Shown: positions 1-48,382 of the stretch, piece by piece
Numbering within the stretch: position 1 is the stretch's first letter
Layout of the letters: every line of letters begins with the position of its first letter
NCBI GenBank assembly: GCA_001029295.1
Contig: LDXJ01000036.1
Span: 1 to 48,382 of the forward strand
Length of the DNA: 48,382 nt
Source of the DNA: Peptococcaceae bacterium CEB3
GTDB taxonomy: Bacteria; Bacillota; Desulfitobacteriia; Desulfitobacteriales; Desulfitobacteriaceae
Reading direction: 5' to 3'
Notes under the pieces: model-generated
Database searches by the model: none
Told to the model about the DNA's origin: nothing
What the model saw: the letters and a program-made list of their open reading frames with translations, nothing else
Translations under genes and position numbers: made by a program

Positions 1-519
1 GACGCAATGTATGACGGCTATTTTTGTATCATCACTAGCGAACTTGACTATGATGAGCGGAAAATGCGCCAAGTGTACGGCGGCCTTTGGCGGATAGAGG
101 AGTCCTTTAGGATTATGAAAACAGACTTTTATGCCAGACCCGTGTTCGTGCGCAAGAATGAGCATATCCGTGCGCATTTCCAGATCTGCTTCGTCGCGCT
201 CCTCATCATTCGAATCATTCAGCACCGTATGGGCGAAAAGGCACTGTCAGCCGAGCGTATAGCCAGAGCGTTGGGTGTCGCGACATGTCAGGTTTTGAAG
301 GGCGGCATCATTCACCTCGACGATGTCGGCGGTGCGATCGCGTTCCAAAAGGTCCGTGACAAGAAAGGCAAACTTGTGGATACGCTGGCATTTTCGGACG
401 AAGATGAAATCGCGCTGGACTACAAGTTAATTCAGGATACGTACGACACAGATTGCTACAACATCTATTTTCGGCAGGAGGTGTTTAATAAGTTCCTGAA
501 GAATATCTCCTTAGCATAA
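1..519 (+). CDS. IS1634-type (IS4 superfamily) transposase, C-terminal part
   Basis: The reading frame is open from the first base of the window, so the N-terminus lies outside; about 172 residues are visible. The segment YGGLWRIEESFRIMK matches the Y-R/W-E-K signature that carries the catalytic glutamate of IS4-superfamily DDE transposases. The following part, with an RPVFVR-like stretch and a hydrophobic helix near residues 55-75, is typical of the IS1634 branch. The enzyme would cut and join the ends of its own element. A strong hairpin follows the stop at 547-579. Whether the full element is intact cannot be judged from this window. Confidence 0.8.
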   Translation, partial: DAMYDGYFCIITSELDYDERKMRQVYGGLWRIEESFRIMKTDFYARPVFVRKNEHIRAHFQICFVALLIIRIIQHRMGEKALSAERIARALGVATCQVLKGGIIHLDDVGGAIAFQKVRDKKGKLVDTLAFSDEDEIALDYKLIQDTYDTDCYNIYFRQEVFNKFLKNISLA

Positions 520-546
520 CAAAATTCAAATACGGTCATATCAGAG

Positions 547-579
547 AAAAGCCCGTAGTTTCAACACCTATGGGCTTTT
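547..579 (+). terminator. Intrinsic terminator-like hairpin after the transposase
   Basis: Arms AAAAGCCCGTAG (547-558) and CTATGGGCTTTT (568-579) pair over 12 bp with one G-U and a 9-nt loop. The A-rich left and T-rich right ends allow it to work in both directions. It may lie at or near the right end of the insertion element. Confidence 0.6.
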
Positions 580-707
580 CGCATTTTTCAAACTGTAAAA
601 GTCAGGTTATAGCACGGATATCCGTCGGAAAAGAAACTTCCAGGCATAGAAAACCCGTTCAAGTCATAAAAATTGGCAGAATGAGTTGGCGTGAGGAAGG
701 TTGGTCG

Positions 708-840
708 GCATGCGACGAGGTCAGGAACAGTTACACGGCATGCGGCGAAGCCCAAAAGGGTTACACGCTGGGCGACGAAGCCAAGCGGAGTTACGCGGTG
801 CGCGGCGAAGGCGGGAAAGGTTTTACGGCGTGCGGCGGGC
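708..840 (+). repeat. Degenerate 30-bp tandem repeat, four copies plus a partial fifth
   Basis: Units at 708-737, 738-767, 768-797 and 798-827 share the frame GC(A/G)TGCGGCGAAG...GGTTACACG. A partial fifth unit at 828-840 runs into the peptidase coding region. Because the unit length is a multiple of three, the repeat is open in two frames, and one would extend the peptidase N-terminus with an arginine-rich 10-residue repeat. I think the repeat is non-coding leader, since a good start and signal peptide lie just after it. Confidence 0.7.
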
Positions 841-3118
841 CGTCATCCTTCTTTTCCTTGCCCTGCCGCTCACGTTTTGTTTTGCGTTTGTTCTTTTCCG
901 GCCGGTTCCGGTCCAGGCTGATCCGACCCCGGCCTTTTCGGCCGAGCGGGCATCGGACTATATGAAGTATCTGGTGCAGAAAATCGGGCCGCGGCCGGCG
1001 GGCAGCAAGGCGGAAGTGAAAGCGGCCCAATACATCTACTATAATCTGGAACAGAGCGGTTGGAAGGTACACGACGAGCCATTCAGTAAAGTTGTTGTGC
1101 GCGATTCCCCCCTGCCAATGGGCCAAGCGAAGGTCGAGCTGGTTAACAGCCAAAACATTATTGCCGAATTGCCGGGCGCGAAGGCAGATGCAGTGGTGTT
1201 GGGAGCGCATTACGATTCGGCGGATGTCAATGCCCCCGGGGCCTTGGACAACGCGTCCGGGGTGGGAGTCTTGTTGGAATTGGCCCGGGTTCTGGCGGCA
1301 AAGCCCCATGAAGAAACATATGAACTGATCTTTTTCGGTGCGGAGGAAGCGGGCCTGGTGGGTTCTTCCCATTATGCCGCCCGGGTTGATCTTTCCGCCG
1401 TCAATTGGATGCTGAATATAGACATGGTTGGGACACCGTTGGAAATTGACGTGGCCGGGAAAAAGTCAGCTCCCCCGGAACTCGTGGCGAGAATCACGGA
1501 GCTGGCCCGCAAAAGTGGAATTGCCTTTCATCTCAGCCGGGATGCGCTGATCATGAATCGGGATGCGCCTCAGGGAGGAAACAGCGACTTCAGTTCCTTT
1601 TTGGAACACGGAATTCCGGCGCTGGGGATAGGAATGGCCGGACGTCCTCCCGGTTTTTACCATAGGCCGGAGGACCGTGTAGAACGGGTTCCGCTGACCG
1701 AGTTGCAAAAGGTGGGCGATTTTGTTGCGACGCTGGCTCAGTCGGTGCGCCTGAAGCACACGGGTCCCAGGACTTGGGACGAACTCTACCTGACCTTTCA
1801 GCTGGGGTCGTATGTTTTCATTTTGTCCAGTCTGGGGCTGCGTTTACTTTCCCTCTTTGTCTTCCTCCTGGCCGGTTTGTGGTTTGCCCGCTGCTTGAAG
1901 AAGGGTTTGCCCGGAAGATGGATCAATTACCTGGTTTTGCTGGGGGTCGTTAGCCTGACAAGCCTGGTGCTCGTAGCGGCGAGTGGTGTCGGCGAACTCT
2001 TTTGGCAGGTGCTCAAGAGGAAGGAGCTGGTGTGGTACGCCTATCCCGGTTGGTTTCTGCTGGCTCGCTTGGGGATAGCAGCTGGGCTTTTCTTCTTCCT
2101 GACCGGTTTCTTTACGCGGGTGCCCTTGCCTCGCGAGCCGGACGCGTATTGGCTGACCTCGGCGGGTGCTGTAGGTATTGCCGGGTTACTGGCGGCCTTT
2201 ATCCGGATTGATTTCGCTTTTCCCTTCGTCTTTTGGCTTTTTTGTCTTTGTATCCAGAAGGTGTGGCCGAACCTCATCCTCGCTTTCCTCGGACCGTATT
2301 TTTTCTACCGTTCTCACTGGGAGTTGTTTCATTCGAACCAGTGGGAGGGGTACTATTCTATTTTCCATCGTTATGCTCTCTTATTTATTGTTCTCTATTC
2401 CCTCCTAATCATTCCCCTGCTCTTGGCCCTTCTCCACGTCGCTTCCTTCAAGCCTAAGGTGTGGCAGCGCCGCTTGGCGGGTCTGAGGTGCCCGGCCCTT
2501 CTGTTCAGTGTGCTATGCGTTCTTCTGTTGGGATTGGTCCCGAGCTACACGGCTGAGTTTCCACAGAAGCTCACGGTGCGCGAGGAATGGCAGGGCGACC
2601 GGCCGGGGCAGCTGGTCCTCCTCTCTCCGGACAATTTGCCCGCGAATTTGGCCAAGGAACTGCGGGTGGCACCGAAAAAACGCGTGGTATTGCCTGGTCT
2701 GCGGCAGGAGGCCCCTATGGCTGTGACGGCCGAGGTCTTGAATAAACCGGGCTCCGGAGAAAGAACCGTGGATTTAGCTTTAGGGTTTAAGTATGCGCGT
2801 GATCCGTATCTGGTCAAGATAAAATTGGAGAGCAGCCGCCCGTTCAAGGTTACGGCCATGGATGAGTTTTTACCCCTGTCAAAATTGCCGCGTAAAGTTC
2901 GGCTCGTCGGAAAGCGCAGCCCTCAGGGAGACTACGCTCTCCTATTGGAACGAACTCCGCCTCAGCGCAATCTGGTAAAAATGTCCTTGCAGTCGGAAAG
3001 TACGCTAAAATGCACGGTGGAGGCGACGTTTGCCGACCCAGAGCAAAGTTTTCGCATTGCGGCCAAGAATTTGTCAGTCGATTATCAGGCGGTTTACCTG
3101 AAGACTCTGGAGTTCTAG
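830..3118 (+). CDS. M28-family metallopeptidase with multi-pass membrane domain
   Basis: A predicted zinc aminopeptidase anchored in the membrane, about 762 residues. From a GTG start at 830 (AAAGG at 815-819) the protein opens with a clear signal or anchor segment ending near PVQA, residue 30. The peptidase domain (about 40-300) has the M28 ligand set: HYDS (H127, D129), ALDN (D140), AEE (E172/E173), NIDMVG (D198) and FYHRPED (H278). About eight hydrophobic segments follow (330-600), then a soluble C-terminal domain of about 160 residues, resembling the Fxna-type membrane M28 layout. The catalytic domain should face outside. In-frame starts upstream (ATG 710, TTG 701) would add an arginine-rich repeat and bury the signal peptide, so I prefer 830. 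The substrate is unknown. Confidence 0.8.
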   Translation: MRRAVILLFLALPLTFCFAFVLFRPVPVQADPTPAFSAERASDYMKYLVQKIGPRPAGSKAEVKAAQYIYYNLEQSGWKVHDEPFSKVVVRDSPLPMGQAKVELVNSQNIIAELPGAKADAVVLGAHYDSADVNAPGALDNASGVGVLLELARVLAAKPHEETYELIFFGAEEAGLVGSSHYAARVDLSAVNWMLNIDMVGTPLEIDVAGKKSAPPELVARITELARKSGIAFHLSRDALIMNRDAPQGGNSDFSSFLEHGIPALGIGMAGRPPGFYHRPEDRVERVPLTELQKVGDFVATLAQSVRLKHTGPRTWDELYLTFQLGSYVFILSSLGLRLLSLFVFLLAGLWFARCLKKGLPGRWINYLVLLGVVSLTSLVLVAASGVGELFWQVLKRKELVWYAYPGWFLLARLGIAAGLFFFLTGFFTRVPLPREPDAYWLTSAGAVGIAGLLAAFIRIDFAFPFVFWLFCLCIQKVWPNLILAFLGPYFFYRSHWELFHSNQWEGYYSIFHRYALLFIVLYSLLIIPLLLALLHVASFKPKVWQRRLAGLRCPALLFSVLCVLLLGLVPSYTAEFPQKLTVREEWQGDRPGQLVLLSPDNLPANLAKELRVAPKKRVVLPGLRQEAPMAVTAEVLNKPGSGERTVDLALGFKYARDPYLVKIKLESSRPFKVTAMDEFLPLSKLPRKVRLVGKRSPQGDYALLLERTPPQRNLVKMSLQSESTLKCTVEATFADPEQSFRIAAKNLSVDYQAVYLKTLEF

Positions 3119-3290
3119 CGAGGCAAGAAGCTGGAGTTTGAGGCAAGCACTCTTTTCTCAAGCGGCCGGCTGCCTGTTCACACACTTGTTGAGGTGGCAA
3201 AACTCTCTAGCATACGGAAGGTAAGAAACGCAGAAGATATTTGTGCGGGAGATACTTTTGTCGGAGACACTTCGGAGGAGGTAGCGGAAC

Positions 3291-3536
3291 ATGTATAAAA
3301 AAATAGCGGTGGAGGACGGATTAACCAACGTTAGCGAAGCCCTTCAAGCGGCGGGATTTCAAACCTCATCCCTTGACGGGCAAACCCTTGAGAGTGTGCG
3401 GGCCGTGGTGGTGAAAGGTGACGGAGCCGGTGTTTTAAGCCAAGACGCCGACAACTTGAAAGTTCCCGTCATTAACGCGGCGGGACGCAGCGCTGAGGAA
3501 GTTGTGGACGTTCTGCGAGACCGTTTGGGGGATTGA
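3291..3536 (+). CDS. UPF0180 (YkuS-like) small protein
   Basis: An 81-residue protein with the UPF0180/YkuS pattern: an N-terminal IAVEDGLTNVSEALQAAGF segment, a central VVVKGDGAGVL strand, VPVINAAGRSAEEVVD, and a C-terminal helix. The family occurs in spore-forming Firmicutes and has no established biochemical role. A strong Shine-Dalgarno (GGAGG near 3276) precedes the ATG. The leader at 3232-3279 holds about three imperfect copies of a GGAGATACTTTTGTC-like unit. It appears to be a single-gene unit closed by the hairpin at 3650-3685. Confidence 0.75.
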   Translation: MYKKIAVEDGLTNVSEALQAAGFQTSSLDGQTLESVRAVVVKGDGAGVLSQDADNLKVPVINAAGRSAEEVVDVLRDRLGD

Positions 3537-3649
3537 GGCAGCGGTGAAGCCCGGAGCCGATCTGAGTCGCGCGGAACTCGAATTCCGCTGAACTTCGCCG
3601 AGCTGTGCCGGCTGCAGCCGAGCCAAGGCGAAAGCGCGAAAGCCCCAGA

Positions 3650-3685
3650 AGGAAAACCATGTCTTAACGAAGGCATGGTTTTCCT
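3650..3685 (+). terminator. Hairpin, probable terminator
   Basis: AGGAAAACCATG (3650-3661) pairs perfectly over 12 bp with CATGGTTTTCCT (3674-3685) around a 12-nt loop. The downstream T-tract is short (GTTTCC), so termination strength is uncertain. Confidence 0.45.
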
Positions 3686-3707
3686 GTTTCCTGCTGAAGC
3701 TGCAAAT

Positions 3708-3736
3708 GGACCAAGTGGAGTATTTTACCATATAAT
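3708..3736 (+). promoter_or_regulatory. Sigma-A type promoter for the small PY-rich gene
   Basis: A perfect -10 TATAAT at 3731-3736 with a weak -35 TGGACC at 3708-3713 and a 17-nt spacer, 35 bp upstream of the ATG at 3771. Confidence 0.5.
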
Positions 3737-3770
3737 ACAGTGGAATAAGTGCGAGAGAGGAGGAGTTCTT

Positions 3771-3929
3771 ATGGCTTTCGCCTTGCTGCCTTTGGGGGCC
3801 GGTCTCTTCGGGTTCGGTTTGGGTACCATCTACGGCGCTTCTCTGCACCCTTATCCTTACGCCTATCCCCCGCCCTATGCCTACCCTTATCCGTATCCCT
3901 ACCCATATGGTGGATACCGGCGCTGGTAG
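3771..3929 (+). CDS. Small Tyr/Pro-rich protein of unknown function
   Basis: A 52-residue protein with a hydrophobic glycine-rich N-terminal half (LLPLGAGLFGFGLG) and a C-terminal half of repeated YPY/YAY units ending YGGYRRW. The ATG at 3771 has an excellent Shine-Dalgarno (GAGAGGAGG, 3754-3762) and its own promoter, so I regard it as real. The layout (one membrane-seeking helix plus a PY-rich tail) resembles small envelope or spore-coat proteins, but I do not recognise a family. The PY repeat is encoded by a low-complexity TAYCCNTAY run. Confidence 0.55.
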   Translation: MAFALLPLGAGLFGFGLGTIYGASLHPYPYAYPPPYAYPYPYPYPYGGYRRW

Positions 3930-3937
3930 CGGCTTTG

Positions 3938-4120
3938 GGGACAAGTGAAAACCTCGGCTTCCGCGTTCGCCCGATTGCTCCACTGGAGCAATCGGGGCGC
4001 AAGCCGGGTTTTCTATGCCCCGGCTCTGGGGTGTGCGTGGGACAAGTGCAACCTCGGCTTCTGCCTTCGCTGACGCTCGGCACAAGCCGGGTTTTCTATG
4101 CTCCCTGCTTGGGGTGTGCG
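3938..4120 (+). repeat. Two direct copies of a hairpin-forming element
   Basis: Copies at 3938-4037 and 4039-4120 both run from GGGACAAGTG through ACCTCGGCTTC, then AAGCCGGGTTTTCTATGC, to GGGGTGTGCG. In each, ACCTCGGCTT pairs with AAGCCGGGTT. Copy 1 also holds an internal palindrome CCCGATTGCTCC-ACT-GGAGCAATCGGG (3970-3996) that copy 2 lacks. No gene is seen here. Confidence 0.65.
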
Positions 4121-4188
4121 TTTTCGGTGGAGGTGTGGTATAGTCAGGGACAGAGATTTTCGCCTTTTTGGGCGGAGCGGAGGTTTGT

Positions 4189-5463
4189 ATGCCGGGCAAA
4201 GTTTACTTAAAAAGAGACAGAAAGAAGAGACTGGAACAAGGACATCCCTGGGTGTACAAAAGCGAGATCGAACGAATTGAGGCTGAAGAGACGGACGACT
4301 TGATGCGGATCGTAAACCACGAAGGGTATTTTTTAGCCCAAGGTTTCTATAATCCGCTGTCGCAAATTGCGGCAAGAGTCGTCGACTACCATGAAGAGAG
4401 TGTCATAGATGAGGAGTGGTTTGAACGGAGAGTCCAAGAGGCCTGGGAACGGCGGAAGCGGCTGCTGCCGGGGGTACGCTCCTGCCGGGTGGTCTACGGA
4501 GAAGCTGATTTTCTGCCAGGCTTGGTCGTGGATAAATATGAAAACGTCTTGGTCGTACAAATTCTCTCCGCCGGGATGGACCGGCGCAGGGTCTGGATCT
4601 TCGGGGCCCTGCGAAAGGTATTTGATCCCACGGGAATCTACGAACGGGACGACGTTCCGGTGCGGCGGCTGGAGGGATTGGAGGAACGCAGCGGTTTTAT
4701 TGGGTCGGAGTTTGAAACGACGCTTACTATCGAGGAGAATTCCCTGCGGATTGCCGTGGATGTGGCCGAAGGGCAAAAAACAGGCTACTTCTTTGATCAG
4801 AGGGAAAACCGGACCCGCTTGCAGCCTTTTATGATCGGATGGGGACGGAAACGCGGAATTACAGTGGGGACGGGCGGGCAAGCGGTCGATGCCACAGGAA
4901 AGCCCGTCAGAAATCCGTTTTGGGATGGAGCGGAAGTTCTGGATTGTTTTTCTCACACCGGCGGGTTTATGCTCCATGCCTGTCTGTATGGAGCCAAGAA
5001 GGTGACCTGTGTGGATATCTCGGAAAAAGCGCTTGAGACCGCCAGGGAAAACGCTCTGAACAATGGTTTCCTGCACAGGACGGAGTTTGTATGCGCCAAT
5101 GTCTTTGATTATCTCCGCCAGCAAGTAGAGGCTGGGCGAAAGTGGGATGTTGTTATACTCGATCCCCCGGCTTTCGCCAAGAACCGCCAAGCTCTGCCGG
5201 GAGCGGTGCGTGGCTACAAAGAGATCAATCTTCAGGGAATGAAACTTCTTCGCTCCGGTGGAATCCTGATCAGTGCCTCTTGTTCATACCACCTCAGCGC
5301 GGAGAAATTTCTCACCCTCGTGCAAGGCGCGGCGGTCGATGCTAAGAAAGTTCTTCGGTTGGTGGAATTTCGCCGGGCGGGCTTGGACCATCCTGTCCTG
5401 GTGGGCAGTCCCGAAACCGATTATCTGAAATTCGGAATTTTTGAGGTGATGGAACGGCACTGA
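4189..5463 (+). CDS. Class I SAM-dependent RNA methyltransferase with PUA domain (RlmI/YwbD-like)
   Basis: A 424-residue protein likely to methylate a cytosine (m5C) in 23S rRNA. Domains: an N-terminal PUA domain (about 1-75, HPWVYKSEI), a central EEHUD-like region, then a Rossmann methyltransferase domain with LDCFSHTGGF as SAM-binding motif I, VDISEKALE as the ribose-binding acidic loop and DVVILDPPAFAK as the catalytic DPP motif. The ATG at 4189 is chosen over an upstream in-frame TTG because GGAGG at 4179-4183 is spaced 5 nt from it. About 30 extra residues sit between the QRENR segment and motif I (about 4838-4935), where RlmI-type enzymes usually have a short link. The SPOUT-like readings were not supported; this family assignment is firm, the exact target base is not. 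Confidence 0.8.
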   Translation: MPGKVYLKRDRKKRLEQGHPWVYKSEIERIEAEETDDLMRIVNHEGYFLAQGFYNPLSQIAARVVDYHEESVIDEEWFERRVQEAWERRKRLLPGVRSCRVVYGEADFLPGLVVDKYENVLVVQILSAGMDRRRVWIFGALRKVFDPTGIYERDDVPVRRLEGLEERSGFIGSEFETTLTIEENSLRIAVDVAEGQKTGYFFDQRENRTRLQPFMIGWGRKRGITVGTGGQAVDATGKPVRNPFWDGAEVLDCFSHTGGFMLHACLYGAKKVTCVDISEKALETARENALNNGFLHRTEFVCANVFDYLRQQVEAGRKWDVVILDPPAFAKNRQALPGAVRGYKEINLQGMKLLRSGGILISASCSYHLSAEKFLTLVQGAAVDAKKVLRLVEFRRAGLDHPVLVGSPETDYLKFGIFEVMERH

Positions 5464-5490
5464 AGTAAAATTCACCCATCTGTGCCTTGT

Positions 5491-5518
5491 TTGCAAATTG
5501 GTTTCTTTGGCTTATAAT
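5491..5518 (+). promoter_or_regulatory. Probable promoter of the Fur-family gene
   Basis: -10 TATAAT at 5513-5518 with -35 TTGCAA at 5491-5496 and a 16-nt spacer, 68 bp before the start codon. No clear Fur box was identified. Confidence 0.45.
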
Positions 5519-5585
5519 AAAATATAAGGCTCGGTGGAGAATGTCCAGCGGGGATAGGTTGGGTTGTTGAGGAGGGGGCTGCTGT

Positions 5586-6056
5586 ATGTCGGAGAGGTCT
5601 CAGGAAACAGATTCGTTTGCCGATGTTTGTAACCAGTTGCGCAATCACGCTTACAAGTTGACCCCTCAACGTCAAACTATTCTCAAAATCTTTCTTGAAC
5701 AGGGCAGCGGGCATTTGAGCGCCGAAGAGATCTATCAACTGGTAAAGCCGCATTATCCGGACATCGGTTTGGCAACGGTTTATCGCACCTTGGATATTCT
5801 AGCAGACCTGGGCATCTTGCAGAAAAACGATTTCGGTGATGGGCGCAGCCGTTATGAATTCAGCCGGCGGGATGAGCATCACCATCATCACTTGATCTGT
5901 CTGCGTTGTGGGAGCGTTTCGGAATTTGATGACGACCTCTTGGAATCCTTGGAAACGATGATTGCAAAGCGCAATAAGTTCAAAGTGGTGGATCATGTCT
6001 TGAAATTCTATGGCTATTGCAGTAGGTGCCAGGAAGAATTGAACCGAGATGCGTAG
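5586..6056 (+). CDS. Fur-family metal-responsive regulator
   Basis: A 156-residue repressor of the Fur/Zur/PerR family. The winged-helix DNA-binding domain spans about 12-85 (LTPQRQTIL, ATVYRTLDIL). The metal-binding dimerisation domain follows, with the histidine cluster DEHHHHHLIC and two CxxC pairs, C105/C108 and C145/C148, which form the structural zinc site. Residue choice resembles iron-sensing Fur more than PerR, but the sensed metal cannot be fixed from sequence alone. The ATG follows a strong GGAGGGGG. It is a single gene with its own promoter and a terminator at 6072-6093. Confidence 0.9.
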   Translation: MSERSQETDSFADVCNQLRNHAYKLTPQRQTILKIFLEQGSGHLSAEEIYQLVKPHYPDIGLATVYRTLDILADLGILQKNDFGDGRSRYEFSRRDEHHHHHLICLRCGSVSEFDDDLLESLETMIAKRNKFKVVDHVLKFYGYCSRCQEELNRDA

Positions 6057-6071
6057 TATTGTGGAGAATGG

Positions 6072-6093
6072 CGCTGCCGCGGGGCAGCGTTTT
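6072..6093 (+). terminator. Intrinsic terminator of the Fur-family gene
   Basis: CGCTGCC (6072-6078), loop GCGG, GGCAGCG (6083-6089), followed directly by TTTT. It is a compact, classical Rho-independent terminator. The 270 bp from here to the TPR gene hold no gene I can recognise. Confidence 0.8.
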
Positions 6094-6363
6094 CTTGTCT
6101 TATTGGGAAAGTCTGCCTTTGCCCCACGCCTACAACAGTAGGATTGTGAATACGTTTCTGTAACCGGGTCGAACCGAGAATACTGAAACATCGGATTGAA
6201 ACATAGCGGAGGCTGGGTATAAGCGGGGATATTTAAGCGGAAACGCGAGCGGGCTGCCGTTTGAAGCCGAAAGTTGGCGTACGGTTTTTTCCTAATCAAG
6301 GAGGATATTCGGGAGGGGGCCACGAATTAGGGACATGGAAGAAAATGTAAGGAGGAAGGAGCC

Positions 6364-7524
6364 ATGTCCCATCCTTTGGTCTCAAAAACCGGTGACGAAC
6401 GCAGGCAAGTGCCTGTTTTCTGGCGCGAGTTCAAAGCCAATGTTCTGTCTTTGCGCGGCAAGAACGATGAAGCGATAGAGGTTTGGGTAGAACTGCTGAG
6501 GTCGGATTTGCCCCGGCCACAGTTTCAAATTGTAGAAAAACTGATTAAGGCCCGGGTGTACGTTGAAGCGAAGGAGTATCTGGAAAGGCTGGTCGAGAAG
6601 CCCGGAGGGGACCTGGGCGAAATCAAATACCAATTGGCGAGAAGCTGCCTCGGCCTGGGACTGGTGCAGGAGGCAAAAGAGGCCATTGAAGAAGCGCTGG
6701 AAGTTGGTCCGGAAAAAGCCGCTTACTGGAGTATTGTGGCGGACTGCCGGTTGGAACAGGGTGAATGGAGATTGGCGGCGGAGGCCTTGGATAAATCGTT
6801 GCGGGCGGACCCCAAACAGGCGGAGACAGTCTTTCGCCTCGGTACGATTTATTCTTACAACGGGGAGTATGCCGAGGCTCTGCGTTGTTTCTCAGGCGCT
6901 TGTCAACTTCAGCCGCGTAAGGTCGGGTATTGGGAAATGAAAGCCGAAATGCATTTGGAACTCGGGCAGATCAAGGAGGCGTGTTTTTCCTACAAGCAAG
7001 CTTTACGCTATTGTGCCGACCCGGAAATCATGGCCCGCACCGCTTATTGCTATGTCCAGTTGGACGAAATTGAAAAGGGAACACGCTACTATGAGAAGAC
7101 CTTAAAACACGAGCCGGATCATTATGACAGTCTGTGCAATCTAGCTGCCATCTATCAGAATCAGGGGCGGTCCAATGAAGCACTGAGGCTCTTGGAACGG
7201 GCCCACAGCATTTTTCCGAATGATGCCATCCTCCTCAATAACCTAGCTTACATCATGGTACATCTGGGCCGGACCCGCAAAGCCCAGGAGTATTATCAGG
7301 CCGCTCTCAGTCTCACTCCCCAGCATCCGCTCATCCTCTATAATTTAAGTGTGTGTTTGGCGAGCAAAGGCGAGTGGAACGGAGCAATTGAGATCATCCA
7401 ACAGTTGTTGGAAATCGATCCGGATCATTCAGATGCTTGGGCACTCCTGGGGAATATTTATGATGAGATCGCCGAGCCGGAATTGGCGATTGATTGTTTC
7501 AACAAAGCATTGAAGCTAGCCTAG
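6364..7524 (+). CDS. Tetratricopeptide-repeat protein
   Basis: A 386-residue cytoplasmic protein made almost wholly of TPR units. Recurrent W/Y-LG-A-Y ... A-F-P spacing is seen in KAAYWSIVADC, AETVFRLGTIY, HYDSLCNLAAIY, DAILLNNLAYI, HPLILYNLSVC and SDAWALLGNIY, giving about nine helical hairpins. There is no signal peptide, catalytic domain or membrane segment, so it is probably a protein-protein scaffold. The ATG has a strong AAGGAGGAAGGAG. It stands alone between two terminators, so the neighbours give no clue to partners. Confidence 0.75.
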   Translation: MSHPLVSKTGDERRQVPVFWREFKANVLSLRGKNDEAIEVWVELLRSDLPRPQFQIVEKLIKARVYVEAKEYLERLVEKPGGDLGEIKYQLARSCLGLGLVQEAKEAIEEALEVGPEKAAYWSIVADCRLEQGEWRLAAEALDKSLRADPKQAETVFRLGTIYSYNGEYAEALRCFSGACQLQPRKVGYWEMKAEMHLELGQIKEACFSYKQALRYCADPEIMARTAYCYVQLDEIEKGTRYYEKTLKHEPDHYDSLCNLAAIYQNQGRSNEALRLLERAHSIFPNDAILLNNLAYIMVHLGRTRKAQEYYQAALSLTPQHPLILYNLSVCLASKGEWNGAIEIIQQLLEIDPDHSDAWALLGNIYDEIAEPELAIDCFNKALKLA

Positions 7525-7598
7525 GGTCGGTTTTAAAACTGTGCCACACTTGGTGAACGATTCGCCATCATTTAGATTTGCATCGCAGGATTTCACAG

Positions 7599-7623
7599 GA
7601 GCGCGTCAAGGCGCTCTTTTTTT
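7599..7623 (+). terminator. Intrinsic terminator of the TPR gene
   Basis: GAGCGC (7599-7604), loop GTCAAG, GCGCTC (7611-7616), then seven T residues. Confidence 0.85.
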
Positions 7624-7768
7624 GGCTAATCGGTCGCCCAAGCGGCGCGCGGCCGAGTTTTCCCTAGTCCGGGCAGGATCTTACGGTTGGGCGGAGATTT
7701 GTGGCAACCGCAGCGCGAAGGTGGAAAGCCGCACTCTTCCGCCCCCAGCCGGGGATGGTCGAAGTAGT

Positions 7769-7796
7769 TTGCTTTTCGAGTCAAAGATGTTAGAAT
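7769..7796 (+). promoter_or_regulatory. Candidate promoter for folE
   Basis: -35 TTGCTT at 7769-7774 and -10 TAGAAT at 7791-7796 with a 16-nt spacer, leaving a leader of about 150 nt before the folE start. Confidence 0.4.
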
Positions 7797-7952
7797 GGAA
7801 TCTAAAATGTAACAATTTATTGGGCTTTATCGGGCCTTATTGGACCGATACAACCAACCGGGCCTCGTTCGCCGTCAGCCGTCCCGCGGCTGGGAACGTA
7901 TGCCGCGGGGTCCCAGATAGAAAAGGGCAGAAAAAAGGGAGATGTTGACAAC

Positions 7953-8519
7953 ATGGATATGGCAAAAATTGAGGAAGCGGTAAGGATGATTTTGGAAGGA
8001 ATCGGCGAGGACCCGGACCGGGAAGGATTGGTCGACACGCCCAAACGGGTGGCTCGGATGTACGAGGAAGTTTTCGCGGGATTGGGGGAAGATCCCAGTG
8101 AACACCTGAAAGTGCAATTTTCCGAGGATCATGAAGAGATGGTGATCGTCAAAGATATTCCGCTCTACTCTATGTGTGAACACCATTTGATTCCGTTTTA
8201 CGGGTTTGCGCATGTGGCTTACATTCCGCGCAAAGGCAAGATTACCGGACTTTCCAAATTGGCGAGGGTGGTTGAGGGGTATGCTAAGCGCCCCCAACTG
8301 CAAGAACGGTTGACTTCCCAGATAGCGGACTCTATTATGAAGATGTTGGAGCCGCGCGGGGTGTTGGTGGTGATTGAAGCCGAACACATGTGCATGACCA
8401 TGCGCGGCGTGAAAAAACCCGGCTCGAAGACACTGACATCCGCTGTGCGCGGGATCTTCAAGAGCAGTGAGGTCACTCGGGCGGAAGGTTTTGCTTTGAT
8501 TCACGGAAACCGTCCCTGA
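7953..8519 (+). CDS. folE: GTP cyclohydrolase I
   Basis: Converts GTP to 7,8-dihydroneopterin triphosphate, the first step of folate (and in some bacteria queuosine) synthesis. The 188-residue length is normal for the type I decameric enzyme. Zinc ligands are visible as C75 and H78 in MCEHHLIPF and C147 in HMCMTMRG. The [23 protein letters not shown] stretch around residues 99-121 is the family signature. The ATG at 7953 is used; a second ATG two codons later is also possible. The stop sits in an 11-bp direct repeat (CCGTCCCTGAA twice, 8511-8532). No other folate genes are adjacent. Confidence 0.95.
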
Positions 8520-8778
8520 ACCGTCCCTGAAGGTCGGGACGGTAAAACCTCGCTTGGCCGGAAGTATTTCAGGGGCGTGAAGCCATCGAACTATAAAGTT
8601 CATAGCCGACTGTAGGTTCTCAGGACCCCCGGCTTCGCATGAGGGGGTACGGTTGATGAGGCGGGAGGCGCGAAGCGAACCCCGGAACTTCACCGAGAAG
8701 CTTCCCGCTTTTGGCAAAGCGTAGGGGAGGCAGTGCTCCGGTCTGCAGGAAGATTGATTGAAGGTTGGATGATAGTCG

Positions 8779-8979
8779 ATGGATGAAAGTATGGGACATC
8801 CCTCAAAGGATGAGGTCCGCGGAAAACTGGCCTTAATCGCCACACAAAAACTGTCTGCCAATCCGGAATTGTACAAGGTCGTGGACTTTCTCAACAAATC
8901 TTTAAGAGATTACCATGTCATGTTTGGACTTTCCAAGAAAGATGACAGGATGACTATCTCGATTTACGAAGTGGAATAG
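8779..8979 (+). CDS. Small YpmA-like (DUF4264-type) protein
   Basis: A 66-residue protein with the core LYKVVDFLNKSL ... VMFGLSKK ... MTISIYEVE, which I associate with the Bacillus YpmA family of unknown function. The assignment is from memory of the family pattern and is moderate. A weak GGTTGGATGATAG region precedes the start. Its last codons and stop lie in a 20-bp tandem duplication (8967-9006), followed closely by surE, with which it could be co-transcribed. Confidence 0.55.
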   Translation: MDESMGHPSKDEVRGKLALIATQKLSANPELYKVVDFLNKSLRDYHVMFGLSKKDDRMTISIYEVE

Positions 8980-9006
8980 GTAAAACGGAAGTGGAATCGG
9001 TAAAAC
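8967..9006 (+). repeat. 20-bp tandem duplication spanning a stop codon
   Basis: Two copies of CGGAAGTGGAATCGGTAAAA-like sequence, 8967-8986 and 8987-9006, cover the last codons and stop of the YpmA-like gene and the leader of surE. The first copy has TAG where the second has TCG. Confidence 0.6.
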
Positions 9007-9029
9007 AAAGGGTAAAATAAGGGGTAAGC

Positions 9030-9791
9030 ATGGAAATTTTGCTCACAAACGATGACGGTTTTTTTGCGCCCGGTTTACAGACCCTTTTTGAAGTTTTGGC
9101 CAAGAGCCCCGGAGATACGGTTTCCATCGTTGCCCCCGACAGTCAGCGCTCTGCCAGCGGTCATTCCATTACTCTGTTTGACCCGCTTTTTGTGACAGAA
9201 CACCCGCTTCCCGGTTCCGGCCGCGGCTTTGCCGTACGGGGAACTCCTTCCGATTGCGTTAAATTGGCGATCGAGGGGGGAATTGTCAGGAAGCCCGATC
9301 TGATTATTTCAGGGATTAACCGGGGACGGAATTTGGGCACGGACGTTTTTTACTCAGGCACAGTGGCCGCTGCCATGGAAGGTGTGCTGGCCGGCATACC
9401 GGCTATTGCGGCATCATTAGCGAGTTTTGACTTTGTGGATTTTAAGCCGGCCGCAGAGTGGCTGACAAAGCATGTGGCAAGTATGGCGGCCCGTTTTTCC
9501 ACCGGCCTGCTCAACGTCAATTTTCCCGGTTTGCCGGGGGACCAATGGCAAGGTGTGCGTATTGTGCGCTTAGGCCGTGCCGTTTATGAAAACGTGTTTG
9601 AAAGCCGTCTGGATCCGCGTGGTCGCCGTTATTTTTGGCAGGGGGGGACGCTGGTTCCGGAAACGGATCCGGATACGGACCTGGCCGGGATTCATGCCGG
9701 GTATGTGACCGTAACCCCGATGCACAGCGATTTGACGGACTATAGGAAACTCAAGGAATGGCAGGGGCAGGGAGCCGGGCTGTTCGAGTGA
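9030..9791 (+). CDS. surE: 5'/3'-nucleotidase SurE
   Basis: A stationary-phase survival phosphatase acting on nucleoside monophosphates and short polyphosphate, about 253 residues, normal for the family. The N-terminal LLTNDDGF carries the metal-binding pair D8/D9. APDSQRSASGHS supplies the metal-binding serine region near 39-41, and SGINRGRNLG supplies N97. The C-terminal VTPMHSDLTDY stretch is also typical. The Shine-Dalgarno is AAGGGGTAAG. It lies 50 bp after the YpmA-like gene and may form a small operon with it. Confidence 0.93.
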   Translation: MEILLTNDDGFFAPGLQTLFEVLAKSPGDTVSIVAPDSQRSASGHSITLFDPLFVTEHPLPGSGRGFAVRGTPSDCVKLAIEGGIVRKPDLIISGINRGRNLGTDVFYSGTVAAAMEGVLAGIPAIAASLASFDFVDFKPAAEWLTKHVASMAARFSTGLLNVNFPGLPGDQWQGVRIVRLGRAVYENVFESRLDPRGRRYFWQGGTLVPETDPDTDLAGIHAGYVTVTPMHSDLTDYRKLKEWQGQGAGLFE

Positions 9792-9849
9792 GAGGCCTAT
9801 CTTGTGCGTCAACAATCTTTCCTTTTGAACAGTACTACTGACGCTTTGA

Positions 9850-9888
9850 TTTTGGTATAATAAGGTATATTGATATATTGTACCAAAA
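9850..9888 (+). promoter_or_regulatory. Palindromic promoter-like element
   Basis: TTTTGGTA (9850-9857) and TACCAAAA (9881-9888) form a perfect inverted repeat around an AT-rich centre that contains TATAAT (9856-9861) and TATATT-like hexamers. It resembles an operator overlapping a promoter. No conventional gene starts close downstream; a hairpin follows at 9957-9986. Confidence 0.4.
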
Positions 9889-9956
9889 AGTAAGCTAATG
9901 TGCATGAATTTTTTGAGGAAAGCACTCTTATCCCCGGAAGCGAAGAAGATCGAGAA

Positions 9957-9986
9957 AGAGGAGTACAGTCTTTGCCGTACTCCTCT
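9957..9986. terminator. Hairpin, probably bidirectional terminator
   Basis: AGAGGAGTAC (9957-9966) and GTACTCCTCT (9977-9986) form a perfect 10-bp stem with a 10-nt loop. TTGTTTC follows on the plus strand and TTTCTC on the minus strand. It could end both a short plus-strand transcript from about 9865 and the minus-strand spore-protein gene. Confidence 0.6.
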
Positions 9987-10061
9987 TGTTTCAGCTGGAC
10001 AGGGATGAGAAAAAGTGGCACCATAGGGGGTGGAACGATAGGACGTGGGAGTGAAGCGTCT

Positions 10062-10289
10062 TTACAGGGTATCGCCCTTAAGCGATTCTTCAGCCCTGCG
10101 AATCATGGCTTTCACCATACTTCCGCCAATCCGTCCGCCTACGTGGCCGCATTCCCGGGAGGTCATGTTGGCCCAGCCCTGGCTTTGAATTCTCTCGGTT
10201 AACCCGAGTTCGTTGGCGACTTCCCATTTAAAATCGTCCAAGACAGATTGGGGCAGGATGCCGGCGTTGCGGTTAGAATTACGAGCCAT
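10062..10289 (-). CDS. Alpha/beta-type small acid-soluble spore protein
   Basis: A 75-residue DNA-binding protein that coats and protects DNA in dormant spores. LDDFKWEVANELGL is the family's first helix, including the E-L/E-I-A-type cleavage-site region for the Gpr protease, and GHVGGRIGGSMVKAMIRRAEESL is the conserved C-terminal half. The start is ATG at 10289 because AAGGAG lies about 11 nt upstream; an in-frame upstream ATG at 10343 would add 18 atypical residues. Expression should be forespore-specific under sigma-G, but I could not find a convincing sigma-G promoter. Confidence 0.92.
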   Translation of the reverse strand: MARNSNRNAGILPQSVLDDFKWEVANELGLTERIQSQGWANMTSRECGHVGGRIGGSMVKAMIRRAEESLKGDTL

Positions 10290-10463
10290 AAATGAAGCAT
10301 CTCCTTTCCTTCCATCTGCTTTGGGACTTTTGTTTTGAGCCATTTATCATCCGTGGGACAATTCTAGTTTAAGCAGAAGTAAGTTTTTTATAGCGCTAAA
10401 TTTATGGGCTTTATTAATCATTTTGCTAGTTTTAAATCCTTTTGCTAACGGAGGAAGTAATGT

Positions 10464-10715
10464 ATGTCAATTACCACTTTCTTGGTTTATTTCATTGTTT
10501 TTATTTTCGTTTTCTCTTCTCCCTCGTTGCGCAAGAGGTTTAAAGGGAAAGGGCTCCTGCTTCTTGTTGGTATTCCGGCCGTGTTGGCACTTGTCATGAT
10601 GGTGCTGACGATCATTAAAGTTTATGTTATCTATAAGCTGTGGATTTTGGTTTTTGCCGGGGTTACAATCTATTTGTCTTATTTGGAGTGGGGACGCGCC
10701 GGGAGAAGGAAGTGA
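10464..10715 (+). CDS. Small membrane protein of unknown function
   Basis: An 83-residue protein with three hydrophobic segments (about 4-19, 30-50 and 54-72) and basic loops (LRKRFKGKG, GRAGRRK), so probably three membrane passes with positive loops inside. The ATG at 10464 is chosen over an ATG at 10460 in another frame, which soon stops. GGAGG at 10450-10454 is well placed. I do not recognise a family. It lies between the spore protein and the acyl-CoA synthetases and appears monocistronic. Confidence 0.6.
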   Translation: MSITTFLVYFIVFIFVFSSPSLRKRFKGKGLLLLVGIPAVLALVMMVLTIIKVYVIYKLWILVFAGVTIYLSYLEWGRAGRRK

Positions 10716-10803
10716 GGGCACGGGATAGTACTGAGCGTATTTTGTCTTTTTGGGCTAGATTACCATGCCGCATAGCGTCACCACTAATCCATAGAACGAG
10801 TCA

Positions 10804-12483
10804 TCAATCCAATTCTTTCGCTTTCCTTTGTTCCAGATACTGAGTCGCATAAAGGCCGCGTAAATCCCGTTTGAGAATCTTGCCGCTCGGCGTTTTTGGC
10901 AACTCAGGAAGGAAGATCACCCCCTTGGGGACTTTGAAGGCTGGCAAGTTTTCACGGCAAAGCTGAATAATCTCTTCGGCGTTGATACTGGTGCCTGATT
11001 TCGGCACGACTAGGGCTGTTACTGCTTCCATCCATTTTTCGTGCGGTAGACCGATGACTGCGACTTCCGAAACACGGTTATCCTGGTAGATAACTTCCTC
11101 CACCTCACGGCTGGGGACATTCTCACCGCCCGTTTTCACTATATCCTTCTTGCGATCCATGACTGTGATATAATCATCTTGATCCAAAACCCCGATATCT
11201 CCGCTGTGGAACCAGCCGTGCGCAAAAATCGCCTCTGTTTTGTCCGGGTCTTTAAAATAGAGCAGCATGGCATGGGGGCCACGGCCGCAGATTTCACCGG
11301 GGATACCAGGCCCGGCAAGTGCCCTGTGCTCGATGTCTTCCAGCTGTGATTCCATGTTCAAACCGGCTCTTCCCGCTGAACCTGGCTTGGTCAGCATGTC
11401 CTCGGGGCTGAGCATCGTGTGGTAAGGGCCCAGTTCAGTTTGGCCATAGTAATTGTAGAATCTTTGGCAGCCAGGCAGCCGCCGGACGACCTCCTTCAGG
11501 ACCTCAACCGGCATGATTGAGGCCCCATAGTATCCCTTAATAAGCGAGCTGAGATCGAAGTTTTGAAACTCAGGATGGCGCATCAGGCCAATCCAAACGG
11601 TGGGTGGGGCAAAAAACATCGTGGCCTGGTATTTAACGATGTTCTCCATGATTTCTTTCACATCTGTGTTATACATTAAGATATTTGTCGCGCCTAGCAT
11701 GAGAGTGGGGGTAAGAAAAACATCCCTTTGGGCGCAGTGGTAAATGGGCAGAGCATTGAGGTTTACATCGTGGCGTGTGTATTCACCGTCGATAATACAG
11801 CTGGTATACTCGGCCAAGAGGGATTGATTGGTAAGAATCACGCCTTTGGGCAGGTTTTCTGTTCCGGATGTGTAAGTCATCTGGACTGGGTCTTCAATGT
11901 GCAACTCTACCTCGGGTTCACCAGCGGGATGTTGCTTGTACCATGTTTCAAAGTCGGAGAAACCCACCGGAGCTTCTCGGCCAATCCCTTGTCGTGACCA
12001 AAACAAGGTTTTGACCGTTGGTATTTCATCCAGAATATCTTTGACCAGGTCATAAAGAGCATCCTCAACAATAAAAACTTTCGCTTCCGAATGATTAAGA
12101 CAGTAGGCAATGTCTTTGCCTCGCAAGAGGTAATTAACCGCTAAGTACACTCCTCCTGCTTTGGCCGTGCCCAGCCAGGTCAGGACATGGTCTATCGTGT
12201 TATGGGCTAGTATGGCTATCCGATCATATTTTTTTAGGCCCAAAGCGATGAGGGCATTGGCCACCCGGTTAGATTCTTCGTCCAACTGACGGTAAGTGAG
12301 AGTAATGCTGCGGTAAATCAAGGCAGGTTTATCCGGATACCGGTAAGCGCTCCGCCGGGGGATATCAGCCACGACCCAACGGTTGACATGATTATAACGC
12401 CGACGCAGAAAACGGACATTTTCCTCATTCAGCAGGGTGTAATGTTCCCGTTCTTTTAGAGTGAGCGGGGGATGCTCAAACAT
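10804..12483 (-). CDS. AMP-forming acyl-CoA synthetase 1
   Basis: A 559-residue adenylating CoA ligase, predicted to activate a carboxylic acid (fatty or aromatic) through an acyl-AMP. The ANL-superfamily motifs are in order: P-loop YTSGTENLPKGVILTN, FYNYYGQTELGPYH (motif A5), GWFHSGDIG (A7), VMDRKKDIVKTGGENV (A8) and TPSGKILKRDLR with the catalytic lysine (A10). The P-loop reads TSGTENLPKG rather than the usual TSGTTGxPKG. AGGAGG lies just upstream of the ATG at 12483. It follows the second synthetase by 51 bp in the same direction, so they are probably one operon under the minus-strand sigma-54 promoter at 14265-14282. Confidence 0.85.
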   Translation of the reverse strand: MFEHPPLTLKEREHYTLLNEENVRFLRRRYNHVNRWVVADIPRRSAYRYPDKPALIYRSITLTYRQLDEESNRVANALIALGLKKYDRIAILAHNTIDHVLTWLGTAKAGGVYLAVNYLLRGKDIAYCLNHSEAKVFIVEDALYDLVKDILDEIPTVKTLFWSRQGIGREAPVGFSDFETWYKQHPAGEPEVELHIEDPVQMTYTSGTENLPKGVILTNQSLLAEYTSCIIDGEYTRHDVNLNALPIYHCAQRDVFLTPTLMLGATNILMYNTDVKEIMENIVKYQATMFFAPPTVWIGLMRHPEFQNFDLSSLIKGYYGASIMPVEVLKEVVRRLPGCQRFYNYYGQTELGPYHTMLSPEDMLTKPGSAGRAGLNMESQLEDIEHRALAGPGIPGEICGRGPHAMLLYFKDPDKTEAIFAHGWFHSGDIGVLDQDDYITVMDRKKDIVKTGGENVPSREVEEVIYQDNRVSEVAVIGLPHEKWMEAVTALVVPKSGTSINAEEIIQLCRENLPAFKVPKGVIFLPELPKTPSGKILKRDLRGLYATQYLEQRKAKELD

Positions 12484-12534
12484 AAAAAGTCCTCCTCTCC
12501 GGGTGTATTTCTGGGTGTTTCGCGTTTTTTGCCC

Positions 12535-14163
12535 TCACGGGTCCTCACTGGCCGCAGTTTCGCTTGCGAACTGTTTCCTTAGGGCCTGTTTGTAGAATTT
12601 CCCCACACTTGTCCTCGGAATAGAATCTAAAAACTCCACCCGATCGGGCAGCCACAGCTTGGGGACTTTTCCTCTCAGGTAATCAAGAATATCTTCTTGA
12701 CTCACGTGACCGACAGATTCTTGCCGCAGGACGACACAGGCCAAAGGCCGCTCCAGCCATTTCGGGTGGGGTATGGCGATGACGGCGGCCTCCAAGACCG
12801 CGGGGTGACCCATGAGGGTATTTTCCAGATCGAGCGAAGAAATCCATTCCCCTCCGCTCTTAATCAGATCCTTGCTCCGGTCGGCAATAGCTACATATCC
12901 TTCCGGGTCTACGGTAACGATATCTCCGGTGTGGAGCCAGCCCCCGGCGAAGGCTGCCCGGCTGCGAACCGGATCTTTGTAATACTCTTTGGCGATCCAA
13001 GGTCCGCGGAGCAAAAGCTCACCCATGGTTTTGCCATCCCAAGGAACCTCCAGGCCGTCTTCTCTGACCACTTTCATTTCCAAGCCCGGAACGAGCAGTC
13101 CTTGTTTGGAGGCTGTATTGTATTTTTCCTCTTCACCCCAATCTGCCATACTGCTCTTGGGCCGGGAGACGAGAGCGACGGGGGTGGTTTCCGTCATGCC
13201 GTAGGCATGAAGGACAGTCAGTCCAAGTTTTTCACGATAATTTCTGATCATAGATTTGGGTGCGGCGGAACCGCCGCAGACCAGCTCGCTCAGACTGGAC
13301 GGGTCGTATTGACCGCTTGCCCAGAGGGGATACGTAGCCATCCAGATGGTGGGTACTCCGGCGGCCATCGTTACTCGATGTTCCTCGATCATTTGGCAAA
13401 TGTCCTCTGCCTGTGGCCGGGCGCCGGGAAAGACCTGGGTGGCCCCCAGCCAAGTGCAGGCAAAGGGGAGTCCCCAAGCGTTGGCGTGAAACATGGGTAC
13501 AAAAGGAAGAACACGGTCCGCTTCCCTGAGACCCAACGAATCCGGGATGGAAGCCGCATAACTGTGAAGGACCAAGCCCCGGTGGGTGTAGACAACCCCT
13601 TTCGGGTTGCCTGTGGTGGCTGTGGTGTAGCACATGGCGGCAGGATCCCATTCGCTTAGGTCGGGGAAAGCCATGTTCTCGCCGGCTGCGGCTAACAGAG
13701 TTTCGTAGGAAAGGGGATTCCTGAGATTGTTTGCCGGTATCTCTTCTGTGTCCGACATGACGATGAAATGTTCTACGGTTGGCACTTGAGCCTGAATGCT
13801 TTCCAGGAGGGGAAGCAAATCCTGGTCGACAAAGAGGGTTTTGTCTTCTGCATGGTTGATGATGTAAGTCAATTGTTCCGGAGCCAGACGCAGATTCAGG
13901 GTGTGGAGGATGGCGCCGCTGAGCGGCACGGCGAAGTAAAGCTCAAGGTGGCGATGGTGGTTCCAAGCCAGGGTCGCTACCCGGTCTCCTTTGCTCAGGC
14001 CCAGATCCTTCAGCACATTGGCCAGGCGCAAGACCCGTCTGTAAAAGTCTTCGTACGTGTAGCGAAAGGTTCCCGAGTAGTCGCGGGAAATAATCTCCTT
14101 CTTGGGGAAGAGTTGAGCGGCCCGCTCCAGGACTGCCCGCAAGGTAAGGTCATAGGACATCAT
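12535..14163 (-). CDS. AMP-forming acyl-CoA synthetase 2
   Basis: A 542-residue acyl-CoA synthetase, closer to the medium-chain / methylmercaptopropionate ligase group. Visible motifs are YTTATTGNPKGVVYTHRG (P-loop), HAYGMTETTPV (A5), GWLHTGDI (A7), IADRSKDLIKSGGEW (A8) and RTSVGKFYKQALR (A10 lysine). The start at 14163 is preferred because GAGGAG precedes it by 8 nt; an in-frame ATG at 14184 lacks a good site. It is the first gene of the minus-strand unit, facing the beta-oxidation operon. Likely substrates are medium-chain or branched acids, inferred from context. Confidence 0.85.
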   Translation of the reverse strand: MMSYDLTLRAVLERAAQLFPKKEIISRDYSGTFRYTYEDFYRRVLRLANVLKDLGLSKGDRVATLAWNHHRHLELYFAVPLSGAILHTLNLRLAPEQLTYIINHAEDKTLFVDQDLLPLLESIQAQVPTVEHFIVMSDTEEIPANNLRNPLSYETLLAAAGENMAFPDLSEWDPAAMCYTTATTGNPKGVVYTHRGLVLHSYAASIPDSLGLREADRVLPFVPMFHANAWGLPFACTWLGATQVFPGARPQAEDICQMIEEHRVTMAAGVPTIWMATYPLWASGQYDPSSLSELVCGGSAAPKSMIRNYREKLGLTVLHAYGMTETTPVALVSRPKSSMADWGEEEKYNTASKQGLLVPGLEMKVVREDGLEVPWDGKTMGELLLRGPWIAKEYYKDPVRSRAAFAGGWLHTGDIVTVDPEGYVAIADRSKDLIKSGGEWISSLDLENTLMGHPAVLEAAVIAIPHPKWLERPLACVVLRQESVGHVSQEDILDYLRGKVPKLWLPDRVEFLDSIPRTSVGKFYKQALRKQFASETAASEDP

Positions 14164-14264
14164 GTTAAATCTCTCCTCGCACATAGTTTAGCAAGCTCCG
14201 CAGAAGATTCCGATTTTCCCCCAGCCTTCTCTCTCAAACATGCTCTCAATAATGGCGAAATATT

Positions 14265-14282
14265 TGCAATACTTATGCCAGG
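14265..14282 (-). promoter_or_regulatory. Sigma-54 promoter, minus strand
   Basis: Read on the minus strand: TGGCAT, 5 nt AAGTA, TTGCAA. The GG of the -24 element and the GC of the -12 element are 12 nt apart, as sigma-54 requires. It lies about 100 bp upstream of acyl-CoA synthetase 2. Confidence 0.65.
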
Positions 14283-14384
14283 TCTGGGATGTCGCCTGAG
14301 GTTAGCCGAGTCGGCCACTTTTCCCGCTTGCGACCGATATGGCGCCGATCTTTTGCCGGGTCAACCTAAGGGGTGAGTGTCCTG

Positions 14385-14406
14385 TGTCCTGTCTTCTGAC
14401 AGGACA
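14385..14406. promoter_or_regulatory. Palindrome, candidate upstream activator site
   Basis: TGTCCTGTC-TTCT-GACAGGACA is a perfect inverted repeat with 9-bp arms. It sits about 105 bp upstream of the minus-strand sigma-54 promoter and about 130 bp upstream of the plus-strand one, the usual distance for an enhancer-binding protein site. An extra half-site-like TGTCCTG precedes it. The likely ligand is the activator encoded at 19023-21299. Confidence 0.55.
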
Positions 14407-14536
14407 GTATTGTCCACTACACACGGTTGGCAAAGGCAAAGGCCAAACCGGCCAAGACCGGAGGAGAAGGATTGACCTTGGCGCACCTTGCGGTTCACCT
14501 TGCGGTTCCCGGATAGTGCCGCCGTTTTCAATAAAT

Positions 14537-14554
14537 TTGGCACGGAAATTGCTT
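14537..14554 (+). promoter_or_regulatory. Sigma-54 promoter, plus strand
   Basis: TTGGCAC-GGAAA-TTGCTT matches the -24/-12 consensus almost perfectly, with correct GG-to-GC spacing. It lies 107 bp before the thiolase start. Its strength makes this one of the clearest regulatory sites in the window. Confidence 0.8.
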
Positions 14555-14660
14555 TTCAATTTTGAAGTGTTTTAGTTTTCAAAGGACCGCTGTGGACTTG
14601 GGAGGGAGTGAGTGGCTGTTTAAGTGCGGATGCAACGGAAAAAGAAAGGGTGGTCAAAAG

Positions 14661-15812
14661 ATGAGGGAAGCGGTGATTGTAGAAGCCGTGAGAACGCCGG
14701 TGGGAAGGCGAAACGGATTTTTCAGTAACTTGCGCTCAGAGGAATTGGCGGCGCACGTGCTGCGGGAGGTCATGAACCGGGTGGGAGTGGATCCGGCACT
14801 GGCAGAGGATGTGGTGATGGGTTGTGTCTCTCAGGTCGGAGAGCAGGCAGCCTGCATCGGGCGGCAGGCCCTGCTCATCGCGGGTTATCCGCTTGAGGTT
14901 CCGGGTGTGACGATTGACCGGCAATGCGGATCGAGCCAGCAAGCCGTCCATTTTGCGGCTCAAGCAGTGTTGGCCGGAGATATGGAGGTGGTGGTGGCCG
15001 CCGGAGTAGAAAACATGACCAGGGTTCCCATGGGGTCGAACTTTGCAGGAACGGAACTTTCTCAGGAACTCACTTCCCGCTATGAGATCATTCCTCAGGG
15101 GCTCTCGGCGGAACGGATTGCTGAGCAATGGGGACTCAGCCGTCAACAGTTGGACGAGTTTTCCCTGGAGAGCCACGCCAAAGCCCTGCGGGCCCAGGAG
15201 GAGGGCCGCTTTGAACGGGAAATTGTGCCGGTTGAGGTGGTCCTGGCGGGCGGAAGCAAAGCTTTGGTCAAGACGGATGAAGGGCCGCGCCGGAACACGA
15301 ATCTGGAGAAGCTGGGGCAGCTAAAGACAGCGTTTAAGGAAGACGGAAAAGTGACCGCCGGCAATTCCAGCCAGATCTCGGACGGCGCGGCAGCGCTCCT
15401 CATCATGTCGCGGGCAAAGGCGGCTGAGTTGGGCTTAAAACCGCGCTTTCGGATTGTGGCCCGCTCGGTGTTGGGCTCGGATCCCACCCTCATGCTCACG
15501 GGGCCCATCCCGGCGACCGCCAAAGTTTTGGCTAAAGCCGGACTCAGCCTCAGAGACATCGATATCTTCGAGGTGAATGAGGCGTTCGCTTCCGTTCCCT
15601 TGGCTTGGCTCGCTGAAACGGGTGCCGACCCGGAGAAGTTGAATCCTAACGGTGGGGCGATTGCCCTCGGGCATCCCCTCGGAGCCAGTGGAGCACGGGT
15701 GATGACCACGCTGCTGTATGAACTGGAGCGCACAGGCGGACGTTACGGCCTGCAAACGATGTGCGAAGGGCACGGCATGGCTAACGCGACAATAGTGGAG
15801 CGTCTGGATTAG
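14661..15812 (+). CDS. Thiolase (acetyl-CoA acyltransferase)
   Basis: Catalyses thiolytic cleavage of 3-ketoacyl-CoA to acetyl-CoA (or propionyl-CoA) and a shortened acyl-CoA, or the reverse condensation. The 383-residue length is normal. Catalytic residues are C89 in DRQCGSSQQA, H338 in GGAIALGHPLGASGAR and C368 in MCEGHGMANA. The last motif has a histidine where most relatives have glycine (CxGGG). The start is the ATG at 14661 beginning MREAVIVEAVRTPVG; a longer open frame upstream has no homology-like content. It is the first gene of the five-gene sigma-54 operon. Confidence 0.9.
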   Translation: MREAVIVEAVRTPVGRRNGFFSNLRSEELAAHVLREVMNRVGVDPALAEDVVMGCVSQVGEQAACIGRQALLIAGYPLEVPGVTIDRQCGSSQQAVHFAAQAVLAGDMEVVVAAGVENMTRVPMGSNFAGTELSQELTSRYEIIPQGLSAERIAEQWGLSRQQLDEFSLESHAKALRAQEEGRFEREIVPVEVVLAGGSKALVKTDEGPRRNTNLEKLGQLKTAFKEDGKVTAGNSSQISDGAAALLIMSRAKAAELGLKPRFRIVARSVLGSDPTLMLTGPIPATAKVLAKAGLSLRDIDIFEVNEAFASVPLAWLAETGADPEKLNPNGGAIALGHPLGASGARVMTTLLYELERTGGRYGLQTMCEGHGMANATIVERLD

Positions 15813-15836
15813 GAGTGTTTTACAGGAGGCAAGAGC

Positions 15837-16604
15837 ATGGACATGAAAAAAGTGGTCGCTCTGGTTACGGGAGGGGCGTCCGGACTGGGTGAAGCGACGG
15901 TGCGCAGGGTCGTCAACGATGGGGGCAGGGCCGTGATCTTGGATCTTGCCGTTGAGCGCGGGGAAAAACTGGCGGCTGAAGTGGGGGAGAGGGCGCTTTT
16001 TCAGCCCACAGATGTCACGGACGCGGAAAGTGTGCAAAGGGCCCTGGCGCGGGCGACTGAAATTTTCGGCCGGGTGACAGTCCTCGTCAATTGCGCAGGG
16101 ATCGCCATAGCGGAGAAAGTATTGGGTAAACAAGGGCCCCATTCCCTGGAAAGTTTTACCCGGGTTCTCCAAGTCAATCTGATAGGCACTTTTAATGTCA
16201 TTCGCCTAACGGTCGAAAAAATGTCCGACAACGAGCCGGGGGCAGGAGGTGAACGGGGAGTGATCATCAGCACCGCCTCCGTGGCCGCCTTTGAGGGGCA
16301 GATCGGGCAGGCCGCTTACAGTGCTTCCAAGGGAGGGATTGTGGGGATGACTCTTCCGCTGGCGCGCGAATTCGCCCGCCAAGGCATCCGGGTTATGACC
16401 ATCGCACCCGGCCTCTTCGAAACTCCCATGTTTGAGACGCTGCCGGAAGCCGCCCGTAAAGCTCTGGGGGCGATGGTGCCTTTTCCGTCCCGCCTTGGCT
16501 ATCCGGAGGAGTACGCCCTCCTTGTCAAGAGCATCATCGAAAACCCCATGCTGAACGGCAGCACCATCCGTCTGGACGGTGCCATCCGGATGCAGCCGCG
16601 CTAG
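15837..16604 (+). CDS. SDR-family 3-hydroxyacyl-CoA dehydrogenase (HSD10-like)
   Basis: A 255-residue classical short-chain dehydrogenase, predicted to oxidise a 3-hydroxyacyl-CoA with NAD+. The cofactor loop is [10 protein letters not shown] (11-20), and the catalytic triad is S148 in [12 protein letters not shown] with Y161 and K165 in YSASKGG. The overall sequence ([26 protein letters not shown]) matches the type-2 3-hydroxyacyl-CoA dehydrogenase group, known for 2-methyl-3-hydroxybutyryl-CoA. It sits 24 bp after the thiolase with GGAGG. Branched-chain or short-chain beta-oxidation is the likely setting. Confidence 0.88.
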
Positions 16605-16679
16605 GAATCACTTGGCACCGGCGACACTTTCAGGAGCATACAAAGCTCTCTAATATCTCTTTTTCGGGGAGGAATAAGG

Positions 16680-17813
16680 ATGACTCTTTACGGGGAGGAG
16701 CATGAACTGTTTCGCCAATCCTTTCGTAAATTTGTCAAAAAGGAACTGGTCCCCCAGGTGGAGGAATGGGAGGAAGAGGGGGAGATGCCGCGCTCAGTCT
16801 GGCGGCGCTTGGGCGAGCAGGGCTACCTTTGTTCTTGGTTGGAGGAAAAGTACGGAGGGGGCGGGGCGGATTTTCTCTATTCGGTCATTATCAACGAGGA
16901 ACTGGCCGCGGCGGGGATCGGAATTGCGGTCGGATTGCACAGCGACATCATCGCTCCCTACATCGACACTTATGGCAGCGAAGCGCAGAAGTCCCGCTGG
17001 CTGCCGGGCTGTGCCACCGGGGAAACGGTCTTGGCTATTGCCATGACGGAGCCGGGGGCAGGGTCTGATCTGCAGGGGATCAAAACCACCGCCGTGCGCG
17101 AGGGTGAGGAATATGTCCTCAACGGTTCCAAGACGTTTATCAGCAACGGGTTTTCTGCCGATGTGGTGGTCGTGGTCGCTAGGACAGACCCTGCAGTGCC
17201 TGCCAGCAAAGGACTCAGCCTGATTGTAGTCGAGCGGGGAACTCCCGGTTTCGCGAAAGGGCGGAAATTGAAGAAGCTGGGCTTGCACAGCCAAGATACG
17301 GCCGAGCTGTTTTTTGACAACTGCCGCGTGCCGGTTTCGAACCGTTTGGGGGTCGAGGGGAGCGGGTTTGCCTATCTGATGGAAAAACTCCAGCAGGAGC
17401 GGTTGGTTTCGGCCCTCGTTTCCCAGTCTTTGGCCCGACGAATGCTTACCGATACAATCGACTATGTCAAGAAGCGGGAGGCCTTCGGCCAGCCCATCGG
17501 AAAATTCCAACACAATGCTTTCAAGATTGCTGAAATGGCGACCGAAGTGGAGCTCGGGCAGGTATTTATGGAACACCTCATCGCCGATCACATGGCCGGC
17601 AAAGAAATCGTGAGCGAGGTTTCCATGGCCAAATACTGGATCGGCGAAATGGCCAACCGGGTGGCCTATCAATGCCTGCAACTGCACGGGGGTTACGGCT
17701 ATATGGAGGAATATCCCATTGCCCGTTTCTACAGGGATGTGCGGGCGCACACCGTCTATGCGGGAACTTCGGAAATTATGAAGTTAATTATTGCCCGAAG
17801 ATTAGGGCTCTGA
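16680..17813 (+). CDS. Acyl-CoA dehydrogenase, helix-G glutamate type
   Basis: A 377-residue FAD enzyme forming the 2,3-enoyl-CoA. AMTEPGAGSD (121-130) and KTFISNG are the flavin- and substrate-binding signatures. The usual C-terminal catalytic position reads YAGTSEI, with alanine instead of glutamate. The catalytic base is therefore probably E240 in QQERLV, as in the long-chain and isovaleryl-CoA dehydrogenases. It needs an electron-transfer flavoprotein, which is not in the window. No enoyl-CoA hydratase is present either. GGAGG precedes the ATG. Confidence 0.88.
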   Translation: MTLYGEEHELFRQSFRKFVKKELVPQVEEWEEEGEMPRSVWRRLGEQGYLCSWLEEKYGGGGADFLYSVIINEELAAAGIGIAVGLHSDIIAPYIDTYGSEAQKSRWLPGCATGETVLAIAMTEPGAGSDLQGIKTTAVREGEEYVLNGSKTFISNGFSADVVVVVARTDPAVPASKGLSLIVVERGTPGFAKGRKLKKLGLHSQDTAELFFDNCRVPVSNRLGVEGSGFAYLMEKLQQERLVSALVSQSLARRMLTDTIDYVKKREAFGQPIGKFQHNAFKIAEMATEVELGQVFMEHLIADHMAGKEIVSEVSMAKYWIGEMANRVAYQCLQLHGGYGYMEEYPIARFYRDVRAHTVYAGTSEIMKLIIARRLGL

Positions 17814-17836
17814 TCCTCAAGGGAGGGAATTCACTC

Positions 17837-19012
17837 GTGTACAAGATGCTTAAGGACATGCGCATTCTCGACCTCACCAGGCTTCTGCCCGGTGGGTATG
17901 CCACTCAGATGCTGGCTGATCTGGGGGCGGAAGTGCTCAAGGTGGAGGATCCCTGGCAAGGGGATTATGTGCGCTGGATGAAACCGTACTTGCCTGGTAC
18001 GAAAGATGGGGCCTACTATTGGGCCCTAAATCGCAACAAGAAAAGCGTGATCCTCAATTTAAAGACCGTGGAGGGGAGGGAGAATTTTCTCAAGCTCCTG
18101 CGGGAGTACGACATTGTGGTCGAGGGGTTCCGGCCGGGGGTGATGGAAAAGTTAGGCCTCGGTTATGAGGTGCTGCAAAGGGCCAATCCGCGAACGATTC
18201 TCTGCTCCATCTCCGGTTACGGCCAGGACGGGCCATATCGGCTGCGTTCTGGTCACGATCTGAATTATCTGGCTCTGGCGGGGGTTCTGGGTCTCAACGG
18301 GGAGCGCGGTGGGCCGCCGCTACCCCCTGCGGTTCAAGTAGCCGATATCGGTGGTGGAGGACTCATGGCGGTAATAGGCATTCTTACCGCCCATATTGCC
18401 CGTGCCAGAACGGGCTTGGGTCAGCAGGTCGACGTTTCGATGCTGGATGGAGCGGTTTCCTGGCTGGCTATGATTTATGCGCAGTTGGCAGCCGCCGAAA
18501 GTGAGTTAAAGAGAGGGGAGGGCCCCCTGAGCGGCGGGGATATCTGTTACGCGGTCTACGAAACGACGGACGGACGCTATATGAGCTTGGCCGCTCTGGA
18601 GCCCAAGTTCTGGCAGGCTTTCTGCACGGCGGTGGCAAGGCCGGATCTGGTCGAGAAACAGTTCACCCGCGATCCGGGAGCCAGACGCGAGGTGGAGCAA
18701 ATCTTTCGTGCCAGGACCCAAGCCGAATGGGTTAGTTTTCTGGGCAATCTGGATGTTTGCTGTGAACCGGTTTTGGAGCCGGAAGAAACACCGGAGCACC
18801 CCCAGGTCAAAGCGCGCAAGTTGTTTCTCACCTTGGAACGACCGGGAGGGGGTCGTGTCAAAGTTCCTGGCCGGCCGCTCAAATTTCCGGCTGAGACAGA
18901 GTATCCGGATGCCGTTCCCCCGGGATTTGGCGAACAGACCGAGGAAATATTGGGCAAGCCGCATTTGCGGGAGGAATCTGCCCCGCCCGGGGAGAATAAA
19001 CTGGGCAGATGA
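17837..19012 (+). CDS. Class III (CaiB/BaiF, FRC-type) CoA-transferase
   Basis: A 391-residue CoA-transferase moving CoA between acids, here possibly activating the operon's substrate at the expense of another acyl-CoA. The N-terminal MRILDLTRLLPGGYATQMLADLGAEV region and the catalytic aspartate D141 in SGHDLNYLALAG are clear, followed by GQQVDVSMLDG. The start is GTG 17837, placed by GGGAGG at 17821-17826; an ATG three codons later is the alternative. It ends 10 bp before the activator gene. Confidence 0.88.
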   Translation: MYKMLKDMRILDLTRLLPGGYATQMLADLGAEVLKVEDPWQGDYVRWMKPYLPGTKDGAYYWALNRNKKSVILNLKTVEGRENFLKLLREYDIVVEGFRPGVMEKLGLGYEVLQRANPRTILCSISGYGQDGPYRLRSGHDLNYLALAGVLGLNGERGGPPLPPAVQVADIGGGGLMAVIGILTAHIARARTGLGQQVDVSMLDGAVSWLAMIYAQLAAAESELKRGEGPLSGGDICYAVYETTDGRYMSLAALEPKFWQAFCTAVARPDLVEKQFTRDPGARREVEQIFRARTQAEWVSFLGNLDVCCEPVLEPEETPEHPQVKARKLFLTLERPGGGRVKVPGRPLKFPAETEYPDAVPPGFGEQTEEILGKPHLREESAPPGENKLGR

Positions 19013-19021
19013 GGTGATGCA

Positions 19022-19111
19022 GATGTCCAAGCGTGAGATGATGGCTGGGACTGGTGCGGGACTGACTGGGACCGATATGGGGATTCTGATGTCCATGCGT
19101 GAGATGATGAC
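19022..19111 (+). repeat. In-frame direct repeat at the activator's 5' end
   Basis: A 24-bp sequence (GATGTCCAAGCGTGAGATGA...) at 19022-19045 recurs with few changes at 19088-19111, exactly 66 bp (22 codons) later. The protein thus begins MSKREMM and has MSMREMM at residues 23-29, just before the first CBS domain. The second copy may be the original start. Confidence 0.7.
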
Positions 19112-21299
19112 CCCGAATGTACCGCTTCTGGGTCAAGATGATACTTTAGCAGATGGGGTTGCCTTGTTAAGGCAGACCAAATTGGACGCTTTGCCCGTCA
19201 CCGGAAAAGATGGCCACTTGCTGGGTGTCTTTACCAAGGCCAAACTTATGGACGCTTTTCTCGCGGGAGCCCAACTTTCCGAAAGCCTGAGCAATTATAT
19301 CGAGCGTCGGGTTGTGACGGTTCAGGCGGACACCCCCTATGCGGAAGTGGAACGCAGGGTTAAGCTCAGTCCGGTCGGCACGGGGGTAGTGGTTGATTCA
19401 GACGGGCGAGTTCTCGGAATTTTTACGAAAGTCAATATGATTGCGGCGCTTTTCAAAGAAGCGGAACAGACGGCGGCAAAGTTAAACTCCATCTATGCGG
19501 CACTCCCCCATGGGCTGATGGTGGTCGACGCCGGCGGCCGCGTCGAACGGCTGAATCCGGCTGGTGTCAAGATTCTGGGCCTGGCAGAAGAAAGTTTGAA
19601 AGAATGCCCGTTGGTCGATCTCTGTCCGGGACTAGATCTGAGTACGGTTCTCCAATCGGCCCAACACTTGCTTGGAGTGCAGGCAGAAATGAAAGGGGTC
19701 AAAGTTCTCTGTAACGTGAGTCCGGTGGGGGAGGGCGCGGGGGCGGTGATCGCCTTTCAGGCCGTGACCGATTTGGAACAAGTTGCCTTGGAATTGGAAA
19801 CGACCAAGCGCCTGAACGAGACCTTGGCGACGGTGCTGAATATAGCATATGAAGCCATATTCGTGGTCGATGAACGGGGACGGATCACCTTGGTTAATGA
19901 AGCGGCCTGTCGTTTTTTCGGTAAGGAGGAGGGGGAGCTTCTGCGTCGCCCTGTCGACGTTGTCCTTAAGAATACGCGCTTCTCAAGAACATTGAAAACG
20001 GGAATGGCAGAAACCAATGAGATTCAGGTGATTCACGGGCACCCAGCCATCGTTTCCCGCCTGCCCATCGTGCGGCAGGGCAGGGTCGTCGGGGCGGTTG
20101 GCAAGATCGTCTATCAAAAGATCGAAGAGGTCAAAGAAGTTGCCGAACGTTTAGCGGAATTGGACGGAGAATTATTGTGCGATAAGGATAAGTACGGTCA
20201 ACAGAAGTTTGATAGGGAGAAATATAAGAGGGAGACATATAATAGGGAGAAGTGCGACAAGGATCACTATGATGGGGAGAAGTACGGCAAGGAGAAGGAG
20301 AGCCTCGAACGACAGGCGGCCACTTTCGACCGGATTGTCACGGTAAATTCGGACATGTGTCGTCTCAAGCAGGAGGCCGAGACGGCGGCTCGGGGGAGTT
20401 CCACCATCCTCCTGACGGGGGAAAGCGGAACCGGCAAGGAACTTTTTGCGGCAGCCATTCACCACGCCAGTCCCAAACGCAAGGGCCCCTTCGTCAGGGT
20501 TAATTGCGCCGCCGTGCCGGAGAATCTCCTCGAGTCGGAGTTCTTTGGCTATGTCAATGGGGCCTTCACCGGGGCCCAAAAAGGGGGCAAGCCAGGTAAG
20601 TTCGCGTTGGCCGACGGAGGGACTCTGTTCCTGGACGAGATAGGGGATATGTCTTTCAGCCTGCAGAGCAAACTTCTGCGTGTGATCGAGGACAGAACAT
20701 TTGAACCCCTCGGCAGCAACGGGACGGTTAAAGCAGATGTTCGGATTATCGCCGCCACGAATCAAGACTTGTCGCGAAATGTGGAAAATGGATCCTTTCG
20801 TCGTGACCTCTACTATCGACTCAACGTAATAAACTTCCATCTCCTTCCTTTGCGCCGCCGGCCGGAAGATATCGTGCCCCTTGCTCATCTCTTCCTGGAG
20901 CAGTTGAATCTGACCCTGGGCCGGGAGATTGAGGGAATGTCGCCTGTGGTAGAAAAGCTTCTCAGGGCACACGCCTGGCCGGGAAATGTGCGGGAATTAA
21001 AAAACGTCCTGGAGCGCTCTGTTAACTTGGCGGCCGGAACTAGATTAGAAGCGGGGGACCTACCGCTTTATCTGCGCGAGCCGCGGCGGGAACGGAATGT
21101 GAAAGGGGTTTTATCCTGGAGCGAGGGCTGGAAACCAGAGAGAGTGTTTCCCCGCGAAGGGCGGGAGGACCGCCTAGGCAGGGAATCCCTGCTTAGGGCA
21201 TTGGAACTTGTTCACGGGAACAAGTCCGAAGCCGCCCGGCTTTTAGGAATTTCGCGTTCCTGGCTCTACGAAAAAATGCGTCGTCATAATATGGGCTAA
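19023..21299 (+). CDS. Sigma-54-dependent activator with CBS pair and PAS domains
   Basis: A 758-residue enhancer-binding protein. Order: a CBS pair (about 23-140, with [12 protein letters not shown] and [12 protein letters not shown]), two PAS-like domains (about 150-265 and 265-370), a charged repeat linker (386-431), an AAA+ domain with Walker A GESGTGKE (466-473), GAFTGA (513-518, the sigma-54 contact loop) and LFLDEIGD, and a C-terminal Fis-type helix-turn-helix ([15 protein letters not shown]). CBS pairs usually bind adenosyl ligands, suggesting sensing of AMP/ATP or an acyl-CoA. It is the last gene of the operon it probably controls. Start 19023 follows GAGGTG; the first codons are partly duplicated 66 bp later. 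Confidence 0.9.
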
Positions 21300-21315
21300 A
21301 ACAGGAAAAAAACAT

Positions 21316-21342
21316 TTGACAAGAACAACTTGCTCATATAAT
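21316..21342 (+). promoter_or_regulatory. Promoter of the tRNA array
   Basis: TTGACA at 21316-21321 and TATAAT at 21337-21342 (15-nt spacer), or TAATAT at 21339-21344 (17-nt spacer), about 23 bp before the first tRNA. The position and consensus quality fit a strong stable-RNA promoter. Confidence 0.65.
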
Positions 21343-21364
21343 ATATATATTGCGCGTAAAAAGT

Positions 21365-21440
21365 GGCCCGTTGGTCAAGCGGCCTAAGACACCGCCCTTT
21401 CACGGCGGCTACACGGGTTCGAATCCCGTACGGGTCACCA
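21365..21440 (+). tRNA. tRNA-Glu (TTC)
   Basis: Acceptor GGCCCGT/ACGGGTC, anticodon loop CTTTCAC with anticodon TTC, T-loop GGTTCGAATCC and encoded CCA. It is the first gene of the array. Confidence 0.92.
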
Positions 21441-21636
21441 GCCAACTGATTGGCGCTGAACCAAATGGTTAGCGCTGAACGCCCGAAAGCTCAGCCGAAG
21501 TACGCAGGTTCGCATCCCGCGGGGCTCAGCAGCCGGAGACTGAGACGCCCGAGGTGGGAGCCTTGAACCCGGACAGGCGGGCGGATTTTCCGAAGATCCC
21601 CAAGTAATATATCTGAGGGGCTTGACATCGTGACGT

Positions 21637-21711
<75 letters not shown>

Positions 21712-21855
21712 AAGAAACCAAGGAGAAGTCTGGGAACGGTGGCCCGCAAGGCCCGGTTCTAGGACACAGGAAACACGCGGGATGTTGAAGGTGAAGCACC
21801 GGTAAGTCTGGGAGAAGTTGGGCTTTGGGCTGCGTGCCTCGAACATCGATTACGA

Positions 21856-21930
21856 TGGGGTGTCGCCAAGTGGTAAGGCACCAGACTTTGACTCTGGCAC
21901 GCGTAGGTTCGAATCCTGCCACCCCAGCCA
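21856..21930 (+). tRNA. tRNA-Gln (TTG)
   Basis: Acceptor TGGGGTG/CACCCCA, anticodon loop ACTTTGACT region with TTG, T-loop GGTTCGAATCC, encoded CCA. Confidence 0.92.
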
Positions 21931-21935
21931 GAAGT

Positions 21936-22011
21936 GAGCCATTAGCTCAGTTGGTAGAGCACCTGACTTTTAATCAGGGTGTCCCGCGTTCGAGTCGCGG
22001 ATGGCTCACCA
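21936..22011 (+). tRNA. tRNA-Lys (TTT)
   Basis: Acceptor GAGCCAT/ATGGCTC, anticodon stem CTGAC with loop TTTTAAT (TTT), encoded CCA. It starts 5 bp after tRNA-Gln. Confidence 0.93.
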
Positions 22012-22182
22012 ATTATATCATTACTTGGAGTGTAAACATTGTTTTTGAGTGTGCGTGATTTTGGGTCTAACGTGGTTTTGAGTGTAACGTTATCCCCAAA
22101 CAACTAGAGCCACTTGTACGGCCTGCCAAGTTCCTTCGGGCGACTTGGACATCCTCGCGTTTCAACGAGGGGAGGAAGTCAA

Positions 22183-22257
22183 GCGGGTGTAACTCAGTGG
22201 TAGAGTGTCACCTTGCCAAGGTGAAAGTCGCGAGTCCGAATCTCGTCACCCGCTCCA
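22183..22257 (+). tRNA. tRNA-Gly (GCC)
   Basis: Acceptor GCGGGTG/CACCCGC, anticodon stem CACCT/AGGTG, loop TGCCA with GCC, encoded CCA. It shares its acceptor with the second glycine tRNA at the array's end. Confidence 0.92.
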
Positions 22258-22263
22258 GAAAAT

Positions 22264-22340
22264 GCGCTCGTGGCTCAGCTGGATAGAGCGTCTGACTACG
22301 AATCAGAAGGTCGGGGGTTCGAATCCCTCCGAGCGCACCA
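22264..22340 (+). tRNA. tRNA-Arg (ACG)
   Basis: Acceptor GCGCTCG/CGAGCGC, anticodon loop CTACGAA with ACG (wobble A is expected to be edited to inosine), encoded CCA. Confidence 0.92.
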
Positions 22341-22450
22341 ATCATCACCTTAATCAAGCAATCATTACCCTAATCAAGCAATCACTATTCCAATCAGCAA
22401 GCACTACTCCAGTCAAGGAATCACTACCCTAATCAAGCGATTATTACCCT
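22341..22450 (+). repeat. Degenerate ~20-bp tandem repeat between tRNA genes
   Basis: About five units of the type AATCATTACCCTAATCAAGC, with drifting bases and small length changes, lie directly after tRNA-Arg. No gene or tRNA fold is seen. The unit does not resemble a CRISPR repeat because there are no spacers. Confidence 0.7.
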
Positions 22451-22537
22451 TTCATTCAAAAACGGACCGGTCAAAAAAACTTGGGTGCCGGATACCTTGC
22501 CGGACCCGATGGACACCGAGAATGTGAAAATTGACTT

Positions 22538-22613
22538 GCCGTTGTAGCTCAGTCGGTAGAGCGTATCCTTGGTAAGGATAAGGTCACCGGTTCAATCCCG
22601 GTCAACGGCTCCA
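22538..22613 (+). tRNA. tRNA-Thr (GGT)
   Basis: Acceptor GCCGTTG/CAACGGC, anticodon stem TATCC/GGATA, loop TTGGTAA with GGT, encoded CCA. Confidence 0.92.
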
Positions 22614-22617
22614 AAAC

Positions 22618-22702
22618 GCGGGAGTGGCGGAACTGGCAGACGCGCACGTTTGAGGGGCGTGTGGGTAACACCGTACGGGTTCAAGTCCCGTCTTCCGCAC
22701 CA
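22618..22702 (+). tRNA. tRNA-Leu (GAG)
   Basis: A class II tRNA of 85 nt with a long variable arm. Acceptor GCGGGAG/CTTCCGC (one G-U), anticodon stem CACG/CGTG with loop containing GAG, encoded CCA. Confidence 0.92.
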
Positions 22703-22815
22703 GTTTAAAATCCGAAGTCAGACTCGCAAGCCGATATGAGCTTGGGAGGCTTGACAGAAGAGATAGATTCCTTCGGCTGTCCCGTAAAGCCCGGGTGTCC
22801 GGACGGAAGCATCGT

Positions 22816-22906
22816 GGAGAAGTACTCAAGTGGCTGAAGAGGACGGTTTGCTAAACCGTTAGAGTGGGCAACTGCTGCGAGGGTTCGAATCCCTCCTTCT
22901 CCGCCA
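22816..22906 (+). tRNA. tRNA-Ser (GCT)
   Basis: A class II tRNA of 91 nt with a long variable arm. Acceptor GGAGAAG/CTTCTCC, anticodon loop TTGCTAA with GCT, G discriminator, encoded CCA. Confidence 0.92.
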
Positions 22907-22939
22907 CATAACTCCGGTTTGGGATGATTCAGAAACCAT

Positions 22940-23014
22940 TCCTCGATAGCTCAATGGTGGAGCAACCGGCTGTTAACCGGTAGGTTGTAGGTTCGAGTCC
23001 TACTCGGGGAGCCA
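22940..23014 (+). tRNA. tRNA-Asn (GTT)
   Basis: Acceptor TCCTCGA/TCGGGGA (one T-G), anticodon stem CCGGC/ACCGG region with loop CTGTTAA (GTT), encoded CCA. Confidence 0.92.
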
Positions 23015-23015
23015 T

Positions 23016-23092
23016 GGCAGGGTAGCCAAGCGGTCTAAGGCAAGCGGTTCATACCCGCTCATGCGAGGGTTCAAATCCCCCCCCTGCTACCA
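23016..23092 (+). tRNA. tRNA with CAT anticodon (elongator Met, or Ile2)
   Basis: The anticodon stem AGCGG/CCGCT surrounds loop TTCATAC (CAT). The acceptor GGCAGGG/CCCTGCT ends in a G1-T72 wobble. D-stem GCC/GGC and encoded CCA are clear. It lacks the initiator features, so it is elongator Met or a lysidine-modified Ile tRNA; the sequence alone does not settle which. Confidence 0.85.
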
Positions 23093-23099
23093 TTTACAT

Positions 23100-23173
23100 G
23101 CGGGTGTAGCTCAATGGTAGAGCACTAGCCTTCCAAGCTAGCTACGTGGGTTCGATTCCCATCACCCGCTCCA
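23100..23173 (+). tRNA. tRNA-Gly (TCC)
   Basis: Acceptor GCGGGTG/CACCCGC, anticodon stem CTAGC/GCTAG, loop CTTCCAA with TCC, encoded CCA. Last gene of the array. Confidence 0.92.
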
Positions 23174-23232
23174 AAAACCGAACTTGCAAAGAGCTTAAGC
23201 TGATAAGCTAAATTGGCTTGATAAGATTAGAT

Positions 23233-23258
23233 AGACCGGGGCCGTAAGGTCCCGGTCT
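23233..23258 (+). terminator. Terminator of the tRNA array
   Basis: AGACCGGG (23233-23240) pairs with CCCGGTCT (23251-23258) around a GCCGTAAGGT loop; the following TGCCGTATTTT is only partly T-rich. Confidence 0.55.
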
Positions 23259-23318
23259 TGCCGTATTTTGCTGCGCTTTTCGTGTGTTTCTACGCCTTTC
23301 CATGGTGTCCTTCCATCG

Positions 23319-23346
23319 TAACTCTTAACTCTTAACTCTTAACTCT
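23319..23346. repeat. Heptanucleotide tandem repeat (TAACTCT x4)
   Basis: Four perfect copies of TAACTCT. The minus-strand CoA-binding protein gene ends inside it: its stop (TAA) is read from the repeat after codons GTT AAG AGT. Confidence 0.85.
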
Positions 23347-23730
23347 GTCTCTGGTTTGGACGAGCACACACTGGTCGTGAATCACATCTAGGCCGTTTTC
23401 TCCCCCTTGGCGTATCGCCTCGGCACTTTCACTACCCGGCTGCATCCAAACCCGTTTGATACCGAGGGTGATGCAGTCTTGAACCACTTGTTCGGTGGCT
23501 TTGGGCGGGACAACAACGCTCACGGAGTCAGGTTTGACCGGAAGTGCCGCTAAGTTTGGATAGATGCGCTCTCCCTCGATTTCCTGCAGTTTGGGGTTGA
23601 CGCCGTATACTGTATAGCCGGCCTTTTTGAGCTGGAAGTACACTTTGTTGCCGTATTTGGCAGGATCAAGCGACACGCCAATCACAGCCCAGACTGGGTG
23701 GTTAAGAAATTCCTGAATATCTCCCGGCAT
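23332..23730 (-). CDS. CoA-binding domain protein (YccU-like)
   Basis: A 132-residue single-domain protein of the CoA-binding Rossmann family (the N-terminal fold of succinyl-CoA synthetase alpha). Typical elements are WAVIGVSLDPAKYGNKV, GYTVYGVNPK, PDSVSVVVPP and GIKRVWMQPGSES. The role of such stand-alone proteins is unsettled; CoA or CoA-disulfide binding is the usual proposal. AGGAGG precedes the ATG at 23730. The gene ends within a heptanucleotide repeat. It is transcribed away from the compartment operon. Confidence 0.85.
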   Translation of the reverse strand: MPGDIQEFLNHPVWAVIGVSLDPAKYGNKVYFQLKKAGYTVYGVNPKLQEIEGERIYPNLAALPVKPDSVSVVVPPKATEQVVQDCITLGIKRVWMQPGSESAEAIRQGGENGLDVIHDQCVLVQTRDRVKS

Positions 23731-24056
23731 GTTTTGGACCTCCTCAATCAGTAATATCTGCCATTCAGTCTAAGGGATATCCGGCCAATTTGCAACAAGT
23801 GAGCCACAAGTGATAGGTGCTGTGGACGATAGGCCAACGTCAAGTGACAAAGACGGTAAATAACGGTATATCAGGCATCCTCTACTTCAAGAGACGTTAC
23901 TCTCCAAAAATATCCGGCGGGAGGGAGTGTCTTTGTGAAGGAAGACCTAAGCCGTTGGAGGATGGACAAGGCTTAACGAACATAAAGTTGGAGAGGCATA
24001 GAGAAAACTGAGTAAGGACGGTAATCACGTTACGTTCGGATGCCCTTTTCCAAGGG

Positions 24057-24094
24057 AAAAAGAGGCGCTGTCGGTGTTCGGCAGGGCCCTTTTT
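24057..24094 (+). terminator. Terminator-like hairpin in the operon leader
   Basis: AAAAAG ... CTGTCG-GTGTT-CGGCAG ... CTTTTT: a hairpin with an inner 6-bp stem and an outer A/T stem, separated by small mismatches, ending in a T-tract. Confidence 0.5.
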
Positions 24095-24107
24095 GTGTCA
24101 GAGCAAT

Positions 24108-24130
24108 CGCGGCGCCAGCCGCGGTTTTTT
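24108..24130 (+). terminator. Second terminator-like hairpin in the operon leader
   Basis: CGCGGC (24108-24113), loop GCCA, GCCGCG (24118-24123), then GTTTTTT. It is compact and GC-rich and lies 348 bp before the aldolase start. Confidence 0.6.
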
Positions 24131-24477
24131 ATTGCCTGCAAACAGACGGGAAACCGGGCGAAAAAATGTCACTTTTCTCTTATCTTAAGAGAATCGGAGA
24201 CTGGCGGAGGAATCGGGTGACAATCAAGGTTCGGAGCGGAAACCCAGCTATTTTGGGATTTGTGGAAGTAAGGGACAGGATGGATAATATGTCTAAACCT
24301 AATCTTCGAAACACAGATGAAACAAAGAAAAAACAAAGGAGAAACAGAAGAAAGCCAAGAAGAGTGCAGCACGACCCTAGCGACAGAGGCAGCGGTCACA
24401 GGGATGGAACGGGATTCGATGATAACGGATGAGAATCCCAAAGATATAGGGAGATAGGCGAAGGAGGGGTTTGAGCC

Positions 24478-25323
24478 GTGCCGTCTGAATATCAGATCAA
24501 GCAAGACATGGTAGAAGTCGGGAGGCGCATTTACCAGCAGGGGTTTGTGGCTTCCAACGACGGGAACATCAGCGTGAGACTGAACGAAAATGAGGTCTTA
24601 ACTACGCCGACCGGAGTCAGCAAAGGTTTTATGACCCCGGACATGATTATCAAAGTCAATATGAAAGGTGAAGTGCTGTCAGGCAAAATGAAGCCTTCCT
24701 CAGAACTGAAAATGCACCTGGATGTCTACAAAAATAGGCCGGATGTGCGCTCGGTTGTGCATGCCCATCCCCCCACGGCTACCGGGTTTGCGGTTGCCGG
24801 CATACCTCTGGATCGTTACGTTTTGCCGGAAATCATCATTAGCCTGGGAACGATCCCTATTGCCCCTTATGGGACTCCGTCTACAGAAGAGATCCCTTTG
24901 GCGGTACGGGAGTACCTTCAGGACCACGATGCATTCTTGTTGGCCAATCACGGTGCCCTCACCGTGGGCAGCGATGCCTTTAATGCCTATTACAAGATGG
25001 AGTCCATGGAGATTTTCGCCAAGATCAGTCTTACGGCCCGCCTTTTGGGCAATGAGCGGGAACTGAATGGGCAGCAGGTCGGTAAACTTATGGAAGTGCG
25101 CGAGAAACTCGGGGTGACTGGGAAGAACTCCACCTGTGTCAATTGCGGTGAATGCGCTTATGCAAGCAAGGACACGGCCGCCGGGCAGAAGGGCTGTGGC
25201 TGTGACAGTAACCCTGGGATCAAAAAGACTTCCGAGCCGGGGTTACCGGAGCTAAAAGAAGCAGAACTAAGCGATCTGGTCAGCCGGGTGACGCAGGCGA
25301 TTCTGGCTAAGATGCGTGGCTAA
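24478..25323 (+). CDS. Class II aldolase with Cys cluster and compartment-targeting tail
   Basis: A 281-residue zinc aldolase of the fuculose/rhamnulose-1-phosphate type, predicted to split the sugar 1-phosphate into DHAP and L-lactaldehyde. The catalytic domain (about 1-210) has E76, H95, H97 (VHAHPPT) and H158 (ANHGAL). Two additions follow: a cysteine group (C220, C223, C226, C240, C242) and a proline-led amphipathic helix at 257-281 (PELKEAELSDLVSRVTQAIL) that looks like an encapsulation peptide. The GTG start follows GGAGGGG by 8 nt. As first gene of the shell operon it is probably the compartment's signature enzyme. Which sugar is natural cannot be told here; the rhamnose genes downstream favour rhamnulose-1-phosphate. 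Confidence 0.88.
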   Translation: MPSEYQIKQDMVEVGRRIYQQGFVASNDGNISVRLNENEVLTTPTGVSKGFMTPDMIIKVNMKGEVLSGKMKPSSELKMHLDVYKNRPDVRSVVHAHPPTATGFAVAGIPLDRYVLPEIIISLGTIPIAPYGTPSTEEIPLAVREYLQDHDAFLLANHGALTVGSDAFNAYYKMESMEIFAKISLTARLLGNERELNGQQVGKLMEVREKLGVTGKNSTCVNCGECAYASKDTAAGQKGCGCDSNPGIKKTSEPGLPELKEAELSDLVSRVTQAILAKMRG

Positions 25324-25444
25324 TAGAGGGGCACTACGGAGCACTCTCCTCTAGCTCTGCAAGAAAAGATTACAGAACCGACCGAGAACTTCGCCGAGGG
25401 CTTTCCGGCGCGGGCCGGGTCTCGGGGCAGAAAGGCAGGCAGAA

Positions 25445-25699
25445 ATGGCGCTGGGAATTATCGAAGTACAAGGCTTGGTCGCCGCTCTGGCGGCGGCGGA
25501 TGCGGCGGCGAAAGCCGCGGATGTGAAGCTCTTGGGCTATGAGCCCACCAAGGGAAGTGGCTTGGTGACCCTTAAACTGACCGGCGAAGTGGCCGCCGTT
25601 GAGGCGGCCGTGAGCGCGGCCGCGGAGGCTGCGTCCGCACTAAGCTCGGTCTACGCTTCTCGGGTCATTGCCAAGCCGGCAGCGGACTTTGGCAATTGA
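25445..25699 (+). CDS. BMC-H shell protein 1
   Basis: An 84-residue single BMC-domain protein forming hexameric shell tiles. ALGIIEVQGLVAALAAADAAAKAADV and SGLVTLKLTGEVAAVEAAVSAA are the standard fold. The pore loop reads PTKGSG rather than the KIGSG seen in the two following paralogues, so the pore should differ in charge. It lies 121 bp after the aldolase and is shorter at its C-terminus than the other two. The region between is GC-rich and holds a short motif (25386-25398) found elsewhere in the window. Confidence 0.92.
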   Translation: MALGIIEVQGLVAALAAADAAAKAADVKLLGYEPTKGSGLVTLKLTGEVAAVEAAVSAAAEAASALSSVYASRVIAKPAADFGN

Positions 25700-25799
25700 A
25701 TTGCCTTATCATAAGCTGACCAGGAATTGACAGAAGAGTTCCAAAGTTGATCGAACGAGTACGAGTCCACTTACATTTTTAGAGGAGGCCGGGATAGTT

Positions 25800-26102
25800 A
25801 TGAGCAGTGCTTTAGGCTTGATCGAAACCAAGGGGCTGACAGCCTCGATCGAAGCGGCGGACGCCATGTTAAAAGCCGCCAATGTGGTCCTGGTGGGGAC
25901 TGAGAAAATCGGATCCGGTTTAGTGACCGTTATGGTGCGGGGAGAGGTTGGAGCTGTAAAGGCTGCTACCGAAGCCGGGGCTGAAGCCGCGCAAAAAGTG
26001 GGAGAAGTGGTGGCCGTCCACGTCATCCCCAGACCCCATGCCGATGTGGAAAAAATGCTGCCCGGCGGGGCGAAAACTACCAAAGCCAAGGGAGTTGAGT
26101 GA
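25800..26102 (+). CDS. BMC-H shell protein 2 (PduA/EutM-like)
   Basis: A 100-residue BMC-domain hexamer protein. [35 protein letters not shown] (pore loop KIGSG as in PduA) and [14 protein letters not shown] are all canonical. It has an 11-residue basic tail ([12 protein letters not shown]). A strong GGAGG precedes the ATG. Its stop overlaps the leader of the next gene, so the two are translated together. Confidence 0.94.
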
Positions 26103-26104
26103 GC

Positions 26105-26374
26105 ATGAACGGTGAAGCGCTGGGAATGATTGAGACCAAGGGTCTGGTGGCGGCGGTGCAGGCTGCCGATGTGGCGCTCAAAGCAGCTGACGTCGTTTTG
26201 GTTGGCTATGAAAAAATCGGTTCCGGTATGGTGAGCGTCCTCTTGCGCGGGGATGTGGCAGCGATCAAAGCGGCGGTCGAGGCCGGTACGCAAGCGGCCG
26301 GGAATTTGGGAGAAGTAATTTCCGCGCATGTCATTCCCCGCCCGCACAACGAGTTGGAGAAAATGCTGCCTTAA
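26105..26374 (+). CDS. BMC-H shell protein 3 (PduA/EutM-like)
   Basis: An 89-residue BMC-domain hexamer protein, very similar to the preceding one ([40 protein letters not shown]) but without the basic tail. ATG 26105 is used rather than the in-frame GTG two codons earlier. It begins 2 bp after the stop of shell protein 2, and probably arose by tandem duplication. Confidence 0.93.
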
Positions 26375-26402
26375 TAGGTGACAGATAAGGGAGTGACAGG
26401 CG

Positions 26403-27083
26403 GTGGATCAGGCAGCCTTGGTGGAGTACATTGCCCGGGAAGTGATGGCCCAGTTAAACCCAGTGCCCGGCGGCTCAGTGCCGGAAGAAGGCCCGAGACC
26501 GGGAGCCCAAATTGTCCCCGTGGCGGTTTCGGTCCGCCACATTCACTTGGCGCAACCTGAGATTAACGTCCTTTTCGGGCCGGGATATGCCTTGCATAAA
26601 CAGAGGGATCTCTACCAGCCGGGCGAGTTCGCGGCTGAAGAGGTGGTGACTCTGGTCGGTCCGAGATTGCGTTCCCTCAGCAATGTTCGGGTGCTGGGTC
26701 CGGTGCGCAAACGTACCCAAGTGGAGATTTCCCGCACGGACGCCATTACCTTGGGGCTCAAGGTGCCGGTACGTCCGTCCGGACAGTTGCAAGAGTCGGC
26801 GACTCTGACTCTGGTCGGTCCGCGGGGTTCAATCACTCTGCCGGAGTGCTGTATCGTGGCCAACCGCCACATCCATATCAGCACTGTTCAGGCTCGGGCC
26901 TGGGGTGTACGGGATGACCAGCGGGTCTCGGTCCGCGTGCAGAGCGAGAGGCCGGCGGTTCTCGGGGATGTCCAGATCCGGGTGGCGGACACCTTCAAAC
27001 TGGTGATGCACATCGATACGGATGACGCGAATGCCGTCGGTTTAACCTGTGGCAGCACGGTCGAAATCACGAACGGGGAGTGA
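26403..27083 (+). CDS. pduL: PduL-type phosphotransacylase
   Basis: Converts acyl-CoA plus phosphate to acyl-phosphate plus CoA inside the compartment, here probably lactyl-CoA to lactyl-phosphate, which recycles the lumen CoA pool. The 226-residue protein has two PduL beta-barrel repeats with the zinc histidines H46/H48 (VRHIHLAQ) and H156/H158 (NRHIHIST). Residues 1-20 form an amphipathic helix (MDQAALVEYIAREVMAQLNP) of the encapsulation-peptide kind, followed by a flexible Pro/Gly linker. GTG start. Its end overlaps the next gene's leader. Confidence 0.93.
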   Translation: MDQAALVEYIAREVMAQLNPVPGGSVPEEGPRPGAQIVPVAVSVRHIHLAQPEINVLFGPGYALHKQRDLYQPGEFAAEEVVTLVGPRLRSLSNVRVLGPVRKRTQVEISRTDAITLGLKVPVRPSGQLQESATLTLVGPRGSITLPECCIVANRHIHISTVQARAWGVRDDQRVSVRVQSERPAVLGDVQIRVADTFKLVMHIDTDDANAVGLTCGSTVEITNGE

Positions 27084-27088
27084 GAGGG

Positions 27089-27454
27089 ATGATTGTGGGC
27101 CGGGTGATCGGTACGGTGGTGGCCACCAGGAAAAGTGACTCTTTGGTCGGGCAGAAACTGTTGCTGCTTCAGCCGTTAGTCTTTTTACGGCAACGGGATT
27201 CCGCTTTGGGACAAGGCGCTGTCTCCGAAGACTCACCGGAGCGGGAGGCCCCATCGGCGGAGGCCGGAACGGTGGAGAATGCTATCCCATCTGACACGGT
27301 CGTTGCGGTCGATACGGTGGGCGCCGGGGTGGGAGAAACGGTGTTAGTGGCTCTTGGAAGCGCGGCCCGCAAAGCTTTGTCCCGCCCGGAGGCCCCTGTT
27401 GACGCCGCTATCGTAGGCATTGTGGACAGTATAAGAATAGCGGGCCGGGACTGA
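27089..27454 (+). CDS. EutN/CcmL shell vertex protein with insertion
   Basis: A pentameric protein that closes the vertices of the shell. MIVGRVIGTVVATRKSDSLVGQKLLLLQPL and DTVGAGVGETVLVALGSAAR are the family's two halves. The 121-residue length exceeds the usual 90-100 because of about 30 acidic, Ser/Pro/Glu-rich residues (RQRDSALGQ to ENAIPSDT) in the middle loop. ATG 27089 is preferred over GTG 27080 because GGGGAG precedes it at a good distance. It is the only vertex protein in the window. Confidence 0.92.
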   Translation: MIVGRVIGTVVATRKSDSLVGQKLLLLQPLVFLRQRDSALGQGAVSEDSPEREAPSAEAGTVENAIPSDTVVAVDTVGAGVGETVLVALGSAARKALSRPEAPVDAAIVGIVDSIRIAGRD

Positions 27455-27500
27455 CAGACATTCAACGAGCCCAGTAGGCGAATCCAAGGACCGTAAAGAT

Positions 27501-27580
27501 GTGTGGGAACCACGCAAGTGGGGATCCGAGTTGGCAGGAGGAGATCCGAGTTATGCGAGAGGAAATTCGAATCAGTCAGA
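27501..27580 (+). repeat. Degenerate 20-bp tandem repeat in the intergenic leader
   Basis: Units at 27521-27540 and 27541-27560 share GATCCGAGTT; weaker units flank them at 27501-27520 and 27561-27580. They fill the 144-bp gap before the aldehyde dehydrogenase gene. Confidence 0.55.
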
Positions 27581-27598
27581 TAGAGGGGGTGATGGACG

Positions 27599-29056
27599 AT
27601 GCAAATCAGCGAGGATAACATTGCCCTCATTGTGGGTAAGGTCCTGGAGCAAATTCAGGAGCAGACAGCAAGTCCCCTTACTTTGCCAATTTCCCAATCG
27701 GGCGGGGAAAACGGCCGGCCCACCGGGGAGACCGGTCTAGCCGCCGGTGAGTGGGGCGTTTTTCACGACATTGAACAGGCGATGCGCTCGGTCACGGAGG
27801 CACAGAGGGCACTTTCCCAGGTCAGCTTGGAAAAGCGGGCTGAGTTGCTCAAGGCTTTGCGCCGGAGCGCGCTTGACCACGCCAAAGAGTGGGCCAGGCT
27901 GGCCCACGAAGAGACCGGCATGGGGAGGGTGAGCGACAAGACCCAGAAAAACATCAACGCGGCCCGTCTCACTCCCGGAATTGAAGACCTGGCGACAGAA
28001 TCCGCGACGGGGGACAAGGGGGCGGTGCTCATTGAAAGGGCTCCTTACGGGGTTATCGCTTCGATCGAGCCTGCAACACATCCGGTGGCCTGTCTCATCA
28101 ATCACGCCATCTCCATGCTGGCAGGGGGCAACACCATCTTCTTCCTGCCCCATCCCAGCGGTCTTCGCTGCGCCCGAGCCGTGGTTCAGGCTTTCAACCG
28201 GGTCATAGTGGATCAAGACGGTCCGGTCAACCTCCTGGTGGTCTTGGACCGGGTCAACATGGACGATCTCAAGGCCGTGCTCAACCACCCCGGCATTGAT
28301 CTCATCGTCGCGACCGGAGGACCGGCCGTGGTGGAGATGAGTCTCTCCAGCGGCAAGAAAGCCATTGGAGCCGGGCCGGGAAATCCGCCGGTGGTGGTCG
28401 ATGAGACCGCTGACGCCGTGCAAGCGGCGAGAGATATTGTGGTGGGGCATTCTTTTGATAATAATCTTTTATGTATTGCCGAAAAAGAGATCATAGCCGT
28501 GGACTGCAAAGCCGACCGTCTCCTGGCGGAACTGGAGAAACAGCCTACCTACCGGCTGGCGGGCCAAGACATTGACAGGCTGACGGCTCTGGTGACCAAG
28601 GACAATGAAGTCAACCGCAAATACGTAGGCCAAAATGCCAACTTTATTCTTAGGGAACTCGGGATTGAGGCCGGTGACGAGATACGAACGATTATCATAG
28701 AGGTGCCGAAATCCCATCCGCTGGTAAAAATTGAGCAGATGATGCCTGTCCTGCCACTGGTGCGGGTTCCGAACTTCGAGGCTGCCCTGAAACTGGCGCT
28801 GGAAGCGGAACAGGGCTTCGGGCATACTGCCATGATTCATTCTCAAAACCTGGAGCACATCACCCGGTATGCCCGGGCGATGGATACAACTTTTGTGGTG
28901 GCGAATGCTCCCTCTTCGGCCGGGTTGGCTGTGGAAGGAGAGGGAGTGTACTCCCATACCATTGCCAGTCCGACGGGTGAAGGGGTGGCTACCCCCAGGA
29001 CTTACACGCGGGAGCGGAGATTAGCGATTGGACGCCGGGCGCTAAGGTTCGTTTAG
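27599..29056 (+). CDS. pduP: CoA-acylating aldehyde dehydrogenase (PduP-like)
   Basis: Oxidises an aldehyde with NAD+ and CoA to the acyl-CoA, here predicted to be L-lactaldehyde to lactyl-CoA. The 485-residue protein opens with an amphipathic helix (ISEDNIALIVGKVLEQIQ, 3-20) and a Gly/Pro-rich linker, the usual N-terminal targeting arrangement. The catalytic domain follows with C292 in NNLLCIAEKE and EPATHPVACLINH near 157-169. The ATG at 27599 has AGAGGGGGTGATGG upstream. It follows the shell genes and precedes PduS, which can reoxidise its NADH. Confidence 0.9.
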   Translation: MQISEDNIALIVGKVLEQIQEQTASPLTLPISQSGGENGRPTGETGLAAGEWGVFHDIEQAMRSVTEAQRALSQVSLEKRAELLKALRRSALDHAKEWARLAHEETGMGRVSDKTQKNINAARLTPGIEDLATESATGDKGAVLIERAPYGVIASIEPATHPVACLINHAISMLAGGNTIFFLPHPSGLRCARAVVQAFNRVIVDQDGPVNLLVVLDRVNMDDLKAVLNHPGIDLIVATGGPAVVEMSLSSGKKAIGAGPGNPPVVVDETADAVQAARDIVVGHSFDNNLLCIAEKEIIAVDCKADRLLAELEKQPTYRLAGQDIDRLTALVTKDNEVNRKYVGQNANFILRELGIEAGDEIRTIIIEVPKSHPLVKIEQMMPVLPLVRVPNFEAALKLALEAEQGFGHTAMIHSQNLEHITRYARAMDTTFVVANAPSSAGLAVEGEGVYSHTIASPTGEGVATPRTYTRERRLAIGRRALRFV

Positions 29057-29110
29057 CCGGCCGGAAGGGCGCAGGCGTCGGCGGGGTTTTCTTTCAAAGG
29101 AGCAAGTCAA

Positions 29111-30484
29111 ATGGATGTAGCCGAATTGGCAGCCAAGGTTCAGACCGCCGGGGTCGTCGGGGCTGGGGGCGGTGGTTTTCCCACTCATGTCAAACTCAAT
29201 AACCGCTGCGACACCGTGCTTGTCAACGGGGCCGAGTGCGAACCCTTGCTGCAGGTAGACCAACAGTTGCTCGAGCGGGAGGCTCCGGTACTTGTCGACA
29301 CCCTCGCCTCGATCGTGGAGGCGACCGGGGCGGGCCAAGGGATCCTGGCGCTGAAAGCCAAGTACGATGCGGCCCGGGTGGCGCTGGAGAAGGTCCTTTC
29401 CGGGCGAAACAGTTCCGTAGCCGCGCAGAGCAGTTCCAGAGCCGGGCAAGATAATTTGACCCTTCATTTGTTGCAGGATTTTTATCCGGCCGGGGATGAG
29501 CAGGTTCTGGTCTATGAGGTGTTGGGCCGGGTCGTGCCGCAGGGAGGAATCCCCCTCAATGTGGGCGTGATCGTACTCAATGTAGAAACCCTTCTCAACA
29601 TTGGCAAGGCCTTGAACGGTTTGCCCCTGACGCACAAATACGTCAGTGTCGTCGGAGCCGTGGTGAATCCGCTCACCGTGCGCGTACCGGTCGGGACCCC
29701 GGTGGCCGCTCTCCTGGCCATGGCCGGCGGGAGCCGCTCTGCCGAGTACAGGGTCTTGGACGGAGGTCCCATGATGGGGCATGAGGTGCGGGACCTGAAG
29801 CAAGGGGTCCGCAAAACGACCAAAGGCTTATTGGTCCTCCCGGCGGATCATCCACTCTGGCGACACAAAGAGATTCCCACCGGAATCGCCCTCAAGCGCG
29901 CTATGTCGGTCTGCTGCCAGTGCTTTGCTTGCACGGACCTCTGTCCCAGGTATCTGCTGGGCCACACGATTGAACCCCATCGGGTCATGCGCAGCCTCGT
30001 ACACAATGTCAGCACAGATGCGCAAGGAGTAACGGGAGCCCAGTACTGTTCGGAATGTGGAGTCTGTGACAACTACGCCTGTCCCATGGATATCTCTCCC
30101 CGTTTGATCAACCAGGCCGTGAAACGCGAACTGGCCAGACAAGGTTTTCGCCCGGCAGCGGGAGGAGAAGGTTCCCCTCAACCCTTCAGGTCGGAGCGGA
30201 AGATTCCCATAAAGCGCTTAATCTCCCGGCTGGGGTTGGATAATTATCATAAGCCGGCTCCCCTGACGGATGTACCGGACGTACCCGGCGAACCGGCTCA
30301 GGTTGTAGTGGATTTGAAGCAGCACGCGGGCGCTCCTTGTTACCCGGTGGTCCAGCCCGGGGATAAAGTGGCAGTAGGTCAGGTGGTGGCCGAGGTTCCC
30401 GAGGGCCAATTGGGCAGCCGCCTTCACGCCAGTATCACGGGTACCGTGCTCAGGGTTTCACCTCAGATCGTGATTGTGAGGTAA
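29111..30484 (+). CDS. pduS: PduS-like RnfC-domain electron-transfer protein
   Basis: A 457-residue flavin/iron-sulfur NADH dehydrogenase of the PduS/RnfC family. The glycine-rich loop GVVGAGGGGFPTH (15-26) binds the dinucleotide. Two [4Fe-4S] sites are visible: C268, C271, C274, C278 and C313, C316, C319, C324 (CSECGVCDNYACP). A C-terminal SLBB/barrel region follows. In propanediol compartments PduS reduces cobalamin; no B12-dependent diol dehydratase lies here, so NADH reoxidation with electron export is the likelier role. It ends 5 bp before pduT, its known structural partner. Confidence 0.9.
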   Translation: MDVAELAAKVQTAGVVGAGGGGFPTHVKLNNRCDTVLVNGAECEPLLQVDQQLLEREAPVLVDTLASIVEATGAGQGILALKAKYDAARVALEKVLSGRNSSVAAQSSSRAGQDNLTLHLLQDFYPAGDEQVLVYEVLGRVVPQGGIPLNVGVIVLNVETLLNIGKALNGLPLTHKYVSVVGAVVNPLTVRVPVGTPVAALLAMAGGSRSAEYRVLDGGPMMGHEVRDLKQGVRKTTKGLLVLPADHPLWRHKEIPTGIALKRAMSVCCQCFACTDLCPRYLLGHTIEPHRVMRSLVHNVSTDAQGVTGAQYCSECGVCDNYACPMDISPRLINQAVKRELARQGFRPAAGGEGSPQPFRSERKIPIKRLISRLGLDNYHKPAPLTDVPDVPGEPAQVVVDLKQHAGAPCYPVVQPGDKVAVGQVVAEVPEGQLGSRLHASITGTVLRVSPQIVIVR

Positions 30485-30489
30485 GGAAA

Positions 30490-31038
30490 ATGAAGAAAGC
30501 CATCGGCTTATTGGAGTACCGTAGTGTGACTCGGGGAATTGTCGGAGCGGATACAGTGGTCAAGGCGGCGGGCGTAGAACTCCTGCAGGCGGCTACCGTC
30601 TGTCCCGGCAAATTCCTGGTCTTGTTCGCCGGAGATGTGGGTTCGGTTCAAAGCGCCATGGAAGCGGGGACCGCGGCTGGCGCTGGGGTGCTCATCGACC
30701 ACTTCCTGCTGGCCAATGTCCATGAGGCTGTCTTTCCGGCTCTGTCCGCCACCTCACTCGTCGAGCCGAAGGGTGCCCTAGGTGTGATTGAAACCTTCAC
30801 GGCTGCCGCGGCCGTCGTCGCGGGGGATATCGCAGTCAAGACCGCTCAGGTGGATCTCGTCGAGATCCGCTTGGCCCGCGGCTTGGGGGGGAAGTCCTTT
30901 GTCACCATCTGCGGGGATGTGGGTTCCGTGGCGATAGCGGTGGAAGCCGCGAGCAAGACGCTTGCGGCCGAGGGGACCCTGTTGGATAAAGCGGTCCTGG
31001 CGGCTCCCCACCCAGATGTGTGGGGGAGATTGGTATAG
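30490..31038 (+). CDS. pduT: BMC-T shell protein with iron-sulfur pore cysteine (PduT-like)
   Basis: A 182-residue protein with two fused BMC domains that forms pseudohexameric trimers. ATVCPGKFLVL places a cysteine at residue 38, exactly where PduT holds the [4Fe-4S] cluster in its central pore. The second domain (GALGVIETFTAAAAVVAGDIAVK onward) has no matching cysteine. Immediate adjacency to pduS supports electron transfer across the shell. A gap of 62 bp follows before the acetate kinase start. Confidence 0.93.
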   Translation: MKKAIGLLEYRSVTRGIVGADTVVKAAGVELLQAATVCPGKFLVLFAGDVGSVQSAMEAGTAAGAGVLIDHFLLANVHEAVFPALSATSLVEPKGALGVIETFTAAAAVVAGDIAVKTAQVDLVEIRLARGLGGKSFVTICGDVGSVAIAVEAASKTLAAEGTLLDKAVLAAPHPDVWGRLV

Positions 31039-31100
31039 GCGAGGATCGGTTCAAAGAGAGAGCGGCTTGTTGGGGAAGTAAGGGAGAGGGAGGACTGGCA

Positions 31101-32378
31101 GTGCGGATCCTGGTGATTAACAGCGGCGGGACTTCAATAAAATATCAGCTGTTTGAATTCAGGGGCGGGGAGCTTGTCGTTGTCGCCAAAGGGGCTGTGG
31201 AAAACATCGGCCAGCCGCCTGCACACCTTGACCCGATTGAAACGCGGAAAAGCCGTGGGGCCGCGGCCAGCATGGGTCAACCGCATGCCCTTTTGAAATT
31301 CGATGTCCCCGAGCAACCTCCGTTCAGGCAAGAGATTGAGGCTAAGGATCATGCGGAAGGGTTGAAACAGGCTCTGCGTCTCTTGGTTGATCCTGAGATT
31401 GGACCCCTTTCTTCCTATCGTGAGATAGACGCGGTAGGGCATAGGGTCGTGCAGGCGGGTGAGAAGTTCCGAGGTACTTTCTTGATCGACGAGGCGCTTT
31501 TAGTGGCTTTACGCGAGCACAGCGAATTGGCTCCTTTGCACAACCCGCCCAATATAAAGGGTATAGAAGCGTGTCGCCGGCTGATGCCTGATATTCCCCA
31601 AGTAGCGGTATTCGATAATGCTTTCCATAAGGATCTGCCTGATTACGCCTACCTATACGCTTTGCCTTTCGAATATTACGAAAAATACGGCGTGCGTCGG
31701 TACGGCTTTCATGGTATCTCTTTCAAATATATGACGGAGAGGGCGGCCGACCTTCTCAAGATCGATGTCACTCAAAAACGGATTATTTCTTTAATGCTGG
31801 GTAGTGGGACGACCATTAACGCCTTGGCTTACGGGCAGTCGGTTGATGTCTCCACAGGGTTGAGCCCGACGGAAGGTCTGATCCAATCGACTCGCTCCGG
31901 AGACCTCGATCCATTTGTTATTACCTACATCATGCGCAAGGAAGGGCTCTCCCCAGAGCAAATGGACGAAGTCCTGAGCAAACGCAGCGGCTGGCAGGGG
32001 ATTTCCGGAGTAAGCAATGATTTGCGCTTAGTAGAAGAGGCTGCGGGGCAGGGTAACGCTCGGGCCCGGTTGGCTCTCCAGGCCTTCACCTATCGAGCCA
32101 AAAAGTACATCGGGGCTTATGCCGCAGCCATGGGCGGAGTGGATTTGCTCCTTTTCGCCGGAGGGGTCGGGGAAAATAGTGCCAACATCCGGGGCGAAAT
32201 TTGCCGGGGTCTGGATTTTCTGGGCATAGAACTTGATCCGGAGCGCAATGCTACACTCAAGGGAGAAGGGCTCGTTTCTCGGACAGGTGCTTCCGTGCCG
32301 GTCTTGGTCGTGGACACCAATGAAGAGAGCGTTATTGCCAAGGAGACTTACGTATTGTTAACGGGGCAGCTCGAGTAG
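31101..32378 (+). CDS. Divergent acetate/propionate-kinase family protein
   Basis: Predicted to make ATP from an acyl-phosphate, here lactyl-phosphate. The 425-residue protein keeps N7, R115 (GHRVVQAG), H147 (LHNPPN), D172 (VFDNAFH), R265 (TRSGDLDP) and the C-terminal GGVGENS glutamate. The motif that is HLGNGSS in ordinary acetate kinase is MLGSGTT, so the histidine equivalent to H180 of the Methanosarcina enzyme is replaced by M232. About 25 extra residues lie between 35 and 85. The start is GTG 31101, with GGGAGAGGGAGG upstream; a longer frame from 31020 overlaps pduT. It closes the shell block. Confidence 0.85.
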   Translation: MRILVINSGGTSIKYQLFEFRGGELVVVAKGAVENIGQPPAHLDPIETRKSRGAAASMGQPHALLKFDVPEQPPFRQEIEAKDHAEGLKQALRLLVDPEIGPLSSYREIDAVGHRVVQAGEKFRGTFLIDEALLVALREHSELAPLHNPPNIKGIEACRRLMPDIPQVAVFDNAFHKDLPDYAYLYALPFEYYEKYGVRRYGFHGISFKYMTERAADLLKIDVTQKRIISLMLGSGTTINALAYGQSVDVSTGLSPTEGLIQSTRSGDLDPFVITYIMRKEGLSPEQMDEVLSKRSGWQGISGVSNDLRLVEEAAGQGNARARLALQAFTYRAKKYIGAYAAAMGGVDLLLFAGGVGENSANIRGEICRGLDFLGIELDPERNATLKGEGLVSRTGASVPVLVVDTNEESVIAKETYVLLTGQLE

Positions 32379-32583
32379 AAAACAATAGGGTAGGCTGCAG
32401 GAGTACAGATGAAGAGAGAACAAGGGCGAGAGAGGCAGCTGCGAGATGTGGCAAGCAGCAAATAGCCCACGCAGTGTCTAGAAAGCATAACGGTGAGGCG
32501 GGTCAACCCAATGGCGGCCGAAAAAAAGAAGGCGTGGGGTGGGCAACTTGAGCGACGGGTCGAAAACAAAGGAGGGCTATCAT

Positions 32584-32964
32584 TTGAAAGAGAATGGTAC
32601 GAATGGCGCAAAAAAATGGTTCATACCGGATGCTTATTTACCTAGTTCCGGGCTAGGAGAGGTGCATCAAGGACATGAGGCAATCTGCGTGCTGAATGTA
32701 ACTTCCTTTCAGGCGATGCTAAACATCTCCTTCTTCTTTTCCGACAGGGAGCCGCTGGAGAATATTATAGTTACTGTCGGCGCTAAGAGGTGCTTGCATC
32801 TGCGGTTAGATCATCCCGATGAGATTGCCGGCATCGTCTTGACGAGAGATGTTCCCTACGGGATAAAGATTGAAAGTGATACCCATATCATTGTCCAGTA
32901 CTCTAGGCTGGATGTGACTCAGCCCAATTACGCACTTATGACAACTGTTCCTTATTTTGAATAG
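32584..32964 (+). CDS. ASRT-family (sensory rhodopsin transducer-like) protein
   Basis: A 126-residue single-domain protein of the family named after the Anabaena sensory rhodopsin transducer. Recognised elements are KKWFIPDAYLP, HEAICVLN, FFFSDREPLENI, DVPYGIKIESD, IIVQYSRLD and NYALMTTVPY. Outside rhodopsin systems these small beta proteins occur with sugar-use genes and are thought to bind sugars or act on transcription. The start is TTG 32584, set by AAAGGAGGG 8 nt upstream and by normal family length; the longer frame from 32539 adds unrelated residues. It lies at the junction between the shell block and the sugar transporter. Confidence 0.85.
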   Translation: MKENGTNGAKKWFIPDAYLPSSGLGEVHQGHEAICVLNVTSFQAMLNISFFFSDREPLENIIVTVGAKRCLHLRLDHPDEIAGIVLTRDVPYGIKIESDTHIIVQYSRLDVTQPNYALMTTVPYFE

Positions 32965-33047
32965 CGGCTTTTAGCGTATCGACACGTTTGTATGGAGAAA
33001 CGCCGGTTTGTCTCTGCTTCCTATTTTATCTGAGGTGGTGATTTGGA

Positions 33048-34553
33048 ATGGATATACTGAAGATGGTTAACATAAGCAAAAGTTTTAATGGTACAGCTGT
33101 TTTGAAAGATGTCTCATTCGAAGTGCGAGCCGGTGAGGTTCATGCACTGATAGGCGAAAATGGCGCAGGAAAGTCGACGTTGATCAAAATTGCAGCCGGA
33201 GTGTATAACTCGGATGATGGCGAGACATTTTTTGACGGAAGAGAAGTGCAGATCGGTACGCCGGCGGACGCTCATCGCCTGGGGATTTTCACTGTGCATC
33301 AAGAACCAAGCGTTATGCCTAATTTGTCCGTAGCCGAGAATGTATTAATGGGCTTCCACCCTTACCGCCGGTTTGCCTTTCGGTGGGTCGACAAGAAAGC
33401 TATGTACCGTAAGACGGAGGAAGTGTTTGGAAAATTAGGCTTAAAGATGGATGTAAGGCGTAATGCAGGGGAACTGACGATAGCGCAACAACAGATGTTG
33501 GAAATTGCAAAAGCTTTGGTACATGATGTACGGGTGCTTATCTTGGATGAACCTACGGCCACCCTCTCAGACCACGAAACGGGGCTTTTGTTTGAAATAG
33601 TGCGCCGGCTGCGAGATCAGGGGACGGCGGTTATCTTCGTTTCTCATCGCCTGCACGAGGTCTTTTCCCTGAGTGATCGGATTACTGTGATGCGGGACGG
33701 CGAGAAAGTGGCCACCAGTGTGGCGGCATCCCTGTCAGAACAGGAGTTAGTGAGATTAATGGTCGGGCGGGAGTTACGTTTGGGCAGTTTTGAAAGTCGT
33801 GCGACGAATCGTGAGAAGCCACTGCTGCAGGTTTCCGGTTTGAGCAATGCGCCATGGTTCGATGATGTTTCATTTGCCCTCTATCCGGGGGAAGTATTGG
33901 CCATGGCGGGTTTGGTGGGCTCGGGCCGGACGAATGTTGCCGAGGCTATTTTTGGTATCCAACCGGCGAGAAGTGGACAAGTGGTAGTGAACGGGGAAGC
34001 GTTGCATATGCGCAGCATCAAGCAAGCACTTGAGCACGGAATTGCCTATATTCCCGAGGACAGGCACAAACATGGAGTGGCACTGGCGATGAGCCTTCGG
34101 GCTAACGTGACATTGGTGAATGTTCCTGCCCGTCCTAGGTTGGGATGTATTGACCGACGTCGGGAAATTCAGATTTCAGCGGAAGCGGTCCAGCGCTTGA
34201 ACATTAAGGCCCAAGGGGTGGAACAGCCGGTGGGTCAATTGTCCGGCGGAAATCAACAAAAAGTGGTGCTCGCTAAGTGGTTAGCTGCAGGACCAAAAAT
34301 CATTATTTTGGACGAGCCCACGCGCGGGGTAGATGTAGGCGCAAAAGGCGAAATCCACCGGATCATTGACGGCCTAGCCAGGGAAGGGAACGCGGTCTTA
34401 GTCATTTCTTCGGATTTACCTGAGATACTGGTCCTGGCTGACCGCACCTTAGTCATGCATGAAGGAAGGCTGGTTGGAGAGTTACACCGTGAGGATACGT
34501 CTGAGGAGAGCATTATGGCTTTGGCCACGGGCACAGCAATCCGGACAGCGTAG
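33048..34553 (+). CDS. Sugar ABC transporter, tandem ATP-binding protein (RbsA/RhaT-like)
   Basis: A 501-residue protein with two fused ABC domains energising sugar import. The first has Walker A GENGAGKST (36-44) and Walker B VLILDEPTATLSD. The second has a degenerate Walker A (GLVGSGRTNV), signature LSGGNQQKVVLAKWL and Walker B IIILDEPTRGVDVG, the usual asymmetry of the RbsA/MglA/AraG group. ATG at 33048 follows GAGGTGGTG. It heads the four-gene transporter block, 83 bp after the ASRT-like gene. Rhamnose is the inferred substrate. Confidence 0.93.
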   Translation: MDILKMVNISKSFNGTAVLKDVSFEVRAGEVHALIGENGAGKSTLIKIAAGVYNSDDGETFFDGREVQIGTPADAHRLGIFTVHQEPSVMPNLSVAENVLMGFHPYRRFAFRWVDKKAMYRKTEEVFGKLGLKMDVRRNAGELTIAQQQMLEIAKALVHDVRVLILDEPTATLSDHETGLLFEIVRRLRDQGTAVIFVSHRLHEVFSLSDRITVMRDGEKVATSVAASLSEQELVRLMVGRELRLGSFESRATNREKPLLQVSGLSNAPWFDDVSFALYPGEVLAMAGLVGSGRTNVAEAIFGIQPARSGQVVVNGEALHMRSIKQALEHGIAYIPEDRHKHGVALAMSLRANVTLVNVPARPRLGCIDRRREIQISAEAVQRLNIKAQGVEQPVGQLSGGNQQKVVLAKWLAAGPKIIILDEPTRGVDVGAKGEIHRIIDGLAREGNAVLVISSDLPEILVLADRTLVMHEGRLVGELHREDTSEESIMALATGTAIRTA

Positions 34554-34587
34554 CCGGACATTAAAAGAGGGAGGGGACTGTGGGAGT

Positions 34588-35556
34588 ATGAAAAACGAGC
34601 CTTCTTTATTCTGGAAAATCATGCAAAGTAGAGAATCTTTTTTGCTGGGCCTGATTCTCCTCCTTTTGCTAATTATGTTAGTTGTTTCCCCATCGTTTTT
34701 GGGCCCCGGTAACTTAATGAACATTCTTACCAACTGCGCTACGGTGGCAATCGTTGCTCTCGGAGAAACGATTGTGATTATCACGAAGGGCATTGACCTG
34801 TCTGTAGGTGCTACCATGGGTATGGTTACCTTGTTTACGGGTAGTCTGGCATTGAATGGCTTTCCACTGGCGGTAGTTATATTGGTTGCGTTCTTGGCGG
34901 GTATTGTCGCCGGCGCGCTCAACGGGGTGTTGATAAGTTATCTCAAACTGCCGCCGATTATTGTTACCCTTGGCACTCTCAGTGTTTATTCCGGAATCAT
35001 GTATGTGATTACCAAGGGAAATTGGGTCACCAATTTACCGGCAGGGCTGTTGCAGTTGGGAAATTTTCGCCTGTTTGGATTTGTTCCCGCCCCAGTAGTT
35101 GTTCTAGTGGTTTTGTTGCTGGTAAGTACTCTGTTTCTGCAGTTTAGTATCCCTGGCAGGCACATTTATGCGGTCGGTAATAACGAGGCCTCGGCCCGCC
35201 TCAGCGGGATCAATATCAAGCGGGTTATCTTTTCCGCTTACCTCATCGCGGGTTTCTTTTCTGCCGTAGCAGGCATATTCTACGTGGCATACAATGGGTT
35301 TTCGACCCCAAGTACTGGGGGCAACATGGAGCTCGACGCCATTGCGGCGGCCGTAATTGGCGGTACCAACGTTTTCGGAGGCAAAGGTACGCCTTTAGGT
35401 ACCCTCTTGGGTGCGATCCTGCTGGGCATAGTTACCGGTGCCCTGGTTTTTTTCCACATTCCTGCTGTTTGGAATCTGGCAGTGGAAGGAATCGTAATTT
35501 TAGCTGCGGTGATCTCTGACGCTGCTCTATACCGCATGCAAACAAGGAGGATATAG
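34588..35556 (+). CDS. Sugar ABC transporter permease 1 (RbsC family)
   Basis: A 322-residue inner-membrane permease with about eight to ten hydrophobic segments and the family motifs IVIITKGIDLSVGATMG, GRHIYAVGNNEASARLSGINI and GGTNVFGGKGTPLGT. ATG 34588 with GGGAGG upstream; the longer frame overlaps the ATPase gene. It pairs with the next permease, as in rhamnose and autoinducer-2 importers that use two different permeases. Confidence 0.92.
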   Translation: MKNEPSLFWKIMQSRESFLLGLILLLLLIMLVVSPSFLGPGNLMNILTNCATVAIVALGETIVIITKGIDLSVGATMGMVTLFTGSLALNGFPLAVVILVAFLAGIVAGALNGVLISYLKLPPIIVTLGTLSVYSGIMYVITKGNWVTNLPAGLLQLGNFRLFGFVPAPVVVLVVLLLVSTLFLQFSIPGRHIYAVGNNEASARLSGINIKRVIFSAYLIAGFFSAVAGIFYVAYNGFSTPSTGGNMELDAIAAAVIGGTNVFGGKGTPLGTLLGAILLGIVTGALVFFHIPAVWNLAVEGIVILAAVISDAALYRMQTRRI

Positions 35557-35559
35557 AGC

Positions 35560-36564
35560 ATGAAACGAAGTAAGTTTTTTGCCAATTGGTCCTACGGGAT
35601 CATTGCGGTCTTTCTTCTGGAGATGGTAATACTCTCCTCTGTTACTCCAAAATTTCTAAGCAACCTTTTACCTATGACAGAGAATTTCATGCCGATTGGG
35701 ATTATGGCATTGAGTATGACCTTGGTAATCATTGCGGGTGGTATCGACCTTTCCATAGGTTCCGTGGTTAGCTTCAGCGGTGTTATTATGGGTCTCTTGT
35801 GGCAACATGGAATGAACATTTGGGTAGCAGGTCTGCTGGCTGTGCTGATTGGCGGCTTAGCGGGGTTCATCAATGGACAAATAATCGTGCGTACGGGCAT
35901 CCAACCTTTAATCGCTACTCTGGCTACGCAATTTATTTGGGGTAGTCTCGCTGTTGTTTTGTCAAATCAGGGTTCCATTTATGGTTTTCCGGGAAGTTTC
36001 CTTCTGTTGGGTACCGGTTTCTTATACGGTTATCTCCCCGTGCAACTCGTGATCTTCGTTGTTTTAGCTTTGCTTTTCGCGTACTTGTTGAATAAGACTG
36101 TGTTCGGCCGGCAAGTTCTATTTATTGGCAATAGTGAGAGCGTTTCGGCATATTCCGGGGTGAACGTAAACCGCGTCAAGACCTGGACCTACGTGCTTTC
36201 CGGTTTGACTGCCGGGTTGAGCGGTGTCATTATGGGTTCCTTTTTTGCCTCCGTGCGTGGGGATATGGGGCAAGGCCTCGAACTAACGGTTATTACGGGC
36301 TGTTTGGTGGGTGGAGTAAACGTATTTGGTGGTGCAGGAACTATTGTAGGGGCTGCCTTCGGAGTGCTTTTGCTGGGGATGCTTAGTCAGGGACTCAATT
36401 TTATGAACGTTTCCTCTCAAGTTCAGGCGATAATAACAGGAGTCATCCTAATTCTCGCCGTGGCCATTCAACAATTGGGTACTATTTTTGCGCGCCGGCG
36501 AAAAATGACGGGAGGTGAAGGTGCCGGTAAATTACGGGGTGAACGGCGCGCGAGAGTTGAATAA
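35560..36564 (+). CDS. Sugar ABC transporter permease 2 (RbsC family)
   Basis: A 334-residue permease of the same family (VIIAGGIDLSIGSVVS, RQVLFIGNSESVSAYSGVNV, GGVNVFGGAGTIVGA). It starts 3 bp after the first permease stops, so they are translationally coupled. The C-terminus is a basic tail (RRRKMTGGEG). Confidence 0.92.
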   Translation: MKRSKFFANWSYGIIAVFLLEMVILSSVTPKFLSNLLPMTENFMPIGIMALSMTLVIIAGGIDLSIGSVVSFSGVIMGLLWQHGMNIWVAGLLAVLIGGLAGFINGQIIVRTGIQPLIATLATQFIWGSLAVVLSNQGSIYGFPGSFLLLGTGFLYGYLPVQLVIFVVLALLFAYLLNKTVFGRQVLFIGNSESVSAYSGVNVNRVKTWTYVLSGLTAGLSGVIMGSFFASVRGDMGQGLELTVITGCLVGGVNVFGGAGTIVGAAFGVLLLGMLSQGLNFMNVSSQVQAIITGVILILAVAIQQLGTIFARRRKMTGGEGAGKLRGERRARVE

Positions 36565-36590
36565 ATATTAATTTAGGGGAGGGAAAATCT

Positions 36591-37640
36591 TTGAAAACCA
36601 TTGGATGGAAAAGAATGGCGACTGCTCTGGTCATACTCTTGCTGATAGTCGCATTGGCAGGTTGCGGAGCGGTTCAGTCGTCTCCGTCGGCAAATTCCAA
36701 CCAGAACGCAGCTCAGACGTCGCAAAAAGGTAAGACGATTAAGGTGGCTCTTATTCCCAAAGCAATCGGGATTCCCTATTTTACTGGGGCAGAACAGGGG
36801 GCACAGTCAGTGGCGGCTGCCCTGAACATTAAACTGACCTATAATGGTCCGACTACTCTGAGCGCCTCGGATCAGGTTTCTATGATTAACAGTTATGTGG
36901 CCGAAGGATACAATGTAATTGCAGTGTCTGCAAATGACCCTACATCTTTGGCGCCCGCTTTAAAAGCGGCGATGAAGAAGGGCGTCAAGGTAATCACCTG
37001 GGATTCGGACACTGTCCCCGATGCACGTCAGTTTTTTGTGAATCAGGCCACGGTGGATGGGATAGGAAGTACTTTGGTCAAAGTGGTGGCTGACCACTTT
37101 AAGGGAAAGCAAACGGACGTTGCCATTTTATCTTCCACTCCTTCTAATACAAACCAAAATCAGTGGATCGATGCCATGAAGAAAACCATAGCTGACAAGT
37201 ATCCTAACCTGCATATCAAGACTATCCAGTATGACCAGGGACAGCCGTCCACAGGCGTAAGTGCCACGGAGAACATTGTTAAAGGTTTCCCGACCGTGAA
37301 GGCAATTATTTCGCCGGATTCAGTAGGCTTGCCCGCTGCTGCCGAAGCCGTGGAGAAACTGGGACTGCAGGGAAAGATCTATGTCACAGGACTTGCAGAC
37401 CCAGTGGTCATGAAGAAATATGTCGATGACGGTACGGTGCAGAAATACGTCCTTTGGAATGTCTTGGACCTCGGCAAGCTTACGATGAACGTGGCGCGAG
37501 CCGTGGCTGACGGTACCATGCCTACCAGTGGCACTTTCAAGGTTAAAGGTCTGGGAGACTTCCAGGTTAACAACGGTCAAGTACTACTTGGGCTGCCCAT
37601 GATCTTTGATAAGGCGGCTACCGATAAATACAACTTCTAA
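36591..37640 (+). CDS. Sugar-binding lipoprotein of the ABC transporter (RhaS/RbsB-like)
   Basis: A 349-residue periplasmic-binding-protein-type 1 lipoprotein. The signal peptide ends in the lipobox LAGC (C25), followed by a Ser/Asn/Gln-rich linker. The mature domain begins IKVALIPKAIGIPYFTGAEQGAQ and shows the RhaS/LsrB-like pattern. TTG start with AGGGGAGGG upstream. In Gram-positive cells it would be tethered outside the membrane to capture sugar. A GC-rich hairpin follows at 37654-37682. Confidence 0.92.
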   Translation: MKTIGWKRMATALVILLLIVALAGCGAVQSSPSANSNQNAAQTSQKGKTIKVALIPKAIGIPYFTGAEQGAQSVAAALNIKLTYNGPTTLSASDQVSMINSYVAEGYNVIAVSANDPTSLAPALKAAMKKGVKVITWDSDTVPDARQFFVNQATVDGIGSTLVKVVADHFKGKQTDVAILSSTPSNTNQNQWIDAMKKTIADKYPNLHIKTIQYDQGQPSTGVSATENIVKGFPTVKAIISPDSVGLPAAAEAVEKLGLQGKIYVTGLADPVVMKKYVDDGTVQKYVLWNVLDLGKLTMNVARAVADGTMPTSGTFKVKGLGDFQVNNGQVLLGLPMIFDKAATDKYNF

Positions 37641-37653
37641 CAAATGTGTTTGG

Positions 37654-37682
37654 CCCGGCATCAGCGTTCCGGCGGTGCCGGG
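37654..37682 (+). terminator. Hairpin after the transporter genes
   Basis: CCCGGCA (37654-37660) pairs with TGCCGGG (37676-37682). There is no T-tract, so it may be a transcript-stabilising or attenuating hairpin rather than a full terminator; it could let the transporter be made in excess of the downstream enzymes. Confidence 0.4.
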
Positions 37683-37774
37683 TCACGGCGGAACAGTTAA
37701 ACGCGACTAATGTGTTCGCCAATTGCTCATAGAACTGAGTTACTCGATGAGAACGAGGGGGTTACGGGATAGCC

Positions 37775-39247
37775 ATGTGGCGAGGATTTGCAGTTGACCT
37801 GGGCGCTAGCAACGGAAGAACGGTTCTCGGCCATTTTAATGGCGAAAGGCTGAACCTCGAAGAAATAACAAGATTTCCTAATATCCCCGTGAAGATGGGC
37901 GGGACCCTTTACTGGAACTTTCCGGGATTATATGGAGAGATTCTTAAGGGTTTGACGCTTGCCTACTCCGGAGGACAACAGCCCTCAATGATGGGGGTCG
38001 ATACCTGGGGTGTCGATTTTGGGTTATTGGATGCACACGGGGATTTGATGAGCAATCCACGCCACTATCGAGATGAACACAATAACGGTATGTTGGATGA
38101 AATCCTGAAGAGGATAGCACCGGAAGAACTGTATGACAAAACAGGGATTCAGAATCTCCAAATCAATACAATTTGCCAACTGATGTACTTGAGTCTGTAT
38201 AAGCCGGAGGTTTTGGAAAGAGCTCATCACCTGTTAATGTTTCCGGATTTGATAACCTACTTTTTGACTGGGGAAATGGTAGCCGAGTTTACTAGCGTAA
38301 CGACCACCCAGCTCTATAATCCGCATTTGGGGACTTGGGACAATGACCTTATTCTTCGGCTTGGTTTGCCGAGGAGGCTGTTTGAATCGATCGTCAAACC
38401 GCTGGCGGTGGTCGGCGAGGTACGAACGGACGTGCTGGATGGAGTTAACCTGCATGGTAGGATCGATGTGGTTGCGGTGGGTCAGCATGATACGGCGTCA
38501 GCCGTATTTGCAGTTCCGAAGGCTGAGGAGAATTACGCCTACATCTCCAGTGGGACCTGGTCTCTGGTGGGGACTTTGTCACAAAAACCGATTATTTCTG
38601 TCTCGTCTAGGAGACACAACTTCACGAACGAAGGTGGGGTAACCGGGAATTATCGGGTTCTCAAGAATGTTATGGGCCTTTGGCTGTTGCAGGAGGTTAA
38701 AAGAACTTTGCAAAACAAGGGCAGCTCACTTGACTATTCAGATCTTGTCGCCGCTGGTTTCGCAAGTAAGCCTCTCCAGGCAATTATAGATCCGGACTCA
38801 ATAGAGTTCATGGCCCCGAAAAACATGATAGATGAGATCAAGAAGTATTGCCGGTCAACGGGTCAACATGTGCCGGTTGACTATGGGGAAATCACGCGTA
38901 CGATTTTTGAAAGCCTTGCGCTCAAATACCGGTGGGTTCTGAGGAAACTCGAGGAAATTGTCGGAAAGGACTTGCCGATTATTTATATTGTGGGCGGAGG
39001 AGTTCACAACGAAGCCCTTTGTCAGTGGACAGCAGATGCAACTCGGAAAACGGTGGTCGCGGGTCCCGCTGAGGCAACGGTAATCGGTAATCTTGCAGCG
39101 CAGCTCGTTGCCGCAAGGGAGTTGTCCGACGCAGAAGAAGTATCGGAGGTCGTAAAAAGATCGTTTGAAAGCAGGGTTTACCAACCAAAAGGGGAGCGGG
39201 ATATTTGGGACGAAGCTTATGTGAGACTACTTCGACTGATGGGGTAA
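37775..39247 (+). CDS. rhaB: Rhamnulokinase (FGGY family)
   Basis: Phosphorylates L-rhamnulose at C1. The 490-residue protein has the FGGY kinase layout: N-terminal VDLGASNGRTVLG, VDTWGVDFGLLD with the sugar-binding aspartate, QHDTASAVFAVP, SSGTWSLVGT (nucleotide-binding) and IIYIVGGGVHNEALCQWTADAT near the C-terminus. These match RhaB more closely than fuculokinase or xylulokinase. ATG 37775 follows GAACGAGGGGG. It supplies the compartment aldolase's substrate. Confidence 0.9.
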   Translation: MWRGFAVDLGASNGRTVLGHFNGERLNLEEITRFPNIPVKMGGTLYWNFPGLYGEILKGLTLAYSGGQQPSMMGVDTWGVDFGLLDAHGDLMSNPRHYRDEHNNGMLDEILKRIAPEELYDKTGIQNLQINTICQLMYLSLYKPEVLERAHHLLMFPDLITYFLTGEMVAEFTSVTTTQLYNPHLGTWDNDLILRLGLPRRLFESIVKPLAVVGEVRTDVLDGVNLHGRIDVVAVGQHDTASAVFAVPKAEENYAYISSGTWSLVGTLSQKPIISVSSRRHNFTNEGGVTGNYRVLKNVMGLWLLQEVKRTLQNKGSSLDYSDLVAAGFASKPLQAIIDPDSIEFMAPKNMIDEIKKYCRSTGQHVPVDYGEITRTIFESLALKYRWVLRKLEEIVGKDLPIIYIVGGGVHNEALCQWTADATRKTVVAGPAEATVIGNLAAQLVAARELSDAEEVSEVVKRSFESRVYQPKGERDIWDEAYVRLLRLMG

Positions 39248-39486
39248 CCTTCGATGTGTTCTCAGCCACGAGTAAGCCATCATTCCTCATCCGACTAATT
39301 TGGGATGATGATGGTCGGAAATTGGTCAAGATAAGCCGGCAGCCGGATGGCGCGGCAAAGGGTTTGTGTTGGCTGAATTGAAGTTGATAAGCAAACCGCG
39401 AGCAAGGAACCGGCGTTGTCATGGTACCCCGGGTACCTCGGAAAAGGCTTTGATTCTGTTAAAGATATTGATGGGGGGCTAAGTGC

Positions 39487-40704
39487 ATGGTGCAACAGGA
39501 CGAAATCGCAACTTGGATAAAAATTCACGAAGCAGGGGGTTTGAATACCCAAGTTGTCAAGGATCGTTTAAAGAACATGATTGTTGAGACCCCTTCGTGG
39601 GGCTACGGCGATTCGGGTACGCGTTTTAAAGTTTTTAAACAGGACGGTATTCCGCGTAATGCCTACGAGAAACTCGAAGATGCTGCCGAAGTTCAACGAG
39701 TGACTGGAATCTGCCCGAGGGTGGCTATCCACATTCCTTGGGATAAGGTTGACGATTATGGATCTCTCGTTCGCTACGCAAAAGATCTGGGCTTGGGAAT
39801 CGGAGCCGTTAACCCCAACCTTTTTCAGGATGACGACTATGCATTGGGTTCTCTTTGTCATCCCAAGCTGCAAGTCCGCAGAAAGGCCATTGATCATATG
39901 CTTGAATGCATAGAAGTCATGGAACGGGTTAAGTCGGACGTTTTGAGTCTATGGCTGGCGGACGGTACTAATTACCCGGGGCAAGACGACTTCCGGAGAC
40001 GAAAGAAGTATCTCATGGAAGGTTTGTCTGAGGTTTATCAGGCACTGCCTCGCGATACCAGGATGCTAATTGAGTACAAGGTATTTGAGCCGGCGTTTTA
40101 TCATACGGATCTGGCCGATTGGGGAATGGCGTATAATTATTGTCTGAAGCTGGGTGAGCAGGCAGAGGTATTGGTAGATTTGGGACATCACGCGCAAGGA
40201 ACGAATGTGCCACATATTGTTGCGACCCTCCTGGACGAGGGAAAGCTAGGTGGGTTTCATTTTAATAATAGAAAATATGCGGATGACGATTTAATGGTCG
40301 GTTCGATAGACCCGTATGAGCTCTTCCTGATTGCTTATGAGCTTACAGCGGCGGAGGAGGATTCTCATACTACTGAGTGTGCGCGGCGAGTATCTTACAT
40401 GATAGACCAGTCACACAATATTGAATCAAAGATTCCGGCTATGATACGCTCTGTTATGAATATCCAGACAGCCTTTGCTAAAGCATTGTTGGTTCCTAGA
40501 GGTCAACTTGAGCGAGCACAAGAGGAGGGAGATGTAATCAGGGCCGAATGGCTGGTTAAAGAAGCTTTCGAAACGGACGTTCGTCCTTTGCTCTCTTTAG
40601 TCAGGCAGGAGATGGGATTAAATCCCGATCCACTGAAGGCTTATCTTGATGGCTCGTATGGCAAAAAGATCCTTGAGCGGGGAACCGGGAAACATGGCGG
40701 TTAA
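39487..40704 (+). CDS. rhaI: L-rhamnose isomerase, RhaI type
   Basis: Interconverts L-rhamnose and L-rhamnulose using two divalent metals. At 405 residues it belongs to the RhaI (Pseudomonas stutzeri-like) type of xylose-isomerase-like barrels, not the E. coli RhaA type. The metal and catalytic residues are in IEYKVFEPAFY (E201), VLVDLGHHAQG (D231, H234/H235), GFHFNNRKYADDDL (H258, D266-D268). This broad-specificity enzyme type also acts on other ketoses. A 239-bp gap before it holds a near-palindrome (39423-39437) and no gene. Confidence 0.9.
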   Translation: MVQQDEIATWIKIHEAGGLNTQVVKDRLKNMIVETPSWGYGDSGTRFKVFKQDGIPRNAYEKLEDAAEVQRVTGICPRVAIHIPWDKVDDYGSLVRYAKDLGLGIGAVNPNLFQDDDYALGSLCHPKLQVRRKAIDHMLECIEVMERVKSDVLSLWLADGTNYPGQDDFRRRKKYLMEGLSEVYQALPRDTRMLIEYKVFEPAFYHTDLADWGMAYNYCLKLGEQAEVLVDLGHHAQGTNVPHIVATLLDEGKLGGFHFNNRKYADDDLMVGSIDPYELFLIAYELTAAEEDSHTTECARRVSYMIDQSHNIESKIPAMIRSVMNIQTAFAKALLVPRGQLERAQEEGDVIRAEWLVKEAFETDVRPLLSLVRQEMGLNPDPLKAYLDGSYGKKILERGTGKHGG

Positions 40705-40845
40705 GTATTTGAGTACAATGGATTAACTATGCCAAGACGCGAATTGCGGTGCAGTTTGGTCCGGTAAGAAATGACCGGCCTCGTTGGGGCAGGGTTTCGG
40801 TTTTTGGTCTCTGAACGAAATCAAAGGAAGGAAGGGAACGAACGA

Positions 40846-41943
40846 GTGTTAGCCAGAGAAAGATTTTTACGGGCCATTAATTTGCAAGAGCCGGATAGGG
40901 TACCGGTCTTTGCCAACTTAACTCCGCAGGTGGCCGAGAAACTTGGGAAGAAGATGGGCCTTCCGTATGAAGCAGAGGATTCGTTCTTATCAACCAGGAT
41001 TTCTCATACCGAAATACTCTTGGAACTTGGAAATGACGCGGTAGGTATTGGCCCTGGCCGGGCAATATCGTCACCAACTGTAGAACTACCGGATGGCAAG
41101 TTGAAAGATGAGTTTGGTATGGTTTACCAGCGATTCGGTTATTACGATGAAGCGGTGGTTAGACCATTAGCTGGGGTAACCACTACCGATGAGCTGGATC
41201 AGTATCAATTGCCTGATCCTCTGGCCCCGGGACGCTTCGATTTAGCAGAAAAAATGGTAAGTAAGTATAAAGGGCAGTATGCAATCGTCGGTGATCTGGA
41301 AGCAACTGTTTTTGAACTGTCATGGAACTTGGTGGGCCTCGAAAAGTTCCTCATGGATCTGACCATGGGAGAGGATTATATTACGGAACTGCTAAAGAGG
41401 GTCGCCGCTTACAACACAGCTATCGGTGTACGGCTAATCGAGTTGGGTGCGGATGTACTCTGGCTGGGAGATGACTTTGGTACTCAACAAGGCATGATGA
41501 TTTCGCCCGATTTGTACCGCCATGTATTTAAACCCTTACAGAGGAATGTAATTGCCGCCTTCAAGGGGGTTAATCCCCAGGTAAAGATCGCCTATCACTC
41601 TTGTGGTTCAATAGTGCCCATCATTGACGATTTAATTGAGATTGGGGTGGAAATATTGAATCCGGTTCAGCCTCAGGCCAAAGGCATGGACTTGGGGGTG
41701 TTTAAGCAAAAATACGGTGACCGTATTGCTTTCATGGGCGGAGTAGATGTTCAAGGAGTGTTACCGAACGGTACTCCGGAAGAGGTTGCGTCAGAGGTTA
41801 AAAAGCGAATTGCCGCAGCCGGTCGTGGTGGGGGTTACGTGCTTGCTCCGGCACATAACATCCAGCCGGATACCAGTATTGAGAATATCTATGCGATGTA
41901 TGACGCAGTCCGTGAATATGGTACCTATCCTCTGTCATTATAG
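40846..41943 (+). CDS. Uroporphyrinogen decarboxylase-family protein, probable corrinoid methyltransferase
   Basis: A 365-residue TIM-barrel protein of the UROD/MtaA-CmuA superfamily. Haem synthesis is unlikely because the substrate arginines of true HemE are not evident and no haem genes are near. The H-x-C pair H251/C253 (AYHSCGSI) matches the zinc-binding region of the methyltransferase branch, and GGVDVQGVLPNGTPEEV and YVLAPAHNIQPDT are typical of the COG0407 group. The third zinc cysteine was not found. GTG start with GGAAGGAAGGG. The next gene encodes a corrinoid protein, so the pair probably moves a methyl group. Confidence 0.8.
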   Translation: MLARERFLRAINLQEPDRVPVFANLTPQVAEKLGKKMGLPYEAEDSFLSTRISHTEILLELGNDAVGIGPGRAISSPTVELPDGKLKDEFGMVYQRFGYYDEAVVRPLAGVTTTDELDQYQLPDPLAPGRFDLAEKMVSKYKGQYAIVGDLEATVFELSWNLVGLEKFLMDLTMGEDYITELLKRVAAYNTAIGVRLIELGADVLWLGDDFGTQQGMMISPDLYRHVFKPLQRNVIAAFKGVNPQVKIAYHSCGSIVPIIDDLIEIGVEILNPVQPQAKGMDLGVFKQKYGDRIAFMGGVDVQGVLPNGTPEEVASEVKKRIAAAGRGGGYVLAPAHNIQPDTSIENIYAMYDAVREYGTYPLSL

Positions 41944-42040
41944 TGGTCGCTTTAAATTCTCGTGCTATTTGCAAAGCCGCTATCAATCAGGAAACTCAAC
42001 ATGATAAAAGATTTGGCTCTAGCTGGGAGGTATTGATTAA

Positions 42041-42670
42041 ATGTCATTATTGGAAGAAATGTCTGAATGGGTAATTAGCGGTAACGCCAACAAAGTTAAA
42101 GCGCTCGTTGAGCAAGCGCTGGCTGAGGGTGTAGCCCCAGCCAGCATTGTAAACGAAGGCTTAATTCCAGGTATGACCGTGATTGGGGCGAAATTTAAGG
42201 TTAACGAGGTGTATGTTCCGGAGGTGTTAATCGCCGCCCGCGCTATGCATGCCGGGATGGCCGTAGTTAAGCCGTTGCTCAGTGTTTCTGATACCAAAGA
42301 AAAAGGAATTGCCGTGATTGGGACAGTTAAAGGAGATCTGCATGATATCGGTAAGAACTTGGTCGGCATGATGCTGGAAGGTGCCGGGTACACTGTGATT
42401 GATATCGGCATCGATGTTCCGCCGGAGAAGTTTTTGCAGGCCGTACAAGAGCATAAACCACAGATTGTCGGGTTATCAGCCCTGTTAACCACAACCATGA
42501 CTAACATGAAGGCTACAATTGAGTTGCTCAAACCGTATCGTGACCAGGTGAAAATAATGATTGGCGGAGCCCCCATTACCCCAAAATTTGCCGATGAAAT
42601 CGGTGCCGATGGCTATGCGGCCGACGCCGCCTCCGCAGTAGATTGTGCCAATAACTTGCTGGCGTCATAA
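42041..42670 (+). CDS. Corrinoid (B12-binding) methyl-carrier protein
   Basis: A 209-residue protein of the MtaC/MtbC/MtvC type. The N-terminal helical cap (about 1-85) is followed by a Rossmann B12 domain with the base-off/His-on motif D99-L-H101-D-I-G104 and downstream SALLTTTM and GGAPITPKFADEIGADGY. It would carry a methyl-cobamide between a substrate-specific methyltransferase and an acceptor such as tetrahydrofolate. A RamA-type reactivase and a folate methyltransferase are not in the window. GGGAGG precedes the ATG. Confidence 0.92.
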   Translation: MSLLEEMSEWVISGNANKVKALVEQALAEGVAPASIVNEGLIPGMTVIGAKFKVNEVYVPEVLIAARAMHAGMAVVKPLLSVSDTKEKGIAVIGTVKGDLHDIGKNLVGMMLEGAGYTVIDIGIDVPPEKFLQAVQEHKPQIVGLSALLTTTMTNMKATIELLKPYRDQVKIMIGGAPITPKFADEIGADGYAADAASAVDCANNLLAS

Positions 42671-42720
42671 CAGAGGCTCCTTTTCCCCTAGGCGGAGACA
42701 TCTCTTATTTGAGTGGAGCG

Positions 42721-42754
42721 GTTGAGATACCCTGAAGTCTTAGGGCATCTCAAC
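42721..42754. promoter_or_regulatory. Long inverted repeat upstream of the DeoR gene
   Basis: GTTGAGAT-A-CCCT (42721-42733) mirrors AGGG-C-ATCTCAAC (42742-42754) across an 8-nt loop: 12 paired bases per arm with one symmetric mismatch. With no T-tract it fits an operator or a transcript-end hairpin, 100 bp before the regulator. Confidence 0.5.
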
Positions 42755-42853
42755 CATAGAACCTATCGAGGCGCTGACACCACAGACATTTAAGAAACTT
42801 TGTGGAAGAGCAAGGGACTCGGGAAAGGGCTCGATGATTGAGGGTGAAAGATC

Positions 42854-43639
42854 ATGTTGGCAGAAGAACGTAGAAAGAAAATCGTGGAGAAGCTGGACGA
42901 GGGCGGAAGTGTTAGGGTAAGCCAACTTGCCGGTATTTTTCAAGTGACTGAAGAAACTATCAGACGGGACTTGGAACAACTGGAGAAAGACGGCTATCTG
43001 ACACGTACCCACGGCGGCGCGGTCAAGAGCACGCTCGATCAGCAGGAAATCGCCTTTTACATTCGCAATATGCGAAACCGTGAGGAAAAACAGGCGATAG
43101 GCAAAAAGGCGCTGGAATTCATCGAACCCGGAGAAGTGATAGCACTTGATGCAAGCACCACGGCTCTTCAGGTAGCTCGTCTCCTGAGGGAAAACCCTAT
43201 CAAGGATGTGGTAGTCATTACCCATGCGCTCAAAGTTATCATGACCTTGGCAGACGTTCCGGACCTTACCGTCATCAGTACCGGTGGGGTCCTGCAACAA
43301 AGAACTATGTCCTTTGTCGGTCCCTTGGCCGAGAATTCGCTCTCGACCTACAATATCAAAAAGGCTTTTATCTCGTGCAAGGGGATAACGCTGGAAGAGG
43401 GAATCATGGAGTCCACAGATCTTCAGGCGAGGATAAAAGAACAAATCATCAAGGTTGCCAAAGAAGTTTACGTGCTGGTCGACCATGAAAAATTTGGTCA
43501 AACCGCTTTGGCGACGGTGGGACCGATAAATGCTGCCAGTTGGCTCATCACGGATGGAGAGGCTGCGGAGCATGAACTTGAGGGGTATCGTGCAAGGGGA
43601 ATTAAGGTAGTTGTATCGACTCAAAGCGAGCACGAATAA
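42854..43639 (+). CDS. DeoR-family transcriptional regulator
   Basis: A 261-residue repressor, likely of the rhamnose locus. The N-terminal winged helix-turn-helix (about 5-60) has VRVSQLAGIFQVTEETIRRDL and the typical THGGAV wing. The C-terminal sugar-phosphate isomerase-like sensor domain has DASTTALQVARLL and TGGVLQQ. Such regulators usually respond to a phosphorylated sugar intermediate; rhamnulose-1-phosphate or a product such as DHAP is the obvious guess. It may autoregulate through the inverted repeat at 42721-42754. Confidence 0.9.
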   Translation: MLAEERRKKIVEKLDEGGSVRVSQLAGIFQVTEETIRRDLEQLEKDGYLTRTHGGAVKSTLDQQEIAFYIRNMRNREEKQAIGKKALEFIEPGEVIALDASTTALQVARLLRENPIKDVVVITHALKVIMTLADVPDLTVISTGGVLQQRTMSFVGPLAENSLSTYNIKKAFISCKGITLEEGIMESTDLQARIKEQIIKVAKEVYVLVDHEKFGQTALATVGPINAASWLITDGEAAEHELEGYRARGIKVVVSTQSEHE

Positions 43640-43978
43640 ACCAGGCCAGCAATAAAAGTTGTGGAAACCCATGGCCAGTCGAGAGAGACCCGCTTGTGGA
43701 GAAGAAACATGGACAAGACCACTTGGTGACGAGGATGTTTTTCCAACCAAGCATGCTGGAAGATTATTAAATGAGGTAGCAGGAAACACGAGGGATGATG
43801 GAGAAAATCTACACGAAAGTAAGAGCGAGGTAAGAGACAGAAACATTATGCACGGCAAAGGGGATGACCGCCGGAGAGGGAACCTTACTCTTCTTGGGTA
43901 AGGGATAGCACGATGCGGGTGAGACTACCAGAGGACAAGTTTTAAACAGAAGAAGCAATGAGAGAGGAAGGAACGGGA
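43640..43978 (+). other. 339-bp gene-free region between the regulator and aldA
   Basis: An 80-codon open frame (43659-43901) is rich in charged residues, lacks a ribosome binding site and shows no domain I recognise, so I do not call it a gene. No terminator or strong promoter was seen. Confidence 0.4.
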
Positions 43979-45427
43979 ATGAAAAAGTATCAACTATTCA
44001 TCGACGGGGAATTTGTTTCACGGGTGTCCGCCAAGATGATACCGGTCACCAACCCAGCCACGGAAGAAGTCATTTCCGAGGTTCCGGCCGGGACGGCAGA
44101 GGACGTGGAAGAGGCGGTGGCGGCTGCGGAGAAAGCCCAGAAATCTTGGGCTAAGCTGCCCGCCGTGGAGCGAGCCGGATGCCTGCACAAGATCGCCGAG
44201 GGACTGCGCGAAAACGCCGAGAATTTGGCGAGGACCATTGCGGAAGAACAGGGAAAGATTTTGCCCTTATCACGGGTGGAAGTGAATTTTTCGGCAGACT
44301 ATTTAGATTACATGGCGGAATTCGCCCGGCGCTATGAAGGGGAGATCATTCAGAGCGATCGTCCCAATGAGAACATCCTCCTCTACAAGATGCCCATCGG
44401 TGTCGTCGCGGGAATCTTGCCCTGGAATTTCCCCTTTTTCTTGATTGTTCGGAAAATGGCTCCGGCTTTAGTCACCGGGAATACGATTGTGGTTAAGCCC
44501 AGTTCCGAAACCCCGAATAACGCCTTTGAATTTGCCAAGATCGTGGCGGCCTCTTCTTTGCCCAAAGGGGTATTCAACCTGGTATCCGGGTCAGGCGGAG
44601 TCGTAGGCGAGGCCTTGGCCGCTCACCCGAAAGTGGGCATGGTCAGCCTGACGGGCAGTGTGGAGGCCGGTATCCAGGCTATGAAAGCGGCCGCCGCCAA
44701 TGTAACCAAAGTATCCCTGGAGCTGGGAGGCAAAGCCCCGGCCATTGTCATGGCAGATGCGGATTTGGATTTGGCCGCGAAAGCCATTCGTGATTCCAGA
44801 GTTATCAACACCGGCCAAGTGTGCAATTGCGCCGAGAGAGTATACGTCCAGGAGTCTGTCGCCGAGAGGTTTATTGAGAAAGTCACTCAGGAGATGAAGA
44901 ACACCAAATATGGCGAGCCCCTGACAGAACCTGATTTGGATATGGGACCCTTGGTGAGTAAACAGCAGCTGGAGAATGTCCAGGCTGCGGTGCGACAGGC
45001 GCTTGAAGACGGAGCCCAACTCGTCTTGGGTGGTAAGGGTTCTGAACGAGAAAAGGGATATTATTATGAGCCGACAGTTCTCACCCATTGCAAACAAGAC
45101 TCGGCCATTATGAGACGTGAAATCTTCGGGCCGGTTCTGCCGATTACGACCTTCAAGGATCTTGACGAAGCGATTGAGATGGCCAATGATTGTGACTATG
45201 GCTTGACTTCGTCCATCTATACGCAGAATCTCGACGTAGCCATGCGAGCCTGTAATGAAATCAAATTCGGCGAGACTTATATCAACAGGGAAAACTTTGA
45301 GGCCATGCAGGGTTTTCATGCCGGCTGGCGTAAGTCTGGCATCGGTGGAGCCGACGGTAAGCATGGTTTAGAGGAGTATCTTCAGACCCACGTGGTTTAT
45401 TTACAGTACAATCGCAACGTCAAGTAG
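43979..45427 (+). CDS. aldA: Lactaldehyde/aldehyde dehydrogenase (AldA-like)
   Basis: A 482-residue NAD(P)+-dependent, non-acylating aldehyde dehydrogenase. LELGGKAPAIVM supplies the catalytic glutamate and NTGQVCNCAERVYVQE the catalytic cysteine, the latter closely matching E. coli lactaldehyde dehydrogenase. It lacks a compartment-targeting tail and is probably cytosolic, oxidising L-lactaldehyde that leaks from the compartment to L-lactate. Start ATG 43979 follows GAGGAAGGA; an in-frame ATG at 43958 is less likely. A strong terminator follows at 45451-45485. Part of its 3' end is duplicated at 46018-46099. Confidence 0.9.
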   Translation: MKKYQLFIDGEFVSRVSAKMIPVTNPATEEVISEVPAGTAEDVEEAVAAAEKAQKSWAKLPAVERAGCLHKIAEGLRENAENLARTIAEEQGKILPLSRVEVNFSADYLDYMAEFARRYEGEIIQSDRPNENILLYKMPIGVVAGILPWNFPFFLIVRKMAPALVTGNTIVVKPSSETPNNAFEFAKIVAASSLPKGVFNLVSGSGGVVGEALAAHPKVGMVSLTGSVEAGIQAMKAAAANVTKVSLELGGKAPAIVMADADLDLAAKAIRDSRVINTGQVCNCAERVYVQESVAERFIEKVTQEMKNTKYGEPLTEPDLDMGPLVSKQQLENVQAAVRQALEDGAQLVLGGKGSEREKGYYYEPTVLTHCKQDSAIMRREIFGPVLPITTFKDLDEAIEMANDCDYGLTSSIYTQNLDVAMRACNEIKFGETYINRENFEAMQGFHAGWRKSGIGGADGKHGLEEYLQTHVVYLQYNRNVK

Positions 45428-45450
45428 AATCATTAATCATGTATTTGAAC

Positions 45451-45485
45451 AAGACCGGCGGCATGTGAGATTTCCGCCGGTTTTT
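45451..45485 (+). terminator. Intrinsic terminator of aldA
   Basis: AAGACCGGCGG (45451-45461) pairs with CCGCCGG-TTTT (45474-45484), followed by TTTTTG. It is homologous to the terminator after larA. Confidence 0.75.
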
Positions 45486-45560
45486 GTGAGTGATATCCCC
45501 ATTGTTCAGCTCATCAATATGTCGTTTTGCCTGTTCTCCTTTGGCCTTGATATACTTTGT
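45451..45560 (+). repeat. Direct repeat flanking the larA segment, left copy
   Basis: This 110-bp stretch (terminator plus the tail of a minus-strand small gene, KYIKAKGEQAKRHIDELN) is about 75-80% alike to 47431-47542. Here the small gene is a remnant: it has lost its 5' half and its stop. Confidence 0.7.
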
Positions 45561-45602
45561 CGCAAGGAGAGGATGGCGACGCGGCCCATCCTATAGTATA
45601 AT

Positions 45603-46001
45603 TTGTTAAAGCTCATATTTCTGCCGCTGATGAAAAGCCGGCAGACGGAGGCTGAAATGGCAGTACAAGCCGCGGAGTTAGCTAAGGCTTCCCAGAGCAA
45701 GTACACGAACTTCGCGATTGCAGCTATCGTGGCAATCACCGACAGATTTCTTCCCGAAGAGTGCAAGAAAAGATTGCTGGGGGTGCTCCGCATGACTCAA
45801 ATTGAACAGTGGTTGAGAGAGGAAGGCCGGGAAGAGGGTTTGAAAGAGGGTTTGAAAGAGGGTGAGATGAAAGGCAAGCGGGAGACAGCCCGCAGGGCCT
45901 TGTTGAAGGGGATCTCACCGCAGGACGCCGCCGATATTACGGGGTTGCCTTTAGAGAAAATCATCGAGATCGAGCGGGATCTGACAAAGGTCACCTGCTA
46001 A
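45603..46001 (+). pseudogene. C-terminal fragment of an Rpn/PD-(D/E)XK-type transposase-like nuclease
   Basis: About 132 codons from a TTG start. IFLPLMKSRQTEAEMAVQAAELAK, FAIAAIVAITDRFLPEE and the EEGREEGLKEGLKEGEMKGKRE coiled tail match the C-terminal part of Rpn-family recombination-promoting nucleases. The N-terminal nuclease domain with its catalytic residues is absent, so this is probably a relic left by a mobile element. A TATAAT-like sequence just upstream (45596-45602 region) may be chance. Confidence 0.6.
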
Positions 46002-46008
46002 CTCTGCG

Positions 46009-46100
46009 ATGGCGGCCGTGAGATTCTTCATCGACAGAGAAACTGTAGAAGCCTTGCACGACTGTCATGCCGGTTGGCGTAAGTCAGGCGTTGCAGGGCA
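46009..46100 (+). pseudogene. Remnant of an aldehyde dehydrogenase 3' end
   Basis: The frame encodes FFIDRETVEALHDCHAGWRKSGVAGQ, matching the aldA segment INRENFEAMQGFHAGWRKSGIGGAD. The HAGWRKSG core and flanking residues agree. It sits directly upstream of larA in the same frame, which makes a falsely extended larA open frame from 46009. Confidence 0.75.
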
Positions 46101-46116
46101 GAGGGAGGGTTTTCCT

Positions 46117-47391
46117 TTGAAGGTCAAATTACCTTATGGCTATTCGTTTCTTGAGGCAGACATTCCCGATAAGCGGCTGGCGGGCATTCTCACAACAACG
46201 GCCGCACATCCCAAGGCTGGGGGTGTTGCGTTGGTGGAGGAGGCTTTGGCGCATCCGATTGAAAGTGCCGGACTGAGCGAGCTAGCCGAAAAGGCACATA
46301 AAGTCGTCATCGTAACCAGCGACCATACCAGACCCTTGCCCAGTAGGCAAACCATGCCCAGTCTTTTGAGGGAGATCCGGCTGGGAAATCCCAAGGCTGA
46401 GATCACGATCTTAATCGCTACGGGCTTGCATCGCCCCCCGACTTCCGCCGAGTTAGAGGCGAAATTCGGAGTGGAGCTTGTTGAGCGGGAGAATTTTGTG
46501 GCCCATAATGCGGAGGATTCTTCGAGTCTGGTTCGTTTGGCAGACCTCCCTTCCGGGGCGCCTTTCCTGGTGAACCGGTTGGCAGTGGAAGCCGACCTAC
46601 TGATCGCCGAAGGGTTTATTGAACCGCACTTTTTTGCCGGTTACTCAGGCGGTCGCAAGAGCATTCTGCCGGGGATTTCCGGCCGGGAGACGATTTTGGT
46701 CAACCATTCCGCAGCCTTTATCGATCACCCCAACACTCAATCCGGTACCCTGTCAGGGAATATCTTTCACCGGGATATGGTAGATGCAGCCGGGCAGGTC
46801 AACCTCCGGTTCATTCTTAACGTGACCTTGGATGAAGGGAAAAACATAGCCGCGGCTTTTGCCGGTCATCCGGATGAGGCCTTTGCCCGCGGGGCTCAGT
46901 TCGTCGAGAAAACGACGAAATTGACCTGCAAACGGGCGGAGATTGTGCTCACGAGCAACGGGGGCTACCCCTTGGACCAGAATCTGTATCAGGCGGTGAA
47001 AAGTCTTCGAACCGCGGAGTACGCGGCTCTCAAAGGCGGAGTGATCATCACAGCGGCATCATGCCTTGACGGTATCGGAGGAGCGAGCTTCCAGAGCATG
47101 CTGACGAATCCCGGTGGACCGAAAAGGATCTTGGAAGAGATTAGGTCTACCCCAGCGGCCGAGACGAGTTTGGATCAATGGCAGGTTCAAGTTTTGGTCC
47201 GGATCCTTCAGGAATACCATGTCATTGTTGTGACAGAGGGGGTGAAGCCGGAAGTCCTGTCAGCTATGGGACTTGACTCTGCTACGAATCTTGAGGAGGC
47301 CTTGAACAAGGCGTATACCCGCACGGGGCCGGCAGCCAAAGTCGTGGTCATTCCGAATGGAGCCGGTGTTTTCATTGAGAGCGAAGATTGA
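46117..47391 (+). CDS. larA: Nickel-pincer lactate racemase LarA
   Basis: Interconverts L- and D-lactate by hydride transfer through a nickel-pincer nucleotide. The 424-residue length equals Lactobacillus plantarum LarA, and the key residues sit at a constant offset of three from that enzyme: H105 (ATGLHRP), H171 and K181 (EPHFFAGYSGGRKSILPG, the lysine that binds the cofactor) and H197 (LVNHSAAF). DHTRPLP (69-75) and TSNGGYPLDQNLYQAVK are also conserved. TTG 46117 follows GAGGGAGGG. The cofactor synthases LarB, LarC and LarE are not in the window. It would let the cell use the L-lactate made from rhamnose through a D-lactate route, or the reverse. Confidence 0.9.
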   Translation: MKVKLPYGYSFLEADIPDKRLAGILTTTAAHPKAGGVALVEEALAHPIESAGLSELAEKAHKVVIVTSDHTRPLPSRQTMPSLLREIRLGNPKAEITILIATGLHRPPTSAELEAKFGVELVERENFVAHNAEDSSSLVRLADLPSGAPFLVNRLAVEADLLIAEGFIEPHFFAGYSGGRKSILPGISGRETILVNHSAAFIDHPNTQSGTLSGNIFHRDMVDAAGQVNLRFILNVTLDEGKNIAAAFAGHPDEAFARGAQFVEKTTKLTCKRAEIVLTSNGGYPLDQNLYQAVKSLRTAEYAALKGGVIITAASCLDGIGGASFQSMLTNPGGPKRILEEIRSTPAAETSLDQWQVQVLVRILQEYHVIVVTEGVKPEVLSAMGLDSATNLEEALNKAYTRTGPAAKVVVIPNGAGVFIESED

Positions 47392-47430
47392 CGGGGTTTC
47401 TCTAAACAAGTGACGGGGTTTTTCTTAAAA

Positions 47431-47465
47431 AAGATCGGCGGAGTTTGGGGTTTCCGCCGGTCTTT
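47431..47465 (+). terminator. Intrinsic terminator of larA
   Basis: AAGATCGGCGGA (47431-47442) pairs with TCCGCCGGTCTT (47453-47464) over 12 bp with one G-U, then TTG. The two copies of a 22-bp repeat (GACGGGGTTT...) at 47390-47433 precede it. Confidence 0.75.
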
Positions 47466-47542
47466 GTAACACCTATCCCTATTTTTTCAGTTCGTCAATA
47501 CGTCGTTTTGCCTCCTCTCCTTTGGCATTGATATACTTTATC
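47431..47542 (+). repeat. Direct repeat flanking the larA segment, right copy
   Basis: Partner of 45451-45560. It contains the larA terminator and the last codons of the intact minus-strand small gene. Confidence 0.7.
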
Positions 47543-47628
47543 TTTTCTTCTCTAGTCATATTCCAGGTTGCTTCGTAATGCTTAAGCCTAGTTTGACGTA
47601 GTTCCTTCATGGTTAGTGATTCTTTCAT
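47479..47628 (-). CDS. Small charged protein of unknown function
   Basis: A 49-residue protein, highly charged and probably helical (MTREEKIKYINAKGEEAKRR). ATG at 47628 has GGAG 6 nt upstream, and TAG closes it at 47479. A broken copy of its 3' half lies at about 45490-45560, so it was duplicated with the neighbouring terminator. I do not know the family; its size and helical character would suit a small regulatory or antitoxin-like protein, but no partner gene is visible. Confidence 0.5.
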   Translation of the reverse strand: MKESLTMKELRQTRLKHYEATWNMTREEKIKYINAKGEEAKRRIDELKK

Positions 47629-47997
47629 CGTCACTCCGCTTTCAAATGGCTGACAACCGATGTATCAAGGTATATTCTTAGCTTCTCCATATGTATAAAT
47701 CCGCCTTTCTGCGAAAGGCACCGATGGGGTTATGAAACCAAAACCCATCATCCTTTCACTCTTTTTGTGTTATCCTCCTCTTGTAGGCCACTGGTATACT
47801 ACAGAACCCGAGGAGATGAGTGGCGGGGCTGTATAGCGGCAACCCCGTATATGTATATGGTGTCGGTCATCCGTTAAGGCATCAATGAATGGCGCAAAAC
47901 AGTAGCCCGTAAACTTATCTCTTCCGAAGTTGACTCGATTTCGCCGGATGACCAGTCCCTGCCAGCCCTACAAGTATTTTTGCAGGAGGTACTTCTT
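47629..47997 (+). other. Non-coding left end of an IS110 element
   Basis: A 369-bp region before the IS110 transposase with no gene. It contains a hairpin GGGGCTG...CAACCCC (47825-47846) and other short inverted stretches. In IS110-group elements the left end encodes the bridge RNA, so this is its expected location. The exact element boundary was not found. Confidence 0.45.
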
Positions 47998-48382
47998 TTG
48001 TTCAAAGTCTTTCGTAAAAACTGCTGTGGACTTGATGTCCACAAAACCTGGATCTATGCCTGCATCGGTATTACTGATACAAATGGCCGTACTGAGTATA
48101 AGCAAGCTCGCTTCTCTTCCTTTTCCAAGGGCCTTAGAGAGTTGGCTGATTGGCTTGCGAAATTCTCCTGTATCGAAGTTTGTATGGAATCTGCCGGCAA
48201 GTTTTGGATTCCCGTATTCAACATCCTTGAAAAGACCTGTTTTGTTACCCTGGCACATCCCAAGTACACAAAACCTCAAAAAGGAAACAAAACGGATCGC
48301 AAAGATGCCAAATGGATCTGTGACCTCTTTATGTGCGATATGATCAAACCCAGCTTTATCCCCTCTCCTGTAATCAGGCATC
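47998..48382 (+). CDS. IS110-family transposase, N-terminal part
   Basis: The frame runs open to the window edge (about 128 residues). The DEDD RuvC-like catalytic motif begins as CGLDVHKTWIYACIG, CMESAGKFWIPVFNILE and NKTDRKDAKWICDLF, giving the first D, E and D residues. The start is TTG 47998, with CAGGAGGTAC at 47983-47992. The C-terminal Tnp domain with its serine lies beyond the window. Confidence 0.88.
   Translation, partial: MFKVFRKNCCGLDVHKTWIYACIGITDTNGRTEYKQARFSSFSKGLRELADWLAKFSCIEVCMESAGKFWIPVFNILEKTCFVTLAHPKYTKPQKGNKTDRKDAKWICDLFMCDMIKPSFIPSPVIRH

Follow-up and report, generated by a model that had tools for sequence, protein, structure and literature searches.

In Clostridiales, a regulon built around a sigma-54 enhancer-binding protein (EBP) whose targets lie nearby is a standard arrangement, according to the sections of Nie et al. 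(2019; PMC6615313) considered here. In those sections, sites of the class TGT-N10-12-ACA are reported for fifteen EBP groups, most Clostridiales EBP sites lie 100–250 bp from the promoter, and the same inverted repeat is cited for the upstream activating sites of NifA and FhlA, which are other regulators with other targets. PrdR, the activator of proline reductase in Clostridioides and Clostridium, has a site of the same TGT/ACA class and other target genes. A second survey (PMC12316311) reports, in the passages concerned, that beta-oxidation COGs (acyl-CoA dehydrogenases, thiolases, and related) are enriched among predicted sigma-54 targets in Clostridia and Bacilli, and counts 67 EBPs in Desulfosporosinus orientis; its statistics are at the COG level, and those passages do not describe the locus presented below.

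The locus lies in a window of 48,382 nucleotides (the whole stretch of DNA that was analyzed; contig LDXJ01000036.1 of Peptococcaceae bacterium CEB3). With the Clostridiales regulons, as presented in the sections of Nie et al. mentioned, it shares a PAS/CBS sensor, a Fis HTH, targets beside the EBP gene, and a TGT-N10-12-ACA site about 100–250 bp from TGGCAY-N5-TTGC. That paper distinguishes 39 EBP groups; compared by target operons, none of those in its Table 1 has a thiolase–SDR–acyl-CoA dehydrogenase–CoA-transferase operon with divergent acyl-CoA synthetases. Set apart from them by its target operons, the locus probably represents an additional group of orthologs whose type is familiar (enhancer-binding activator, upstream activating site, and sigma-54 promoters). 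Literature searches found no paper joining Desulfosporosinus, sigma-54, and beta-oxidation, and none joining Desulfosporosinus, acyl-CoA, transcriptional regulator, and fatty acid degradation. The genomes of anaerobic Firmicutes carry dozens of such activators, with targets mostly not known; the locus adds to their sigma-54 map a delimited activator group with its predicted site, targets, and promoters, and gives a concrete predicted site for the control of acyl-CoA breakdown. Very probably, the region 14376–14415 is the upstream activating site of the activator encoded at 19017–21299, which would drive both divergent sigma-54 promoters, with feedback on itself. The genes of the two operons are the following.

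10804–12483, minus strand: acyl-CoA synthetase (FadD-like), leftward operon gene 2 (Pfam AMP-binding; NCBIfam NF006182, fatty acyl-CoA synthetase, above cut-off)
12535–14184, minus strand: acyl-CoA synthetase (FadD-like), leftward operon gene 1 (NF004837, long-chain-fatty-acid--CoA ligase, above cut-off; AMP-binding)
14661–15812, plus strand: acetyl-CoA C-acyltransferase (thiolase; TIGR01930 above cut-off)
15837–16604, plus strand: short-chain dehydrogenase (SDR; adh_short), candidate 3-hydroxyacyl-CoA dehydrogenase, a role suggested by the operon
16680–17813, plus strand: acyl-CoA dehydrogenase (closest solved chains: 2pg0, mitochondrial long-chain acyl-CoA dehydrogenase)
17837–19012, plus strand: family III CoA-transferase, probable GTG start (solved relatives: succinate--hydroxymethylglutarate CoA-transferase, methylacyl-CoA racemase)
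19017–21299, plus strand: sigma-54 activator, last gene of the rightward operon (CBS-CBS-PAS-AAA+(GAFTGA)-Fis-type HTH; ATG at 19017, stop at 21299)

Both synthetases and the thiolase pass NCBIfam cut-offs as fatty-acid/acyl-CoA enzymes; for the SDR, the acyl-CoA dehydrogenase, the CoA-transferase, and the activator, no cut-off is passed among the matches listed. The likely role of both operons is fatty-acid degradation. The name "beta-oxidation genes", used in the first-pass annotation, is fair as a label and incomplete as a description, since none of the six enzymes that these operons encode is an enoyl-CoA hydratase. The true start of the synthetase at 12535–14184 is probably an in-frame ATG at 14163 or 14160; the alignment with its orthologs mostly begins at residue 7 or 8.

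The activator has the domains and the position, at the end of the rightward operon, that had been read from the sequence at first pass. It carries the marks of a sigma-54 enhancer-binding protein (PF00158 at 1e-67, Walker A GESGTGKE, GAFTGA) and a C-terminal HTH of Fis type (HTH_8 at 1.7e-9). Its top NCBIfam model is PrdR (NF041552), with 426.2 bits, below the equivalog cut-off of 795, and it is not a PrdR equivalog. The activator was searched over 73 genomes of the order and 24 loci (L142–L165) were taken for comparison. Of the 24 aligned activators, 22 have SRSWLYEK as the core of the recognition helix; the remaining two, both from genus g6, whose site has a different look, have SRSWFYEK. 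SRSW is common also to the helix of two distant relatives (L032 and L033), and it occurs in none of the 40 other activators recovered from the same genome. This genome has 55 Sigma54_activat matches (43 at ≥190 bits), a very large set for a Firmicute-type genome. Only 3 of the 40 other activators have a co-oriented sigma-54 site upstream (strict pattern, within 7 kb), while such a site occurs just downstream for 13/40 and divergently for 6/40; activators lying downstream of a co-oriented sigma-54 site, as here, are a minority in this genome.

Two features of the sensor part differ from the relatives. The usual nucleotide motif of CBS domains, G-h-x-T-x-x-D, ends in a nucleotide-binding Asp. 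In the CBS pair of the window (19017–19500), as in the sister genome (G001), the corresponding residue of CBS2 is N (D in 21 of the 23 rows that span it) and that of CBS1 is K. Because the CBS2 Asp is N in both activators, which therefore lack the Asp expected of an AMP/ATP-sensing CBS pair, simple AMP/ATP sensing appears less likely for the window activator. Furthermore, 35 extra residues are present between PAS and AAA+ (20180–20320) and absent in all 23 aligned orthologs; they consist of charged repeats of about five residues, with a 15-bp tandem repeat at 20212–20251 in the DNA. Such an insert may change how the signal of the sensor reaches the AAA+ domain.

Between the leftward synthetase gene and the rightward thiolase gene there is a gap of 476 bp (14185–14660) with the following elements.

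14280–14266, minus strand: leftward sigma-54 -24/-12 element TGGCATAAGTATTGC (1 mismatch to TGGCAC-N5-TTGC)
14376–14415, no strand: predicted activator site region (half-sites TGTCC at 14378, 14385, and 14411; TGTCT at 14390; GGACA at 14402)
14385–14406, no strand: perfect 22-bp palindrome TGTCCTGTC-TTCT-GACAGGACA
14538–14552, plus strand: rightward sigma-54 -24/-12 element TGGCACGGAAATTGC (0 mismatches to TGGCAC-N5-TTGC)

The palindrome had been proposed as the activator site, and it is indeed perfect and placed between the two promoters. By itself, the palindrome is no more than modestly unusual, since 5 of 400 shuffles of the gap contain a perfect inverted repeat whose arms are ≥9 and whose spacer is ≤10. 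A genome search for it, one of the checks named in the first-pass annotation, gave no second copy with up to three mismatches in the window or in the 5.3-Mb genome. In the sister genome, where the full gene order is kept (protein identity 81–96%), both promoters and CTGTC-N4-GACAGGACA are conserved letter for letter, and the palindrome has one mismatch within its 9-bp arms. The dyad is TGTCT-N7-GGACA in the window and TGTCC-N7-GGACA in the sister, in the same alignment columns; both are TGT-N11-ACA and, like the dyads of genus g4 described below, fall within the TGT-N10-12-ACA class. Taken on their own, the outer arms of the palindrome make TGT-N16-ACA, outside that class. Because the palindrome is symmetrical, it contains a second dyad, TGTCC-N7-TGACA, at an offset of 5 bp. 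Its 22 bp are therefore best read, by their letters, as two overlapping TGT-N11-ACA dyads (14385–14401 and 14390–14406). The conserved unit is a TGTCC/GGACA dyad with a spacer of 7 or 8 nt, and the perfect palindrome is a local elaboration. This corrects the part of the proposal that made the perfect palindrome the activator site: the sister is mismatched and the arrangement in g4 differs.

A wider regulon was sought with CTGTC-N4-GACAGGACA: in each of the two genomes of the genus, this locus alone matches without mismatch; another site in the genome of the window (C62:222236) appears at one mismatch, and at two mismatches the 20 and 19 sites are at control level (27 and 17). The looser dyad TGTCC-N4..13-GGACA was tried as a site marker in eight genomes and rejected, being too common and not uniformly above the reversed control (76 vs. 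46 in the genome of the window, 24 vs. 43 in G028).

In genus g4, probably Desulfosporosinus, the run of thiolase, SDR, dehydrogenase, CoA-transferase, and activator reappears, some members having been lost; divergent from it is a synthetase gene in some genomes and another acyl-CoA dehydrogenase gene in others. The intergenic site there is TTGTCAACTGTCC-N8-GGACA, located between the two promoters (TGTCC-N8-GGACA, that is, TGT-N12-ACA), often with GTGTCC 19 bp ahead of TGTCC; the alignment comprises 17 distinct sites. The window and the sister differ from it by the 7-nt spacer and by another spacing of the upstream half-site. A search of 45 genomes of the family with up to two mismatches gave matches in 18 genomes, and the reversed control a single match overall. 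Of the 18 g4 genomes with the activator (match of at least 445 bits), 16 have the g4 site with at most one mismatch, compared with 0 of the 11 g4 genomes lacking the activator (one-sided Fisher p = 2.3e-6, with genomes treated as unrelated); in the two misses, G026 and G030, little or no DNA is assembled upstream of the activator. The 2-mismatch matches in G033 and G000 appear to be fortuitous. Two further 2-mismatch matches, of the TTGTCAACTTTCAC type and alike in both genomes, are found on contigs other than that of the operon (G012:C18:160180 and G015:C33:206129).

The position of the site relative to the genes varies among g4 genomes. G014 and G017 carry an additional copy (L144:15206, L150:16010–16055), accompanied by a sigma-54 element of its own, ahead of a second acyl-CoA dehydrogenase gene, which a synthetase gene now separates from the thiolase promoter. 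In G035, the site and the thiolase operon are still together, about 24 kb away from the activator. The G034 site is at the end of a contig, ahead of the dehydrogenase gene, and that of G028 remains ahead of the activator, with no thiolase operon found in its vicinity. Since the site is copied in G014 and G017 and kept with the thiolase operon in G035, it travels with the target genes. Of the 14 g4 sites with two promoters, 13 have their center 78–82 bp from the leftward promoter (the exception, L158, has 92 bp) and 10 have it 82–88 bp from the rightward one (50–51 bp in two, 132–142 bp in two). For the window, the corresponding distances are 115 bp to the leftward and 142 bp to the rightward promoter (116.5 and 128.5 bp in the sister), near the range reported in the cited sections of PMC6615313.

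Activator dimers and a seeded AAA+ hexamer would bind the TGTC[CT]-N7-GGACA half-sites at 14376–14415. The bound activator would loop the DNA and remodel the sigma-54 polymerase at both promoters, with the thiolase, SDR, acyl-CoA dehydrogenase, CoA-transferase, and activator as the predicted rightward output and the two acyl-CoA synthetases as the leftward one. Because the activator gene sits in the rightward operon, activation would feed back positively on its own synthesis. A more elaborate form of this mechanism, which we regard as unlikely, has one enhancer nearly centered between the promoters (in g4, at some 80 and 84 bp) and a single activator complex choosing or alternating between the two promoters, as a self-amplifying on/off switch; in the species of the window, the palindromic two-dyad site, the 35-residue repeat linker, and the lost CBS2 Asp would indicate that input and loading may be rewired. 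The predicted shared enhancer, almost equally distant from its promoters and, in some relatives, duplicated or separated together with genes, provides a natural set for the study of one enhancer with two promoters.

Perfect palindromes are typical of dimeric repressors. The one at 14385–14406 could be the operator of another regulator (for example, a repressor over an overlapping promoter of sigma-70 type) or the site of another activator, the sigma-54 elements being served from elsewhere. A sigma-70-like match (9/12) does overlap the palindrome (14433–14406, minus strand), and the 43 EBP matches of the genome offer other candidates. We hold this improbable nonetheless, since the related g4 site is found only together with this activator, lies between both sigma-54 promoters, and is copied along with the targets. 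One activator site shared by two sigma-54 promoters, with the activator encoded in the rightward operon, as first proposed, is the part of the earlier claim to which the comparison with relatives lends strong, if indirect, support, through the co-occurrence above and the conservation of the promoter pair and of the recognition-helix core.

The two promoters had been described at first pass as near-perfect (rightward) and good (leftward), which their match to the pattern bears out. A pair this good (one mismatch summed) occurs in none of 2000 dinucleotide shuffles of the gap. Over the whole window, the -24/-12 pattern at two mismatches is at chance level (46 found vs. 46.8 expected). Of perfect TGGCAC-N5-TTGCW sites, 34 are listed for the 5.3-Mb genome, the rightward element among them; with up to one mismatch, 119 and 86 sites by strand compare with 84 and 76 in the reversed control, an excess on one strand that is slight on the other. 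A sigma-54 gene is encoded in the genome (Sigma54_DBD at 197 bits, contig C63). Among related operon heads, the divergent pair is found in 14 of 19 (13 of the 18 in the first set, and L248); these heads are not independent, with near-duplicates L152/L154/L156 and L151/L153. Only the rightward element occurs in L150, L159, L160, and L161, and L145, whose gene lies close to the end of its contig, has neither. In g6 and in a second family (L159, L161, and L160), with the rightward promoter only, there is no clear TGTCC-N8-GGACA; in the DNA examined of the distant relatives L032–L036, neither a sigma-54 element nor a TGTC[CT]-N6..9-GGACA dyad was observed.

That sigma-A promoters drive most of the transcription, with the -24/-12 matches as decoys or minor promoters, might be argued from the 13 sigma-70-like sites between 9700 and 22000 (6.2 expected), one of them in the intergenic region. 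The absence of such a sigma-54 pair from the shuffles, and its retention in the 14 heads whether the divergent gene is FadD or an acyl-CoA dehydrogenase, make this very improbable. An RNA hairpin, terminator, or attenuator at the palindrome, which can fold with a 4-nt loop, is scarcely credible, given that no T-run follows it, the terminator scan lists none there, it is upstream of both predicted starts, and in the relatives the arms are 5 bp and the spacer 8 nt, with no hairpin this long.

Some other features of the region were noted. Between thiolase and SDR, the sister has a 208-aa ORF (L142:8490–9116) of no known family, membrane-like by eye, which is not present in the window. Between the palindrome and the rightward promoter of the window, a perfect 12-bp direct repeat, CACCTTGCGGTT, occurs twice (14484–14507), and one copy is missing from the sister. 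An RNA-family search of the window gave tRNAs only; 12 tRNA genes are located directly 3′ of the activator (21365–23170).
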